A DNA stretch of 64,000 nt from Calditrichota bacterium (lineage in GTDB: Bacteria; Zhuqueibacterota; Zhuqueibacteria; Zhuqueibacterales; Geothermadaptataceae), in contig QQUE01000002.1 of assembly GCA_008501765.1 (NCBI GenBank), positions 1,052,336 through 1,116,335 on the forward strand, read 5' to 3'. Below are positions 1-64,000 of this stretch, one piece after another (position 1 is the stretch's first letter; each line of letters starts with the position of its first letter). The notes under the pieces were generated by a model that had not been told where the DNA came from, searched no databases, and saw nothing but the letters and a program-made list of their open reading frames with translations. Both the position numbers and the translations under genes were made by a program.

Positions 1-1400
1 GACATTCCCAGCCCGAGAAATGTAAAAACAAGCATGGCGACCCAGGTGGGCTGTGTAAGGGCATATCCCAACGCGGAACCCATGAACGGCGCGGTACACG
101 GCGTGGCAACAACAGTGGCTGCAACGCCGCTCCAAAATGAACCTCCGAGTCCGCTGCCGCGATCCATTTTTCCGCCGACACTCATGAGTGAGGTGCCAAT
201 TTCAAACACGCCGAAAAGACTTAATCCAAAGAGGAAAATGATGGCAGATAAAATGACGATGAACATCGGTGATTGCAGTTGAAATCCCCAGCCGAGCTGT
301 TCCCCGCCGGCGCGAAGCGCGATTAAAGTTCCGGCGAGCAGCCAAAACGTGATCAGGACACCGAATGTGAAAAACAGGCCGTGCTTCCAGGGTTGGCTGT
401 CTTTTTCTCCAGCCTGGTTAACGAAACTGAGAACTTTGATTGAAAGCACTGGTAGAACACAGGGCATCAGATTGAGAATCATGCCCCCGATAAACGAAAA
501 AATCAGCGCATAAAATAAACCTGTAGTGCTGCCGGATCCGCCAGCAGGGCTGAGATTTTTCGAGATCGGAATATCAATTTCCAATGCTTTTTCAGAGTCA
601 GGCCCACGCCAGCCAACAGGTGAAGTCAGGACACCGGCAATTTTTGTTATAGGTGCTTCGGCATACTTCGAAACACGGAAGGTCAACCGGAAGGCATTTC
701 CGTGTTTTGTTAAAACGGGGAGTACAGAATTTTCGATTATTCCCTCATCAAAGGGGCAAAATTCCAGTTCCTGCAGGTCTGCTGCAAATCCGGCAGGAGG
801 CGACGCCTGAATAGTGAGAATTGTGTCATCTATGGCTGCTTCTATTGTCCAATCACTATTTTTAATGGGTAAGTTTGCACGCGTTTCAGTAAAAGCCGTT
901 GCCCATTTATTATTGATGGCTGGAATTTCACTTGTTACCGGCAGCGTTATTTTCAATTCAGCAGAACCGGGCAGGCAGATGTTTTTACATACCAGCCAGT
1001 CGGCCGTCGCATTTAAAGTGACGTCTGTGCCGGTTTCCAGGTCGGCTGGCGTTTGTAAATCGAACAATAAAAAGACTTCGTGTGAGTAACCATAAGCGAT
1101 CAGTGGCGGCGTGACAACTCGTTCCGGATAGGGCCAATAAAACTCGGAAGCGGTGAAACCCGGTGGTAGATCCCACGTTAGCGTTGTTGGCAAACCGGCA
1201 TCTCCCGGGTTGCGCCAGTAAGTGTGCCATTCCGGATCCATTTTTAAGCGCAAAGCCATGGAAGCTTTGTTGCCCGGTTTAATTGCGGTAAATTCAGAAA
1301 TGAGTTCGGCTTCTACGTATTCAACTTTTACAGCTTGTGCATTCAGTGATGAAAATATCGCGATCCCGGCAAGGATTATAATTGAAAATGCTTTTTTCAT
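1..1400 (-). CDS. DsbD/ScsB-type protein-disulfide reductase (5' part, runs off left edge)
   Basis: About 466 N-terminal residues are visible on the minus strand; the C-terminal end lies outside the window. A signal peptide begins at the ATG ending at 1400 and is followed by a periplasmic domain of roughly 280 residues (the 'DsbD-like' domain, with WHTYWRNPGD near residue 60). A polytopic membrane domain comes next. It carries the two hallmark cysteine motifs of the DsbD transmembrane electron channel: LMPCVLP with Cys314 and ATPCTAPF with Cys435. In this family the membrane domain passes electrons from cytoplasmic thioredoxin to periplasmic thiol proteins. A C-terminal thioredoxin domain, usual for DsbD, would lie beyond position 1 and cannot be confirmed. 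It is divergent from the OsmC gene to the right. Confidence 0.9.
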   Translation of the reverse strand, partial: MKKAFSIIILAGIAIFSSLNAQAVKVEYVEAELISEFTAIKPGNKASMALRLKMDPEWHTYWRNPGDAGLPTTLTWDLPPGFTASEFYWPYPERVVTPPLIAYGYSHEVFLLFDLQTPADLETGTDVTLNATADWLVCKNICLPGSAELKITLPVTSEIPAINNKWATAFTETRANLPIKNSDWTIEAAIDDTILTIQASPPAGFAADLQELEFCPFDEGIIENSVLPVLTKHGNAFRLTFRVSKYAEAPITKIAGVLTSPVGWRGPDSEKALEIDIPISKNLSPAGGSGSTTGLFYALIFSFIGGMILNLMPCVLPVLSIKVLSFVNQAGEKDSQPWKHGLFFTFGVLITFWLLAGTLIALRAGGEQLGWGFQLQSPMFIVILSAIIFLFGLSLFGVFEIGTSLMSVGGKMDRGSGLGGSFWSGVAATVVATPCTAPFMGSALGYALTQPTWVAMLVFTFLGLGM

Positions 1401-1737
1401 ATCGATCATTCTTTCGTAGGGTAAAAAGGCGGTGTTCTTTTGAAAAATCGTAATTTAGAACATTAAAATAACATTTTGTATTTCCAATAAATTTTATTCA
1501 TTTTTTGGAAAATATGCGAATGTTTTTGCTATTATCCATCGTGCCTGTTGAAATTCGCTTTTTTCCTTTCGAACGCCCGCAGAAATTTTCACGAAAATTT
1601 AAGAATGAATGGATAGAAATCAGGATGACAGGCAGGCTAAAATAAAAGGTTGATGAAAAAATTGAAAATAATGGTTATAATATCAACCTGTTACACGAAT
1701 AAAACTATGGCAGCCAGATCACATAAGAGGTATTTGA
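1401..1737. other. Divergent intergenic region between dsbD-like and osmC-like genes
   Basis: This 337-bp AT-rich spacer separates two divergently transcribed genes, so it should contain both promoters. A TATAAT-like hexamer occurs at about 1676-1681, but no -35 element sits at the right distance. No ORF, RNA gene or clear inverted repeat is visible. Confidence 0.5.
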
Positions 1738-2163
1738 ATGAAAAAAACAGCAGAAGTCAATTGGGCTAACGGCATGCAACTCATCGGCAAATCAGAGTCA
1801 AAAGTTCCGATTGTCATTGGCCAGTCAAGCGGTGAGGAAGGACAGATGAACAGCCCGATGGAACTTATCCTGCTTGGGTTATGCGGCTGCACTGCTTTGG
1901 ATGTCGTTCATATTCTCAAGCGCAAACGTCAAGATTTGACGGCATTGCAGGTAAAAGTAGATGCAGAACGGGCTGAATCCCATCCTAAAATTTATACTTC
2001 ATATCATTTGACCTATGTCATTCGCGGCCGAAATCTCTCGGAGAAAGCCGTCATGGCTGCAGTAAAGCTCACCAGAGAAACGTATTGCTCCGTGTCCGCA
2101 ATGCTGGAAAAATCAGCTCCGATCACACACAAAATTGAGATGATCGACGACGCTGCTGAGTAA
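1738..2163 (+). CDS. OsmC/Ohr family protein
   Basis: This 141-residue protein has the size and layout of the OsmC/Ohr superfamily, thiol-dependent peroxidases that reduce organic hydroperoxides. The N-terminal beta strands lead to the central helix with LLGLCGCTALDV (Cys49 and Cys51), and a second conserved cysteine is Cys117 in ETYCSVSAML. Together these match the two-cysteine arrangement of the family. An AGAGGT ribosome-binding site lies just upstream of the ATG. The fold is clear, but the subgroup (Ohr, OsmC or YhfA-like) is not resolved; the CGC in the central helix and the short length fit the YhfA-like group best. The next gene starts 30 bp downstream and may be co-transcribed. Confidence 0.88.
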   Translation: MKKTAEVNWANGMQLIGKSESKVPIVIGQSSGEEGQMNSPMELILLGLCGCTALDVVHILKRKRQDLTALQVKVDAERAESHPKIYTSYHLTYVIRGRNLSEKAVMAAVKLTRETYCSVSAMLEKSAPITHKIEMIDDAAE

Positions 2164-2193
2164 AAATCAAAACAAAGAATTTAGTTGTAAAAC

Positions 2194-3723
2194 ATGCTAA
2201 AACTCACTGAATTAATCAATCTTGAAGTGCAACTCTTGAAAGATGCGGAAGCCGATCCGGTTAAAATCCGAACTCGTGACCGGGCAATTGGGCAAAAATT
2301 GGTAGAAAAAAATATTTCCCGACCTCAAATGTTTTTGCAATGGCTTGCACGTGTTGGCGAAAAGGAGGCCACCGTACCCGGGGAGCTTTACTCAACAGCC
2401 ATTCGAATAGTGCGCTATATATTATTTTTTTCCGGCCTGGCCGTCGGCCTGTCAACGGGTTCGGGAGTTCTACATTTCGATGGCACGCAACCGGTGAATG
2501 TCGTTAATTTTCTTGCCATTTTCCTGGGCATGCAATTTATAACATATATCCTGTTTTTCTTAAATTGTCTGCCACAAAAACTGCAAAATGTTTTTCCTTT
2601 TCTGGGCGATTTTTACAACGTTCTCCGCCGTTTTAGCGAACTGATTGCTCGCAATAGCACCCGGTTTTTAGGGGAGGTTTCTCAGGCAAAAATACACCAG
2701 TATTTCGACACCTTGAACCGCATTCGGCGGCGACAAATTATCTATCAAAAAATTGAAAAGTGGTTGTTGGTAGGTCTCACCCAAACTTTCAGCCTGGCAT
2801 TCAATTTAGGTGCTTTGGTGATCTGTGTTTATCTCATCGTTTTTTCTGATCTAGCTTTTGCGTGGAATACGACACTCACCCTGCAAAATGAAAGTTTTCA
2901 TCAGATTGTTCACGTTCTCAGCCAGCCGTGGCAAGAAATATTTCCCGATGCTGTACCGTCCCTTGATTTAGTTGAAAAAACACGCTTTTTCAGGCTGGAA
3001 GGCGAATATTTGAACGCAATAAATTCTCAGCGTTCGGCCGATGTTCGCGCCCTTGGTGGCTGGTGGCCATTTTTGGTTGCATCGCTGTTTTTCTATGGTC
3101 TGGTTCCGCGAATTTTACTTTATGCCATCGCCCGTTGGCGCTTTAATAAAAATATCAAGCGTGTGCCATTTAATACGGCCGATTTTTCAGCTCTCTATGA
3201 ACGATTGATGACGCCGGTGGTGCAGACCCGCGCAAACATCCCACAATCGAATAACAATCTTGATCAGAACGAAGAATTACGTTCTCAAATTCATATTCAG
3301 CCGGCTGGTGATTTTTGCATCGTGATTTATTGGGGTGAATTTCAGCTGGCCGAAGAGGAATTAAAGTTACTTTTGTCGCAGCGCTTTGGTTGGCAAATTA
3401 AAGAAAAATATGAGGCTGGTTTGTTCGATAACTATTCCGATACGACCGCTCTGGGGAAATTTTCAAAAAGTAAAAATGAAATGGAATCAATAGTTGTTTT
3501 GGTGGAATCCTGGGAGACTCCGAGCAAGGCGATTAAATATTTCTTGCAGAATCTGCGGCAGTATATTTTACCCGATCGCCCAATAATTGTGGGTTTGATA
3601 AATACAACGCCAGCAGAAAACTTGGCGCCTTTGCTTGAAGATTGGCAATCATGGCAAAACGAAATGGCGCCTTTGGCAGATCCCTATTTACGCGTCGAGC
3701 CAATGGTTGAGGAAATCCAATGA
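2194..3723 (+). CDS. DUF2868 family membrane protein
   Basis: This 509-residue protein resembles the DUF2868 family, known as the constant partner of DUF3482 GTPases. A charged cytoplasmic N-terminus (1-65) precedes hydrophobic segments near residues 70-90, 100-125, 190-215 and 290-315. A soluble C-terminal domain of about 190 residues follows. The stop codon overlaps the start of the next gene by four bases (ATGA at 3720-3723), which implies translational coupling. The function of the family is not established. The pairing suggests that the GTPase acts on or through this membrane protein, which is inference. Confidence 0.8.
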   Translation: MLKLTELINLEVQLLKDAEADPVKIRTRDRAIGQKLVEKNISRPQMFLQWLARVGEKEATVPGELYSTAIRIVRYILFFSGLAVGLSTGSGVLHFDGTQPVNVVNFLAIFLGMQFITYILFFLNCLPQKLQNVFPFLGDFYNVLRRFSELIARNSTRFLGEVSQAKIHQYFDTLNRIRRRQIIYQKIEKWLLVGLTQTFSLAFNLGALVICVYLIVFSDLAFAWNTTLTLQNESFHQIVHVLSQPWQEIFPDAVPSLDLVEKTRFFRLEGEYLNAINSQRSADVRALGGWWPFLVASLFFYGLVPRILLYAIARWRFNKNIKRVPFNTADFSALYERLMTPVVQTRANIPQSNNNLDQNEELRSQIHIQPAGDFCIVIYWGEFQLAEEELKLLLSQRFGWQIKEKYEAGLFDNYSDTTALGKFSKSKNEMESIVVLVESWETPSKAIKYFLQNLRQYILPDRPIIVGLINTTPAENLAPLLEDWQSWQNEMAPLADPYLRVEPMVEEIQ

Positions 3724-5126
3724 AATCAACTCCGACATTTGCCGTCATCGGGCGGGTCAATAAAGGAAAATCCAGCATCGTTTCTACACTGGCAGAGGAT
3801 GATTCGGTTGCCATCGCCCGATCGGCGGGCACAACCAAAGTTTGTCAGGAATTCCCGATCCGGATTGATGGCCGCACGGTAATGACGTTGATTGATACGC
3901 CCGGTTTTCAGCAAGCGCCGCGCGCTTTAGCATGGCTAAAAGACCGTGAAGTTTCCGCAGCAAACCGCAAGGAGGTGATTCGGGAATTTTTATCAACATT
4001 TGAAAAGAGCGACGATTTTACCGATGAATGCCGTTTGTTAAAACCAATTTTGGATGGTGCTGGAATTTTATATGTTGTCGACGGCGCGAAACCATTCCGC
4101 CGAAATTATGAGGCTGAAATGGAGATTTTACGCTGGACCGGACAGCCTCGAATGGCGCTGATTAACCACATTGGTGAAATTGATTTTTCCGAGGAGTGGC
4201 AACATGCACTGGATCAATATTTTTCTGTTGTGCGCCAATTTAATGCGCAAAAAGTGAGTTTTGAAGATCGCATCAATTTGCTGCGGGCATTTCGTGAGTT
4301 GAATGATTCCTGGCGTGAATCTGTCGACCAATCGCTGCACTATTTACAAAACGAGTGGCAACGGCGACAGCGTTTTGCAGCCCACAGCATCGCTGAAATG
4401 CTGGTTGACGAGTTAACTTATTTTCACGAAATTGTACTCGAACCACACGAAAAAATTGAAGATTACCAGAATCGACTTGAGCAAAAATTTCACGATCATC
4501 TCCGTAAACGCGAACATAAATCACGATCGGATATTGAGAAAATTTACCAACATTTGCAGATCGAAAAAAATGAGGATGAATTAAAAAAGCCCATTTTTGA
4601 TCAGGATTTATTTGCCGAATCGACATGGGACTTTCTCGGGCTTTCGCCACGGCAATTGTTAGGCCTTGGCGCTGTGGGTGGCGCTGCTGTTGGCGGTGTT
4701 TTGGATGCTGCAGTCGGTGGGGCGTCCTTTTTGGCCGGAGCGATTACCGGCGCATTGGTCGGGGCAGGTTCGGTCTTTTATTTCTCGACGAATAGATTTG
4801 CTTCGCTGGAGTATATTGGCAATTATCTGCGCGGCAATAGTATCATTCGGATTGGTCCGCACAAGAATAAAAATTTCCCCTGGATTCTACTCGACCGCGC
4901 CCTGTTGCATTACTTTAGCGTCCGGGACTGGGCTCACAGCCGCCGTGAAGTTTTGATATTAAATGTGGAAAAAGGATTCGTCAGTGATATGGGAAATGAA
5001 AGTAAAATGGCGCTGGCGAAATTGTTTGCAAATTTAAGTAAAAAAGCGGGTAAGAATACGCAGGATGTCGAATCTGATTTGGAGAAAATAATTCTTGAGA
5101 TTCTTCAGGAGAACAAACCACACTAA
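3720..5126 (+). CDS. DUF3482 family GTPase
   Basis: This 468-residue protein has an N-terminal TRAFAC-type G domain. Walker A is G11-RVNKGKS-18, the switch I threonine region is near SAGTTK (35-40), and G3 is D59-TPG-62. The G4 motif is not a normal NKxD: the equivalent stretch reads ALINHIGEID. After a helical middle region comes a glycine/alanine-rich hydrophobic hairpin (about residues 312-355), as in proteins that insert into membranes. It is the canonical partner of the DUF2868 gene, which it overlaps by ATGA. The role is unknown; membrane-associated GTPase activity is inferred from the motifs. Confidence 0.85.
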   Translation: MKSTPTFAVIGRVNKGKSSIVSTLAEDDSVAIARSAGTTKVCQEFPIRIDGRTVMTLIDTPGFQQAPRALAWLKDREVSAANRKEVIREFLSTFEKSDDFTDECRLLKPILDGAGILYVVDGAKPFRRNYEAEMEILRWTGQPRMALINHIGEIDFSEEWQHALDQYFSVVRQFNAQKVSFEDRINLLRAFRELNDSWRESVDQSLHYLQNEWQRRQRFAAHSIAEMLVDELTYFHEIVLEPHEKIEDYQNRLEQKFHDHLRKREHKSRSDIEKIYQHLQIEKNEDELKKPIFDQDLFAESTWDFLGLSPRQLLGLGAVGGAAVGGVLDAAVGGASFLAGAITGALVGAGSVFYFSTNRFASLEYIGNYLRGNSIIRIGPHKNKNFPWILLDRALLHYFSVRDWAHSRREVLILNVEKGFVSDMGNESKMALAKLFANLSKKAGKNTQDVESDLEKIILEILQENKPH

Positions 5127-5201
5127 AATAAAATGGCGGACAAATTTCGAATATTTTTCTGCATCAATTTTGGTGAAAACCGCTGATTTTTTTGTGTATT
5201 T

Positions 5202-6221
5202 TTAAGGGAATCCGAGTCCGGTCGTCTTTACTCGTATTCGGCAGAGCAGCATGTCAGCGGCAAGGTATAAGGTTTGGCCATCGTTCCCAAAAGTACAATT
5301 TGCAATCGGGTGTCCGATTTCAATAATCCCCAGGAGATGCCCCTGGCTGTTGATAATGCTCACCCCGCCAGGCCCGGAAGCAAACAAATTTCCCTGCTTG
5401 TCGATGGCCATACCATCCGGCAGTCCTTCCTTCCCCTCGTTCACCCATTCACGACCATCAAAGAAGACATAGCCGGAATCAACGGTGCAGTCATTATTGA
5501 GGGAATAAGCCATCCACACAGCATTCTTGGGATCAGAGTTCGAAACATAAAGCGTTTTTTCATCCGGGGCGAGCGCCAGGCCATTTGGAAAACTGAGTTC
5601 ATCGGAGAGTAGTAAAAGAGTACCGTCAGCCCGGAAGCAATAAACACCGTTGAAATCCAGTTCTTTGCGCGGGCTTTGGTTGAGCTGATTTAGTCCGTAG
5701 GGAGGATCGGTAAAAAAAATATCGCCGCGAGAGTTTATCACAAGATCGTTGGGGCTGTTGAATCTTTTGCCATTATAGTGTGATACGAGATTCTCTTTGT
5801 AATATTGTTTTGTGTTAAGGCGGCTAATTCGGCGCAATCCGCTATCGCAGATAACCAATCGATTGGCGTCATCAAAATACAATCCATTGGCTCCGAGCTC
5901 CAGGCCATCGGGATCTTCTGCTCCATAACCTGATGGGCGTAAATAAATATTCAACCCGTCTTTTTCATCCCAGCGGTAGATTGTATTTTGCGGTACATCA
6001 CTAAAAAAAAGGCAGTTATTCTGTTTATCCCAAACCACACCTTCTGACCATTCAAAACCATCTGCTAAAATTTCAATTTCCTGATCAATATTAATTATCG
6101 TTTGAATGGCGCTGTTAATTTCATGAATTTTTGCATTTTCAACTTTATCGTACATTTTGCACTGCCATAGAGCAACGGACACGATGGCTGTATAAAAATA
6201 CTTCATATATTTATAGTTCAA
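5202..6221 (-). CDS. SMP-30/gluconolactonase-like exported protein
   Basis: This six-bladed beta-propeller of the SMP-30/gluconolactonase/LRE family hydrolyses sugar lactones in characterised members. Putative divalent-metal ligands sit where expected: Glu60 (WSEGVVW), Asn158 (SPNDLVI), Asn213 (FPNGLAL) and Asp269 (LPDGMAID). The N-terminus is a hydrophobic export signal; a cysteine follows (LWQC), but the lipobox is poor. I chose a TTG start at 6219-6221 because GGAG lies six bases upstream (6228-6231). The first ATG, five codons later, has that GGAG about 21 bases away. It converges with the DUF3482 gene. The substrate is unknown. Confidence 0.85.
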   Translation of the reverse strand: MNYKYMKYFYTAIVSVALWQCKMYDKVENAKIHEINSAIQTIINIDQEIEILADGFEWSEGVVWDKQNNCLFFSDVPQNTIYRWDEKDGLNIYLRPSGYGAEDPDGLELGANGLYFDDANRLVICDSGLRRISRLNTKQYYKENLVSHYNGKRFNSPNDLVINSRGDIFFTDPPYGLNQLNQSPRKELDFNGVYCFRADGTLLLLSDELSFPNGLALAPDEKTLYVSNSDPKNAVWMAYSLNNDCTVDSGYVFFDGREWVNEGKEGLPDGMAIDKQGNLFASGPGGVSIINSQGHLLGIIEIGHPIANCTFGNDGQTLYLAADMLLCRIRVKTTGLGFP

Positions 6222-6718
6222 AAGGTGCTCCGTGAATTGTGCTAAAATTCAAATATTTAACCAAACTCTTTTTGGCGGTAGATTTAGGACCGGACTCATC
6301 ATCCTGTTGAAAACCGGCTGAAAATGGGGAAAGTCGACAAATAGTTATTCAATAAAAATGGGAACGATGGTAAAAAACAGGTGAACATTTGCGACTATTT
6401 TTTAGGTTGTCGGCACTCGATCTCGAAAAAAATCATCGAAATTTGCCATCCTTTAAATTTATTAAATTAAAAGAATTAATTAGGAATGCAATGAATTTAT
6501 GATATAAACTCACGGTCTCTTATCGTCAAAAAGAACGCTTATTTTTCAGATTTTGATTTATTGGTTTTGAAATATGGTACCGTTGCTTTATCTGTTTTTT
6601 TAAGATAATAGATGCGTGGTGTCTATTGAAAATAACAAGGAAGATGCTGCAGGCCGCATGGATAGCACCATCAATTTAGCCTAAACCAAAATGTTTAGAT
6701 TCAGGCTAAATCGCATTA
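6222..6718. other. Intergenic stretch, AT-rich, no gene seen
   Basis: This 497-bp AT-rich spacer separates two minus-strand genes. Apart from the stem-loop at its right end (6674-6711) I see no coding potential, RNA gene or strong repeat. It must hold the promoter of the SMP-30-like gene, but no confident hexamers stand out. Confidence 0.4.
6674..6711 (-). terminator. Stem-loop 3' of the small membrane protein gene
   Basis: ATTTAGCCT (6674-6682) pairs perfectly with AGGCTAAAT (6703-6711), and an inner AAAC/GTTT can extend the helix. It lies eight bases past the stop codon of the gene ending at 6719. There is no good U-run in the minus-strand transcript, so it could be a 3'-end stabilising hairpin rather than a strong intrinsic terminator. 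Confidence 0.5.
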
Positions 6719-7189
6719 TCAGACTTTTACAGGTGCTTTTTTTCGTTTAATCACCAGAGTTATACCACCGATGATCATCCCCAAAATTACACCGGAAACA
6801 ACCCAAAAGAACGCACCTGTTATCGGAGTAATTAACAATCCCTGTAAGGCTGTTACGCCTTCGCCAACAACGCCGCCGTTATCGGTAGAAAAACGGGGGG
6901 CTTGCCATTGCAGCGACCAGGCGAGCATATAGGTGGCCATAACCATAATTCGGGTATAAACGATAAAAAGTAGCAGGGAAATGAACAGCGATTTATATGG
7001 AGATGCAGTTCCAGATTTGCTGATTTCCAGTGCAAAATAGACTGGAACGAGAAAATAAAACCAGGCAACTCCAAATATGTTGTTAACCACCGAGGGGCTT
7101 CCGAGCTGTTCCAGAATGATCCGAATTATTATTACAGCCGCAGCCAGGATGAGTGGCAAACGTATCATTGATTTTGTGTTTTGAGTCAT
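6719..7189 (-). CDS. Small integral membrane protein of unknown function
   Basis: This 156-residue protein has about four hydrophobic helices (near residues 10-28, 37-55, 65-92 and 118-145) and a positively charged C-terminal tail (VIKRKKAPVKV). It is preceded by an excellent ribosome-binding site, AAGGAGGAG, a few bases before the ATG, so it is surely translated. I do not recognise the family. The neighbours give no functional clue. Confidence 0.75.
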   Translation of the reverse strand: MTQNTKSMIRLPLILAAAVIIIRIILEQLGSPSVVNNIFGVAWFYFLVPVYFALEISKSGTASPYKSLFISLLLFIVYTRIMVMATYMLAWSLQWQAPRFSTDNGGVVGEGVTALQGLLITPITGAFFWVVSGVILGMIIGGITLVIKRKKAPVKV

Positions 7190-7661
7190 GCTCTCCTCCT
7201 TGGAAAGATAAAATTAGAATTGCGATGATTATGATTGAAAATGCGTGAACAGGGGGAAATTATTATTATTTATAAAATACAGAAAAATAAATTATAATGC
7301 ACGACATTTTATATTGATAAATCAAAGTTGAACTGAAACCTGATTAAAAGAACATCGCTTTGTTTAAGAAAAGGTATGAATCATCGGCTCGTTGGTATGG
7401 CCAAACCTGCACCGATTGTGACGAAGTTAAGCGTAGCGGTTTCCGTTGCCGTCCGTTGCGGACAGGGCGGAGCTAATTTCCACAGCAATCATTCCTGGAG
7501 TTTCAGAGTTTAGACCGCCCCGGTTCTTAAACCGAGCCATGATTTTTTATGAATTTGTTCCCCACGATAGGTCAGCGCCAAGAAATAGTTTGATTCTAAA
7601 ATTATTAATTTTTATGATAGGCAAATTCATTATATCATTTCTAATTTATAAAGGATATTTT
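7190..7661. other. Intergenic stretch with a GC-rich island
   Basis: This 472-bp spacer lies between divergent genes. Its outer parts are AT-rich, but about 7376-7540 is much richer in G+C than the surroundings. It holds small hairpins such as GTCCG-TTG-CGGAC and, on the minus strand, a 37-codon open frame (start ATG ending at 7541) that begins MARFKNRGGLNSETPG. I do not recognise this sequence. It may be an intergenic repeat or a relic. Confidence 0.35.
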
Positions 7662-9686
7662 ATGCGAAAATTTTTATTAATTCCGCTGGCTCTGTTTATA
7701 TTGGGGTGTGGGAAGCCGGAAAAGGTATTTGAGTTTCAAACGGAGCAATTTGCTGATTTACGAATTATTCGCTATCAGGTACCGGGGTTTGAAGAACTCG
7801 ATCTGAACACGAAAAAGTTACTTTATTACCTCTATGAGGCTGGATTGAGCGGCCGCGATATTATCTACGATCAGAACTTCAAACATAATTTAGCTGTCCG
7901 GCGAACGCTGGAAGGAATTGTCGAACATTACACCGGCGATCGTTCGAGCGATGATTTTAAAAATTTTATGACCTACACAAAACGGGTGTGGTTTTCAAAC
8001 GGCATTCACCACCATTACTCGACAGCGAAATTGAAACCCAATTTTTCTTCAGCTTATTTTAAGGAGCTGGTGAATAATTCTTCAGCAGCACCATTTCCAT
8101 TAGCCGATGGTGAAACCATCGATCAGCTCGTTGGAAAATTGCTCCCGATTATTTTTGACCCACATGTAGCAGCCAAGCGCGTTAATCTGGATGCGGGCAT
8201 CGATAATGTAGCGGGATCGGCCAACAATTATTATGAAGGTGTGACCCAGGCAGAAGTTGAAGCATATTACGCGGGCCGCCGCGATCCAAAAAATGAAACC
8301 CCTGTTTCCCACGGCCTCAATTCAAAACTGATGAAATCCGGAGGCACGATTCAGGAAAAAGTATGGCGTGTTGGTGGCATGTATTCAGCAGCCATCGAAC
8401 GCATCGTTTTTTGGCTGGAAAAAGCAAGCGAGGTCGCAGAAAATGAAAAGCAGCAGCAGTCTCTGCAGCTGCTGGCTGAATATTATAAAACCGGCGATCT
8501 GAAAAAATTCGATGAGTATTGCATCGCATGGGTGGAAGATGTGGATTCGGAAGTCGATGTAATTAATGGCTTTATCGAGGTTTATGGCGATGCCGTCGGC
8601 TATCGTGGTGCGTATGAATCTGTTGTTCAGATCAAAGATAAAGAGGCAACGAAACGCATTGCTGCGATCAGTGAAAATGCGCAATGGTTCGAGGATGAAT
8701 CACCACTGATGGAAGCCCATAAAAAAGAATCTGTCGTTGGCATCACAGCGAACGTTGTCACCGTCGTTGGTGAAGGCGGCGATGCCACGCCATCAACACC
8801 AATTGGTATCAATTTACCCAACTCCAACTGGATCCGCGCAACAAAAGGCTCAAAATCAGTGACACTTGGAAATATTGTCGATGCGTATAACGCGTCATCC
8901 CGCGGCAGCGGTTCCCTGGAGGAATTTGCCTGGTCTGCGGAAGAAATCGCCATCGAAAAAAAGTGGGGTAGTTTAGCGGATAACCTGCACACAGATATGC
9001 ATGAGGTCATCGGGCATGCATCTGGTAAAATTAATCCCGGTATTGGTACGCCGAAAGAAACACTCAAATCCTATGCCTCAACACTGGAAGAAGCCCGGGC
9101 TGATTTGGTTGCTCTTTATTATTTGTTCGATGAACGGCTTGTCGAAATGGGAATCTACCCATCGCTTGACATCGGGAAAGCTCAATACAACAGTTATATT
9201 CTTAATGGACTTATGAAGCAATTACGCCGCCTCGAACTGGGTGACAATATTGAAGAGTCACACATGCGGAACCGCCAGCTTGTCTCAAAATGGGTTTACG
9301 AAATGGGCCAAACAGAGAATGTTATTGAGATGAAAAAACGGGATGACAAAACCTATTTTGTTATCAACGACTATCTTAAATTGAAAGACTTGTTTGGCCA
9401 GTTATTGCGGGAAATTCAACGTATAAAATCGGAAGGGGATTATAAAGCTGGCAGTGAACTCGTTGAAAATTATGGTGTAAAAGTCGATGACGAGCTGCAC
9501 GAAGAAGTTCTCGCCCGATATTCAAAACTGAACATCGCGCCTTACGGTGGTTTTATCAATCCAATACTAACGGCAGTTGAGGCCGATGGAGAAATTACCG
9601 ACGTAACTATCGAATATCCAACAGACTTCACAGAGCAGATGTTATTTTACGCGAAGAATTATTCGTTTTTGCCAACTTATAATTGA
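7662..9686 (+). CDS. M49 family (dipeptidyl-peptidase III-like) lipoprotein metallopeptidase
   Basis: This 674-residue protein carries H447-E-V-I-G-H452 followed by ASGK, the family M49 variant of the HELLGH zinc motif. The second motif, L-E-E-A-R-A-D with Glu477, supplies the third zinc ligand. DPP III enzymes remove dipeptides from the N-terminus of oligopeptides. The start is placed at the ATG at 7662: it follows AAGGA and opens a signal peptide with a plausible lipobox (FILGC), whereas the frame upstream is GC-odd and not protein-like. Classical DPP III is cytosolic, so this is a surface or periplasmic lipoprotein form. A bidirectional terminator follows. Confidence 0.9.
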   Translation: MRKFLLIPLALFILGCGKPEKVFEFQTEQFADLRIIRYQVPGFEELDLNTKKLLYYLYEAGLSGRDIIYDQNFKHNLAVRRTLEGIVEHYTGDRSSDDFKNFMTYTKRVWFSNGIHHHYSTAKLKPNFSSAYFKELVNNSSAAPFPLADGETIDQLVGKLLPIIFDPHVAAKRVNLDAGIDNVAGSANNYYEGVTQAEVEAYYAGRRDPKNETPVSHGLNSKLMKSGGTIQEKVWRVGGMYSAAIERIVFWLEKASEVAENEKQQQSLQLLAEYYKTGDLKKFDEYCIAWVEDVDSEVDVINGFIEVYGDAVGYRGAYESVVQIKDKEATKRIAAISENAQWFEDESPLMEAHKKESVVGITANVVTVVGEGGDATPSTPIGINLPNSNWIRATKGSKSVTLGNIVDAYNASSRGSGSLEEFAWSAEEIAIEKKWGSLADNLHTDMHEVIGHASGKINPGIGTPKETLKSYASTLEEARADLVALYYLFDERLVEMGIYPSLDIGKAQYNSYILNGLMKQLRRLELGDNIEESHMRNRQLVSKWVYEMGQTENVIEMKKRDDKTYFVINDYLKLKDLFGQLLREIQRIKSEGDYKAGSELVENYGVKVDDELHEEVLARYSKLNIAPYGGFINPILTAVEADGEITDVTIEYPTDFTEQMLFYAKNYSFLPTYN

Positions 9687-9707
9687 TTTTTTGGTTTAAA
9701 AATTTAC

Positions 9708-9741
9708 AAAAGAAGCGGTTAATTTTCTGACTGCTTCTTTT
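9708..9741. terminator. Bidirectional intrinsic terminator
   Basis: AAAAGAAGC (9708-9716) pairs with GCTTCTTTT (9733-9741). T-runs follow on the plus strand, and A-rich sequence gives U's on the minus strand. It lies between the convergent M49 and CocE-like genes and can serve both. Confidence 0.85.
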
Positions 9742-9750
9742 TTTTAAGTC

Positions 9751-11424
9751 TTATTTTTCGATTATGGGCAAAATTAATCCGGATTTCCTCTTACCGCCAT
9801 AATAAATATAATTGACTGCCGTAATTTGACCATCATTGCGATGCAATGCTTTTGGCAAATTGGGATTGGGCTCAAATTTGGGACTGTTGCTGCTGGTGAT
9901 TGTGATCCGGAGTTGATGTCCAGCCTCGAAGACGTTGGCTGTATGTCCCAAATCTATGAGATATTTTTCCACTTTATGTGGTTCGAGCAATTCAGATCGC
10001 TGCATTGTGTTGCGATGCCGGGCTCGAATGATGCCCTCTGAAAGCAGAATTGATCTGCCGTCGGGATAAACATCGCACAACTTGACGGCAAAATCTGTAT
10101 CCCGTGCCGAGCTGGCGGCGAATAGTTGAAACCGCAGCGGGCCCGCCACCGTCAAAGCAGTTTTCAGCGTATCACTGGAAAATACCAGCACTTCATCCAA
10201 TTGCTCGATCGCGCGTTGGTCCATTGGGCCGGAGGGCAAATAATAGTTTGCACCACCCAAAGTCTGCACAGGAATTAGCGGATCGTAGCGAAACGCTTCT
10301 GCATTACCGTTTTTTTCGGCTTCATCCAGCGCAAGCGTTCCGTTATGTTTTAAATAGTATTTTTTATAGCGTGCATTTTCTGGTGGCCATGACGTGGCGT
10401 CAATCCATTTATTGCCGGTACCGTTTGGTGCTTCGGCATCCCCCATCAAGTAATATTTTATTTTATCTTGTTGGACTATTTCCCGCAGCGACAATGAGTC
10501 TGATGGCGCATTTTTTAACCAACGATCAAAAAATTGCATGGCATGGGATAAAAAGTCAAATGTGCTGTTTTCTGGGAAAACCATTTCAGCTTGCTGCTTT
10601 CGTGAGTAACTTGCCGGATCTTGCCTCCACGGTCCAAGAATTAAATACTGGTACAATTTTCCCGGTGTATTGCCATTCACAGCAATGGAACGATGCGCTG
10701 CAACTGTCCCCGAAACGAAGGGTTGGAACCACCCGCCAATGTGGCAAATTGGAATATCGACACTTTTAACGCTTCTTTTGTTCGCCAGTGGGTCCCAGAA
10801 AGATGATGCGTAAGGGCTGAGTTCAAATGTATGAAGCAGGTATTTTGCCCCAATTTCCTTGGTCCAGTTTTCGAGGAAATTTTTGCGATACACACCACCC
10901 GGAAAAGCCACGTCGGCGAAAAAATTATAGGGTGCAGCGAGGATATATTCAGCCTGCAAATAACGATGATTTGTTGTCGCCAAAAGGTGTGCGAGAAAAC
11001 CATCAATGCCAAAACCAAATCCACCGACTTTTTTATTGCTCCAAAATTGGGTGCCCATCCAATCCAACGTCGCAGCACCATCCTGCAAATCCCCGTTTCC
11101 ATCTGTCAGAAAGAACGACTCTTTACCCGTCGATTCTTCGTTGCCACGGGTGTATTGAACCACAAAGTTATAACCATGCCTCGTGAAAAAATCAGCCGCG
11201 TCTGCATATTGTTGAAAAGGCGTTTTAGTACGTACTAAAATGGACGGTCGTGGCAGGCTGTCTGCAGGTTCCGGCCTGAAAACATAGGTCGCAAGCCGGG
11301 TACTATCGGTAAGCAATACCGTATGTTTTTGCATGTCAGATGCAGATGAGCTGATATATCCAATAAAAAATAAAAAAAAGAGGCATAACTGAAGGCTGCT
11401 TTTCCTCATGAAAAGTCTTAACAT
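9751..11424 (-). CDS. CocE/NonD (S15) family protein lacking the catalytic triad; probable pseudoenzyme
   Basis: This 557-residue exported protein has the full CocE/X-Pro dipeptidyl-peptidase architecture: an alpha/beta-hydrolase domain, a helical insert and a C-terminal jelly-roll domain (RDTDFAVKLCDVYPDGR, ending in LPIIEK). All three catalytic positions are changed relative to Rhodococcus cocaine esterase. The nucleophile Ser of G-V-S-Y-L-G is Gly139 (G-F-G-I-D-G), the Asp of GGWYD is Gln234 (GGWFQ), and the His of GPWSH is Gln268 (GPWRQ). The reading frame is intact and the flanking motifs are well preserved, so this is not simple decay. A binding or structural role is inferred. The signal peptide is near residues 8-28. 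Confidence 0.88.
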   Translation of the reverse strand: MLRLFMRKSSLQLCLFFLFFIGYISSSASDMQKHTVLLTDSTRLATYVFRPEPADSLPRPSILVRTKTPFQQYADAADFFTRHGYNFVVQYTRGNEESTGKESFFLTDGNGDLQDGAATLDWMGTQFWSNKKVGGFGFGIDGFLAHLLATTNHRYLQAEYILAAPYNFFADVAFPGGVYRKNFLENWTKEIGAKYLLHTFELSPYASSFWDPLANKRSVKSVDIPICHIGGWFQPFVSGTVAAHRSIAVNGNTPGKLYQYLILGPWRQDPASYSRKQQAEMVFPENSTFDFLSHAMQFFDRWLKNAPSDSLSLREIVQQDKIKYYLMGDAEAPNGTGNKWIDATSWPPENARYKKYYLKHNGTLALDEAEKNGNAEAFRYDPLIPVQTLGGANYYLPSGPMDQRAIEQLDEVLVFSSDTLKTALTVAGPLRFQLFAASSARDTDFAVKLCDVYPDGRSILLSEGIIRARHRNTMQRSELLEPHKVEKYLIDLGHTANVFEAGHQLRITITSSNSPKFEPNPNLPKALHRNDGQITAVNYIYYGGKRKSGLILPIIEK

Positions 11425-11939
11425 GTGAAGTCCATTTCTATAAATATGAGCGGGATGAGATTCCGGGATTAAATTTAATCTTTAATTTATACATTCAAAG
11501 TGAACATTTTACATAAACGAAAAATTGTGCTGCGTTATTCTATGTTCTGCGTTGGAATAAGTTCCGAATCACTATTAAACCATGGATTTCGAAATACCCT
11601 GTTGCAGGAAGTAAAATCCACATTTTCGAAAGTATGGATTCCCGGTTAAAACATTTGGGAATATCGACACTGATGTATTAAACAATATTTTTCTCCACTA
11701 ATTGGCAAACGTGCACTTTTACACATCGTGTTAATTTTTATAAAATGGTAAAATAGGTGCTATTGCTGAAATTTTGTTCAACCATTTGTGAAATAATACG
11801 ATTGTTTGAAACGGATTAACCGGGAAATTATCTAAAGATGATTTAATTTTTTTTGCTGTAATTGGTCTTGCATTTTGAGGATCAATTACATATTATCCAC
11901 CTTGAAATTTACATTGAACTATCAAATAGGAGATTTGAT
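11425..11939. other. Divergent intergenic region, nothing recognised
   Basis: This 515-bp AT-rich spacer lies between the minus-strand CocE-like gene and the plus-strand winged-helix gene. No ORF, RNA fold or repeat is convincing. Promoters for both flanking genes should be here. Confidence 0.4.
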
Positions 11940-12143
11940 ATGATTGAAACGACTATTGGGGAAACAGCTGGAAAAATATGGGAATATCTGAATAACGCAG
12001 GCGATTCAACGATTGCAAAGCTGCGCAAAGAAGTCGATGCAGATACTTTTACTGTTAGTGCTGCAATTGGCTGGCTTGCCCGTGAAGACAAAATAACTTT
12101 GTCTAAAAAGGGCAATTCAGTACAAATATTTCTCCGAAAATAA
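11940..12143 (+). CDS. Small winged-helix domain protein (DUF2582-like)
   Basis: This 67-residue protein matches the small winged helix-turn-helix family DUF2582. ETAGKIWEYLNNAG forms the first helix, the central helices follow, and IGWLAREDKITLSKKGNSVQIFL forms the recognition helix and wing. The start at 11940 is set by AGGAG (11928-11932) seven bases upstream; the longer frame upstream lacks a ribosome-binding site. A perfect terminator hairpin follows within six bases, so the gene is monocistronic. Members are presumed DNA-binding, but targets are unknown. Confidence 0.85.
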   Translation: MIETTIGETAGKIWEYLNNAGDSTIAKLRKEVDADTFTVSAAIGWLAREDKITLSKKGNSVQIFLRK

Positions 12144-12148
12144 GCAAT

Positions 12149-12183
12149 ATTCCAACACCTCGATAATCGGGAGGTGTTGGAAT
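12149..12183 (+). terminator. Intrinsic terminator of the winged-helix gene
   Basis: A perfect 13-bp stem, ATTCCAACACCTC (12149-12161) with its complement at 12171-12183, has a nine-base loop and is followed by TCTTTT. It lies directly after the stop codon. Confidence 0.9.
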
Positions 12184-12412
12184 TCTTTTAAGATACTCGT
12201 CCGCTTAAATGCCAACACCCATCCCCAATTTAATACCCGCATAGCCAAAACCCACCTTGGAGCCTGTGTTTTTGTTTAGATTTATTTTAATTTTTCTTGC
12301 ACTTTTCCTTTTTGTATAGCACATTAAAATATTACTTTTATAAAGATTTATCGCATTTTTGTATGCTCGTGATTTTTCCCAAAAATCGAAAACATATTTG
12401 AATTTAATATTT

Positions 12413-13942
12413 ATGAATGAAATCGATCAGCGCATCTGGAAACTGGAACACCAGGTTTTTCAATTACAAACTTTGTTTGAAACAGCACGTTCCCTCAATC
12501 AGGCGCGCAATCCGCAACAAATTTATGAACAAATTCTTGCAACAATGGCTGGAACTTTTGGCGCCCGCGAGGCCCTGGCCTTGCTAAATGAGGATGACCA
12601 GTGGCACGTCGTCGCCAATCGGGGAAATATTAAAAATACGGAAAAAATTGCCGCCGATCTAAAACACGCACAGTTTCAGGGTGCGACAACCCGCGATCAA
12701 CAAAAAATTCTCACCGAGCTTGTTACCAGCACCAATCTCAGCGATTCAACTTTTACGCTATGGCACGTAATTAACGTGCGTGACGAAATGGTCGGCGGAT
12801 TTTATTTCGGGAAAAAAATTATTGGCGAGCCCTATTCCCGCGAAGACGAAGATTTGCTGCGTACAGCCGTCAGTTCTGCAGCCCATGTGTTAGAAAATTT
12901 GCACCTTTATTCCGAGCTGGAGCAAGCTCGCGAGCGGCTGGCAGTCGAAAATCTAACCCTCAGGCAACAGGTGCGCAAAGAAATGCCATCGACGGATATT
13001 ATCGGTGCCAGCATCGCTATGCAAAAAGTACATGAAAATATTGATAATTTTGCAAAAAGCGATGCCGCCGTGATAATTCGTGGCGAAACAGGCACTGGTA
13101 AAGAGCTTGTTGCCCGTGCTATCCATTATCAAAGTCCGCGGGCAGACGGGCCGTTTGTTGCAATCAATTGTACGGCGATTCCGGAATCACTGGTTGAATC
13201 TGAGTTTTTCGGGATAGAAACCGGAGCGGCAACGGGGGTCACGAAAAGAATCGGCTATTTTGAGCAGGCACACAGCGGCACTATATTTATTGATGAAATT
13301 GGCGATATGCCTTTGAGTTCTCAGGCAAAAGTATTGCGCACTTTGCAGGAACGCACAGTCCGGCGAGTTGGTGGTTTGAAGGAAATTCACGTCGATGTGC
13401 GCATCGTTGCGGCAACCCATAAAGATTTGAAGGAAGAAATAAAAGCCGGCCGGTTTCGCGAGGATTTATATTATCGTATTGGTGTGCTTGAGATTCACAT
13501 TCCTCCATTGCGGCAGCGATTAAATGACATCGCCATTCTCGCCACTCATTTTTTGTCAGAAAAAGAAAGTAAAGTTGGCCGGGCGCTTAAGGGATTCCGG
13601 CCGGATGTATTGAAAATTTTGCAAAAATATGACTGGCCGGGAAACGTTCGGGAGCTCGAAAATGAAATCGAGCGTATTGTGACGCTGGCGGATGACGGCG
13701 ATTTTGTGGAAGAGCATCATTTATCACCCCACATTGTTAATGACACGGAGCCCGGGCAGGATGATGAACTTTTTCTGGAAAATTTACGGGATGCAGTAGA
13801 TCGCCTCGAAAAACGAATGATTCATAAGGCGCTTTCCGAGTGTAAAGGAAATAAAAGCGAAGTGGCGCGCATCCTTGGTTTAAGCCGCTTGGGTCTGCAG
13901 AAAAAAATGAACCGGCTGAAAATCTCTGAGAAGGAAATCTAA
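12413..13942 (+). CDS. GAF-AAA+-Fis transcription activator with degenerate GAFTGA loop
   Basis: This 509-residue protein follows the bacterial enhancer-binding protein plan. A GAF sensory domain (about 20-165) leads to a short coiled linker, then an AAA+ domain (about 193-425) with Walker A G224-ETGTGKE-231 and Walker B FIDEIGD. A C-terminal Fis-type HTH ends it (GNKSEVARILGLSRLGLQKKM). The sigma-54-contacting GAFTGA loop reads GAATGV (271-276), losing the key Phe, so sigma-54 activation is doubtful. The start at 12413 gives a normal N-terminus; upstream codons are AT-rich leader. Its stop overlaps the next gene's ATG by one base, making it the first gene of the partner-switch operon. It has no receiver domain, so input is probably by GAF ligand or protein contact. 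Confidence 0.88.
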   Translation: MNEIDQRIWKLEHQVFQLQTLFETARSLNQARNPQQIYEQILATMAGTFGAREALALLNEDDQWHVVANRGNIKNTEKIAADLKHAQFQGATTRDQQKILTELVTSTNLSDSTFTLWHVINVRDEMVGGFYFGKKIIGEPYSREDEDLLRTAVSSAAHVLENLHLYSELEQARERLAVENLTLRQQVRKEMPSTDIIGASIAMQKVHENIDNFAKSDAAVIIRGETGTGKELVARAIHYQSPRADGPFVAINCTAIPESLVESEFFGIETGAATGVTKRIGYFEQAHSGTIFIDEIGDMPLSSQAKVLRTLQERTVRRVGGLKEIHVDVRIVAATHKDLKEEIKAGRFREDLYYRIGVLEIHIPPLRQRLNDIAILATHFLSEKESKVGRALKGFRPDVLKILQKYDWPGNVRELENEIERIVTLADDGDFVEEHHLSPHIVNDTEPGQDDELFLENLRDAVDRLEKRMIHKALSECKGNKSEVARILGLSRLGLQKKMNRLKISEKEI

Positions 13943-15441
13943 TGAATCTGCGAACGAAACTAAGCCTGGTTGCATTGGTTGAAGTTGTGGCCACGGTGTC
14001 AATCATCGGATATTTAGCCCTACAGCAATCAAAAGAAGAAACAGAATCGCTTTCACGGGAGATTTTGCGGGCACGGACAGATTATGCTTTTGCTCTCTGC
14101 GAGCGATACCATGCCACAGACGGCAAGCCAACAGGTGAACTGCACAGCCGGATAAAAGCCATCCATATTTTTGATGAGGGCTACATAACAGTTATTTCCA
14201 TGGCTGATTTAAATAAAGGGGAATTGGTAATTCATCCAAATAGTGAGGGTGAAATTGTGCTCGACCGGATAAAATTTCCCCATATACAAGCCATATTTGA
14301 TGAAATTAATGCCGGTGGTCGCCAGCACGGAACCGATAAATTTCATGAATATTTTCAGGGAACGAATGCCCGGGGCCGGCAGGGTGAGGCCAAGTTGGGA
14401 TATTATCGCTATTTTGCACCCTGGGATTGGGTGTTGCTGACCTCCAGTTACCGGGCGGATGTTTACTCCAGCACAAATGTAGTCCGTCAGCGCATTCTGG
14501 AAGTTATTTTGGTCATCGGCCTTCTTTCACTTATCATTTTAAATCTAACAGTACACCATATGCTGCGGCCGTTGCAGGAATTAATAGCCGTGACAAAAGA
14601 AGTGGCAGCAGGCAATCTTGATGCAACAATCCAGATTCAAACAAAAGATGAGATTGGCGGTTTGGCAAGTCATTTTAACGAAATGCTTTCCGGTTTGAAG
14701 CAAAATACACGTGTCTGGCAAGAGCTGGCGATTGCCCGCCGTTTGCAAAGTGAAATGCTGCCCCAGGGCCGACCAGAAATTCGCGGAATTGATATTGAGG
14801 CGCGATCAATTCCAGCCACAGAAGTCGGTGGGGATTTTTATGATTTTGTTTTTCTCGATGAGAATCGACTCGCAATCGTCGTGGGCGATGTTTCGGGCAA
14901 AGGTATTTCCGGTGCCATGGTGATGAGCAGCGCAATGAGTGCCCTGCGATTTGCTGCTGATGAAAGTAAAGACACCGACAATATTCTCGAATTGGCAAAT
15001 CGCCGCCTGGTCCGGGACATTCAACGGCACATGTTTGTTGCTGTTTTTTTAGCAATTTATGACCGTCGAAAACAAACATTGTTTTATACCAATGCCGGGC
15101 AGACAATGCCTATTCTGTTTAAAAAGGGTGGCTGTGATTTTCTGGAACAATCGGAAGCAGACCGTTTCCCCCTCGGTATTCGCGCTGATGTTCGCTATTC
15201 ACAAAAGTCGCTGAAAATGAAACCCGGCGAACTTTTAGTGTGTTACACCGATGGGGTTGTAGAGCTTTTTAACGATAAACGGGAAGCTTATGGATTTGAC
15301 CGATTCAAGAAATCGATCAATACACACGCTGAAAAACCGTTACCCAAGCTGCTCTCAGCGTTACTTGAAGATGCGAATAATTATGTAAAGGATGTTCCGT
15401 ATTCTGATGATGTGACGATCGTACTGATTAAAATCGCTTAA
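13942..15441 (+). CDS. Membrane Cache-HAMP-PP2C (SpoIIE-type) serine phosphatase
   Basis: This 499-residue sensor phosphatase has a transmembrane helix near residues 7-27, then an extracytoplasmic Cache-like domain ending YYRYFAPWDWVLLTSSY. A second helix spans about 184-204, a HAMP domain about 205-257, and a SpoIIE/RsbU-type PP2C domain about 285-499. Metal-binding aspartates are visible in VGGDFYD (Asp298), VVGDVSGKG and YSDDVTIV. Such enzymes dephosphorylate STAS-domain antagonists, here presumably the product of the gene two downstream. It overlaps the AAA+ activator gene by one base and precedes the RsbW-like kinase by 21 bases. The periplasmic ligand is unknown. Confidence 0.92.
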   Translation: MNLRTKLSLVALVEVVATVSIIGYLALQQSKEETESLSREILRARTDYAFALCERYHATDGKPTGELHSRIKAIHIFDEGYITVISMADLNKGELVIHPNSEGEIVLDRIKFPHIQAIFDEINAGGRQHGTDKFHEYFQGTNARGRQGEAKLGYYRYFAPWDWVLLTSSYRADVYSSTNVVRQRILEVILVIGLLSLIILNLTVHHMLRPLQELIAVTKEVAAGNLDATIQIQTKDEIGGLASHFNEMLSGLKQNTRVWQELAIARRLQSEMLPQGRPEIRGIDIEARSIPATEVGGDFYDFVFLDENRLAIVVGDVSGKGISGAMVMSSAMSALRFAADESKDTDNILELANRRLVRDIQRHMFVAVFLAIYDRRKQTLFYTNAGQTMPILFKKGGCDFLEQSEADRFPLGIRADVRYSQKSLKMKPGELLVCYTDGVVELFNDKREAYGFDRFKKSINTHAEKPLPKLLSALLEDANNYVKDVPYSDDVTIVLIKIA

Positions 15442-15462
15442 TCAAAAAAGGTTAATTTAAAA

Positions 15463-15936
15463 TTGACAGTGTCAATGAACCAGACAGAAATTCAATTATC
15501 AATTCCAGCCCGTTTGGGTTTCGAAAAAATTGCCATGGAAACCGTGGTTTCGCTAGCAGCTTTGCACGGCTTGCCATCAGCCAGATTTAGCGATGTGCGA
15601 ACGGCCATTTCAGAGGCGTGTATAAATGCAATGGAACATGGGAATAAATTTGCGCGCGGTACCTCGGTGGAAATCCATATGCGTGTGCAAAGGAGAAATC
15701 TGCAAATAGATATTCTTGATTTAGGGAAAGGGTTAAAAGGGCCTCTGGTGCAGCCGGATTTACAGCGCAAACTCGCAGGTGAAGAATCTCCTCGAGGCTG
15801 GGGCGCATATTTGATCGAAAAACTGGTCGACGATGTGCATTATTTTTATCATAAAAAGCGAAATGTGACGCAACTCTCGTTTAAATTACCCGGTAAACGT
15901 CAGAATAAGATAAACGAAGCAGTTCCACAAGTTTGA
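15463..15936 (+). CDS. RsbW/SpoIIAB-like anti-sigma serine kinase (GHKL ATPase)
   Basis: This protein of about 157 residues has the GHKL ATP-binding fold of anti-sigma serine kinases. The N box is AISEACINAMEHGN with Glu51 and Asn55, the G1 box is LDLGKGL, and the G2-like region is RGWGAYLIEKLVDDV. In partner switching, this kinase phosphorylates a STAS antagonist and otherwise binds its target. The start could be TTG at 15463, about ten bases after AAAAGG, or ATG at 15475; TTGACAGTGTCAA around the start is a small palindrome. No sigma factor gene is adjacent, so the bound target is open; the AAA+ activator of the same operon is a candidate. Confidence 0.9.
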   Translation: MTVSMNQTEIQLSIPARLGFEKIAMETVVSLAALHGLPSARFSDVRTAISEACINAMEHGNKFARGTSVEIHMRVQRRNLQIDILDLGKGLKGPLVQPDLQRKLAGEESPRGWGAYLIEKLVDDVHYFYHKKRNVTQLSFKLPGKRQNKINEAVPQV

Positions 15937-15985
15937 AAAATGACAACCATATACAGTGCTGAGTGGCGTAATAAAGGAGAAGCGA

Positions 15986-16327
15986 GTGCAAGGTTTTCAG
16001 GTTAAAGTTGAAATTGACAACCCCAACGCAGTTTTCAATATGAACGGGGATCTAACTCATGAATCACAAAAGCGAATGTTGGATGCCTACGAAAAAGTAG
16101 TCTCCAGTAAAATGCAAAATATACTGCTCGATTTTTCACATGTCGATTATATCAATTCCGCAGGCATGTCTGTGATAATCACGATTTTGACGAAAGCTCA
16201 AAATGCGCAGCAGGCGCTTTTTGCATGTGGCCTTTCACAGCATTTTCAAAAGATATTCGATATGGTTGGTCTGTTAAAATATATGCCACATTATGACACA
16301 AAAGATGAAGCCATGAAGAATATTTGA
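15986..16327 (+). CDS. STAS-domain anti-sigma factor antagonist
   Basis: This 113-residue single-domain STAS protein is of the SpoIIAA/RsbV type. The conserved phosphorylatable serine is Ser58 in YINSAGMSVI, and the following ILTKAQ/FACGLSQHFQKIFDMVGL pattern is typical. The GTG start at 15986 is supported by AAAGGAG at 15973-15979, six bases upstream; a GTG at 15956 opens the same frame without such a site. It is the last gene of the four-gene module and completes the phosphatase-kinase-antagonist set. Phosphorylation by the adjacent kinase and dephosphorylation by the PP2C protein are inferred from family knowledge. Confidence 0.92.
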   Translation: MQGFQVKVEIDNPNAVFNMNGDLTHESQKRMLDAYEKVVSSKMQNILLDFSHVDYINSAGMSVIITILTKAQNAQQALFACGLSQHFQKIFDMVGLLKYMPHYDTKDEAMKNI

Positions 16328-16494
16328 TCGATGGAACTTTTTAAAAGTTTTGAATTTTTTCGCCTGCCATAATTTTAACCTTCATAAAAATTTTCAGCGA
16401 AAATCAGCCTGCTCCAATCTTGTTGCTGGGTCGGGATTGATGATTCACCGGGCTAAAAATTGTAATTTGCGTTTAGAATATTTCCGGAGTACAA

Positions 16495-17742
16495 ATGATT
16501 TACATACCAGTTCGTTTTCGTCAAATTGGCCTCATAACAAGTTGTATTGCCTTCCTGTTTTTATCGTGCTCACCAATAAAAAACAGGCTCCACAGAGAGC
16601 ATCCATTTCCAATTGTGGCCGCGCAGGATCGTGTTTTAGCAGATAGCGATTCTACCATTTCAGATTTGGTGCCGGCCGCACGCGACAGCATTGATAGACT
16701 CATGGCGGTCGCGATAGCCGACAGCGTTTTTCCGGGCGCAGTCCTGCTGCTCACCAAAAATGCGAGGATTGTATATCATCAAGCCTTTGGAAATTATGGG
16801 TACGGTGATTTTGCCCGCCCACTTGAAAAAGATGCCATATTTGATTTGGCATCGGTGACGAAAGTGATCGCAACCACCTCCGCTGCAATGGTGCTCGTCG
16901 GGGATAGTTTGCTCAGCCTTGACGATAAAGTTTCGCAATATATCCCGGAATTTGGCTTTGGGAAGAAAAAAGAAATAACAATTCGCCACCTCATGACGCA
17001 TTCGTCCGGCCTGCCGCCCTACATTCGATATTTTTTAGAGGGTTTGTCCGCTGAAAAAATTAGTGAAAGAATTTTTAACGAACCACTCATTTATGATCCG
17101 GGAACTGCCTATAAATACTCTGATTTGGGGATGATCACGCTTGGCAAAATAATCGAGAAAATCAGCGCAACAACACTCGACCGTTACTGTTTTGAAAAAA
17201 TATTCCAACCCTTGCAGATGAAAAATACATTTTTTAATCCTCCACCTGTATTATACGCAAAAATCCCGCCCACGGAAAATGATGACTGGCGCGGCCGCAT
17301 GATTCACGGGGTTGTGCATGATGAAAATGCCTTTGCTTTGGGTGGTGTCGCGGGGCATGCCGGACTTTTTAGCAATGCAGCGGATTTGGCTGTATTTTTA
17401 CAAATGCTTTTAAATGGTGGAGTTTATAATTCACAATCTGTGCTGGCTCTGCCAGTTATTCAGCAATTTGTGCAAAAACAAAAAACGGTCAAAAAGAGCA
17501 CCCGGGCGCTGGGATGGGATACACGCAGTAAAAAAGGCAGCACCAGCGGCGATTTAATGAGCATGTTTGCTTTCGGGCATACCGGATTTACCGGTACTTC
17601 TGTCTGGGTCGATCCGGCAAACGATTTATTTATAATTCTGCTAACAAACCGTGTGCACCCAACGCGGAAAAACCGGCGCGTCGTTAAGTTTCGTCCACAA
17701 TTGCACAATCTAATTATGAGCAACTTGGAAAAAAGCGATTAA
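16495..17742 (+). CDS. Serine hydrolase of the beta-lactamase/class C fold, lipoprotein
   Basis: This 415-residue protein has a signal peptide with lipobox FLSC (Cys25) and the class C/DD-peptidase catalytic set. It shows Ser120-V-T-Lys123, Tyr208-S-D, and His362-T-G replacing KTG. HTG in the third motif is typical of esterase and PBP4B/AmpH-like members rather than true beta-lactamases. It probably acts on peptidoglycan or ester substrates at the outer surface or periplasm. It lies 167 bp after the partner-switch operon, on the same strand, but no terminator is clear between them, so co-transcription cannot be excluded. Confidence 0.9.
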   Translation: MIYIPVRFRQIGLITSCIAFLFLSCSPIKNRLHREHPFPIVAAQDRVLADSDSTISDLVPAARDSIDRLMAVAIADSVFPGAVLLLTKNARIVYHQAFGNYGYGDFARPLEKDAIFDLASVTKVIATTSAAMVLVGDSLLSLDDKVSQYIPEFGFGKKKEITIRHLMTHSSGLPPYIRYFLEGLSAEKISERIFNEPLIYDPGTAYKYSDLGMITLGKIIEKISATTLDRYCFEKIFQPLQMKNTFFNPPPVLYAKIPPTENDDWRGRMIHGVVHDENAFALGGVAGHAGLFSNAADLAVFLQMLLNGGVYNSQSVLALPVIQQFVQKQKTVKKSTRALGWDTRSKKGSTSGDLMSMFAFGHTGFTGTSVWVDPANDLFIILLTNRVHPTRKNRRVVKFRPQLHNLIMSNLEKSD

Positions 17743-17844
17743 ATACATTTAAATTTTAATATTTGCCCGTGGTCTTACTTCTTGACATTGCACGGGTTAT
17801 TTCCTATTTTTTTAACAGGTTCGATTCATTTGTTAGGGAAAATT

Positions 17845-18789
17845 ATGACAAGTAAAGCACTTTTTATTTTTATAATTGTATTAATATTTATTACTGGCTG
17901 CGGCCCGTTAGGGGAAGCACGGAAATCCTACGATGCGGAAGATTATTCCGGTGCATTGGCGAAAGCCAACGCACAGATTGCAGAAGATTCTACCAACACT
18001 GCCGCCTGGATTCTCGCGGGAGATTGCTACGCAAAACTGCAAAAATTAGAAAATGCCTCGGCTGCGTTTGAAAAAGCGCTGCTGTTAAATTCAACAGATT
18101 CGGGTACAAAACGAAAATTATCGGCCGTCTATATTCAACGGGTTGAAAATCCGAACCGGGATGCAAGGCAAGCGCTGAGTTTGCTGAACAAGGCCGAAAA
18201 ATATACACCGAAATCTTTTACGGTTTTTTATAACCGCGGCCGGGTTTACAGCGAACTTGCATATCTGAAAAAATCACGGGCAGATTTTTTGCGCGCCAGG
18301 GAAATATCACCAAATGATCCCCGGCCGGATGAGCAGCTTGCTTTGCTCGATCAAAAACAGGAAAAGGCTGAAAAATTATACCATGGCGGCATCTCCGCAT
18401 ATAAAAAGAAAAAATGGATTACCGCAACTAAATATCTCAGCCAGGCGGCTGGACTTAATAAAGAATATGTTGATGCCGTTTATATGTCTCACATGGCGAA
18501 AGGCCGCCGTGCCTTCAAAAAAGGCAGTGTTTCAGCGTTGTGGGACGGTATTGCCGAGCTTGGATTTGCGACGCAATTAAAACCGCAAGAAGCAGAACCC
18601 TGGTTTGTCATGGCCCAATGTTACGAAAAAAAGGATCGCAATGATTTCACCAGCGCTATCGAACCGTACGAAAAAGTTATCGCGTTAGCGCCCGACAGCC
18701 GGTTTGCAAAACAGGCAAAAATTCAAATTAATAAATTAAATGATATCCGTGAACGGCGGGAAAAATTTTTTGGGAAAAAGAATAAATAG
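17845..18789 (+). CDS. TPR-repeat lipoprotein
   Basis: This 314-residue protein starts at the ATG at 17845, which opens a lipoprotein signal peptide ending in FITGC. Helical TPR units follow (for example AWILAGDCYAKLQKLENASAAFEKAL and TVFYNRGRVYSELAYLKKSR) across nearly the whole chain. TPR lipoproteins generally scaffold envelope complexes. The partner here is unknown. The longer frame beginning at 17782 has no ribosome-binding site and would bury the signal peptide. It stands upstream of the NtrC-type regulator but 154 bp separate them. Confidence 0.85.
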   Translation: MTSKALFIFIIVLIFITGCGPLGEARKSYDAEDYSGALAKANAQIAEDSTNTAAWILAGDCYAKLQKLENASAAFEKALLLNSTDSGTKRKLSAVYIQRVENPNRDARQALSLLNKAEKYTPKSFTVFYNRGRVYSELAYLKKSRADFLRAREISPNDPRPDEQLALLDQKQEKAEKLYHGGISAYKKKKWITATKYLSQAAGLNKEYVDAVYMSHMAKGRRAFKKGSVSALWDGIAELGFATQLKPQEAEPWFVMAQCYEKKDRNDFTSAIEPYEKVIALAPDSRFAKQAKIQINKLNDIRERREKFFGKKNK

Positions 18790-18943
18790 CAGTAACTAAT
18801 ATTTATTGAGAGAGTGTACTTTATTTTGTGAGTAAATATTTTACAGGAAATATTGTTACTCAGGGTAAAAACACAGGAGTATTGGCAACTGTAAGTAGTG
18901 CTCTGCTAATTCGGGATTTTAAGGAGCTGGGGAGGCTGGGAAA

Positions 18944-20320
18944 ATGGCAAAAATTTTAGTAATCGATGATGAGAGTATTGTCCGCACCGCGGTGTCCCGT
19001 CTACTGGTCAGCGATGGCCATGAAGTTGATGAGGCGGAGGGAGGCGTGCAGGCCTTAAAAATGGCGGAAGCGGAAATTTATGATTTGATTTTATGTGACC
19101 TCATCATGGATGACATGGATGGGATTACCTTTCTCAAACGATTCAAACAAATTTCGCAGGATGTTGAGCTCATTATAATGACCGCTTACGCCACCATCGA
19201 TTCCGCAATTGACGCGTTGCGCAGCGGCGCCTACCATTATCTTGTCAAACCCTTTAAAAACGAAGAATTGTTCATCACGGTGCGAAAGGCTGTTGAGCGC
19301 AATGAATTGCGGATTAAAATCCGGCGTCTGGAAAATCAGCTGCGTAAAAAGTTTGGTATGGATGATTTAATTGCCGTGAATCCGGAAATGCAGCGGGTGA
19401 TCAAAAATGCACTTTCTGTTGCGAACACCGAAAGTAATATTCTTATCAACGGTGAAAGTGGAACCGGAAAAGAAGTTGTAGCTAACGTAATTCACCGTGC
19501 GAGCGGCCGTGCCGGAAAATCTTTTATTGCGGTCAATTGTGCGGCAATGCCGGAAACCCTGCTCGAGAGTGAATTGTTCGGGCATGTGCGCGGTGCTTTT
19601 ACCGGTGCAACGAGCAACAAAAGAGGCTTGCTCGAAGAGGCAAATGGAGGCACACTTTTCCTTGATGAAATTGCCGAAACGACACTGGAGTTTCAGGCGA
19701 AACTGCTGCGTTTCAGCCAGTTTGGAGAGATACGCCGTGTGGGGGCAAACACAACTCACAAAGTGAATGTGCGTGTTATTTCTGCAACGAATAAAAATTT
19801 AAAACAGGCAATGCTGAACAATGAATTTCGCGAAGATCTGTTTTACCGGTTGTCGGTGATTCCCATCCAAATTCCACCGCTGCGAGAGCGCGTTGAAGAT
19901 ATCTCGGTTTTGGCGCAGCATTTTTTACGAATTCTGAATGAAAAAAATAAAACGAAAGTGCACCGGTTTTCGAACAATGCCATCGCGGTGATGAACAAAT
20001 ACACATGGCCAGGAAATGTGCGTGAACTGATGAACGCCGTTGAGTATAGCTGTGCCATTTGTGCCGGCGAGACCATTGAAGTGGACGACCTGCCATATGC
20101 TTTGCAGCAGGAGTCTGAGCTCGTGCCCGGATTTAGTTCACAAGCCGACCGGACATTGGATGAGATGCAAAAACAATATATACTTCATGTACTGCAAGAA
20201 ACAAACTGGAACCAGAAAAAAGCCTGCCAAATATTAGGACTCTCAAAAACCACACTCTACCGTCGCCTGCGGGAATATGGCATCAAACCAAAGTTAATGA
20301 TGACCGGCACAACCAGCTAA
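18944..20320 (+). CDS. NtrC-family sigma-54 response regulator
   Basis: This 458-residue protein has a CheY-like receiver domain (1-120; phospho-acceptor Asp52, conserved T/K in MTAY and LVKPF). A sigma-54 AAA+ domain (about 140-375) carries Walker A GESGTGKE, an intact GAFTGA loop (217-222) and Walker B FLDEIAE. A Fis-type HTH closes the protein (NQKKACQILGLSKTTLYRRL). It should activate sigma-54 promoters when phosphorylated. No histidine kinase is next to it, so it is an orphan regulator in this window. A GGAGG-containing ribosome-binding site precedes the ATG. Its intact GAFTGA contrasts with the GAATGV of the activator at 12.4 kb. Confidence 0.95.
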   Translation: MAKILVIDDESIVRTAVSRLLVSDGHEVDEAEGGVQALKMAEAEIYDLILCDLIMDDMDGITFLKRFKQISQDVELIIMTAYATIDSAIDALRSGAYHYLVKPFKNEELFITVRKAVERNELRIKIRRLENQLRKKFGMDDLIAVNPEMQRVIKNALSVANTESNILINGESGTGKEVVANVIHRASGRAGKSFIAVNCAAMPETLLESELFGHVRGAFTGATSNKRGLLEEANGGTLFLDEIAETTLEFQAKLLRFSQFGEIRRVGANTTHKVNVRVISATNKNLKQAMLNNEFREDLFYRLSVIPIQIPPLRERVEDISVLAQHFLRILNEKNKTKVHRFSNNAIAVMNKYTWPGNVRELMNAVEYSCAICAGETIEVDDLPYALQQESELVPGFSSQADRTLDEMQKQYILHVLQETNWNQKKACQILGLSKTTLYRRLREYGIKPKLMMTGTTS

Positions 20321-20647
20321 ATAGGCGAATGAATTTAAAACAATTCTTCTGTTGGATTCGGTGCGATAAGTGCTATACGGAATTAAATTAAGCGCAGGAT
20401 TGCCGGTGTATTCTATCTATTCGATCTATGTGGATTTATCTGCATAAATCTTCAACTGTATGTATTTTTCTATGTATAATTAGCCTGAATAACAAAAGCA
20501 CAAAACAACTTTTGCGTGCACGCAAATCTTGAGTTGAGGGTCATAAAAGACTTGAAATTCATAATTTCATATTGTACTTTTTGCGCGCTCCGATGCTTAC
20601 ATGCGTCTGGTGATTAATTCGTTTGTCGAATAAATGATTAAGGGACT
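20321..20647. other. Intergenic stretch containing a palindrome
   Basis: This 327-bp AT-rich spacer separates the NtrC-type regulator and the M23 peptidase gene. The only distinct feature is the perfect 16-bp palindrome at 20511-20526. I looked for a GG-N10-GC sigma-54 promoter and saw none that convinces. Confidence 0.4.
20511..20526. promoter_or_regulatory. Perfect 16-bp palindrome upstream of the M23 peptidase gene
   Basis: TTTGCGTGCACGCAAA is its own reverse complement and lies 121 bp before the peptidase start in a non-coding spacer. It has the shape of an operator for a dimeric repressor. About one palindrome this long is expected by chance in 64 kb, so the regulatory reading is tentative. 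Confidence 0.3.
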
Positions 20648-21619
20648 ATGTCTGATATATTTGAATACCGTAAACGGGCTCATGAAACCTATTTAACAAA
20701 ATACGTGAAGATTGAGCTGAACTGGCGAAAAATTGTCTTCTATATTCTCGCATTATCCATATTCTTAGGCTGTGTTCTGACCCTGCCAATAATCTATTTT
20801 AGCTACTTCCATGCAAATAATACACTTGGAACGATACCAAAACTCAGTGTAGGTAGCTCGGCTGTCACCGAAAAAATCACCAAAATGGAAAAGCAATATT
20901 CCCTGTTTTCCGAAAAGGATGGAGGAAACGAGAATAGTTTTTTGGAAGTGGATGATGACACCCACGATGCGGAATTTGTTGCTTATGCTGAGACGGATGA
21001 TGTCAGCGTTCATAAAATGGAAACAGCGACTGATTTGACCAATTATTCTGATAACTTGAACCCGGACGTTGAGCACGTGCAGAATCCCGAAGCACGAAGT
21101 GAAACATCGGGTTTGTCAAAATTAATCCGCGACGTAGAATTTAATGTCGAAAAAAGTCTCAAAGAACAAAATGCTCTCGAAAATCGATATAATGGCGGCG
21201 GTGTATCTTTAGAAAATATCCCGACGATCCGCCCTATGCTTGGTGGCCGAATTTCGGATATTTTTGGCCAGAGGCTCGATCCTTTCCTGAAAAAAAATCG
21301 GCACCACAGCGGGCTCGACTTTGCCGCACCAATCGGAACTCAGGTTTATGCACCTGCCGCAGGAAAAGTAATTTATGTTCGGCGTAAATATGTTAAAAAT
21401 CGGGGCTATGGAAAATGTGTTAAAATTGACCATGGTGGGCGAACGATAACACTTTACGGACACTTGTCAAAAATCCACGTTGAAGTGGGGCAAGAAGTAA
21501 AAAGGTGGGATGTCATCGGACTGGTTGGTGATACGGGGCGATCAACAGGGCCGCATTTGCATTATGAAGTTAGTAAAAACGGGAAACGTATCGACCCGAT
21601 GCGTTCATTTTTATATTAA
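20648..21619 (+). CDS. Membrane-anchored M23 (LytM-type) peptidoglycan peptidase
   Basis: This 323-residue protein has an N-terminal cytoplasmic segment, one transmembrane helix (about residues 28-52), a variable acidic linker and a C-terminal M23/LytM domain (about 200-323). The zinc motifs are intact: His220-xxx-Asp224 in HHSGLDFAAP, and His303-L-His305 in GPHLHYEV. The catalytic histidine lies in ITLYGHLS. It is therefore a predicted active glycyl-glycine or DD-endopeptidase acting in the periplasm, probably in cell division or elongation. It stands alone between two gene-free spacers. Confidence 0.92.
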   Translation: MSDIFEYRKRAHETYLTKYVKIELNWRKIVFYILALSIFLGCVLTLPIIYFSYFHANNTLGTIPKLSVGSSAVTEKITKMEKQYSLFSEKDGGNENSFLEVDDDTHDAEFVAYAETDDVSVHKMETATDLTNYSDNLNPDVEHVQNPEARSETSGLSKLIRDVEFNVEKSLKEQNALENRYNGGGVSLENIPTIRPMLGGRISDIFGQRLDPFLKKNRHHSGLDFAAPIGTQVYAPAAGKVIYVRRKYVKNRGYGKCVKIDHGGRTITLYGHLSKIHVEVGQEVKRWDVIGLVGDTGRSTGPHLHYEVSKNGKRIDPMRSFLY

Positions 21620-22070
21620 TACTGAGATGAAATCGTCCGCAACTTCAGGTTAACAAATGGGCTGGAGTAATAAAGATAATCCCTTCAAAACTAGTAATAA
21701 ATTTTTAAGTGCTGCTTGTTTTAATTAATTTGTGATGGCTATTTCAATCTCTTCCTGCAAATTATACCCTGTTTCACTATCTCAATTGTCCAAACTCACT
21801 GAAAGTAATCCAAATCATAAAATTATTTTGAACGTATTCCAGAATTAAAATGGGTGTAATGTTTTTTATTATGCTATACTTTTGAACTTGATTCCGGCAG
21901 ATTCCGGATCGAAATTCTTGTAATTTATATCAATATAATTGTTTGATCTAAGAATCCTTTTAGCTATTTTCGTACTTTATTCTCGGACGTGAAATACAAA
22001 TTTTTTCAACAGGGCTTTCTTGCTCATTTCAGAAAACCAGCTAAATTTTACAACATAAAAAGCACTATAG
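21620..22070. other. Intergenic stretch, nothing recognised
   Basis: This 451-bp AT-rich spacer has no coding potential, RNA gene or strong hairpin that I can support. It should contain the promoter of the GH2-like gene. Confidence 0.4.
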
Positions 22071-24608
22071 ATGAAAAATATTTCTATAATACTGGCCGCC
22101 TGTTTATTATTTTTTGCCTCCGTCGTCGCACAAGATAAACCGGCAGAAACCTTGTGGCAGAATACTTCGATTTCCCGATCAACACTCTCGCTTGATGGTA
22201 CCTGGACAGCGAAGATTGGCGATCAGGATGAAATTGCGGTATCCGTACCGGGTGCAATAAATCCTGCCAAAAAAATGATTGCAAGTACCTCTTTTTTTCT
22301 GCACGACTCTCTGAAAAATTATAATCTTATTCTTCATTCCCCTGCGGTTCGTCCGACTTGTTCGATAAGGTTGAATGGAAAATTTATCGGCAGTGCAACG
22401 CCGGCCATCGGATTTGTTGACCTTGTGTTAAACTCAGATTATTTAAAATATGATTCAGAAAACGTATTAGACCTTGAGATTGATCCCGAACTCAACAATA
22501 AATCAACATTGCCGTTCAAGCATCGGCCTCTTGGCTGGAAAACAGAAAAGGGCATATTGCATGAAATATTTGTTGAGGCGGTGCCGCAAAATAATCTCAG
22601 ACTGAATGCAATCGACTATGTTTTTACGCAATCTTATTCAGCAATTGAGGTGAAAATTGATTTTGATCTTGAAACGAAAGTAATTTCCCTTCCCGGCAAC
22701 GAATCCGGATCCCATGCAGAAATTCATATTTCACTCCGGCAGGCAAACCAATCTCTGCGTAATTCAAAAAAAATAAGTGTATCATTAGATGGCTTGAAAC
22801 ACTCCTTTAAGGAAACCACGCTGTCGTTTTCGAATATCAAACCCTGGTCAATTGACTCGCCTCAATTATATGAAATTGTGATTGAATTGCATTTAAAGGG
22901 ACGTATTATTGACTCGATTTCTCGCAAAGTCGGATTTCGGGAATTAAAAATTGCAGACCGACAGTTTATTCTCAATGGAGAAAAATTTACCGTTAAAGGT
23001 GTTGACTGGATCGCCAATTTGAGTGGCTTGCAAGAAGAAGAACGTACCACAAAAATTATAAATTTAATCGACAAACTGAAAAAATTGGGGGCCAACGTCA
23101 TTCGGCCAATCGGCATGCCCGTGCACCCTCAATTAGTGCGGCAGTGCTCGGAAAAAGGCCTGTTTTTATTGCAGGAAATACCCGTTTATTTTGCTAACGA
23201 AACGCAGCTGGACAATAAAAAAATACGCAGTGACGCGGAGTCCGGACTTCGGGCGTTGATTAATCGCGACAAATTCGAAGCTTCTGTTTTGGGCTGGGGA
23301 TTGGGTGTAAATTTGTATGATCAATCTAAAGCCGCTGAAGATTTTATCAGCACTCTTCGGAAACAAGCACGTCTTCTCGACGAACGCCCGGTTTATCTGG
23401 TAACGCGCTCAGTTGTCTCAAATAATTGCCTCAAATTGGCTGATTTCCTGTTATTTGATAATTTCGGGAAGAATAAACTGGAACTGAATTGGCAAAATAT
23501 GCCTGACAAACCAATCCTTCCCATAGTTGGCCACTATGTAAAACCCTTTCTCGTGCCGCAAGACTATACACAACTGGAACGCCGCTGGCTGGAGGCGGAA
23601 GAAATTCAGGCAGAGCAGCTCGAAAATGATTTACGATTTTTGCAGGAGAGCCAGCCAAAGAACGCCGGCAGTTTTATTCACGCTTTGCAGGACTGGCAGG
23701 GCGATTTTGCTACACTCATTGTCGGCCCGAATAATACAGGTGATTTCAATTATCCTGCCGGATTGCTAAGGAGTTCCGGTGAGGAGCGCATCAGCTTCCA
23801 GATGATTGCATCTTCCAACAAAGCAGAACGCCGGCCGAATATTTCAACAAATATTGTTCAATCTGAAAATCCGGCTATTTTTACGCTCATTAGCGTGATG
23901 GTCATCCTTATTTTCCTGTTTTATTTAAAACGGGATCGTCGCCTCAGCACGACGATGAAACGAATTTTTATCCATCCGCATGGATTTTATACCGAGCTTT
24001 TTGAAAATAGAAAAGTGCCCGCATTTATTACTTCAATTGTAGCGATTGCGCAAAGTTTGATTTTGGCGCTGCTCGTCGCCAATACATTTTATGTCTGTCG
24101 TGAAATTTTACTTTTTGACGAAATTTTAAACCTGGTTTTGCCCTCGGCTGAGACCAAAAAGTGGCTGATTAAGCTGATTTGGAATCCGGTTTGGCTGATT
24201 GCGTTGATCAGCACAATTTACGTGTTGGTGATTTTTATTTTTGCTATTATTTTTCGCATTCTCGGTTTCCTGTTTGGGCGCACGCTTTCGACGGGGCAGT
24301 ACACAACTTTTCTTTTCTGGGCTGCCACATGCTATTTGCCGCTTGCCCTGGTAACACCGATATTTTACCGCATAGTGCTCGAAGATGGCGGCATTGGAAT
24401 ATCGCTGGCGGTGATTGCCTTTTTTATAATTTGGCATTTACTTCGTGTGTATCGTGGGATGCGCGTTCTCCTGGTGCTGCCACCCGGACGGGCGTTCATT
24501 TTATTCCTGACCTTTCTCGTTTTCCTGCTTGGCTCCATCGCTTTTTACTACAATCAAACGCAGGCTATTTTTGGCTATGTCGATTATTACTGGAGCTTGT
24601 TGAATTAA
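22071..24608 (+). CDS. GH2-like ectodomain fused to a polytopic membrane domain; catalytic Glu missing
   Basis: This 845-residue protein has a signal peptide (1-20), a galactose-binding-like domain (about 40-170), an immunoglobulin-like domain (about 180-300) and a TIM-barrel-like region (about 305-560). This is the order of glycoside hydrolase family 2. The GH2 acid/base motif GNE is replaced by G-V-N (Asn414 in GWGLGVN), and no Glu sits at the nucleophile position near KPILPIVG, so hydrolysis is unlikely. From about residue 605 the chain is membrane-embedded, with roughly five or six helices resembling a Yip1-like domain. The result is a periplasmic sensing or binding head on a membrane base. 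Its function is unknown. Confidence 0.8.
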   Translation: MKNISIILAACLLFFASVVAQDKPAETLWQNTSISRSTLSLDGTWTAKIGDQDEIAVSVPGAINPAKKMIASTSFFLHDSLKNYNLILHSPAVRPTCSIRLNGKFIGSATPAIGFVDLVLNSDYLKYDSENVLDLEIDPELNNKSTLPFKHRPLGWKTEKGILHEIFVEAVPQNNLRLNAIDYVFTQSYSAIEVKIDFDLETKVISLPGNESGSHAEIHISLRQANQSLRNSKKISVSLDGLKHSFKETTLSFSNIKPWSIDSPQLYEIVIELHLKGRIIDSISRKVGFRELKIADRQFILNGEKFTVKGVDWIANLSGLQEEERTTKIINLIDKLKKLGANVIRPIGMPVHPQLVRQCSEKGLFLLQEIPVYFANETQLDNKKIRSDAESGLRALINRDKFEASVLGWGLGVNLYDQSKAAEDFISTLRKQARLLDERPVYLVTRSVVSNNCLKLADFLLFDNFGKNKLELNWQNMPDKPILPIVGHYVKPFLVPQDYTQLERRWLEAEEIQAEQLENDLRFLQESQPKNAGSFIHALQDWQGDFATLIVGPNNTGDFNYPAGLLRSSGEERISFQMIASSNKAERRPNISTNIVQSENPAIFTLISVMVILIFLFYLKRDRRLSTTMKRIFIHPHGFYTELFENRKVPAFITSIVAIAQSLILALLVANTFYVCREILLFDEILNLVLPSAETKKWLIKLIWNPVWLIALISTIYVLVIFIFAIIFRILGFLFGRTLSTGQYTTFLFWAATCYLPLALVTPIFYRIVLEDGGIGISLAVIAFFIIWHLLRVYRGMRVLLVLPPGRAFILFLTFLVFLLGSIAFYYNQTQAIFGYVDYYWSLLN

Positions 24609-24775
24609 CAATTACGTTTCAGGTTTGGTCTGAAATTTATTGTTTTGCGATAATTTTCTTTGTTTTTTAATGTAGTTTATAAAAAATACAGAGCTATACT
24701 TGATTCACGCTTATGACATTCATAGTTGTGATGCTATTTTTTGGATATTATAAATGTCCGGACGGAGGATTCTGA

Positions 24776-27700
24776 GTGTATTTATCCCGATTAGAAATTT
24801 TTGGATTTAAATCGTTTGCAAAAAAAACAGTGATCAATTTTCACGATGGGGTCACTGCCATCGTCGGCCCGAATGGGTGCGGAAAAAGCAATGTTGTCGA
24901 TGCCATTCGCTGGGTTTTGGGCGAACAAAAAGCAGGGACACTGCGCAGTGATAACATGCAAAATGTCATTTTCAACGGCACGCGCACCCAGAAACCACTT
25001 GGCATGGCGGAAGTTTCGTTAACGATCGAAAATACAAAGAATATTCTGCCGATTGAATTTTCCGAGGTCGTCATCACACGCAGGTTGTTTCGCAGCGGAG
25101 AAAGCCAATATCTGCTCAATAATGCGATGTGCCGCTTGAAAGATATCATCGATTTATTTATGGACACGGGGATGGGCGCCAACGCGTATTCGGTTATCGA
25201 ATTGAGCATGGTGGAAAAAATTCTCAGCGGCCGACCGGAAGAGCGGCGACAGATTTTTGAGGAGGCTGCGGGAGTCACAAAATATAAAATCCGGCGCCGT
25301 TCGGCCTTGCGCAAGTTGTACGCTACTGAACAGGATCTTGTGCGTATTTCTGATATCCTCAGCGAAGTTGAAAAATCCGTCTCCTCGCTTAAAAGGCAGG
25401 TTAACAAAGCCCAGCGCTACCGGGATTTTACCGAAGAATTGCGGGAAACCGAGCTGGATTACAGCGCTTATCATCTGGAAGTTATTCAAAAAGAATTGGC
25501 GCCCTTAGCACAAAAAATGCAGGAAGTTACCGGCGAACGCACAAAAATATCCAGCCATTTGGCCAGTGAAGAAGCGGGGCTGGAAGCAGAGCAAGTCAAA
25601 CTTCTGGAAATCGAAAAGGAGCTGACAGAGCAGAAACAAATCCTGATTGAGATATCGAGAAAAATTCAGGCAAAAGAAGAAGATATTTTGGTGAGTCATG
25701 AACGAGTACGCGCTGCAGATAATGCGCGCAATCGTGCCAAACAGGAAATTGAAGAGCTCGCATTGCGCTTGAAGCGCTTGCAAGAAGAACGTGAAGATGC
25801 ACTGGCGGACATCGATGATGCGCGGGCTGAAGTAAAAAATGTCGAGCAAAACCAGGGCTCCGCGAAACAGGCATTGGAAATAATACAGGCAGCTTATTTA
25901 AAAGAGCGGGAACATGCCAAAAACCTTGAAGAAAATCGGATGCGGAAACTCGAAAGCATCGGCGAGATTAAAAAAGAAGAGGAACGCTTACGAACACAAC
26001 TCGAATATAGCTCCCGCCAACACGGCACCATCGAGGATGGGACGGAAGATCTGACAGCCCGGAAAAAGCAGGCGGAGACGCGGGTGCAGGATTTAAATCA
26101 GGAAAGAGAAAGTGTGGACCAGGAGCGTATTCAGGTTGAAAAAGAATTCTCAGCATCCCGGGAAGAAATTGAAAACTTGCGGGAAAATATTGATGAAAAG
26201 AAATCACAGCAGTCGGATATTCTCAGCAAACTAAACGGCCGCAAGGAACGTCTGGCAGTTTTGCGTAAAATTCTCGAAAATATGGATGACTATCCTGACG
26301 GCGTGCGCTATTTACTCGATGAAAGCAAGCCTGCAAACGGTGTTTTTGGTACGGTCGGCAATCTCATTTCAGTTGAAAGCCGCTTTCGGCCGGCAATTGA
26401 GGCAGCCTTGAATGAAGCCGCTGTTTCAATCATTGTCGATGGCCCGGACACAGCAATGGATGCCATCAAACAGTTACGATCAGCGAATAAAGGGCCAGTC
26501 ACTTTTTTGCCGATGCATGCATTAAAAGATGAAGTTGAGCGCGAAATGAGCACTTTGATCAGCGAGAATGGTGTTGTTGGCAAAGCGGCAGATTTCGTCG
26601 AAGTTGAAGAAAAATTCAGGCCGTTAGTGCAATCGCTGTTGGCAAGTTTTTTAGTAGTTGAAAGTTTTGAAGTAGCCAAAAATTTAGCGCAAACTCGCGG
26701 TGACAGATTAATTTCGTTTGTTACACTGGCGGGTGAGGTGATGTATGTTTCCGGCGCAATCCGTGGTGGCGGTGCCAACGATGCCGATGCCAGCCTCGTG
26801 GGTAGAAAAGCTGTTGTGGATGAGCTGGAAAATGAAATAAGTGAGCTCACGAAGCTCGCAGCAACAACCAGCTTTGAACTGGAAAAAAGCTCGGAATTAT
26901 TGCGTAACCGCCTGCAGGAAAGTGAGAAATTGCAAATTCGATTTAAGGAAAAAAATGAAGCTTATCATGCCATTGAAATTTCGTTAAACCAGGCACGCGG
27001 TGAAGTGAAAAAATATCTCGACCGCATGGCCGAGCTTGTCGGGGAACAAAAAAATATCGGAGAGTTCATCGCTGAAAGTGAGGAGCGGTTGGCTAACTTA
27101 GCTCCGGCTTTGCAGAAGGAAGAAGAAGAGCGTGCGGCGCTGGAAGCGGAATATAAAAAGTTTCGGGAAGAGCTGGAAATCATCGAAAATGAATTAAAAG
27201 AAAAAGAAATTTCGCTGCAAAAAATCGAATTGGAAATCGTCACTAAATCGTCGGTTGTCAAGAATATCGAAAATGGATTATTGCAGCTCGACCGCAATGA
27301 AAATGAGATAAAAGAATCCCAAAAACGGCGGGAAGAAGAAATAATTGCCAATGCAAACAGGATCGAAGAACTGGACGACCATATTGCAGAAGTGCGCGAA
27401 ACTTTGCAGGATGAATTCGCCGAACGGAAGAAATTCGAGGAGGCCATCGGTGAAATTGAAATCGTCTATTCTGAGCGGAAAAATGAGCTTGATAAACGGG
27501 ATAAAGCCCTGCGATCCGTACGGACGCAGCGTGATACGCTTGCGGAAGAAATTCATCAGGGAGAACTCCGGGTTGCCGAATTAAAAATGAATGGCCGCAA
27601 TTTAGTCGAACAAATTCACGAAGCCTATGAAGTTGACTTGCAGCAGCACCCGGTTCCCACAGAAATTGATCGACAAGAGGCTGCCAATCGAATCAATGAT

Positions 27701-28360
27701 TTGAAACAGCGGCTGCGATCGATGGGACCGGTCAATATGTTGGCTTTAAAAGATTATGAGGTGGAAAAAGAACGCTACGAGTTTCTGACGACTCAAAAAA
27801 ATGACCTGCTCACCGCTGAAGAAAATCTGAAAGAGACGATTAAAGTGATCAACAACACAGCGTACGAGCGCTTTGATGATATTTTTACCAAAGTTCGTGA
27901 AAACTTTATTCGTGTATTTAAAAGCTTCTTTGCCAACGGGATCGCGGATATTTATTTAGAAGGGGATGATCCTTTGGAAGCCGATATCGTGATTGACGCC
28001 AGCCCGAAAGGCAAGAAACTGGGTAATTTGGCGCTGCTATCCGGTGGAGAAAAAACCCTGACAGCGCTGTCGCTTTTATTTGCAATTTATCTCGTCAAAC
28101 CAAGTCCGTTCTGTATATTAGATGAGGTCGACGCGCCGCTGGACGATGCCAATACCAACCGGTTTGCAACAGCTTTGACTGATTTTTCTACCGACACACA
28201 GTTTATTGCCGTAACTCACAATAAACTGACGATGATGAATGCGGAGCAGCTCTTTGGTGTCACCATGGAAACGCCGGGAATTTCGAAAGTTGTTTCCGTA
28301 AAGTTCGAAGAATTTGATAAAACCAAAAATGGCGCAGTTTCCGAACCGGCAGAATCCTAA
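24776..28360 (+). CDS. smc: Chromosome segregation protein SMC
   Basis: This 1194-residue protein has the full SMC plan. The N-terminal Walker A is GPNGCGKS (31-38). Long heptad-rich coiled coils surround a hinge at about 510-660, and the C-terminal ABC signature LLSGGEKTLTALSLLFAIY leads to Walker B CILDEVDAPLDD. It condenses and segregates the chromosome as a dimer, with ScpA and ScpB, which are not in the window. The GTG start at 24776 is fixed by GGAGG at 24765-24769, six bases upstream. The GWxTD gene follows after 17 bp and is probably co-transcribed. Confidence 0.97.
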   Translation: MYLSRLEIFGFKSFAKKTVINFHDGVTAIVGPNGCGKSNVVDAIRWVLGEQKAGTLRSDNMQNVIFNGTRTQKPLGMAEVSLTIENTKNILPIEFSEVVITRRLFRSGESQYLLNNAMCRLKDIIDLFMDTGMGANAYSVIELSMVEKILSGRPEERRQIFEEAAGVTKYKIRRRSALRKLYATEQDLVRISDILSEVEKSVSSLKRQVNKAQRYRDFTEELRETELDYSAYHLEVIQKELAPLAQKMQEVTGERTKISSHLASEEAGLEAEQVKLLEIEKELTEQKQILIEISRKIQAKEEDILVSHERVRAADNARNRAKQEIEELALRLKRLQEEREDALADIDDARAEVKNVEQNQGSAKQALEIIQAAYLKEREHAKNLEENRMRKLESIGEIKKEEERLRTQLEYSSRQHGTIEDGTEDLTARKKQAETRVQDLNQERESVDQERIQVEKEFSASREEIENLRENIDEKKSQQSDILSKLNGRKERLAVLRKILENMDDYPDGVRYLLDESKPANGVFGTVGNLISVESRFRPAIEAALNEAAVSIIVDGPDTAMDAIKQLRSANKGPVTFLPMHALKDEVEREMSTLISENGVVGKAADFVEVEEKFRPLVQSLLASFLVVESFEVAKNLAQTRGDRLISFVTLAGEVMYVSGAIRGGGANDADASLVGRKAVVDELENEISELTKLAATTSFELEKSSELLRNRLQESEKLQIRFKEKNEAYHAIEISLNQARGEVKKYLDRMAELVGEQKNIGEFIAESEERLANLAPALQKEEEERAALEAEYKKFREELEIIENELKEKEISLQKIELEIVTKSSVVKNIENGLLQLDRNENEIKESQKRREEEIIANANRIEELDDHIAEVRETLQDEFAERKKFEEAIGEIEIVYSERKNELDKRDKALRSVRTQRDTLAEEIHQGELRVAELKMNGRNLVEQIHEAYEVDLQQHPVPTEIDRQEAANRINDLKQRLRSMGPVNMLALKDYEVEKERYEFLTTQKNDLLTAEENLKETIKVINNTAYERFDDIFTKVRENFIRVFKSFFANGIADIYLEGDDPLEADIVIDASPKGKKLGNLALLSGGEKTLTALSLLFAIYLVKPSPFCILDEVDAPLDDANTNRFATALTDFSTDTQFIAVTHNKLTMMNAEQLFGVTMETPGISKVVSVKFEEFDKTKNGAVSEPAES

Positions 28361-28377
28361 AGCAAGGTTACCTCGCA

Positions 28378-29796
28378 ATGAAATATCGATCGCGTCTAAA
28401 ATATATATTAAAAACCGCCTCGACAGTGGTGCTATTTACAACCGTAATTACAAATTCATTATCCGCACAAACGCCGGTCGTCACCGATTCAGTTTTGCAA
28501 TTTTCCGCAGATGTGGCGCAATTTCGCATCAACGATTCTCTTAGTCTTGGGGAAGTGTATTTTGCCATTCCACGCCATGGATTAAATTTTATCGAGTCAG
28601 AAAATGGATTCAGGGCACGCTATTCTTTTGAAGTGACAGTTTCCCGCAAAAATAAAATTATCACGACCGAAAATTGGACGGCGACCTCTTTTGCCGCTCT
28701 GCGTGAAGACATTAAAGCAACGCAATCTTTGTTCAACGTGGCAAAATTTCAATTCAAGCCCGGTTCCTATGTTATTCATACAAAAATCAATGATTTAAAC
28801 AGCGCAGTACACGGCGAAAAAAAGGTGCCTTTGAAAATAAGGGGAGTACCCGCGGATAGTCTCGGTCTTAGTGATATCGAACTGGCAACAGAAATTACCC
28901 GGGATACAACACAATCCGTTTTCCATCATAATGGTTATCGGGTTATTCCAAATCCCGGCCGGCTTTTTGGTGATGGATTGATAATTCTTCGATTTTATTT
29001 GGAGATTTACAACCTGGCTCTGGCTGAAAACGCTTTCTATACAGTCCAGTACCGCATATTTGATTCGGACAATTCGGTTGTGAAAAATTTTTCGCCACGG
29101 CGGAGAAAAACGGTGGCGACAAATCTCGTGGATGTGGGCGGCATCAATATCGTAACGCTGCACACGGGCGTCTATACATTGCAGGTTACGGTGCGGGACA
29201 AAATTTCCGGGCAAAAAGTCCTGAAAGAGCAGATATTTTATGTATATCGTGAGCGGGATATGAAAGACCGCGAAAAAGTGATAGCGCAGCACATTCCGAA
29301 AAACATGCTCTTTAAACTTTATAACAGTTATGATTTGCAAAAACTCGATGCGGAGTTTGAATCAGCCGGTTGGATTGCCACCCGGGTTGAAAAGGAAATT
29401 TACAAATCTCTTGATCTGGTGGGAAAACAGCAATTTATGGGACAGTTTTGGTATGACCGCGATCCCGATTCCACGACCGTGCGCAATGAATTTCGTGAAG
29501 AATATCTTGCTCGCGCAGAATATGCACGGCAGAATTTTGGTGGCTTCAAAAAGGGCTGGAAATCAGATCGGGGCCGGATTTTATTGATGTACGGCACACC
29601 AAGCGAAATCGAGCGTTTTCCCAGTGAACAAGGATTGCGAACTTATCAAATCTGGCATTATTATGAATTTGAGGGCGGGGCTGTATTTGTGTTCGTCGAC
29701 ACCCACGATTGGGGTGATTACAGCCTGGTACATTCCACCGCCCGCGATGAATTGCACGACGAAGAATGGGAACGCTGGTTGACAATTCAGCCGTGA
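28378..29796 (+). CDS. GWxTD domain-containing exported protein
   Basis: This 472-residue exported protein has an N-terminal signal peptide (TASTVVLFTTVITNSLSAQ). A beta-rich middle region precedes a C-terminal GWxTD-type domain (about 310-470), in which the name motif reads GWKSDRGRILLMYGTP and is followed by YQIWHYYEFEGG. GWxTD proteins are characteristic of FCB, Acidobacteria and related phyla. Their biochemical role is not established. It sits 17 bp behind smc, so it is likely part of the same transcript, although no functional link is known. Confidence 0.88.
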   Translation: MKYRSRLKYILKTASTVVLFTTVITNSLSAQTPVVTDSVLQFSADVAQFRINDSLSLGEVYFAIPRHGLNFIESENGFRARYSFEVTVSRKNKIITTENWTATSFAALREDIKATQSLFNVAKFQFKPGSYVIHTKINDLNSAVHGEKKVPLKIRGVPADSLGLSDIELATEITRDTTQSVFHHNGYRVIPNPGRLFGDGLIILRFYLEIYNLALAENAFYTVQYRIFDSDNSVVKNFSPRRRKTVATNLVDVGGINIVTLHTGVYTLQVTVRDKISGQKVLKEQIFYVYRERDMKDREKVIAQHIPKNMLFKLYNSYDLQKLDAEFESAGWIATRVEKEIYKSLDLVGKQQFMGQFWYDRDPDSTTVRNEFREEYLARAEYARQNFGGFKKGWKSDRGRILLMYGTPSEIERFPSEQGLRTYQIWHYYEFEGGAVFVFVDTHDWGDYSLVHSTARDELHDEEWERWLTIQP

Positions 29797-30061
29797 TGGC
29801 ATGTCAGTTTTTGTTTGAGTTGCACAGGTGTAATTCATATTCTGCATCATTTTTTACACACCGTTTTAACTGATACATCGATTTTTAAATGAACGTGAAA
29901 AATTGCCCCACCAACTGATATTCCCAATCATTTTATCGAAAAAATCCGTGCTTCTGTCATTTTAATTGTTTACTATGCACGCTTCAATAGCCGATATTTA
30001 ATTGTCACGACACGCAGTTATTGAATCTGAAATTTTGTTTGAAAATGAAGGTGTTTTATAA

Positions 30062-30436
30062 ATGACGGAATTCTGGGCCCTGGGCTTTGGCGGATTTCTC
30101 GGCGCAACCGCACGCTACTATCTTGTTCATTTCACCAACCGGCTTTTGGGATCGGGTTTCCCCTACGGCACCCTGGCCGTCAATATTCTCGGTTGTTTTC
30201 TCCTCGGATTTATCGCAACGGCTGCAGAAGATAAATTTAGCATAAGCCCCGTGGTGCGTACATTTCTTACGGTCGGTATTCTCGGCGCATTTACCACTTT
30301 TTCCACATTCAGTTATGAAACCATTGCCCTCGTCCGCGCGGGTAATGTCGCTGTTGCTTTTGCTAACATATTTCTCAGTCTTGCGGTTGGTATATTGGCG
30401 GCCTATGTCGGTATCAGCGTTTCAAAAATGATCTAA
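30062..30436 (+). CDS. crcB: Fluoride channel CrcB/Fluc
   Basis: This 124-residue protein has four transmembrane helices and the Fluc signatures GGFLGATARYYL, GTLAVNILGCFLLGF and GAFTTFSTFSYE (central Na+ and fluoride-lining Phe/Thr/Ser residues). It exports fluoride as a dual-topology dimer. Only one copy is present, as expected for homodimers. The 265-bp upstream region shows no sequence resembling the fluoride (crcB) riboswitch. It has its own spacer on either side. Confidence 0.95.
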   Translation: MTEFWALGFGGFLGATARYYLVHFTNRLLGSGFPYGTLAVNILGCFLLGFIATAAEDKFSISPVVRTFLTVGILGAFTTFSTFSYETIALVRAGNVAVAFANIFLSLAVGILAAYVGISVSKMI

Positions 30437-30521
30437 AAATTTTAATTCGCGCACTAACACCAGTTAGCCTTTTTGTGAATTATCTCAATATCTTCGTTTC
30501 TAAACTCAATCTTTGAAGCTT

Positions 30522-31652
30522 ATGAAACCAATATACCTTGATTATAATGCCACGACGCCGATTGCGCCGGAAGTTGCTGAGGCGATGCTGCCATTTTTGA
30601 CGGAGTTTGGCAACCCTTCGAGTGACCATATTTTCGGCCGGAAAACAAAAGCGGCTGTAAATACCGCCCGGCAGCAGGTAGCAGATTTCATCAATTGCTC
30701 TCCCGATGAAATTTATTTCACGTCCGGGGGCAGCGAATCAAACAATTGGGCGCTAAAGGGGCTGGCATTTTCCCAGCCTGACGCGCATATTCTAACCTCC
30801 GAAATTGAACATCCCGCCATCATCGAAGTATGCAAATATCTTGCTTCAAAAGGTGTCAAAATAACCTTTATTCCGGTTCGATCAAGCGGTGTCATCGATA
30901 TGGCTCGTCTTGCGGAAATCATCCAGACAGGCAATGTTTCGTTGATTTCAGTGATGCACGCAAACAACGAAGTTGGGACGATTCAACCGATCAAAGAATT
31001 GATGGAAATGGCAAAAATCCAGCGGATACCGGTGCATACGGATGCTGCCCAGTCTCTGGGAAAAATCCCGGTGGATGTGCAAGATATAGAAGTTGATTTA
31101 CTTTCAATTGCAGGGCATAAATTATATGCGCCCAAGGGTATCGGTGCGCTGTTTTGCCGCGAAGGCGTTATGCTGGAAAACTTGATTCACGGGGCTGGAC
31201 ATGAGCGTGGGCGCAGGGCGGGTACCGAAAATGTTCTGCTTATCGTAGCGCTGGGAAAAGCCTGTGAATTAGCCAAAAAGCGAATCGTAATTCAACAAAA
31301 ACAAGTCGCTGTTTTGCGGGATTATTTGCAGCACAAGCTCATTGAAAATATTGCTGATGTCAAAATAAACGGTGCCGATGCTCCACGACTGCCAAATACC
31401 TTGAGTATTTCAATTCGAGATGTCCAAAGTCAGGATATTTTGCATCAAATAGAAGGGGAGATCGCCTGTTCCGCCGGTTCAGCTTGCCATGCAGGTATGG
31501 TGACGATTTCACCGGTGCTGCGAGCAATGCAGGTTCCGGATAATTACGCAGCCGGAACATTGCGCCTCAGTTTGGGTGTGTCGACATCAAAAAATGAAAT
31601 CGAAACAGCCGCGCGGCTCATCATCGGGGCAGTACGGGATCTCCGGCGTTAA
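30522..31652 (+). CDS. Cysteine desulfurase (NifS/IscS family)
   Basis: This 376-residue PLP enzyme converts cysteine to alanine and transfers sulfur as persulfide. It shows YLDYNATTP at the N-terminus, the PLP lysine Lys200 in IAGHKLYAPKG, and the active-site loop CSAGSACHAG with Cys322. The start is set at ATG 30522; a TTG three codons earlier opens the same frame but the homologous N-terminus begins with the ATG. The Mrp-type Fe-S carrier follows on the same strand after 112 bp, so the two fit an Fe-S assembly role. The exact subfamily is not decided. Confidence 0.93.
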   Translation: MKPIYLDYNATTPIAPEVAEAMLPFLTEFGNPSSDHIFGRKTKAAVNTARQQVADFINCSPDEIYFTSGGSESNNWALKGLAFSQPDAHILTSEIEHPAIIEVCKYLASKGVKITFIPVRSSGVIDMARLAEIIQTGNVSLISVMHANNEVGTIQPIKELMEMAKIQRIPVHTDAAQSLGKIPVDVQDIEVDLLSIAGHKLYAPKGIGALFCREGVMLENLIHGAGHERGRRAGTENVLLIVALGKACELAKKRIVIQQKQVAVLRDYLQHKLIENIADVKINGADAPRLPNTLSISIRDVQSQDILHQIEGEIACSAGSACHAGMVTISPVLRAMQVPDNYAAGTLRLSLGVSTSKNEIETAARLIIGAVRDLRR

Positions 31653-31764
31653 ATCATATCTTTGTAATATCAATTGCGCACAAAGATGAAATGCCCTATA
31701 TTTACTATTCAAATAAATTAGAATAAGTTCAATAAACTGTTATTATAATTAATAAGGTAGAACG

Positions 31765-32871
31765 ATGCAGGATAAAGAAACAATTATTAATAAACTCAAA
31801 ACCATTAAATTTCCGGGTGCTGATCAAGACATCGTGAGCATGGGTTATGTGAAAGAAATCGGTGGGCAGGGGAATGATATCAGTATAAAAATAGAATTCA
31901 CCAGCGCCCGCGGCAATGTAGCCAACGTTGTTAAAGCGCAAGTGATCAATGGCATGCGCAGCCTGGGTTTTGAATCGGTTAACGCCGAAGTAATCGATCA
32001 CTTTAAAGGGGGACCGGCGGCGCCGAGTCAACCGCAAATGGCGGAAAAACCACCCGCTCCTCCGCAGGAAAATTTGCTGCCTGGAGTTAAAAATATCATC
32101 GCTGTCGCCAGTGGCAAAGGCGGTGTCGGGAAATCAACCGTTTCTGTAAACTTAGCGTGCTCTCTGGCCAAATTGGGTTATTCTGTCGGTATTCTCGATG
32201 CCGATGTTTACGGCCCCAATTTGCCGATGATGCTCGATCTTGAAAATGCAAAACCGAACGTCACGGCAGATAGCAAAATTATTCCCGCTGAAAGTTTTGG
32301 TCTCAAGGTCGTCTCGCTTGGTTTTCTTATGCCCAGCGATGAAGCGATAATCTGGCGCGGCCCACTTGTTGGTCGTGCCATTGAGCAAATGATGCGTGAT
32401 GTGCTCTGGGGTGATCTGGATGTGCTGGTGATCGATTTGCCGCCTGGAACCGGCGATGCCCAGTTGACTATTTCTCAGCGAATCACGCTGACCGGTGCTG
32501 TAATGGTTTCGACGCCGCAGGACGTGGCGCTTTCCGATGCCATCAAGGGTTATCGCATGTTCCAGAAGGTGAACGTGCCAGTGTTGGGAATGATCGAAAA
32601 TATGAGCACATTCGTTTGTGACGATTGCGGCAAAGAACACGATCTTTTTGGTAAAGATGGGGTTAAAAATGCCGCCGCGGAAGAGGGAGTCGATTTTCTT
32701 GGCGCTATTCCGATTACACCGGAAATACGGGTTGGTGGTGATTCCGGCAAACCAGTCGTCACCGAATTCCCTGATTCGATCGCTGCAAAACGGTTTGTCG
32801 AAATTGCACAGGCTATCGCTGCAAAGTTGGAATCCGTAGCGAATGTGAAGCCGAAGAGTTTTACGTTTTAG
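31765..32871 (+). CDS. Mrp/ApbC (NBP35 family) Fe-S cluster carrier ATPase
   Basis: This 368-residue protein has an N-terminal MIP18/DUF59 domain (1-80), a proline-rich linker and a P-loop NTPase domain. The deviant Walker A is G117-KGGVGKST, and the Fe-S-binding C285-D-D-C288 pair follows. Proteins of this type bind and transfer 4Fe-4S clusters to apoproteins in an ATP-dependent way. The neighbouring cysteine desulfurase gene supports the assignment. A good ribosome-binding context (AAGGTAG) precedes the ATG. Confidence 0.94.
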   Translation: MQDKETIINKLKTIKFPGADQDIVSMGYVKEIGGQGNDISIKIEFTSARGNVANVVKAQVINGMRSLGFESVNAEVIDHFKGGPAAPSQPQMAEKPPAPPQENLLPGVKNIIAVASGKGGVGKSTVSVNLACSLAKLGYSVGILDADVYGPNLPMMLDLENAKPNVTADSKIIPAESFGLKVVSLGFLMPSDEAIIWRGPLVGRAIEQMMRDVLWGDLDVLVIDLPPGTGDAQLTISQRITLTGAVMVSTPQDVALSDAIKGYRMFQKVNVPVLGMIENMSTFVCDDCGKEHDLFGKDGVKNAAAEEGVDFLGAIPITPEIRVGGDSGKPVVTEFPDSIAAKRFVEIAQAIAAKLESVANVKPKSFTF

Positions 32872-32891
32872 CCTGAAATTTTTTGTAAACT

Positions 32892-32980
32892 GGCCGCTAC
32901 GTCACAGAGAATTGTGCAGATACGATAATTTACATATTATTTCGTTTTTTAAACGCAGTGATCTCCGTGACTCAGTGGCC
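32892..32980. repeat. Degenerate CACAGAG-type stem-loop repeat
   Basis: GGCCGCTACGTCACAGAG (32892-32909) is an imperfect inverted copy of CTCCGTGACTCAGTGGCC (32963-32980), enclosing an AT-rich loop. Similar words occur at 47155-47215. It lies between the convergent Mrp and propeller-lipoprotein genes. Confidence 0.5.
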
Positions 32981-33032
32981 AGCAATCAAAGCAGCATTTG
33001 TGGGGGTGAAAACTTTTCGGGAGATCAACAAT

Positions 33033-34073
33033 TTAAATTTTATACAGGGTGACTTTCCCGGAAATCGCATCGGCGATCGCGATCTTTCCGCTGGCGACCG
33101 CTAAAAGATGCCCCTTTCCCGTTGCTCCCAAAAATCGGTGCTGAACATTCCCATTTTGGTCGAGTTTATAAATGACCGGCCGATTTTGTAGAGCAAGTAA
33201 AATATAGATTTCCCCATCATCAGTTAGTATAAAATCATTCCAATAACTCATTGGAATATAATGGTTTTCCACAGAAATCAGGTTGTTTCGTACCGAAATA
33301 GCCTCTTTTATGCGCGCAAGTTCAGGGAAGTGCAGTATTTTTTCGAACTGCAAAATTCCATCCTGAAAACACTGTAAAACAGGTTTGTTGCGATACAAAA
33401 TATACAGACGATTGCTCGAGTTTGCTGCAAGCAAAACACTGTCAGCAAATGCATCGGGAACCTGCCCTTGGGCTAATTGTTTGGCTAAATTTTGTTTATC
33501 GTGCGAAATTATGACCGGGCTGGTTTTCGTACCCACCGTATCTTGCAGAAGACCTTTTTCATTATAATGGAGAATGAAATTTTTGTCCCCGACTCCTTCA
33601 GAACTGCTGTAAAAATCACCATTTTTCGCGAAGGTAATATGTTGTGAAGTGGCTGGTGGAATAATGGACTTCAGTGCGAGCAACCTGCCGTTTGATCGCC
33701 AGTGAAATAACGAGGATGTTTGCAAATCGAGTACTGAAAAAATGCCGCGGCACTCATTCATCGCAACGGCTACAGCCGGTTTCGAATCAGAAATCTGATA
33801 GATAAAAGTTTGTTTTTCCGCCCCATCCTGAAAAATAGAAACCCGGCCGCTATCTCTTTCAAGGGTCGCCAGATCACCTTTCTCTGTAAATAATATATCC
33901 GAAAGAATGGCTGGGTTACCCTCGTTTTCTAAAGAGATTCCGGAAAAACTGCGGTGTGTTTGGAGGGACACACTTGGAAATTCGGACACACGACTGCAAG
34001 CGCTATTTAAGAAAAGCAGCGACCAAACAAAAAAAGGGATTACTTTGCTATATTTTTCCAGTTTGGATTTCAT
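33033..34073 (-). CDS. Lipoprotein with beta-propeller-like repeats, unknown function
   Basis: This 346-residue protein has a signal peptide ending in lipobox LNSAC and a chain of short repeats rich in beta strands. Examples are KGDLATLERDSGRVSIF, GDFYSSSEGVGDKNFILHYNEKG and DGEIYILLALQNRPVIYKLDQNG. These resemble six-bladed NHL/DUF5128-like propellers. No catalytic motif is seen. A protein of the same general type occurs at 61.6 kb. Its role is probably binding at the outer membrane or periplasm, which is inference. Confidence 0.75.
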   Translation of the reverse strand: MKSKLEKYSKVIPFFVWSLLFLNSACSRVSEFPSVSLQTHRSFSGISLENEGNPAILSDILFTEKGDLATLERDSGRVSIFQDGAEKQTFIYQISDSKPAVAVAMNECRGIFSVLDLQTSSLFHWRSNGRLLALKSIIPPATSQHITFAKNGDFYSSSEGVGDKNFILHYNEKGLLQDTVGTKTSPVIISHDKQNLAKQLAQGQVPDAFADSVLLAANSSNRLYILYRNKPVLQCFQDGILQFEKILHFPELARIKEAISVRNNLISVENHYIPMSYWNDFILTDDGEIYILLALQNRPVIYKLDQNGNVQHRFLGATGKGHLLAVASGKIAIADAISGKVTLYKI

Positions 34074-34448
34074 AAAGTTTCGACGATTCCAAAATTATAA
34101 AGGTTGCACGGCTGAGGTTTTTGCCCAATGCTCGGTATAATCTAAAAAATCATGTGATGCGCCGCCAACTTTTCCAATTTAATTAAAATGGAGGAGCTTC
34201 ATGTATTTCAGGTGCTTGACAAAATATGTATAAGTGTGCGGCACAATTTCACAGGTTTATGAAAAATCGAATTTAGAATTAACGTGAGTTCGATGTAAGC
34301 TGTAACATTCTTTACCAATCAAATTAAAATAGAGCGAAAGCGTCTCGCCGAGCGTTTCGTGTGTTATCCTCGGCGGGACGCCTTCGGACTATATCCTATA
34401 ATTAATTCGTTTTGTCCCAATTCTTCTTATAACGAACTCACGTTAGAA
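34074..34448. other. Intergenic region holding MITE copy 1
   Basis: This 375-bp spacer contains the upstream region of the propeller lipoprotein gene (34074 to about 34272) and the 160-bp MITE-like element. A TTGACA at about 34217-34222 has no well-spaced -10. Confidence 0.5.
34283..34442. mobile_element. MITE-like element, copy 1
   Basis: This 160-bp element begins CGTGAGTTCGATG and ends with the near-inverse CGAACTCACG. It contains an internal palindrome (GCGTCTCGCCGAG / CTCGGCGGGACGC) and is bracketed by 10-bp direct repeats TTAGAATTAA at 34273-34282 and 34443-34452. The second copy at 54280-54440 is the same length within one base, with about ten differences. No ORF is inside. The right-hand direct repeat includes the stop codon of the adjacent minus-strand gene. 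Inverted ends, target duplications and two dispersed copies make a non-autonomous transposon the best reading. Confidence 0.85.
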
Positions 34449-35198
34449 TTAATAATTCAGCAAAAAGGAAGCCCCGCCACCGATAAGAAAATCAGCCGCA
34501 TGGTCATTTAGTCCTTTGCCCACATAAAAATCGAGTTGCACTGCTGGCGATAAAAGCCAGGTAAAACCACCGTCAAGCACTGGCTGCCAACTGGCATTCT
34601 GCGGCATTTCTGCGTAGGTTTCGATAAAAACACCCAATTTATCATGAACGCCAATGCCTAAGCTAAACGAGGCCAGTGATGAAATTTCTCTTTCACTGGC
34701 GATTTCTACGGAGATGGCGCCGAGATTTATCCCGAGACTGAGATTGTTGTTTATATCAAATCCAGTTGCGAGTTTCAGCCCAATTTCAGCGGCTTCGACG
34801 GAAACTTCATCGTCGCCTGTGGGTAAATTTGCAACCAACAGAATGGCTGCGGGGATGTCCGCATCGTCTGCCATGAGTTGATATTTGGCTTCCAGGAGTA
34901 AATCATTCAAATAAGTTTCTGAAGCGTCATTGAGCGATATTTTTGACCACCCGTTGAAACCGATCCGGACTTCCATATTGTGGCCAAGCCCGACTCGTGC
35001 CAACGCTGTGGGGTAGGTAAATTCACTAACGGGATCAGAGTTTGAAAAGAGCACGCCGCTTTCTATTTGTATCGATTTTGCTGAAATGGCCACCGCGCTT
35101 TCAGTGAAATCAGGACGGTCGGTAATCATTCCTTGTGCAAATAGATTGGGCAAAGTTAATAAAAATAAGATAATAGATATTAAAAAACATCGCTTCAT
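34449..35198 (-). CDS. Transporter-like outer-membrane beta-barrel (phenol MetA-degradation family type)
   Basis: This 249-residue exported protein has a signal peptide ending LPNLFAQG, the start of mature sequence MITDRPDFTESA, and repeated amphipathic beta strands ending in an aromatic residue (SFLLNY). This layout resembles the outer-membrane 'transporter' family PF13557. The ATG at 35198 follows AAGGAG with five bases between; a frame nine codons longer lacks this. The stop codon lies inside the target duplication of the MITE, so the element inserted exactly at the gene's end. The ligand is unknown. Confidence 0.8.
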   Translation of the reverse strand: MKRCFLISIILFLLTLPNLFAQGMITDRPDFTESAVAISAKSIQIESGVLFSNSDPVSEFTYPTALARVGLGHNMEVRIGFNGWSKISLNDASETYLNDLLLEAKYQLMADDADIPAAILLVANLPTGDDEVSVEAAEIGLKLATGFDINNNLSLGINLGAISVEIASEREISSLASFSLGIGVHDKLGVFIETYAEMPQNASWQPVLDGGFTWLLSPAVQLDFYVGKGLNDHAADFLIGGGASFLLNY

Positions 35199-35649
35199 GT
35201 TTTCTCCTTGATTATAGTTATGCAAACAAACTTACACCTCATTATTTTAAAAAAGCCGAGGTTAGTTAAAATAATAGCCCTGCAGATGCGAATAAATCGA
35301 TATTTAAATAGAATTAATTTTGGAAGACAATGACCTGTTTCTCAGCCAGAAAAATTGTAATTAGTCGCCCAGCTCAATTTATTGGAAAATAAGCCGGACG
35401 GTAATTTAACATTTTTCTGCTAACAAGGTACGTTCAAATAGACGTTCACCCAGGTTGACACTCGTGTTTTGTCAAGTCTAACCCTGTGAATGGCTATCCT
35501 GTTGAAAATATTTATTGCACAATGCCTTTAATCCAATTCGGTGCGCTCGGAGTGCAATCCCTTCATGGATTGCTGTGCATTGTATTAAGGCAATGCACCC
35601 CAAATCTACAAATTAAGACTTGACAGCCGATTAGAGTGAATTATGTCCA
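35199..35649. other. Intergenic region with an imperfect palindrome
   Basis: This 451-bp AT-rich spacer has an imperfect palindromic stretch at about 35516-35602. GCACAATGCCTTTAAT and ATTAAGGCAATGCACC face each other across a small hairpin, GCAATCC-CTTCAT-GGATTGC. It could be a terminator of the M28 gene or a decayed repeat. No ORF is visible. Confidence 0.4.
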
Positions 35650-38055
35650 TCAGAATCGTGGAAACGGTGGTCTGCCACCGGGCAACACATCAAAATTGCT
35701 TTTTCCGCGGCGCGACAAAGAAGCGCCACCGATCGCGTAAATGGCGTTCTTCTCCCATCCTTTTTTAATGAGTTGCATGTATAAATCTTGTTTGGCTTCG
35801 GAAAGTCCCTCACCTGCAATGACGTTTAAAACAAGGTTCGACGTCGTATCCAATTTTGATTTATAAAATTCGAGTTTGGAAACGCACTCTTCGATTTTTT
35901 GGGGATCAAAATCAACACCGATAAGGGCTTTTCTATTTTTGAGTTTTTCAAGCATACCATCATCAAAATCATTAAATCCGGTTATGAGAAACGCCTTTTC
36001 AGATTTCTCCAATACCGCGAGTACTGTGGCTTTTTCCGGTTTCATCAAATGGAGAGCAATTTTATTTTTTTCCATCATTTTGAGAGCATTCGTTCCCGCT
36101 TCGGTTAATCCCTGATTAAACCACATGCCGTCATCACCGGACACATCGAGCCTGCCAAAGTTTATTACTTCTTTGGCGAGTTTTATCATATTGCTGTCCG
36201 AATTAAAAACGCCGACACCGAGAATACCATCGCGCCGTGTAACTTTGTAGCGCTGGCGCCAGGCAGAAAATGGATCGCTATCCTTTGGGGGATCTTTTAA
36301 TTCTTTAATTTTTTTAATCATTAATTGGTGTAATTCAACCGGACTTTTTGCCTCCAACCTGTTCCAGTTTCCGCTCGAACTTCTGCTCAATCCTTCGCCA
36401 GCAGTGGTTTTGACCTCGGGATCGATAATTCTCAGTGGCCAGTACATGCCGCTGAAAATATGTTCGCGATCAGCGATAAGCAGCGGCACAGTTGTTTCAT
36501 TGCCGACGTTGACAGCGCCCTGTAATACAAATTGACCGGTTTTTCGCAGGATTTCCGCATCCAGTTTATGAGCATCATCGCCGGTATCGTGATAATCCGG
36601 ATGGCCTTCCGGGCCGCCTGTCATCAGCCCAAGCGCTTCGATTCCAAGCAGAATAAATGGAGCATAATCGCTGCCACCCGGCCCACCTTTATTGGGTTTG
36701 AGCGCACTTAGAATATCTTCGTCCTGATCCCGCTTAATGACCTCCCAAATTGTAGGAAAGTTTAATGCGCCCGTGGCGCCAATATCAGGCCCCAGTCCAA
36801 CCATGTCCATGTTGAAATAGGTCACGACCCGATCCATGGTTACACCATCGGTTGGATTTTCAACCCAATAACGGGAGCCAATTAATCCAAGCTCTTCTGC
36901 ATCCCAATTGCATAAAATGAGGGTTCGTTTTGTCTGAATTTTGTGTTGTTTTAACAGCCGGGCCAGCTCGATTAAAACACCGCTGCCAGTGCCGTTATCT
37001 TCGGCGCCGTTATAAACCTGGCCGTTGGTTACGCCAACGTGATCAAAGTGCGCGCCGATGACGACATATTCGTTTTTCAATTCTGGATCGCTGCCGGTAA
37101 TCTTCGCGATGATATTTCTGCCCAGGCTATCATTAAATGCAGTGCCTTTGAGCAGCGTTTTATCAAAACCTGTAATTTCAGCCTTCATTTTGGTTACAAA
37201 TGAGCGTACCTTTTTTTGCTGGATATCTGTCCGAACCGCGTCAATCCATGTTTTGAATGCACGCGAAGACATTTGTGGGTCTGTCCAAAACAACCAATGA
37301 AAAATTTCTTTGCTCACCTGTGAAACGACGATAAAATCTTCAGTAAATGGTGATTTTTCAACCTGTTGTCGAAACCGGCGAAAAGGATCCGATTCTTCTT
37401 TTGGATTATAAAATATAATTCCCGCAGCACCTTTATTGTACGCGGTCATAATTTTTGAACTGTCCGATGACTCCGTTTCCCACAGTTCTGCGCTATCGGC
37501 TTTGTAGGAAGTGTCACGTGGCGCCAATCGCGGGGATGGGGGCGTGAAATCTGCAGGGTTGCCATTGAGAACAAAAACTAATTTACCGCTTACATCGATG
37601 CCGTTGTATTCGTCCAATCCTTTGTCCGGTGCAGCAATTCCGTAGCCGGCAAAAACGATTTTTTGCTGCAATTTAAGGCCAGGTGTGGAACGGGAATCAA
37701 CAGTAAAATCGCGGTACCGGGAGAAAAATTCACGTCCATTAATGACGAGTTTTGGTGTTCCATAGTTAACAGAATAATTCCGCTTGATCGGCACGGCCTG
37801 AAAAAATGTGCCGTTTTCTCCCGCCGGTTCCATGCCCCATTCTTCATATTGCTCAACCAGCCAATCCTGCAGTTTCATAAATTCCGGTGTATTCGGTTTT
37901 CTGCCCATCTGGTCATTGGTCGAAATATGGGCAATCGTATTTTTTATTTTTTGACCATCGACTTTGACATTTACTTTTTGAGCGACAAGGGCGAGGGTTG
38001 GAAGAAAAAATAATCCAGCGAGGAAAATAAAACCTGTCTTTAAATTGGATCTCAT
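35650..38055 (-). CDS. M28 family metallo-aminopeptidase with PA domain, exported
   Basis: This protein of about 801 residues has a signal peptide (MRSNLKTGFIFLAGLFFLPTLA), a protease-associated domain inserted near 110-270, and an M28 catalytic domain. Ordered metal-site motifs are visible: GAHFDHVG, GAEDNGTGS, WDAEELGLIGS, NMDMVG and DYHDTGDD. The C-terminal ~250 residues are an unassigned extension. M28 enzymes are di-zinc aminopeptidases or carboxypeptidases. The start at 38055 is set by AAAGGAA before the ATG; a longer frame would run into the repeat at 38128. The protein is probably periplasmic or secreted. Confidence 0.9.
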   Translation of the reverse strand: MRSNLKTGFIFLAGLFFLPTLALVAQKVNVKVDGQKIKNTIAHISTNDQMGRKPNTPEFMKLQDWLVEQYEEWGMEPAGENGTFFQAVPIKRNYSVNYGTPKLVINGREFFSRYRDFTVDSRSTPGLKLQQKIVFAGYGIAAPDKGLDEYNGIDVSGKLVFVLNGNPADFTPPSPRLAPRDTSYKADSAELWETESSDSSKIMTAYNKGAAGIIFYNPKEESDPFRRFRQQVEKSPFTEDFIVVSQVSKEIFHWLFWTDPQMSSRAFKTWIDAVRTDIQQKKVRSFVTKMKAEITGFDKTLLKGTAFNDSLGRNIIAKITGSDPELKNEYVVIGAHFDHVGVTNGQVYNGAEDNGTGSGVLIELARLLKQHKIQTKRTLILCNWDAEELGLIGSRYWVENPTDGVTMDRVVTYFNMDMVGLGPDIGATGALNFPTIWEVIKRDQDEDILSALKPNKGGPGGSDYAPFILLGIEALGLMTGGPEGHPDYHDTGDDAHKLDAEILRKTGQFVLQGAVNVGNETTVPLLIADREHIFSGMYWPLRIIDPEVKTTAGEGLSRSSSGNWNRLEAKSPVELHQLMIKKIKELKDPPKDSDPFSAWRQRYKVTRRDGILGVGVFNSDSNMIKLAKEVINFGRLDVSGDDGMWFNQGLTEAGTNALKMMEKNKIALHLMKPEKATVLAVLEKSEKAFLITGFNDFDDGMLEKLKNRKALIGVDFDPQKIEECVSKLEFYKSKLDTTSNLVLNVIAGEGLSEAKQDLYMQLIKKGWEKNAIYAIGGASLSRRGKSNFDVLPGGRPPFPRF

Positions 38056-38795
38056 TTGTCGTTCCTTTTTTTGGGGAATTGAATAAATCCATTTCAGTCG
38101 AATGCACCTGTTTATGGGATTAGTTATAACCCGTTGTGCAGAATTCAATCTAACCTGTCACAAGTCGACCTTTTGTCGTCATTCCGTCATGTTTTTAGAC
38201 GGAATCCATCGTTTTACAGTCTAAATCCCATCTGGATTCCCGCTAAAATCGTGCGGAGCCGCAGGCCGGCGCCAGCAAAATGACGAGTAAATAGGAAAAT
38301 TTTTTCTATTCTGCACAACGGGTTAGCTATAATCAAATTAGTGCAAGTTTAGCCTTTAAATATTTAAGAATTGATTTTAATAATGAGTTCTCTGTTTTGG
38401 CGCTTCGGTGAGTTGATGTTAAAATATAAAAACAACCGGCAATAATACAATAAATTCCACCCCGGTTTTAAAATAGTTGCTGAAGTGTGAGTTCAATAAC
38501 GCAATGGCGGTTTAAAAAATCAGAAAAAATAGCTCAATTCGCAGCGGTGCTCCGGAATTTCGCAAAACTTCCGCTCATTAATTAATTATTTCGTGAAAGA
38601 AAAAAAGTCGCGGATATTTTCCTATAGAATGCTTATAATCATAAGCTAAAGTAATATTGCGCTATTCCCTTTCAAATTTTAAGCGTAAGTTAAAAACGCA
38701 GCCTGACTTGTCCGGGAAGGGTGTTGCTGAATTAGTCAATTGCAAAATTAAATTAAAAAGCATTACCGAACGATGAATTATTACACGGAGGAAAA
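38056..38795. other. Long divergent intergenic region with a repeat element
   Basis: This 740-bp spacer lies between the divergent M28 and M3 peptidase genes. The repeat element at 38128-38324 occupies the M28 side. The remaining ~470 bp are AT-rich and show no ORF, RNA gene or strong hairpin; promoters for the M3 gene should be there. Confidence 0.45.
38128..38324. repeat. Repeat element with 17-bp inverted ends and internal REP-like sequence
   Basis: AACCCGTTGTGCAGAAT (38128-38144) is exactly inverted at 38308-38324. The core starts CGTCATTCCGTC and ends AATGACG, with a GACGGAAT hairpin and the GGATTCCCGC word familiar from bacterial intergenic repeats. The flanks AGTTATAA and AGCTATAA resemble an imperfect 8-bp target duplication. 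It is therefore probably a composite MITE-like element, with no coding capacity. Confidence 0.65.
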
Positions 38796-40895
38796 ATGCA
38801 AAAAGCAGGAATGATTTTTCTCACAGGAGTTCTGATCATGGCCGCATGTACCACTGGAAAGAAAACAGGCGATAATCCATTTTTTCAAACATGGGATACA
38901 CCCTACGGTGTGCCGCCATTCGATCAAATCGAAGATGCGCACTTTATGCCTGCCTACGAACAGGGTATGGCAGATCAGCTCGCTGAAATAGAAGTAATCG
39001 CCACGCGTGTTGAAGCTCCGACTTTTGCTAATACGATCGAAGCGATGGAAAAGTCCGGCGAATTGCTCACTAAAGTTTCCAATGTATTTTCAAATCTCGC
39101 AGGCGCGCACACCAATGAGGCAAAACAAGCGATCAGGCGTGAAGTGAGTCCTATACTTTCCGGTCACTGGGATGATATCAGGTTGAACCCACAGCTTTTT
39201 CAGCGGATAAAAACACTGTACGATCAGCGTGAATCCCTTGAGTTAACCGGGGAACAGCAGCGCTTGTTGGAGGACAATTATAAACAATTTGTACGTGGTG
39301 GCGCCAATTTGGATGATGCAGGCAAAGCAAAACTACGGGAAATCAATGAAAAGCTTTCCGTGCTCGCAGTGAAATTCAGCGACAATGTACTCAATGAAGA
39401 TAATAAATTCGAATTGCTGCTTGATGAAAAAGATCTCACCGGATTGCCCGACGGTGTGAAAACGGCCGCTGCTGAGGCAGCCGAGGCCAAAGAGTACGAA
39501 GGCAAGTGGCTTTTTACGCTGCATAAGCCGAGCCTGATTCCGTTTATCCAGTACTCTGATCGTCGTGATTTGCGTGAAAAGTTGTACAAGGGTTACACAA
39601 ATCGTGGTGACAACAATGACGAGTTTGATAACAAGAAAATCATGAACGACGTCGCCAACCTGCGTGTTCGCAAGGCCAACTTGCTCGGCTATAAATCCCA
39701 CGCTGATTTTGTGCTCGAAGAAACCATGGCCAAAACATCAGAAAATGTCTACGATTTGCTGGATAAAGTCTGGCCGGCTGCGCTTAACAGAGCCAAAGGT
39801 GAACGGGCGATGATGCAGAAAATGATCGACGCCGAAGGCGGCAATTTCAAGCTCGCATCGTGGGACTGGTGGTATTATGCCGAGAAGATTCGGCAGCAAG
39901 AATTCAAACTCGACGAAGATGAAATTCGTCCTTATTTGAAAATCGACAATGTGATCAACGGCACATTTATTCTCGCGGAAAAATTGTTCGGCCTCACATT
40001 TGAGGAACAAAACGATATTCCCACTTATCACCCGGAAGTGAAAACTTATGTCGTGAAAAACGACCAGGGAACTATGATTGGCGTTTATCTTTCTGACTGG
40101 TTTTACCGGGGCAGCAAGCGCGGTGGCGCCTGGATGAGCGAGTTTCGTTCGCAAAGCAATATGGGTGGCGAGCGCATTTTGCCGATTATTACCAACGTTG
40201 GTAACTTCACCAAACCGACTGCGGACACACCAAGCCTGCTCAGCCTTGACGAAGCAGCAACGCTGTTCCATGAATTTGGCCACGCTTTGCACGGCCTGCT
40301 TTCCGACTGTACCTATCCATCAACGTCCGGTACAAATGTGCCCCGCGATTTTGTGGAGTTTCCCTCGCAAGTGATGGAAAATTGGGTGCTGGAACCGCAA
40401 ATGCTCAAGTTGTACGCTTTTCATTATCAAACCGGCGAAGTGATGCCGCAGGTTTTGATTGATAAAATTAAAGCGGCCGGTAAATTTAACCAGGGGTTTG
40501 GCACCGTGGAATATATAGCTGCCTGCTATCTCGATATGGCCTGGCACACCCTGATCGTTGAAAAAGACCGTGATGTCACTGTCTTTGAAAACGGCGTGCT
40601 GGAGAAAATCGGTTTGATTCCGGAGATTATCAGCCGCTACCGCACGACCTATTTTCGCCACATTATTGGGGGTTATTCTTCGGGTTATTACAGCTATCTG
40701 TGGTCCGAAGTCTTGGACGCGGATGCTTTCGAAGCATTTAAGAAGAAGGGCATTTTTGATCAGAAAACCGGCCACAGTTTCCGCGATAATATTCTCTCCC
40801 GCGGTGACACAAAAGATGCAATGCAAATGTACATCGATTTCCGCGGCCACGAACCGGAAATCAAGCCGCTGCTTGAACGACGTGGTTTGAATTAA
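38796..40895 (+). CDS. M3 family peptidyl-dipeptidase (Dcp-like) lipoprotein
   Basis: This 699-residue protein has a lipoprotein signal (LIMAAC, Cys18) and the all-helical M3 fold. The zinc motif is His492-E-F-G-His496, followed by ALHGLLSDC, and the third-ligand region is VEFPSQVMENW. Length and motifs match the Dcp/oligopeptidase A group, which removes C-terminal dipeptides or cleaves short peptides. The bacterial Dcp and OpdA enzymes are cytoplasmic or periplasmic, so a lipid-anchored form suggests extracytoplasmic peptide digestion. A ribosome-binding GGAGG precedes the ATG, and a terminator hairpin follows the stop. Confidence 0.94.
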   Translation: MQKAGMIFLTGVLIMAACTTGKKTGDNPFFQTWDTPYGVPPFDQIEDAHFMPAYEQGMADQLAEIEVIATRVEAPTFANTIEAMEKSGELLTKVSNVFSNLAGAHTNEAKQAIRREVSPILSGHWDDIRLNPQLFQRIKTLYDQRESLELTGEQQRLLEDNYKQFVRGGANLDDAGKAKLREINEKLSVLAVKFSDNVLNEDNKFELLLDEKDLTGLPDGVKTAAAEAAEAKEYEGKWLFTLHKPSLIPFIQYSDRRDLREKLYKGYTNRGDNNDEFDNKKIMNDVANLRVRKANLLGYKSHADFVLEETMAKTSENVYDLLDKVWPAALNRAKGERAMMQKMIDAEGGNFKLASWDWWYYAEKIRQQEFKLDEDEIRPYLKIDNVINGTFILAEKLFGLTFEEQNDIPTYHPEVKTYVVKNDQGTMIGVYLSDWFYRGSKRGGAWMSEFRSQSNMGGERILPIITNVGNFTKPTADTPSLLSLDEAATLFHEFGHALHGLLSDCTYPSTSGTNVPRDFVEFPSQVMENWVLEPQMLKLYAFHYQTGEVMPQVLIDKIKAAGKFNQGFGTVEYIAACYLDMAWHTLIVEKDRDVTVFENGVLEKIGLIPEIISRYRTTYFRHIIGGYSSGYYSYLWSEVLDADAFEAFKKKGIFDQKTGHSFRDNILSRGDTKDAMQMYIDFRGHEPEIKPLLERRGLN

Positions 40896-40906
40896 ATTGT
40901 AAGATG

Positions 40907-40946
40907 ATCCTTTCCGGTGCCTGAATTGGCGCCGGATGGGATTTTT
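40907..40946 (+). terminator. Intrinsic terminator of the M3 peptidase gene
   Basis: TCCGGTGCC (40913-40921) pairs with GGCGCCGGA (40928-40936), including one G-U. An outer ATCC/GGAT supports it, and ATTTTT follows at 40941-40946. It lies twelve bases beyond the stop codon. Confidence 0.8.
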
Positions 40947-41060
40947 AAAGAGTTACTTTTCGGGGCTACATTTATCAGTTCACAGTTTGTAGCACTTCTC
41001 AGAATCTTTTCGCGCAGCACAATTTACCGGTGCTGTAAACCTATCGCAAGGAGGCTGACG

Positions 41061-42908
41061 ATGTTGCAATATTCTATCATTAAAAAGTTTTTTCTGCTCT
41101 CTACTCTGCTCATTTTTTCAACTGCACAATTAAATGCTGACACATTTTTCGTTACAACCACTGCCGATTCCGGTGAGGGATCATTGCGACAGGCGGTTTT
41201 AGATGCTGTCGCACAATCGGGAGTCGATACAGTCCTGTTTGACATTTCAACAACGGATGCAGGGTACAACGCAACCACTGGTGTCTGGACAATCAATTCC
41301 ACGGCTGTGATACGACTGGCAGGGGAAGGAACAATCGTTGATGCAACGAGCCAGACGGAAAATCAGGGGGACACGAATCCATTTGGGCCGGAAATTGAAC
41401 TTGACGGATCGGAGGTTGATGACAGTGGTTTTCAACTGAATCACATCAATCATGTGATTCGTGGATTTATCATCAACGGCTTTGCCGGCAATGGTATTTT
41501 TATTAATGCAAGCAGCCATAATTTGGTGCAGGGAAATTACATTGGCACGGACGCAACAGGCACAGTTGCAGTTCCAAATAGCAATGGTATCACGATGAAC
41601 TACGGGGCAAAATACAACCTGATCGGCGGTGATACGCCGGAAAATCGCAACATTATCTCCGGCAATACAAATCACGGAATATTTCTCGTCGATGCCGGCA
41701 CAGACAGCAATTCGGTTCGTGGAAATTATATCGGGTGTGACCGCACTGGTGAAGCTATTGTGGGCAATGTTATGTCCGGAATTTATCTCGATTATGAAAC
41801 GAGTGGGAATATCATTGGTGGCGCCGGAGATGGGGAAGGCAATGTGATTTCTGGCAGTGAACATCATGGAAATATCTATGCCGGAAATGGTCTCACCCTT
41901 GAAGGGTCGAATGGCAATTTTGTTTATGGAAATTTTATTGGTACGAATAAAGATGGCACGCGTGCGTTGCCGAATATTGACTACGGAATCGCACTCATTC
42001 GTGCACGTGCGAACATTATCGGTGGTCTCAAACCAGGACAGGCGAACATCATTTCCGGCAATACGGATGTGGGTGTATTTTTACGTTTCCCTGAGTCGAC
42101 AGAGAATGTTATTTCCGGTAATTTTATCGGGACAGATACCAGCAGAACGCTGGAATTAGGAAATATCTACGCCGGAATTTTCCTGGATTATGGAGCCAAT
42201 GGCAATATCATCGGGCCGGGAAACATTATTGCAAATAACAACTTAATTGGCATCTATTGCAATCACGATTCGACAAATTACAACACATTCACACAAAACG
42301 CAATTTTCAACCATCCTGGTGAAGGCATCAAGCTCGAAAAAAACGCCAACTCTGCAATACAACCCCCAGACGATCTTTGGTTTATCCACGACACTTTATC
42401 GGGAAAATCGTCACCCGGGGCTATAGTAGAAATTTTTTCCGACAGGCAAGATGAGGGCGAGATTTTTGAGGGCTCTGTAACTGCAGATGCAAATGGTGAT
42501 TTTGAATGGGTAGGGATGCCGACAAGATACATGATTACTGCGACCGCAACAGATGCTGACGGCAATACATCGGCTTTTAGCGAGGTAGCTGCACAGATAA
42601 TCAACGTAATCGAACAACCGAAATTGCCCGGCAAATTTGAACTGGCACAGAATTATCCCAATCCGTTTAATCCGGTGACGCGCATCGAGTACGCAATCCC
42701 GCAGGCTGGGCATGTAAAAATTGTTGTGTATGATATTTCTGGTCAGCAAATTGAAACACTGGTTGATGCAATTCATGACGCGGGAAATTATTATATTGAG
42801 TGGGACGTTCGAAATCAGGCCGGTTTAGCTCTGCCAAGTGGCATTTATTTTTACAAAATTCAGGCTGGTGAATTCAAAGCCGTTCGCAAGCTTTTGCTGG
42901 TGCGTTAA
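41061..42908 (+). CDS. Secreted right-handed beta-helix protein with T9SS type-A sorting domain
   Basis: This 615-residue protein has a signal peptide (LLSTLLIFSTAQLNA) and an N-terminal CSLREA-like stretch (FFVTTTADSGEGSLRQAV). About ten parallel beta-helix turns follow, with the repeated pattern N-x-I-G-G...N-x-I-S-G-N and NYIGTDATG. A short immunoglobulin-like segment and a T9SS C-terminal domain complete it (FELAQNYPNPFNP... LPSGIYFYKI... KAVRKLLLVR). T9SS substrates are exported across the outer membrane and attached to the surface. The start at 41061 is fixed by AAGGAGG six bases upstream. Binding or depolymerase activity on a polysaccharide is possible, but no catalytic motif is identified. 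Confidence 0.92.
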   Translation: MLQYSIIKKFFLLSTLLIFSTAQLNADTFFVTTTADSGEGSLRQAVLDAVAQSGVDTVLFDISTTDAGYNATTGVWTINSTAVIRLAGEGTIVDATSQTENQGDTNPFGPEIELDGSEVDDSGFQLNHINHVIRGFIINGFAGNGIFINASSHNLVQGNYIGTDATGTVAVPNSNGITMNYGAKYNLIGGDTPENRNIISGNTNHGIFLVDAGTDSNSVRGNYIGCDRTGEAIVGNVMSGIYLDYETSGNIIGGAGDGEGNVISGSEHHGNIYAGNGLTLEGSNGNFVYGNFIGTNKDGTRALPNIDYGIALIRARANIIGGLKPGQANIISGNTDVGVFLRFPESTENVISGNFIGTDTSRTLELGNIYAGIFLDYGANGNIIGPGNIIANNNLIGIYCNHDSTNYNTFTQNAIFNHPGEGIKLEKNANSAIQPPDDLWFIHDTLSGKSSPGAIVEIFSDRQDEGEIFEGSVTADANGDFEWVGMPTRYMITATATDADGNTSAFSEVAAQIINVIEQPKLPGKFELAQNYPNPFNPVTRIEYAIPQAGHVKIVVYDISGQQIETLVDAIHDAGNYYIEWDVRNQAGLALPSGIYFYKIQAGEFKAVRKLLLVR

Positions 42909-42933
42909 TTTTAGGCAGAACATCTAAAGGTGA

Positions 42934-42962
42934 AATGCTGCTGCGTTTGTCGCAGCAGCATT
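42934..42962 (+). terminator. Strong stem-loop after the beta-helix gene
   Basis: A perfect 12-bp stem, AATGCTGCTGCG (42934-42945) with its complement at 42951-42962, has loop TTTGT and lies 25 bases after the stop codon. The U-run is weak (AGCCTTTCG), so termination efficiency is uncertain. Confidence 0.7.
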
Positions 42963-43176
42963 AGCCTTTCGATGTTGAGCGTGTTCCGGGAAAACGCCAT
43001 TGATTCGTCAAAAAATCAACTAATTCATGTTCAAGAGCTGTTGTTGACTTGGATATATCGCTTTTAGTAGCCTCTTGTTTTTTAATAATTATAGCTACTA
43101 TTAATAAGCCTGAGGATGACGTTTCACACAATCTGTCAGCAACGAATTTCGCACCTGTTTTTTTTTGCAGGCCGTT

Positions 43177-43767
43177 TTATTTCCCCTTTTTCTCGAATTT
43201 TAAAAAATGGGTCGGTTTAAATATTGAGCCGTTGTTATTTGATCCGTGTATCGCCTCCGAAGCCTGTTTGACGTCTTCTATTGAATAGAATGACTTTGGG
43301 TTGTATTTTTTTGACATTGCGGTGACGGTCGCCACATCCTTCCGCTGTACCACGGTATAAATAATCTTCACCGAACCGGTACTGCCTTGCCCATCGATTG
43401 TTGTCACTCCAAAGCCACTTTCCATTAGCGCTTTAATGAGATTGCCGGCATCAAAACGCGTGATGATCCGCACGACGCGCAATCCGATGGCGACGCGTTC
43501 CTCAATCCACATTCCAGTATAAATTCCGGAAGCAAAACCCGCTGCATAGGCAAAAAAGCAAGCGGGATTATTTAAATTGTTGAATATTTGCCTGATGGCC
43601 AGAAGCCAAATCAGCATTTCTACGAAACCGAGGATGGGGGCAATACGCTTTAGACCGCGTGAGAGTGTAATGATCCGCATCGTCCCCAATGAGACGTCGG
43701 CAACCCTGGCGAAGTAGATGGCAAGGGGTAAGAGCACCCAATTAAACAAAGCACTGTTTTCAATCAT
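43177..43767 (-). CDS. DUF5698/DUF2179 (UPF0316-type) membrane protein
   Basis: This 196-residue protein has three transmembrane helices (about 8-27, 40-60, 70-88), as in DUF5698, followed by a DUF2179 domain (about 100-170). The DUF2179 domain includes GNLIKALMESGFGVTTIDGQGSTGSVKIIYTVV. The family (UPF0316) is widespread and its role is not established. It is preceded by a spacer of about 300 bp that starts the AT-rich accessory patch. Confidence 0.88.
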   Translation of the reverse strand: MIENSALFNWVLLPLAIYFARVADVSLGTMRIITLSRGLKRIAPILGFVEMLIWLLAIRQIFNNLNNPACFFAYAAGFASGIYTGMWIEERVAIGLRVVRIITRFDAGNLIKALMESGFGVTTIDGQGSTGSVKIIYTVVQRKDVATVTAMSKKYNPKSFYSIEDVKQASEAIHGSNNNGSIFKPTHFLKFEKKGK

Positions 43768-44064
43768 TCTTTATTTTCTCCATATGTATATTCCAATTTT
43801 TATCGGCACAAAGTCGTTAAAATGGATCATTTCCAGTTTACAATAATCTATTTAAAAGGGTGTGCGCACGTCGTTGTTGAATTAAATGAGGCGAAATATA
43901 ATTCGGTTATTGTTATTTCACAAGATATTTTCTCTTAATGCTCTTTTCAGGGGGGAAAGTATTTCAGGTGTTGGGGTTATTCGAATTAGTGGGGTTGGAA
44001 GCAAGTTTAAATATTTTCTATCGCATGGGGAAATTGTTGCAGTATTTCCCGGTCCAATTTCTGG
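43768..44064. other. Spacer between UPF0316 and nucleotidyltransferase genes
   Basis: About 300 bp of AT-rich sequence. I checked for a HEPN-domain (HepT-like) toxin gene next to the nucleotidyltransferase and found no open frame of suitable size. Only short meaningless frames are present. Confidence 0.4.
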
Positions 44065-44367
44065 TCAAACATAAAACGCTTCTTCGTCTATTCGTTTTTT
44101 CAGGAAGGAATTCATTCTTTCTCTATAGCTCACGATGTCAACAGGATAATTCAGTCTTTCGTCTAAATCTTGCTTGATCCCGATCAATTCAAATAAATCC
44201 TGCTTTGTTAAATTGACAACGATGTCGACATCACTATCCGGACTCATGCGGTTATTAGCAACGGAACCAAAAACTCCAATGCTTGTTATATTATATTTTT
44301 TTTTGTTTTCTTCTTTGAAAGTTTTTAGCGAAAGAAGAATTTCATCTCGATTCATGGGATTTTCCAT
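44065..44367 (-). CDS. MNT-type nucleotidyltransferase domain protein
   Basis: This 100-residue protein is a minimal nucleotidyltransferase (MNT). It has the motif G-V-F-G-S-V-A with the metal-binding D-V-D pair in SPDSDVDIVV, and the later strand YPVDIVSY. Such proteins act as antitoxins (MntA) that AMPylate a HEPN-domain toxin (HepT), but no HEPN partner is next to it. An internal ATG at codon 5 is an alternative start. It lies beside an IS fragment in an AT-rich patch, which suggests past transfer and loss of the partner. Confidence 0.85.
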   Translation of the reverse strand: MENPMNRDEILLSLKTFKEENKKKYNITSIGVFGSVANNRMSPDSDVDIVVNLTKQDLFELIGIKQDLDERLNYPVDIVSYRERMNSFLKKRIDEEAFYV

Positions 44368-44467
44368 TCAACTATAATGAGAAAATAGCTCAATTGGAAA
44401 GAAATATAATATATGGAGTTTAAAAAAGCTATAGTGAATCGTTCAGCCTTTGATTCGTTATGCGTAG

Positions 44468-44884
44468 GGCAGGCTTTACACAAATAAAACGTCGTATACT
44501 GCAGTCCAGGTTTTAAATAATAATGTGATCCCATTCTTTGAAAAACACGATGCAAAAATCAAAACAATATTGTGTGACAATGGCCGTGAGTTTTGTGGGC
44601 GAGAAGACAGACATCCTTATGAACTTTTCCTGCAGCTTGAGGATATTGAGCACAGTACAACAAAAGTCAGGCGGCCACAGAGCAATGGCTTTGTAGAACG
44701 GCTTCACAGAACTTTATTGGACGAACATTTTCGTATAATGGGAAGAACAAAGTTCTATGAAAACGAAAAACAGATGGATGAAGACCTGCAGATCTTCTTG
44801 AAAAAATACAATGAAAATCGGCCACATCAGGGACGAAATATGAATAGAAAAACACCATTAAAGATATTTAAAACGTCGAATTAA
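44468..44884 (+). pseudogene. Truncated IS481-like transposase (C-terminal rve fragment)
   Basis: About 138 codons of an integrase-core transposase remain open, beginning after a stop codon (TAG at 44465-44467). The first visible part reads GRLYTNKTSYTA. The second catalytic Asp is in LCDNGREFCG, and the catalytic Glu is in PQSNGFVERLHRT. The C-terminal RPHQGRNMNRKTP is typical of IS481/IS3-type elements. The N-terminal HTH and the first Asp are gone, so the gene is not functional. An IS right end may lie near 44965-44995 (GACTGTCAGGTGAATAC). It marks an old insertion and deletion. Confidence 0.88.
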
Positions 44885-45013
44885 AAGAACATCGATTGGC
44901 AACGCAAAAATGAGGACAAAACAGAGAAAAAAGCAGCATAATTTAATTCACCCCAAAAGAGAGACTGTCAGGTGAATACTATTACTGTACAGATTATGAA
45001 TCTAGTTGGTGAA

Positions 45014-46153
45014 TTAATTTAAGTCTTCTATCACTTGGTTTTTTACAATCGCACGATTTTTTTTATGAAATTCATACAGTAACATTCCTTTTTTTTCTGA
45101 TGAATCAGATATTTCCCTTATCAAAACTTTCTCTTTATGTTTTGTTACTTTGTTTATCTGTTTTTCAGAATTTAGAAAAAATGAAGTTGAATATTTTGAA
45201 GTATTTAAAAACAACATATTGTTTTCAAATGATGCAACTCTACCGACTCTTCGTTTTAAGTTATACGACCAAAGTAGTATATTTTTATTTAAATCAAGTA
45301 ATCGTACTATTTCTTTACTACCGATGATTAAGTACCTACTATTCTTCGAAAAATATATGGGATTTACTATTGTAGCATATTGATCGGATATCCAAATGAG
45401 ACTCCCATTTTCACTATAAATTTCAATAAAATATTTGTCTTTATTTATAGAGTGACCTGAAATAGCTATTAGTTTTCCATTTGAAGATAATTTTATTTTA
45501 CTGATTCGTTTAAAATGATTTAGATTTATCGTATGTTTCAAGCTTTTCCTATGAATAGAATATATTTTCAGTTTTTTATTCTGCTGAGCAATAAAAATAT
45601 CTTCATCAGAAACATCTCTTGTATATCCAATATCATCAATAGATAAAATTTCATTGCCTGTACTGGATTCTAATATCACAAAAGGCATCTTTGAAAGTGG
45701 ATTTATTGTGGTAAATATATATTTACCTTTTAGTGTAACAGAATAAATATGATATTCATTTCGTTGTTTAGTCCACAAAAAATTCCCTTCATCAGTTATA
45801 AGATTTAATGTTACGCCATCAATATATAATAATTTGTTACCTAAAAATTGAATGGGTGATATATTCCCCGATCTTGATGTAATTTTCCATCTTTCGGACA
45901 GATTCCAATCAAAAAATGTGATTGATGTTTCATCCTCAGACATGACAATAAAACCAGTTTTAAGAGGGAAATATCTTAGATAACCCATGTTAGTACTATA
46001 ACCAGCAAAACTCTTTGTTACCAGTTTCTTGACCTTGTACCCATCAACAACAGTGATATCATTTTTTTGGGGCCTCTCATTTTGTGCTGCTATTCCCTGT
46101 GCAAATAGTATTAGTGCTATTAAGCTATTTGAAAATAAATTTGCTAGCTTCAT
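45014..46153 (-). CDS. Exported propeller-like protein, AT-rich, unrecognised
   Basis: This 379-residue protein has a clear signal peptide (LIALILFAQGIAAQ) and a series of WD40/PQQ-like beta repeats, for example SITFFDWNLSERWKI, NLITDEGNFLWTK and VRLLDLNKNILLWSY. I do not recognise a specific family or catalytic site. Its base composition is strikingly AT-rich and Lys/Ile/Asn-rich compared with neighbouring genes. It lies next to the IS fragment, so horizontal acquisition is plausible. Confidence 0.75.
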   Translation of the reverse strand: MKLANLFSNSLIALILFAQGIAAQNERPQKNDITVVDGYKVKKLVTKSFAGYSTNMGYLRYFPLKTGFIVMSEDETSITFFDWNLSERWKITSRSGNISPIQFLGNKLLYIDGVTLNLITDEGNFLWTKQRNEYHIYSVTLKGKYIFTTINPLSKMPFVILESSTGNEILSIDDIGYTRDVSDEDIFIAQQNKKLKIYSIHRKSLKHTINLNHFKRISKIKLSSNGKLIAISGHSINKDKYFIEIYSENGSLIWISDQYATIVNPIYFSKNSRYLIIGSKEIVRLLDLNKNILLWSYNLKRRVGRVASFENNMLFLNTSKYSTSFFLNSEKQINKVTKHKEKVLIREISDSSEKKGMLLYEFHKKNRAIVKNQVIEDLN

Positions 46154-46229
46154 CTTTCATTCTCTTTTAAAAAATGGTGTATTATATTATGAAATTATGC
46201 TATGACTTTTTATATCTACAAGGTGATGG

Positions 46230-47102
46230 CTACCACCCCCAACCCTCATCTGCGCTCGGGAATTTCCATTGTTCATCTAAAATCTGCTCAACCAAAGCCC
46301 GGTCAACTTTAAAGGAAATTTCAGGCTGCGATGGTATGGATAGACGATAATTCTCAGCAAATGGCGTTGCTTCAACCAGGCGGTTGTGGGCGAAAAACAT
46401 CAGGTATTCGAGGTTGACCACATCGGCGATGTTGTAGGCTAAAAGTGAATCCAATGCGCGTTGGTTGCCGGTTTTCTGATATTCCTGCCACAGGGTTACG
46501 GCCAGGCCGCCGCTGACATCACCCAAATCATGGTCGCGGCGGTCGATGCCGAGCTCTTTTTCGATTTTTTTCAGGCCGCCGGTGTAACCCAGTTGCCGCA
46601 AAACATGCATCAAATCCACGTGAGCGTGGGGAATACGCGTCCGAAAAAATCGCTCGATAAACGGCACATCAAAGGAGCGGCCGTTGAATGTTATGAGCAG
46701 ATTGTAGTTTAAAATAGCATCTTCAAATTCTTCTAAATTTTCCCCATTCACAAAAGTAAAAATATCGCGGCCATCGTAAATGGAAATGGTTGAAATTTCA
46801 CATGTGTCAATGCTCATGCCTGTGGTTTCGATATCGAGATAGGCAATGGATTCCCGCAGTTGATGAAAAAGCCGCCAATTCTGTCTCGCTGGAATCATTT
46901 CGCACAACCGAGGCCAATTTTGGGCTTCGAAAAGGGCGTGACTCTTTTCCAAAATAGCCACAGCCTCAGCGTGTTTAGCATTGGAGAGCGGTGGTTTTTC
47001 AGCGGTGAGATAGGTTTGCCAGTCGGTGATTCCCTGCTGCCAGAGTTTCTCTTCCTGTTTTTCGCCGATGCCTTTTATGTGGGTGAACGTGTGTTTTATC
47101 AT
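46230..47102 (-). CDS. RNase H-like 3'-5' exonuclease domain protein (YprB-type)
   Basis: This protein of about 290 residues has an N-terminal helix-hairpin-helix-like region (KGIGEKQEEKLWQQGI) and then an RNase H-fold exonuclease domain. DEDD-type acidic motifs are present in SIAYLDIETTG, ITFNGRSFDVPFI and AYNIADVVNLEYL. The family cleaves nucleic acid in a metal-dependent way, but its substrate is not established. I placed the start at the ATG at 47102. A GTG at 47150 opens the same frame but runs through a CACAGAG repeat and is unlikely to be coding. Confidence 0.85.
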   Translation of the reverse strand: MIKHTFTHIKGIGEKQEEKLWQQGITDWQTYLTAEKPPLSNAKHAEAVAILEKSHALFEAQNWPRLCEMIPARQNWRLFHQLRESIAYLDIETTGMSIDTCEISTISIYDGRDIFTFVNGENLEEFEDAILNYNLLITFNGRSFDVPFIERFFRTRIPHAHVDLMHVLRQLGYTGGLKKIEKELGIDRRDHDLGDVSGGLAVTLWQEYQKTGNQRALDSLLAYNIADVVNLEYLMFFAHNRLVEATPFAENYRLSIPSQPEISFKVDRALVEQILDEQWKFPSADEGWGW

Positions 47103-47154
47103 ACTTTTTTTTAGACCGGATGGACAGGATTTTTTGGATTTACTTGCCACGGAA

Positions 47155-47215
47155 CCACAAAGGACACAGAGAATATATTAATTTTTATTCTAATTTTCTC
47201 AGAGATCTCTGTGGC
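47155..47215. repeat. Degenerate CACAGAG-type stem-loop repeat, second copy
   Basis: CCACAAAGGACACAGAGAA (47155-47173) faces TTCTCAGAGATCTCTGTGGC (47196-47215), forming an imperfect stem around an AT-rich loop. It resembles the repeat at 32892-32980. It sits between the exonuclease gene and the nrdJ terminator. Confidence 0.5.
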
Positions 47216-47233
47216 CAACACATGCCATAAAGC

Positions 47234-47263
47234 AAAAGAGCGCCTCAACTGAGGCGCTCTTTT
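47234..47263. terminator. Intrinsic terminator after nrdJ
   Basis: A perfect 13-bp stem, AAAAGAGCGCCTC (47234-47246) with its complement at 47251-47263, has tetraloop AACT. The stem ends in A and T runs, so it works in both directions. It lies about 30 bases past the nrdJ stop. Confidence 0.92.
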
Positions 47264-47292
47264 AAGGAGCTGGGAGTGTCCCGTGAAAATTT

Positions 47293-50200
47293 TTAGCTGC
47301 AACCGCTGGTGGCGCCGCAACTCATGCATTTAAGACAGGTACCATTGCGAACCATGGTCAGGCTGCCGCAGGTACCGCAGACATCGCCGGTGTAGCCTTT
47401 CAGCCGGGCATCGGAAATGTCCTTTGATTTGCTGTCGAGCACGGTTGATTGCGTCTGCACAGCAATGCGGTTTTCAGGTTTTTCAGCTTTATTGTGCGAA
47501 TGGCCATTAATTTTTTGTGGTGCATTGCTCACCGAAATTTCTTTTTTCGGACCAGAAACGTCGGTCACTTTTTTTGTGGCTTCCTCATCGAGGTGGGACA
47601 ACTCCGTCCGTCCGAGGTAGCTGATTGCGAGGTCACGGAAAATGTAATCGATGATCGAAGTGGTCATTTTAATGCGTTCATCGCCGACAACAAGGCCGTT
47701 GGGCTCAAATTTCTGGAAAATGAAAGCATCGGCGAATTCTTCAAGCGGCACACCGTGTTGCAAACCGAGCGAAACAGCGATGGCAAAACAATTCATCAAA
47801 CTGCGGAAAGCAGCGCCTTCGCGGTGCATATCAACAAATATTTCGCCGAGCTGGCCGTTTTCATATTCACCGGTGCGCAGGTAGACATTGTGGCCGCCGA
47901 CTTTGGCTTTCTGTGTGTATCCGCGTCGCCGGTTGGGCATTAGCTGCCGTTTGGCAATGTACCGCGTCACGATGCGCTCGGTGATGTGAATGACTTTTTC
48001 CGGTACGGCTTTGTCTTCAAATTCGGCAATTTCCAGCTCGGAAAATTCTTCGTCGGTGACGGAATTGAGAGGCTGGCTGAGTTTGGAGCCATCGCGGTAA
48101 AGGGCGTTGGCTTTGAGTGATAATTTCCATGATTTCAAATAAGCCTGCTTGAAATCCTCCACCGTCGATTCAAAGGGCAGATTGATCGTTTTGGAGATCG
48201 CTCCGGAAATAAAGGGCTGGGCTGCGGCCATCATCATAATATGACCGTCTGCAGAAATTGTGCGCGTTCCCCGACGGCCGCATTTGTTAGCCGTATCAAA
48301 AATTGCCAGATGTTTTTCGTGTAAATGAGGGGCGCCTTCGACAGTCATCGTGCCACAAATATAGTCATTGGCCTGGGAAATCTGATCTTTGGTAAAACCT
48401 AATTCGTCTAACATGTTAAAACCCGGTGTGTTGAGTTTTTCCCGTGGCATTTTTAGTTCATCGATACAAAAATCAGTGCCCAAAGTCCAGGCATTAAATG
48501 CAAATGAAATATCAAACGCTGATTTCAATTCACTTTCAACCTTGAGCAGCGCGTCTCCGGTGAAACCACGTTTTTTCAGGCTGTCGGCATTGATGAACGG
48601 GCAGCCGGTCAAAGTGCCTTTACCGACAGCGTAAGAAATTATGTCATCAGTTTGCCCGGCTGTGTAGCCGAGTTTTTTAAGTGCCGGGGGAATCGATGCA
48701 TTTATAATTTTGAAATAACCACCTCCGGCCAATTTTTTAAACTTCACCAATGAAAAATCTGGTTCAATTCCCGTCGTGTCGCAATCCATCACAAGGCCAA
48801 TAGTTCCAGTTGGGGCGAGAACAGTGACCTGGGCGTTGCGGTAGCCATATTCTTTTCCAAGTGCAAGCGCCTCATCAGCCGCCATTTTGGCTGCTTTTAA
48901 TAATTCGGTTGCACAATACTCCGGGTTGATTCCCATGGGTTTGACAGTGAGATTTTCGTATTCATTTTCCGCGGCATTGTTGACAGCCCGATGGTGGTTG
49001 CGCATGACCCGAAGCATGTGTTTTGCATTGCGTTTGTAACCCGGGAATGCACCAAGCTCTTTGGCTAATTCAGCCGAAGTGCTGTAGGCAGTCATGTGCA
49101 TCATCGCTGTGATGGCGCCGGCAACGGCCCGGGTTTCGGGGTGATCGTAGGGCAGGCCCATAACCATGGCCAAAGTGCCGAGATTAGCGTAACCAAGTCC
49201 GAGAGTGCGGAATTTATAGGATAGCCGCGCAATTTCTTCGCTGGGAAATTGCGCCATCAAAACGCTGATTTCGAGGGCAATCGTCCACAGACGTGAGGCA
49301 AAGCGGAAATCATCAATTTGGAAAGCTTCTTTCTGCAAATCATAAAATTTAACCAGATTGAGCGAAGCCAGGTTGCAGGCTGTGTCATCCAAAAACATGT
49401 ATTCAGAACAGGGATTTGAAGCCCGAATTTCACCATCGGCAGGGCAGGTGTGCCATTCGTTGATGGTGGAATGAAACTGGATGCCGGGATCGGCGCACGA
49501 CCAGGCCGCATAAGCGATGTCATCCCATAAATCGGCCGCTTTGAGTGTTTTGAATGGTTTCGGTTCTCTGCCGGCTAACTCGGCATCTCGTTTTTCTACC
49601 CGACCCAGCAAATGCCAGTTTTCGCCATTTTCAGCTGCTTTCATAAATTCGTGGCTCACACGGATCGAATTATTGGAATTCTGCCCGGAAACTGTGAGAT
49701 AGGCATTGGAATTCCAATCGGTAGTGTAAGTTGGGAATTCGATGCCCTTGTAGCCCATTTGCGCCAGTTGTACGATGCGTTCGATGTAATTTCTGGGTAC
49801 ACTATTTTTATGTGCCTTGTAAATTGCTTTGCCCAACGCTTTGTTTTTAACCCGGTCAAAGCGGGCAATGTGTTGATTTTTCGGCGTGCCGTTTATCGAA
49901 ACGGATTCTTTGTAATCGATGATGTCGATATCGTGGCAGGCTTTGAAAATGGCGCTCAGGCTTTCCTGCAGCACTTTTGAGCCGGAAACCAACGCGGCTA
50001 CTTTTTGTTCTTCGATAACTTTCCAGTTGATGTAATCTTCAATTTCCGGATGGTCGATGTCGAGGCAGATCATTTTTGCAGCGCGGCGGGTTGTTCCACC
50101 GCTTTTAATTGCGCCGGCAGCGCGATCACCAATGCGTAAAAAACTCATCAAACCGGAGGAACGTCCACCGCCACTCAGTGGCTCGCCCTCACCTCGGATG

Positions 50201-50910
50201 TTGGAAAAATTGGTGCCGGTACCGGAACCATATTTAAAAAGCCGTGCTTCGCGCATCCACAAATCCATGATGCCACCTTCATTGACCAAATCGTCGTTGA
50301 CGGCCTGAATAAAACAGGCATGGGGTTGCGGGTGGGAATAGGCATCTTCGGAGCGTTTCATTTTTCCAGTGGTGGGATCGACATAAAAATGCCCCTGCGC
50401 CGGGCCGTTGATGCCGTAGGCCCAATGTAAGCCGGTGTTGAACCATTGTGGTGAGTTGGGAGCAGCCATTTGGTTGGCGAGCATGTAAAGCATTTCGTCG
50501 TAAAATGTGCGTGCATCTTCTTCGCCGTCAAAATAGCCGTGTTTGAAACCCCAGTAGGTCCAGGTACCGGCGAGGCGGTTGAAAACTTGACGCGCATTTT
50601 TTTCGCTGGTATAACGCTCTTCTGCGGGCATGGCCGATAGGGCTTTTTCATCGGGCGCTGAGCGCTGCAACCATTCGGGCACGCCCTTTTCTTTAACGCG
50701 TACTGTTTTGGCAGGCACGCCTGCTTTACGAAAGTATTTTTGCGCGATAATGTCCGTTGCAACTTGTGACCAGGCTTCCGGCACAGCGACGTCATTCATT
50801 TCAAATATTGTAGAACCATCCGGATTTTTGATTATGGATGTGCGTTGGGTAAAAGTAATTTGTGCGAGCGGGTCCATGCCTGTCTCGGTGAAGCGACGGA
50901 CAATTTTCAT
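47293..50910 (-). CDS. nrdJ: Adenosylcobalamin-dependent (class II) ribonucleotide reductase NrdJ
   Basis: This 1205-residue protein reduces ribonucleotides to deoxyribonucleotides using B12 chemistry. Visible elements are the redox cysteine in [12 protein letters not shown], the substrate loop [22 protein letters not shown], the thiyl-radical Cys region [11 protein letters not shown], and a C-terminal TSCPD domain with [20 protein letters not shown] final cysteine-rich zinc-ribbon tail (CGTCGSL...[14 protein letters not shown]) carries the C-terminal redox cysteines. The ribosome-binding site is AGGAGGAG. A 940-bp spacer lies upstream, with no recognisable cobalamin riboswitch. The gene ends in a perfect terminator. 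Confidence 0.96.
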
Positions 50911-51850
50911 ATGATTCTCCTCCTGAATTAGTGCCTGATGTGATTGAGCAGGTGCAAATCACGGTGTGTTTAAATAGTGAACATTCGTTTGGTGCTGTTG
51001 ATTTTCCCACATAGTATTCGATGGTGAGTTCGTTATAAAATTTCTGAAGAAAAGTCAAGAGCAATAGAAGTGATATCAAACGGAAAATATAGGATTGTAT
51101 TCCGGGAATTTTGCCGTTTGGCTGCAAACTGAAATCTAATTCTGTTTTCGATTCCGGCGGAAGAATTATAGCAAATTCATAAAGTAAATGCAAGAGGAAA
51201 AAAACACTTTTTGAGAAAATTGTCCATATATAGTAGTTTGTTATTTGCTGTGCAACTATATGCAGTATTCTATGTTTTGATTTGCGTATGACGAAAAAGC
51301 AACTAAATTCAAGAAGTACGCTATCTTACGGATCGAATCAGTGCTAAAAGAATAAGGGTTGTGAAGTTTTATTAACTTACGATTTTAGAGGGCTTCCGGC
51401 GCTATTTTCAGTTAATTTTTTCATATCACGCATTATTTTTAATTATTAGATGACATCTTTGAAGAAAGGTGTTTTTGCAAAATTTAACACCGTGAAAATT
51501 GAATTAATCAACATCAAATTTTAAGTTGGCAAAATATTTGTTGAAATCTGCTCGAAAAAGACGCGATACAAAACCATTGTTAAAGCCGCACCGGACATTT
51601 CTCTGTTGTGTGTGGGAACTGTTGATCCGCAATTCTCTTCGGCATGTTTATTATTTTCACGGATGAATCTCTTTGTTCTGCTTGTTTAATGTGGCAGCTC
51701 CCGGTGTTTCGGTGAATCAGTTAAACTCTTTCCCCTGAATCATGTCCTCTTGTTCTAAAGCACGCAATAAATTGAAAAACAGGTTGGAACATCATCGGGA
51801 GTTATTAAATTATGCAGGCCCAATCGCATGCCATGAATGGAGTTTTTTCT
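50911..51850. other. 940-bp divergent intergenic region between nrdJ and bshC
   Basis: This is the longest gene-free stretch in the window, AT-rich and between divergent genes. It holds a 15-base word identical to one MITE end (51024-51038), and AT-rich ATATATAG / ACTATATG words at 51225-51262 that faintly recall NrdR boxes. No ORF, tRNA or riboswitch is convincing. Confidence 0.45.
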
Positions 51851-53467
51851 ATGAAAATAAATGCCGATCGTCTCCCGGGGGTGAGTGATCTCTACAAAGA
51901 TTATGTAAATAATTTCGATAAAGTCGCTGCCTTTTACGAATTTGATTTTCACCATGAATCCAGCTTCAAAAACCAGGTTGAAAAAGTGCAGGCCCGGAAT
52001 TACCCACGCGAAGCGCTGGGACGCATTTTGCATCGGCAGAATTCAAAATTTGGTGCTGGCGAGAGAACCTTTGATAGCATCGAATGCCTGGAAAAAAACA
52101 ATGCCAATGTGATTATTACGGGACAGCAGGTCGGATTATTCGGTGGGCCTTTATTTGTGATTTACAAGGCGCTTACAACCATAAAGCTGGCGGAAAAACT
52201 TGGCCGTACTTGTCAAAATGGGTTTGTGCCTGTTTTCTGGCTCGCTTCAGATGATTCCGATTTTGCGGAAGTGAATCATGTCAATTTTATTGGACGCGAC
52301 AATTCGCTGAATCGTGCCCAACTCGAGCTTGAGCACAATCAAAAACAGCCTATGGGGCAAACACAGCTAACCCCAGCAATCGATGAGTTATTCAAAACTT
52401 TTCCCGAATATTTTCACGATACCGAGTTTAAAAGTACGATTTTAAATACTTTGCAAGATGCCTATAATTCGCAAAGTAGCATGAGCGATGCATTTGCGCA
52501 GTGGCTGATGTTTTGCCTGAAAGATTTTGGTATCGTTCTCATCGACCCGTCCGCTCCTGAAATTAAAGAATTGGTCACGGATATTTATTATCATGAAATC
52601 AAACAGCGCAGTCCATCCACTACCGCGGTGATCAATTATTCTGAAAAATTGCAAGAATCCGGATATCACAATCAAATTCAAATTCGCGAAGGCCGTTACA
52701 ATCTTTTTTACCATTCAGCCGGCCGAACCGGGTTGGAAATGCAGGATGGCGCCATCGTTTCCAGCGATAGTTTGCATACATTTTCGGAAAAGGAAATGCT
52801 GGCAGAGTTGCAAGAGTACCCCCAGAAATTCAGCCCGAATGTCGCTCTGCGGGCATTGACACAAGATACATTGTTTCCGACAATCGCTTACGTAGCTGGG
52901 CCGGCGGAAGTCGCTTATTTTGCTCAACTTAAAGGCGTTTATCAGGCTTTCGATGTTCCGATGCCAATTATTTACCCGCGCAAATCAGCGACGATTATTG
53001 AACCGGCTATCGACCGATTGCTGGATAAATTCTCCCTTGATGCGACGGATATCTGGCAGCCGGTGGACCGATTGTTTGGCGATATTGTTCGAGGAAATGT
53101 TCCCGACACTTTTTTTGATGCAATTCTAAAGTTGCAAAACGAAATTCCGGGCAAATTGTCCGCTCTGCAGGATGAAATTATAAAAATAGATCCGACCCTT
53201 GAAAAGATGTTGCAAAATACGGCCGGAAAAATTCAATCTTCCATCGATAATCTTGAGAAGAAAACCGTGCAAGCTGCGCGTCGGAAAGAAACGCAGATTC
53301 AGGATCAACTGACGCGTCTGGCTGACGCCATCTATCCCAACCAGACTTTGCAGGAACGCGTGCTCAATTATGTGCCAATGATGATAAAATATGGGCCGGA
53401 ATTTATCGAAAAAGTTTACGATGATTTGACAATTTCCAGCTTCGATCACCAACTAATCCGAATGTAA
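51851..53467 (+). CDS. bshC: Bacillithiol synthase BshC (cysteine-adding enzyme)
   Basis: This protein of about 538 residues matches BshC. The Rossmann-like core has VIITGQQVGLFGGPLFVIYKALTT, then PVFWLASDDSDFAEVNH and the C-terminal coiled coil. BshC adds cysteine to GlcN-malate, the last step of bacillithiol synthesis. I prefer the ATG at 51851 because GGAG (51839-51842) lies eight bases upstream; ATGs at 51812 and 51833 also open the frame. The deacetylase bshB1 follows after 19 bp in the same operon. The first enzyme, BshA, is not in the window. Confidence 0.93.
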   Translation: MKINADRLPGVSDLYKDYVNNFDKVAAFYEFDFHHESSFKNQVEKVQARNYPREALGRILHRQNSKFGAGERTFDSIECLEKNNANVIITGQQVGLFGGPLFVIYKALTTIKLAEKLGRTCQNGFVPVFWLASDDSDFAEVNHVNFIGRDNSLNRAQLELEHNQKQPMGQTQLTPAIDELFKTFPEYFHDTEFKSTILNTLQDAYNSQSSMSDAFAQWLMFCLKDFGIVLIDPSAPEIKELVTDIYYHEIKQRSPSTTAVINYSEKLQESGYHNQIQIREGRYNLFYHSAGRTGLEMQDGAIVSSDSLHTFSEKEMLAELQEYPQKFSPNVALRALTQDTLFPTIAYVAGPAEVAYFAQLKGVYQAFDVPMPIIYPRKSATIIEPAIDRLLDKFSLDATDIWQPVDRLFGDIVRGNVPDTFFDAILKLQNEIPGKLSALQDEIIKIDPTLEKMLQNTAGKIQSSIDNLEKKTVQAARRKETQIQDQLTRLADAIYPNQTLQERVLNYVPMMIKYGPEFIEKVYDDLTISSFDHQLIRM

Positions 53468-53486
53468 GAAAAAAGGGAAGGCAATC

Positions 53487-54236
53487 ATGTTTGGTGCCCC
53501 GGAATTTGATGTGTGCGCATTTGGCGCCCATCCCGATGATGTTGAAATTGCCTGTGGCGGCACGATGGCAAAATTGGCTGATAAGAAGCACAGAATAGCG
53601 ATTATTTCGCTGACTCAGGGCGAGCTCGGAACGCGTGGTTCGAAGGAATTGCGGGCAGAAGAATTTGCCAGCGCGGCGCAAATTTTAGGTGCGGAGTTGA
53701 GCACATCTTTGGATATTCCGGATGGGCAGATCAGCAATACACAAGTGAATCGGTTAAAAATAATTAAAGAAATACGTGCACAGCGACCGCGCGTTGTCTT
53801 TGTGCATCATTGGGAAGCGCGGCATCCAGATCATCAGCATGCCAGTGAAGTTGTGAAAGATGCTGTTTTTCTCGCTGGATTAAAACAGATCGATACGGGG
53901 CAAAAACCGTGGCGTCCATTTAAAATTATTTATTATGCCAACCGGTTTGAGTTTACTCCTTCGTTTATCGTCGATATTTCTGCACATTTTGACACGAAAA
54001 TGCGGTCGCTTTATGCGTACAGTTCACAGTTCCATGATCCCAATAAAAAAAATCAATCGGAAGCAGAAACAGCGATCAGTCACCCTCTTTTTATTAAGTC
54101 AATCGAAACGCGGGCGTTGCAATACGGCACCTATCTCGGCGTAAAATATGGCGAACCTTTTCTCGTCCGCGAACCGATAAATATTGATAATCCGGTGCAG
54201 TTATTCGATGAGAAAAACTGGGTGGCAGTGCCGTAA
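53487..54236 (+). CDS. bshB1: Bacillithiol biosynthesis deacetylase BshB1
   Basis: This 249-residue LmbE/PIG-L-fold zinc deacetylase has the metal motif GAHPDDVEIACGGT (H-P-D-D) and the distal histidines in HHWEARHPDHQHAS. It removes the acetyl group from GlcNAc-malate, giving GlcN-malate, the substrate of BshC encoded just upstream. The BshB1 subtype is suggested by the overall sequence and the bshC linkage. A MITE copy starts 44 bases after the stop and may act as a terminator-like structure. Confidence 0.92.
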   Translation: MFGAPEFDVCAFGAHPDDVEIACGGTMAKLADKKHRIAIISLTQGELGTRGSKELRAEEFASAAQILGAELSTSLDIPDGQISNTQVNRLKIIKEIRAQRPRVVFVHHWEARHPDHQHASEVVKDAVFLAGLKQIDTGQKPWRPFKIIYYANRFEFTPSFIVDISAHFDTKMRSLYAYSSQFHDPNKKNQSEAETAISHPLFIKSIETRALQYGTYLGVKYGEPFLVREPINIDNPVQLFDEKNWVAVP

Positions 54237-54279
54237 AATATTATCAGCCACTGATTTACACGGATAAAGTGCAGATTAA

Positions 54280-54440
54280 CGTGAGTTCGATGTTAGCTGT
54301 AACATTCTTTACCAAGCATAACTAAAATAGAGCGAAGGCGTCTCGCCGAGCGTTTCGTGCGTTATCCTCGGCGGGACGCCTTCGGACTATATTCTAAAAT
54401 TAATTCGTTTTGGCCCAATTCTTCTTATATCGAACTCACG
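54280..54440. mobile_element. MITE-like element, copy 2
   Basis: This 161-bp element is about 93% identical to copy 1 at 34283-34442 and in the same orientation. It has ends CGTGAGTTCGATG / ATCGAACTCACG and central palindrome GAAGGCGTCTCGCCGAG / CTCGGCGGGACGCCTTC. Its direct-repeat flank is different: CAGATTAA at 54272-54279 and 54442-54449. Differing target duplications at the two sites show separate insertions. No coding capacity is present. It lies between bshB1 and the amidase gene. Confidence 0.85.
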
Positions 54441-54492
54441 TCAGATTAACTAATTAATCGAGAAGTAAATCATTCTAAACTGCCGGTGAATT

Positions 54493-55173
54493 ATGAAAAA
54501 TATTTACCTAATTTTACTTGTTATTTTATTGCAAACAAACTGTGCGGGCCCTATGAAAATAACTGACACACCGGTCTCGTTTTCCGATGAAAGACAGGAC
54601 TTAACCCGGGAATATATCGAAAATCACTATGGATTTTCAGTTGAAAATATTGAAATTTCTCCCAAAATAATTGTACTGCATTGGACGGCGATTCCCACAT
54701 TTGAAAAATCTTATAAAGTCTTCAATCGCGAAAAACTGCAGGGTAGTCGCCCGGATCTTGCGAATGCCGGTCAAGTCAATGTGGCGATACAATTTTTGGT
54801 TGATCGCGACGGCACGGTGCACCGGCTGATGCCTGAAAATTGGATGGCGCGGCACTGCATTGGCATAAATTATAATTCAATCGGGGTGGAAAATGTCGGT
54901 GGGCAAAAAGGGGAAGACGATCTCACCAACGCGCAAATTAAATCCAATATCAAACTGGTGAAATACCTGCTGGAAAAATATCCTGATATCGAATACTTAA
55001 TCGGCCACCACGAGTACCGTCATTTTGAGGGACATGTTTTGTGGCGAGAAATGGATCCCAATTATCGCACTGAAAAAATTGATCCCGGTGATCGTTTTAT
55101 GACCGCAGTAAGACAGGGTGTCGGGAATTCAAGGCTAAAAGGCGTGGCAGAAATCCTGGCTGAAAAAAAGTGA
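54493..55173 (+). CDS. N-acetylmuramoyl-L-alanine amidase (amidase_2/PGRP fold), exported
   Basis: This 226-residue protein has a hydrophobic export signal ending in a possible but weak lipobox (LQTNC) and a PGRP-type amidase_2 domain. Zinc ligands are predicted in IIVLHWTA, in HCIGINYNSIGVENVG and at the C-terminal K-I-D-P-G-D. It cleaves the bond between muramic acid and the stem peptide, in the periplasm. The peptide deformylase gene begins 10 bp downstream, which suggests co-transcription. Confidence 0.9.
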   Translation: MKNIYLILLVILLQTNCAGPMKITDTPVSFSDERQDLTREYIENHYGFSVENIEISPKIIVLHWTAIPTFEKSYKVFNREKLQGSRPDLANAGQVNVAIQFLVDRDGTVHRLMPENWMARHCIGINYNSIGVENVGGQKGEDDLTNAQIKSNIKLVKYLLEKYPDIEYLIGHHEYRHFEGHVLWREMDPNYRTEKIDPGDRFMTAVRQGVGNSRLKGVAEILAEKK

Positions 55174-55183
55174 GCGAGCTCAG

Positions 55184-55747
55184 ATGGCTGTAAAAGAAAT
55201 TTTGTTGTTGGGAAATCCAGCACTTTATGAAGTATCGGAAGCCGTTATTCAGGAAGAATGTGAGTTTTTAAAACCGGTGATTGCTGACTTGCACGATACA
55301 TTAATTGCATTTCGAAAAAAATATGGTGTTGGGCGGGCGATTGCTGCACCGCAAATCGGGATTCGTAAACGATTGATTTATATGTTTATTGATGCACCAG
55401 TCGTTTTTATCAATCCTGTGATTACAAATAAAAGTCAGGAAATGATCACAGTCTGGGATGACTGCATGAGTTTTCCGGAGTTGCTGGTGAAAGTGCAGCG
55501 CCATCGGTCGTGCCGGATCTCGTTCCGTGATGAAAATTGGCAGCACCGCACCCTTGATTTTAGTGATGATTTGTCTGAATTAGTGCAGCACGAATACGAT
55601 CATTTGGACGGTGTTTTAGCCGTTTCCCGCGCCATCGATGCCGAGTCTTTTTCATTTTCCAGTCAAAAACATTTTCTCAGAAATTATCGCAGAACTGTCA
55701 CCTTTTTCACAGCTCTCTGCCCGGCAATCTCGAAAGCCACAAAGTAA
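55184..55747 (+). CDS. Peptide deformylase family protein
   Basis: This 187-residue protein contains the three deformylase motifs: RAIAAPQIG (motif 1), DDCMSFPE (motif 2, usually EGCLS) and QHEYDHLDG (motif 3, zinc histidines and catalytic Glu). Peptide deformylase removes formyl from nascent N-terminal Met. The DDCMS variant and the absence of a neighbouring fmt gene suggest a second, accessory deformylase rather than the housekeeping copy; this is inference. Its last 64 bases overlap the 3' end of the convergent CotH gene. Confidence 0.88.
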   Translation: MAVKEILLLGNPALYEVSEAVIQEECEFLKPVIADLHDTLIAFRKKYGVGRAIAAPQIGIRKRLIYMFIDAPVVFINPVITNKSQEMITVWDDCMSFPELLVKVQRHRSCRISFRDENWQHRTLDFSDDLSELVQHEYDHLDGVLAVSRAIDAESFSFSSQKHFLRNYRRTVTFFTALCPAISKATK

Positions 55748-58077
55748 ATTCCTACCGGCCATCTCGCACAATTTATGCGAATCTCATTTTTCCCTGCCTG
55801 GTTGGTAAAGGTTGATTTCAACTCTATCTTGCCGCGGATATTGTAAACAGTAATTTTTAATTCTTCTGATTTCCAGGAGTTGAAACCAAGACGAAAATAG
55901 GAATCGGCCGGGTTTGGAAAAGGGGCTGTGAGTTGGAAAGGTGAAGCATCGTTGTTGTAATCTTCAGCCTCGGTAATTCCCGTCACGACATTTGATTCAC
56001 CGGGTGTTGGCGATAAAAAATACGCCCAGGTTTCAGCTCCATCGCCGGATCGTCCAAAGGAAACATCGGAATCCAACGGGCCAAATGAGAGTGAGTCGAT
56101 AACAAAATTTCCAACAGTCGTCGGAGCGAATAATCCAATAAATTCACCGTCGCGCGACAACTTAAAATTGGCGTGCGTTGGCCCCTGTTGTCCATCTTCA
56201 TCTGCCCATATGAGTAGAAAATCATTCGGTTGCAGGATTGTATCCGGCAGCATCCATTTCACCCTGTTTTGTGGATTATCAGATAAAAACATGCCGGATA
56301 AATCAACATAGGTATCTGCCGGATTGTAGAGTTCAATCCAGTCATCATATTCACCGGATTCGTCACGAATGGTCGAGTCGTTCGCTGCCATAAATTCATT
56401 AATCCGCACTGGGAAACTGACAGTTTCATCGGTAGAGAAAACAAAAATGGGGTCGCCGGGGGCATTTTCCGGAAAGACTGTCCAGGCTTGCGCAGCCCCC
56501 TGCGCGCGCAGGAAAAACTGCAGTGATTCATTCTTGTTTAGAGTCGGTAGATCGGCCGACCAGATCGCTGTTCCCGGTTGGGCAGCACTTTGGTCTGCAT
56601 CCAGGTTTAATTCGAGAATTTCTCTCTCTCCATCGTTGAGAAAATAGACACACTCAACTTTTCGAATAATATCATTTGTCGAAATGGTACTTCTCAATTT
56701 CACTTTTTCACCGGCCACGGGAAAATCATTGGAGAGTGAATAATCGAGAATTTGTAATGGCACGTTGCCAAAAACCAGTTGCGATCGCGCTGTGGCTATG
56801 CGCCGGTCAATATAATCGTAAAATCCGTATTTTACATGGGCTCCAGCTGCTTCCGTGAGCGCATTTTGCCAATGATTGTTGAAGGTATATTGGTAGTCCA
56901 ACGAATAAAAAGGATCAATTTGAACGAATAATTCAGTGGCATTCCGCCAGGTCTGGAAATAAATATCCTGTTCCTCTTTTTTGAATATACCATTGATAAA
57001 TTCATCTATAAATTGCGAGTATAAGTTTTTATAGGCAGGGACTCCAAGAATTCGTTCCACAAGTAACCGGGGCTCTTCGGGATTCTTCATCCGCCCGAAT
57101 GCGTAAATATTTCGTGCCGCCCAATCGATATTGGACCAGTCGATTCCGTAAGTATTATCATAGTCATAGGGGACAAATTCAAATTTGTCTGAGTGCAGAT
57201 TGTGGTAGAGATAGTAATTGTTTTTGTTGAACCAATAGTCGTCCCACATTCCGAGCAGCGTATTTAACGCGAGGAATCTTAAAAAGTACGGCACATTAAA
57301 TTTTTCTTCAATTTCCCGCGTGAACTGGCTGCCAGATGTGGTGTTTATAAAATTGATAAAATTGGCCAGGTCGGAATAATCATTCGCTACTTTGTTTGTT
57401 TTCAAGTCATAGACCGGGCGCCCGTAAGGTTCGAATTTATATGCATCAGGATTCTGTCCAAGATTGTCCAGGTCAGCTGGCCACAAGCATTTATAAAGAT
57501 TTCCCAAGGGCCCATCAAAACGCGCCTGAATATATTCTTCATCAATGTGCTCCACCAGCACATAAAGCCCTTTGTAACTGTTATTTATAAAAAACGCTGC
57601 ATAATTGGAACGGGATGCCGGGATGCCGGCATTTTTGAACAATTGCCAGGAGATCATGGCCCGCATAATAGAGGGATCGTTGTGTTCGCCGTTGATGTTG
57701 AACTTTTCCAGTCCATAAAAATCCTGGCCGCTGATAAAATTATTGAAATCGACTTTAAATGATTTTTTTTTCGAATAACGGGAGGTGTTTCCGCGCAAGC
57801 GAAAGCCAACATTTTCAACCGTGTCGCGACCTATTTCGGTGTTGTTAAAAATAAATCGTGCGGAAAATAAACTATCGCTGTCGGAATTTTGCGGGTCGAG
57901 AATATAAGCCAGATAATCGGGCCTAATTTCGATCCGGATTTCCGCAACGCCGGTTGCCCCAAATATCTTCTCACTTTCGGTGAAATATCTGTTCTGGGCT
58001 GCGGCTGATCCGCAAAATAAAATAAAAGAAATCAAAGAATATAAATATAATGACAACCATGATTTGTTGGATAGCAT
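55684..58077 (-). CDS. CotH-kinase-type surface protein with lamin-tail domain and T9SS sorting domain
   Basis: This protein of about 797 residues has a signal peptide (SLISFILFCGSAAAQ) and a CotH domain (about 50-390). The CotH part shows the pattern VGFRLRGNTSRYSKKKSFKVDF, the catalytic-type LLGMWDDYWFNKNNYYLYH, and DYDNTYG. After a linker come a lamin-tail domain (about 540-690; INEFMAAN...DDWIELYNP) and a T9SS type-A domain (PFPNPADSYFRLGF...VKKVTVLR). It is a surface-delivered atypical kinase. The start is ATG 58077 with AAGGA upstream; a GTG six codons earlier would overlap rsmE by 14 bases. Confidence 0.92.
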   Translation of the reverse strand: MLSNKSWLSLYLYSLISFILFCGSAAAQNRYFTESEKIFGATGVAEIRIEIRPDYLAYILDPQNSDSDSLFSARFIFNNTEIGRDTVENVGFRLRGNTSRYSKKKSFKVDFNNFISGQDFYGLEKFNINGEHNDPSIMRAMISWQLFKNAGIPASRSNYAAFFINNSYKGLYVLVEHIDEEYIQARFDGPLGNLYKCLWPADLDNLGQNPDAYKFEPYGRPVYDLKTNKVANDYSDLANFINFINTTSGSQFTREIEEKFNVPYFLRFLALNTLLGMWDDYWFNKNNYYLYHNLHSDKFEFVPYDYDNTYGIDWSNIDWAARNIYAFGRMKNPEEPRLLVERILGVPAYKNLYSQFIDEFINGIFKKEEQDIYFQTWRNATELFVQIDPFYSLDYQYTFNNHWQNALTEAAGAHVKYGFYDYIDRRIATARSQLVFGNVPLQILDYSLSNDFPVAGEKVKLRSTISTNDIIRKVECVYFLNDGEREILELNLDADQSAAQPGTAIWSADLPTLNKNESLQFFLRAQGAAQAWTVFPENAPGDPIFVFSTDETVSFPVRINEFMAANDSTIRDESGEYDDWIELYNPADTYVDLSGMFLSDNPQNRVKWMLPDTILQPNDFLLIWADEDGQQGPTHANFKLSRDGEFIGLFAPTTVGNFVIDSLSFGPLDSDVSFGRSGDGAETWAYFLSPTPGESNVVTGITEAEDYNNDASPFQLTAPFPNPADSYFRLGFNSWKSEELKITVYNIRGKIELKSTFTNQAGKNEIRINCARWPVGIYFVAFEIAGQRAVKKVTVLR

Positions 58078-58081
58078 AGTA

Positions 58082-58843
58082 TTAATCCTTAGCACAATAA
58101 TGGTTTAATATTATCGAACTGGCGACGATTCCTGCTGTTTCACTACGCAGGCGTGTGGGGCCAAGCTCGATGAAACTTATTCCGGCTTCAATGGCTTGTT
58201 GAATCTCCTGTTCGCAAAAACCACCCTCGGGTCCGACGAGCAGCAGGCCTGTTTTGACATTTTTGAACTCGAATTGTTGCGCCCGGTTTTTAGCGATTTC
58301 AGGGATGGGTGTATGGGCAATCCAGCGCAGGTCAAATTTTTCGCTCGCTCGAATAATTTCATCGAAGGATTGCAGCGGTTTTAATTCGGGAAGCCTGCTG
58401 CGGCCCGACTGTTTCATGGCAGCAATGCGAATTTTCTGCCAACGGTCTACTTTCATTTTCTTGGGAAAGACTTCTGTGAACCGGGTTTGCATCGGCCAGA
58501 TTTCGAATGCCCCAATTTCGACAACCTTCTCCAAAAACCACTCGAAGCGATTTATTTTTGGAATGGCCTGAGCAATGACTAACCGAAAAGATGGTTCGCC
58601 TCGTTCAAGCTCGATCTCCCGAATTACCAGCCGGGAACAATCCTTCTCTATGCCGGTTATTTTGCAATCAAAAATCCGCCCGTCACCGGCTGTTGCAAAA
58701 ACCTGTTCCCCGGCCGTGTGGCGCAACACTTTAGAAAGGTGGCGGTGCTCTTCGCCCCGCAAAAGCAGTTCTTTGCCAACGCTTTCTTCGTCTGTGCGCG
58801 GGCAATTTTCGGGTGCGATATAAAAATATTCGTTTCTGGCCAT
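58082..58843 (-). CDS. rsmE: 16S rRNA m3U1498 methyltransferase RsmE
   Basis: This 253-residue SPOUT-family enzyme methylates uridine 1498 of 16S rRNA. Features are the N-terminal PUA-like domain (HRHLSKVLRHTAGE), KINRFEWFLEKVVEIGA, the SPOUT knot motif LLVGPEGGF and the C-terminal LGPTRLRSETAGI. The start is placed at ATG 58843; the longer frame upstream overlaps the Omp85 gene's end and lacks conserved sequence. It lies four bases before the CotH start, so the two are probably co-transcribed, likely by chance of location. Confidence 0.95.
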   Translation of the reverse strand: MARNEYFYIAPENCPRTDEESVGKELLLRGEEHRHLSKVLRHTAGEQVFATAGDGRIFDCKITGIEKDCSRLVIREIELERGEPSFRLVIAQAIPKINRFEWFLEKVVEIGAFEIWPMQTRFTEVFPKKMKVDRWQKIRIAAMKQSGRSRLPELKPLQSFDEIIRASEKFDLRWIAHTPIPEIAKNRAQQFEFKNVKTGLLLVGPEGGFCEQEIQQAIEAGISFIELGPTRLRSETAGIVASSIILNHYCAKD

Positions 58844-58883
58844 GGAATTTTTTTCAATAATCGTGGAATTGGTGGGCACACAG

Positions 58884-60308
58884 TTAGAACGACATCTGTG
58901 CGTCAAAAATGAACTCTGTATTTAAGTCGTCGTCAAAACCAAGTTCCAGGCGGACAATGTTAACGTAAGGCAGATGGAAATTTAAACCTGCGCCATAACC
59001 TCGCAACCATCTTGTCGGGCGAGTTTGTAATCCGAAGTAGCCGCTGGATAAGTATTGTTCGCCGCTGGTGTAGCGCCCGAGATTTTGACTTTGCACCCAC
59101 AAAGAGCCCATATCCATAAAAAATGATCCACTGATACCAAATTTCAGATTGCGGCCGTAACCGCGCAGAGATTTTTCTTCGAGTTGAATATAGCGCACCG
59201 GAATTATAGGAAAGCGTAATTCAAATGATGCAAACATGCGGTTTTCCCCCTCGTAGCGTTCGTCGAAGCGTCCTCGAATTCGTGTTGTATAACCAAAGTA
59301 GGCACGGTTATAAACCGGCAAAGCACCATCGCTCATTTGCATTGTGTAGCGGGTGGCAAATATTAAATCTTTTAGGATGGGGTGATAAAATCTGTAATCG
59401 AGATATAAGTGGCGATAGTCGATATGGGCATCGTTCCAGAAACCTGTTTTTTGGTATGAAATACTGAGAAGGGATCCCCGCCGTGGGTACCATGCCAGAT
59501 CTCTTGAATTATGTGAAAAATTGAAGCTGATCGAAGGGAGATTGTCTGTCCCACTTGGGTTCAAAGTTTGGCCTCGTACCGGGGGATCGTATTTTATTCG
59601 GGAAAAACCGAGTGAAATTTGCACGGAATTTTCAAGATTCAGCCGGCGGCCGAAAGATACAGAACTGCCAATTTGGTTCTCATCAGTCTTAAGATTAAGA
59701 ATCTCAAGGCTTTTACTGCGAACATGATAAAGGAAAAAACGGGCGCTTAAAAAATAATGTTTATTGCCATTAATTGCCGGAATGCTATAGGTTAAATATG
59801 TCCCCGGATTATAACCGGCCCAGGCCGCACAAGCAAGAGTTTCCGCGTTGCCACGAAAATTAGTGTGCAGTAAACTCATACCGTACGAGGCTTTTTCCCA
59901 GGTATATTCACGGTCATTAAAATAAAAAATCGGAAATGGAAAAATGTACCATTGTTCGGTCACGTCAATGAGCAGCGCTACACCGTTTTCCTGCGATTCG
60001 AGGGATATATCAACCCTTGTGAAAAGGCCCAAACTTTCGATGCGGCGGGCATCGTATTGCAAATCGGCTGCTGAAACGGTGTCGCCAATCTGAGTTCGCA
60101 TTTCACGTAAAATGACTGCCGGCTTGGTTTTTTTATTGCCCGAAACCTGGATATCAACAATGGAATAAAATTTTATCTGTTGGCTTTGCGGTTGATCCTG
60201 CGCTGCTATTTGTGTGGTTGAGAATAAAACCAGCCACAGTGGCAAACATGTGATCGATTGAATTCGCCGGGTGAATTTTACGGCATTTTGTAAGGTGTAG
60301 CGTCGCAT
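58884..60308 (-). CDS. BamA/TamA-like (Omp85) outer-membrane protein with one POTRA domain
   Basis: This 474-residue protein has a signal peptide, a single POTRA-like domain (about 48-118; IVDIQVSGNKKTKPAVILREM) and a beta-barrel with the Omp85 loop-6-like motif TTRIRGRFDERYEG near 340. Full BamA has five POTRA domains and TamA has three, so this is a short paralogue, and not the housekeeping BamA. It lies 25 bp behind a POTRA-less Omp85 barrel gene; the two are probably one operon. The substrate is unknown. Confidence 0.88.
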   Translation of the reverse strand: MRRYTLQNAVKFTRRIQSITCLPLWLVLFSTTQIAAQDQPQSQQIKFYSIVDIQVSGNKKTKPAVILREMRTQIGDTVSAADLQYDARRIESLGLFTRVDISLESQENGVALLIDVTEQWYIFPFPIFYFNDREYTWEKASYGMSLLHTNFRGNAETLACAAWAGYNPGTYLTYSIPAINGNKHYFLSARFFLYHVRSKSLEILNLKTDENQIGSSVSFGRRLNLENSVQISLGFSRIKYDPPVRGQTLNPSGTDNLPSISFNFSHNSRDLAWYPRRGSLLSISYQKTGFWNDAHIDYRHLYLDYRFYHPILKDLIFATRYTMQMSDGALPVYNRAYFGYTTRIRGRFDERYEGENRMFASFELRFPIIPVRYIQLEEKSLRGYGRNLKFGISGSFFMDMGSLWVQSQNLGRYTSGEQYLSSGYFGLQTRPTRWLRGYGAGLNFHLPYVNIVRLELGFDDDLNTEFIFDAQMSF

Positions 60309-60332
60309 CAGAAATTAGATTGCCTCATGGAT

Positions 60333-61574
60333 TTATAATTTACTCAATATATGAAAATAGATCCGCCAGTCGCCACCGACATCCGTGCGTTTGGCAAAAT
60401 CAATACGCATGAGCCCTTCAGCAATAAGCAGCGAAATTCCCGGTGATGAATTGACTTTCTTTGTTGAAAATTCGGAAAAGTCGAACAAGTTGTAACCCTC
60501 ATTGGGACTCATATTTTGTGCGGGATATAACAGGCCGTTGGCAAACCAGGCATCGCCAAAATCGACGAACAGCCCGAGGGAAAACGTATCCCAGAATGGG
60601 ATGAATCCAAGCGGCAGATTTTGTAAAACATCGCCACCAAAATAATAATTAACCGAGCCATGCAAAAGCCGGTCACCAATAAATTCTTTGGGTTCGAAAC
60701 CGCGCAATGAGCCGGGGCCACCGAGCCCCATCAGGTGTTGGGCTGCCCAGGCATCGGTACGGCTGCCAATCATAAATTTCGATTGCAATCTTTGATTGCC
60801 AAACATGGTACGGAAATATTTCATCGTGGCAAATAGCCCATTGGTTTCAAAATCACCGATGGTTTTTTCAAAAATACCTTCTACAATCCAACCGGACATC
60901 GGGAATACCGGGTTGTCGCGGTTATCCAGCGCGCCCATGAGACGAAATGTTGTTTCTGAACCTTCGGCAAATGTGAGGAATGGATGACGTAACGAATTGA
61001 AGGCGAATTCACGATCGTGGGCATATGAAAACAGGCTCCAGTCCGCATTGGGAATCACATCGAGAATTTCATAATCAACATGTTTTATCTCTGTGCGCAC
61101 TGTATGCGTTTCACCAAGACGCAAATCGACAAATGCCAACGCACCGCGATGTGCAAACCAATCGCGATAGTCACGATGGGCGAAAAGACCGGCCAAACTA
61201 TTCTCATAGTCTGTGTTCACCCAATTATCCGGGCTTGCGGTTTTATCAAAATATCGCGCACCAATCGACATGGAGTACGGGATTTTAAACTCTTTTTCCA
61301 GACCGGCTTGATAGCGAAATGCATCTTCAGCTTTCTGACTGGTGCCATACCATAAATCAACTTTGATTGTGATATTATTTTTAAATGGCACAATTTTGGA
61401 GCCAGCGTGGATACTCAGGCCTTCGACACGGTTAAATTGCGGGTGGCTATAGTAGGATATTTTTTTTGGCGGTTCAAACGTGAAACTGTCATTTTTGCGC
61501 TCAAACTGAAATTGGGCCAGAAGCAAGCCTGGAAAACAAACGAACAGAACCAGCCCGGTGAATTTTGTTCTCAA
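60333..61574 (-). CDS. Omp85-family outer-membrane barrel without POTRA domains
   Basis: This 413-residue protein has a signal peptide (LVLFVCFPGLLLAQ) and a 16-strand-type surface-antigen barrel. The loop-6 motif G-S-L-R-G-F appears in GGPGSLRGFEPKEF, and barrel-type aromatic ends occur throughout. No POTRA domain precedes it; only about 50 residues separate the signal from the first strand. It is therefore a BamA/TamA superfamily barrel of unknown role, encoded upstream of the one-POTRA paralogue at 25 bp. Confidence 0.88.
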   Translation of the reverse strand: MRTKFTGLVLFVCFPGLLLAQFQFERKNDSFTFEPPKKISYYSHPQFNRVEGLSIHAGSKIVPFKNNITIKVDLWYGTSQKAEDAFRYQAGLEKEFKIPYSMSIGARYFDKTASPDNWVNTDYENSLAGLFAHRDYRDWFAHRGALAFVDLRLGETHTVRTEIKHVDYEILDVIPNADWSLFSYAHDREFAFNSLRHPFLTFAEGSETTFRLMGALDNRDNPVFPMSGWIVEGIFEKTIGDFETNGLFATMKYFRTMFGNQRLQSKFMIGSRTDAWAAQHLMGLGGPGSLRGFEPKEFIGDRLLHGSVNYYFGGDVLQNLPLGFIPFWDTFSLGLFVDFGDAWFANGLLYPAQNMSPNEGYNLFDFSEFSTKKVNSSPGISLLIAEGLMRIDFAKRTDVGGDWRIYFHILSKL

Positions 61575-61623
61575 CGTAATTTCCTCCAGTGGGAAACAAT
61601 GAGTGAGGTAATTTTAATGATGT

Positions 61624-62709
61624 TTATCTCCTCGGAATGAAATAAACATTCAGGATAAATTTCGATGTTCTGCCTGTATTGTCAGTACGGCAGGTAAAAA
61701 GTCTTTCTTTATCGGCGCGAAGAATTTTTCCATTGTTATCTTTGTCAAAGACTATATCTCCGTTTAAAAATGCCCCGGCAGAGGTATAAAAAACCAGATA
61801 GCGCGGCTGCCTGTCAGCAATATTTAAAAACTCGGCCATAATTATATTGTGTGCCGGATTATGCAATCCTGAAAACAATGTCATATGGCTTAGTAAATTA
61901 TTGATGTCCCTGTTTTTCCCAGGTTGTTTTACAGCTGCACGCCACGCAACGATATCCGGGGCGTGGTAGCGTTGTAATTTTTTTTCGAACGATCCCTTAA
62001 AATGGAAATCTGTACCGAATTTATAAATGGTATTTTCTATGGGAAACGCCTGAAAAATCTCCCCGTTTTGATCAAAAGTAAGCAGTGGACGTTTGGGAAC
62101 AATTGTTTTGTAATGCAAAATTTCCTGCACAATTGGCGGCATTAGCGAAAAACTGCGACTCGCATTGCCATTCCTTTGTGTTACTAAAATTGTGGTGCCG
62201 TCGGTAGAAACGGGCAAATTGAAATAATATTGATTGGCAGATGATATCCGAAAAGAGGAGGCTCCTTTGGGTGCATCGAGCATATGGAGGTATTTTCCAG
62301 CCAAATTAAAAACGAATATTTTATGCCTGCGGAGGTCAAAAATATGGAAATTGTTCTCTGAATCCAGTTCAACTTGCCAGGGCTGACCAAAGTTTTTAAT
62401 AAATTTATCTGCCGGCCTGAGCTGCTTTATAAATTTTCCACCGACATCGAATAAATAGGCGCCAGCTTTGTCCCCGCTTGTGAGGACACAAAATTGCCTG
62501 CTGGGCAGGAGCAGTGCGTCAACAATATCTTCGATTTCTGTACTGCGAGGAAATTGCATGACAATTGATTTTTCCTGTTGGAATATTTCGGAAAAACTAT
62601 TGGCATTTTTAATACGCTCGACTTGCAAATCAAGAGCTGTTTTTTTACAGGAAAAAGCCAGTGACAGTGTGAAGATAAAAAAAATGTAACGGGAAAATTT
62701 ATTCATCAA
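61624..62709 (-). CDS. Six-bladed beta-propeller lipoprotein (DUF5128-like)
   Basis: This 361-residue protein has a lipobox LAFSC and a beta-rich repeat chain such as GAYLFDVGGKFIKQL, NFHIFDLRRHKIFVFNLAGKYL and FDQNGEIFQAF. It resembles the six-bladed propellers of DUF5128/NHL type common in Bacteroidetes. No catalytic site is visible. It overlaps the gamma-glutamylcyclotransferase gene upstream by 11 bases, so they are co-transcribed. The role is unknown. Confidence 0.8.
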   Translation of the reverse strand: MMNKFSRYIFFIFTLSLAFSCKKTALDLQVERIKNANSFSEIFQQEKSIVMQFPRSTEIEDIVDALLLPSRQFCVLTSGDKAGAYLFDVGGKFIKQLRPADKFIKNFGQPWQVELDSENNFHIFDLRRHKIFVFNLAGKYLHMLDAPKGASSFRISSANQYYFNLPVSTDGTTILVTQRNGNASRSFSLMPPIVQEILHYKTIVPKRPLLTFDQNGEIFQAFPIENTIYKFGTDFHFKGSFEKKLQRYHAPDIVAWRAAVKQPGKNRDINNLLSHMTLFSGLHNPAHNIIMAEFLNIADRQPRYLVFYTSAGAFLNGDIVFDKDNNGKILRADKERLFTCRTDNTGRTSKFILNVYFIPRR

Positions 62710-63133
62710 TATCCTTCAACCTTGACGTTTGCAAATAATCCCTGTATGATCCGGATTCAATGCGCGGCAGGCTCTCGACAGACTGGTTATAAATATAGAC
62801 CTGAACTTCCCAAGACTGATTGCCATTTTTTGCCCGGCAGGTTTCCCTCTTAAATAAACTACGCTTTGGATGTTCCAGGTTGAAACCTTCAATGAAATCA
62901 ATTGTTGACAAAACTGTCCATGGCTCATTTAGTTGGTAAATTTCACCCTGAAGATCATTTGTCCTTGAAAGAAGCGCAGCAGGGAACGCACCTGTATCAT
63001 ACAATTGAGCAGAAATGGTCGCTTCACTGATAAACTGGGCTCTGTTGGAAGCATCCAAAAAACTGGAGTGGGCCATGCCTTTTAGGAAGGTTCCGTATAC
63101 GAAAAGGTACGTTGGTTCAGGAAATTCACTCAT
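62699..63133 (-). CDS. Gamma-glutamylcyclotransferase/AIG2-like protein
   Basis: This 144-residue protein has the GGCT fold: YLFVYGTFLKGM at the N-terminus (substrate loop) and IDFIEGFN carrying the catalytic-type Glu. In characterised members it releases 5-oxoproline from gamma-glutamyl compounds. In bacteria the substrate is often undefined. It overlaps the downstream propeller lipoprotein gene by 11 bases. The start at 63133 gives a normal N-terminus. Confidence 0.9.
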   Translation of the reverse strand: MSEFPEPTYLFVYGTFLKGMAHSSFLDASNRAQFISEATISAQLYDTGAFPAALLSRTNDLQGEIYQLNEPWTVLSTIDFIEGFNLEHPKRSLFKRETCRAKNGNQSWEVQVYIYNQSVESLPRIESGSYRDYLQTSRLKDIDE

Positions 63134-63357
63134 AGATGTTTGTGTTTATTTGGTGTCAAATGGCGAATATAGAAAATTATACAGGCAATGTCAAATGACG
63201 CTCTGATAATTTTGTTTTTAATTCAGTTACGAGTGGCCATTGCATATGAAGAGCGAAGGCAAAATACGAATTAAATCAATAAAATGACTATGTAACTTTA
63301 TTCGAGCAATGATGTTCCAGTCCATACATTTGCCTGGTTTTTCTAATTACTGCAGCG

Positions 63358-64000
63358 CTAGCGTGGTTCCAGTTCGACGTTTTCCGGTTCCGGTTGTTCG
63401 CTCTGATTCGTCGCATCTTTTTGTTCAAGTGCATCTTTAAAGTGCAGATTTTCTTTCCAAAAATAGATAAAGCCGGCCAAAGTCATGGGGATGTAGTTCG
63501 ATAAATGCAAAATGATCGCAAAACTCGAGGCAGCATTGGCATCGATTCCGAACAATGCCAAACCCTGAATGCAAAAATAATGATAGGTCCCGACAAATCC
63601 TGGTGAGGCAGGAATCATGATGCCAATGCTGACCATTACAAGCAAAACCAGGCTGGCAATCATAATCGAGGCGCCCTGCGGAACAAGGTCGAAAACATAA
63701 AAAGTTACGTAGACCATGCCTGCATAGAGCAACCAGAGTAGAATGCTCTGAATGAGAATAATGCCATAGTGATCGGATTTTCGCAAAACCTCAAAACCCT
63801 GCAAAAAGGACCGCATCATGCGGTAAATCGTTTTTTTAATTTTATAGGGAAGAGGAGTGGAAAGCCTCCAGACGAAGTGCATCGTTTGCTGCGTTTTCCT
63901 TAAAAGCATCACAATGAAAAAGATGAGCGAAATAGCGCCAAGGAAAATAAAAAAACCGGCTTGTTCAATCCTCTCGGGAAATTCATGAAAGAGGACAGTG
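63358..64000 (-). CDS. Flippase-like (lysylphosphatidylglycerol synthase TM) membrane protein, 3' part
   Basis: The frame is open to the right edge, so the N-terminal part is missing; about 213 C-terminal residues are visible. Hydrophobic helices are interrupted by ASPGFVGTYHYFCIQGLALFGI and SNYIPMTLAGFIYFWKEN, the conserved C-terminal helices of the LPG synthase TM/'flippase-like' family (UPF0104). Members move lipids or resemble MprF membrane domains. A polar, acidic tail follows. It is separated from the GGCT gene by 224 bp. Confidence 0.88.
   Translation of the reverse strand, partial: TVLFHEFPERIEQAGFFIFLGAISLIFFIVMLLRKTQQTMHFVWRLSTPLPYKIKKTIYRMMRSFLQGFEVLRKSDHYGIILIQSILLWLLYAGMVYVTFYVFDLVPQGASIMIASLVLLVMVSIGIMIPASPGFVGTYHYFCIQGLALFGIDANAASSFAIILHLSNYIPMTLAGFIYFWKENLHFKDALEQKDATNQSEQPEPENVELEPR

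Follow-up and report, generated by a model that had tools for sequence, protein, structure and literature searches.

A CocE-fold protein of candidate division KSB1 that is conserved without its catalytic triad and is probably a non-catalytic binding protein

Proteins that retain the α/β-hydrolase fold without a functional triad and fulfil a non-catalytic function have been described in animals, the neuroligins, glutactin, neurotactin and the thyroglobulin domain being named in the accessible part of PMC5943944. These neuroligin-type proteins are cholinesterase-like and have known roles. In the CocE/S15 family, we noticed no description of a pseudoenzyme in the open full-text literature, a scope outside of which most subscription papers lie. 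The active site of the cocaine esterase CocE is documented by the 3I2K structure, for which the available section of PMC7034887 gives Y44, S117, Y118, V121, F261, L407 and H287 as the residues contacting the ligand. The protein analyzed here, pseudo-CocE, differs from the neuroligin type in its bacterial origin, its CocE-type architecture and its jelly-roll domain. It is encoded in the window, the whole stretch of 64,000 nucleotides under analysis, which belongs to a family of candidate division KSB1, proposed as phylum Zhuqueibacterota (PMC11683472, in the part available). The KSB1 genome paper PMC9012183 makes no mention of CocE in its accessible portion.

The initial annotation had reported an open frame of 557 codons at positions 9751-11424, and this frame holds, running from ATG to TAA with zero internal stops; it lies on the minus strand, a point the annotation had left unstated. 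Profile analysis of the product reports hits above the curated cut-offs with TIGR00976 (CocE_NonD; 285 bits, cut-off 66.3), PF02129 (Peptidase_S15; 96.2 bits, cut-off 23) and PF08530 (PepX_C; 136.6 bits, cut-off 22.5). The nearest solved sequence returned by phmmer is CocE, and the likeness to CocE (PDB 1l7q, 1ju3, 3i2j) and to TIGR00976 extends to domains and fold. The features, in window coordinates, are as follows.

9751-11424, minus strand: gene of the CocE-fold pseudoenzyme, 557 residues (open frame, TIGR00976 match, CocE fold match)
11338-11424, minus strand: signal-peptide-like hydrophobic N-terminus, residues 1-29 (by eye; helix 9-21 in the model, at low pLDDT)
10858-11307, minus strand: α/β-hydrolase domain, best PF02129 stretch, residues 40-189 (profile match)
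9775-10458, minus strand: jelly-roll domain, PF08530 PepX_C, residues 323-550 (profile match)
11221-11223, minus strand: Thr68, aligned with the oxyanion Tyr (Tyr44 of CocE; multiple alignment)
11008-11010, minus strand: Gly139, codon GGC, replacing the nucleophile Ser (alignment columns)
10723-10725, minus strand: Gln234, codon CAA, replacing the acid Asp (alignment columns)
10621-10623, minus strand: Gln268, codon CAA, replacing the base His (alignment columns)
10243-10245, minus strand: Tyr394, aligned with the ligand-contact Leu (Leu407 of CocE; multiple alignment)

In the phmmer alignment, Gly139, Gln234 and Gln268 face CocE Ser117, Asp259 and His287, respectively (CocE residues being counted by hand along this alignment), and the Ser-Asp-His triad of CocE-type serine hydrolases is thus absent. 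Likewise, the oxyanion-hole Tyr of the RTPY motif, also present in CocE, is replaced by Thr68; since CocE Tyr44 is unpaired in the phmmer alignment, it was placed via the RTPY motif of the multiple alignment. The claim of the initial annotation that this is a CocE homologue with all three triad residues replaced is therefore borne out by the phmmer alignment, by the family alignment and by the spacing of the columns. The Ser and Asp columns are 94 residues apart in the window protein and in all five other family rows, and the same distance is found in 15 of the 19 intact relatives of the phylum (93 residues in two, 129 and 152 in two distant ones); the Asp and His columns are separated by 27-34 residues. 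This fixed spacing supports the assignment of the triad columns. The stretch from Ser to Asp is ~47 residues shorter in the window protein than in CocE (94 vs 141); that such a shortening of the cap marks the clade was considered and rejected, since active relatives share the 94-residue spacing.

Structure prediction and superposition on CocE, the check that had been proposed along with the claim, confirm the fold. The AlphaFold2 model of the window protein, computed from a 60-row alignment, has a pLDDT of 92.3 and a pTM of 0.90, and matches CocE 1l7q over 501 residues (VIA superposition; Z 44.4, rmsd 1.9). In the model, strand 129-138 turns into helix 140-149 at residue 139, the place of the nucleophile elbow; the loops that follow strands 226-231 and 259-264 hold residues 234 and 268, respectively.

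The pseudo-CocE gene is present in 6 of the 7 genomes of the window's family, the seventh being 67% complete; this sample covers three genera only and several of its assemblies are fragmented. The triple loss sought across the family was found in part. The Ser column reads G, D, G, G, N and H and the His column Q, I, G, G, R and R, both residues being gone in 6/6 members, while Asp is replaced, by Gln, only in the window's genus (2/2) and is kept in 4/4 members of the other two genera. Within the window's genus, the residues at 139 and 268 differ between its two species. In the family genome G005, two contigs share the gene between them, with a 294-bp overlap of their ends at 98.6%.

Outside the family, the triad is the rule. 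Among 82 genomes searched in the rest of the phylum, 21 further relatives were aligned at E <1e-50; the 19 that cover all three positions keep Ser, Asp and His, and the fragments L024 and L048, in which the Ser position is not covered, have Asp and His. Ten more distant loci (L026-L034 and L036) contain all three residues, by eye. A wider scan of one genome per species (84,980 species), with the alignment as query, yielded at least 568 confirmed relatives, the best 80 of which were analyzed and overlap in part with the phylum set (L064 vs L014). Two of these best 80 of 568 (L060 and L061) duplicate family members already in the set; of the 78 non-family loci, 77 keep S/D/H. In the Verrucomicrobiota locus L118 (6001-7500), a short in-frame deletion removes the nucleophile Ser (GRVVTIGGITQN) and Asp and His are kept, which points either to an inactive copy that arose independently or to an error of the assembly. 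A single-protein query of the same genome collection returned 12 pattern matches, none of which was confirmed as a relative, and a plasmid search returned 376 records, every one at <60% identity.

With the triad columns left out of the tree, the six family sequences form one clade with a support of 100/100 (24 of 27 rows), the sister position of this pseudo-CocE clade being an open fork. The simplest history would be one ancestral loss of Ser and His before the three genera split, with Asp lost later on in the window's genus.

The changes are focused on the old active site. A set of 113 columns shows conservation in at least 90% of the 80 active rows; 77 of these columns stay the same throughout the family (26/51 in the hydrolase part and 51/62 in the jelly-roll part), and at 10 every family row departs from the conserved residue (67, 68, 91, 139, 140, 143, 257, 268, 394 and 493). 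The CocE contacts Y44, S117, Y118, V121, F261, L407 and H287 were mapped by hand along the phmmer alignment to columns 68, 139, 140, 143, 236, 394 and 268, respectively. Six of these seven positions are among the 10 family-changed columns of 113 (hypergeometric P 5.6e-7). With Ser and His set aside, as the residues by which the finding was selected, 8 changed columns of 111 still include four of the five remaining contacts (P 5.7e-5). At the oxyanion column, 77 of the 80 active rows have Tyr and the other 3 a gap, and the family rows that cover it have T, S, E, E and V; column 394 holds Leu in 73 of 80 active rows and Y, F, V, V, F and F in the family. The description of the surrounding motifs as intact applies only in part, changes being found also in the RTPY motif, its oxyanion Tyr included, and at most of the remaining ligand contacts. 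Five residues past the oxyanion column, Tyr73 (11206-11208) is invariant in the family rows and occurs in 1% of the active rows.

These columns bear on whether the protein retains enzymatic activity through a catalytic center that has moved or changed, for example by Asp or His acid/base chemistry near the old pocket. Retention of Asp234 in 4/6 family members is compatible with such a center, as are an invariant His228 and an Asp located two residues past the lost Ser in 4/6 members and one residue past in the other two. However, the catalytic columns offer no nucleophile or base common to the family, nor does the family retain the oxyanion Tyr and the contact shell. Moreover, only two His columns (228 and 503) are invariant in the family and both are common in active relatives, the frequency of His228 there being 0.68; as far as the alignment and the superposition go, an intact triad elsewhere in the pocket is not indicated. 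We regard a retained enzymatic activity as unlikely. The pocket residues differ between genera, which makes it less likely that the family has a new reaction or ligand in common at the old pocket.

The latter point also concerns a former active site turned into a ligand-binding receptor site, in which binding would be achieved by the old pocket and not by the jelly-roll. In favor of such a site, the contact-shell residue F236 is found in every row, and the α/β domain is kept under purifying selection (codon-model omega 0.144). Yet pocket residues vary even within the window's genus, at 139 and 268, and the hydrolase part is the faster-evolving part of the protein, which makes a receptor pocket improbable as well. 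The codon-model omega of the whole pseudo-CocE clade is 0.113, with 0.086 for the jelly-roll, as compared with 0.116 (hydrolase 0.120, jelly-roll 0.108) and 0.131 (0.128 and 0.113) for two overlapping active groups. The hydrolase/jelly-roll branch-length ratio, taken from a fixed protein tree of 20 of the 27 rows, is 1.54 for the pseudo-CocE clade (bootstrap 1.31-1.91) and 1.01, 1.14 and 0.75 for three active clades; the pseudo-CocE clade has the higher ratio in 59, 56 and 60 of 60 bootstraps, respectively, 4/60 failing to separate the pseudo-CocE clade from one active group. The raw hydrolase-versus-jelly-roll identity differences (-0.114 for pseudo pairs and -0.067 for active pairs, in the larger set) overlap widely, the tree-based ratio being the better test of a domain shift. 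Since the ratio of the clade lies above those of the active clades, constraint has moved, moderately, towards the jelly-roll.

Purifying selection keeps pseudo-CocE in its inactive form. Over 511 codons, the members of the closest pair (L009/L010) differ at 33 codons by a synonymous and at 4 by a non-synonymous single-base change, one codon with several changes being set aside (P 7e-17 vs neutrality), and dN/dS amounts to 0.05-0.064. For L011 and L012, dN/dS is 0.02-0.06 where computable, with saturated dS. For the window's own pair, with L008, NG86 and YN00 fail over the full length and maximum likelihood gives 0.10 at a dS of 2.0; selection on the window's genus rests on less because the synonymous changes of this pair are saturated. 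With the fold kept and dN/dS far below 1, the proposal of the initial annotation that selection retains the gene for a non-catalytic role is supported, the non-catalytic nature of this role being what we infer from the lost residues.

That the gene is decaying, or is a product of assembly error or misalignment, could be suspected from the fragmented assemblies and the split G005 gene, but is scarcely credible. The closest homologues also lack the triad, which runs against an intact family with one decaying copy; the same loss recurs in three genera, zero in-frame stops are found inside the family matches, and purifying selection acts on the gene. On these grounds, together with the open frame, the 77/113 unchanged columns and the fixed spacing of the triad columns, pseudogene, artefact and misalignment were rejected.

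Regarding export, pseudo-CocE is compared with the CocE-type proteins of the phylum that bear a type IX secretion (T9SS) tail (L013, L014, L042 and others), which share 35-37% identity and the same column spacing with it. Unlike pseudo-CocE, these proteins keep Ser, Asp and His and carry a C-terminal sorting domain, the T9SS domain TIGR04183 being over the cut-off at the C-terminal end of the active L013 and L042, the only pair tested by profile. Similar C-terminal tails are seen by eye in most other phylum relatives, with the exception of L024, L049 and L050, and many of the wider-scan relatives (among the best 80 of 568) have no long tail. The profile search reports no TIGR04183 match in the window protein, which ends with the jelly-roll alignment, and the family members end 0-4 residues past this domain. 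The 7 family genomes give 68-150 TIGR04183 matches each, up to 150 candidates being scored per genome, and G000 has at least 150. Judging from its signal-peptide-like N-terminus, assigned by eye, pseudo-CocE would be exported by Sec and retained in the periplasm.

The pseudo-CocE gene is convergent with a gene for an M49 dipeptidyl-peptidase III, an order conserved in G001. Beyond the gene start, at 12359-16324, a divergent cluster encodes a sigma-54 activator, a Cache-HAMP-SpoIIE phosphatase (13942-15438), an RsbW-like kinase and a STAS protein. In both genomes of genus g2, the pseudo-CocE gene is likewise divergent from this sigma-54/SpoIIE cluster and located 2-3 kb from it, and in the two genomes of genus g3, on short contigs, it has other neighbours. 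In g2, a DUF3108 protein is encoded between pseudo-CocE and the sigma-54 cluster, on the pseudo-CocE strand (L056 867-1835; L052 8360-9214). Further along the window, at 16495-17739, lies a stand-alone β-lactamase-fold protein (best NCBIfam match PBP4B, below cut-off); in G005, its counterpart (L056 7991-10930) follows a GH3 domain within one fusion protein. Of the 15 genomes of the order, 14 have the phosphatase and, because several of these are devoid of pseudo-CocE, the link between the two is only suggestive. It is very doubtful that pseudo-CocE, having lost catalysis and the T9SS tail, was recruited as a periplasmic sensing or adaptor partner of this phosphatase; if true, a former secreted esterase would feed a partner-switching/sigma-54 control circuit.

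No same-subfamily paralogue was found in the window's genome, which contains one match to the window protein, at E 0.001; its five other PF02129 matches are S9-type peptidases with an intact GxSxG, by eye. A role as regulator of an active same-subfamily paralogue was therefore rejected. A distant CocE-like protein of G003 (L037, 28% identity) keeps Ser, Asp and His, by eye.

Since the catalytic residues are lost while the family copies are kept by selection, a binding role is most likely, and not that of an enzyme. We assign a probability of about 0.72 to pseudo-CocE being a conserved, exported, non-catalytic CocE-fold binding protein, that is, a pseudoenzyme. Ester hydrolysis would no longer be possible, and the protein would bind an envelope partner or ligand, chiefly by its jelly-roll, with the α/β domain as a scaffold. 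Profile annotation would name it a CocE/NonD hydrolase, which, judged by its sequence, it very probably is not; it is best classed as a CocE-fold pseudoenzyme. The active relatives, the members devoid of Ser, His and the oxyanion Tyr, and those in which Asp is lost as well would then form a natural series that may lead from a secreted bacterial esterase to a binding protein.
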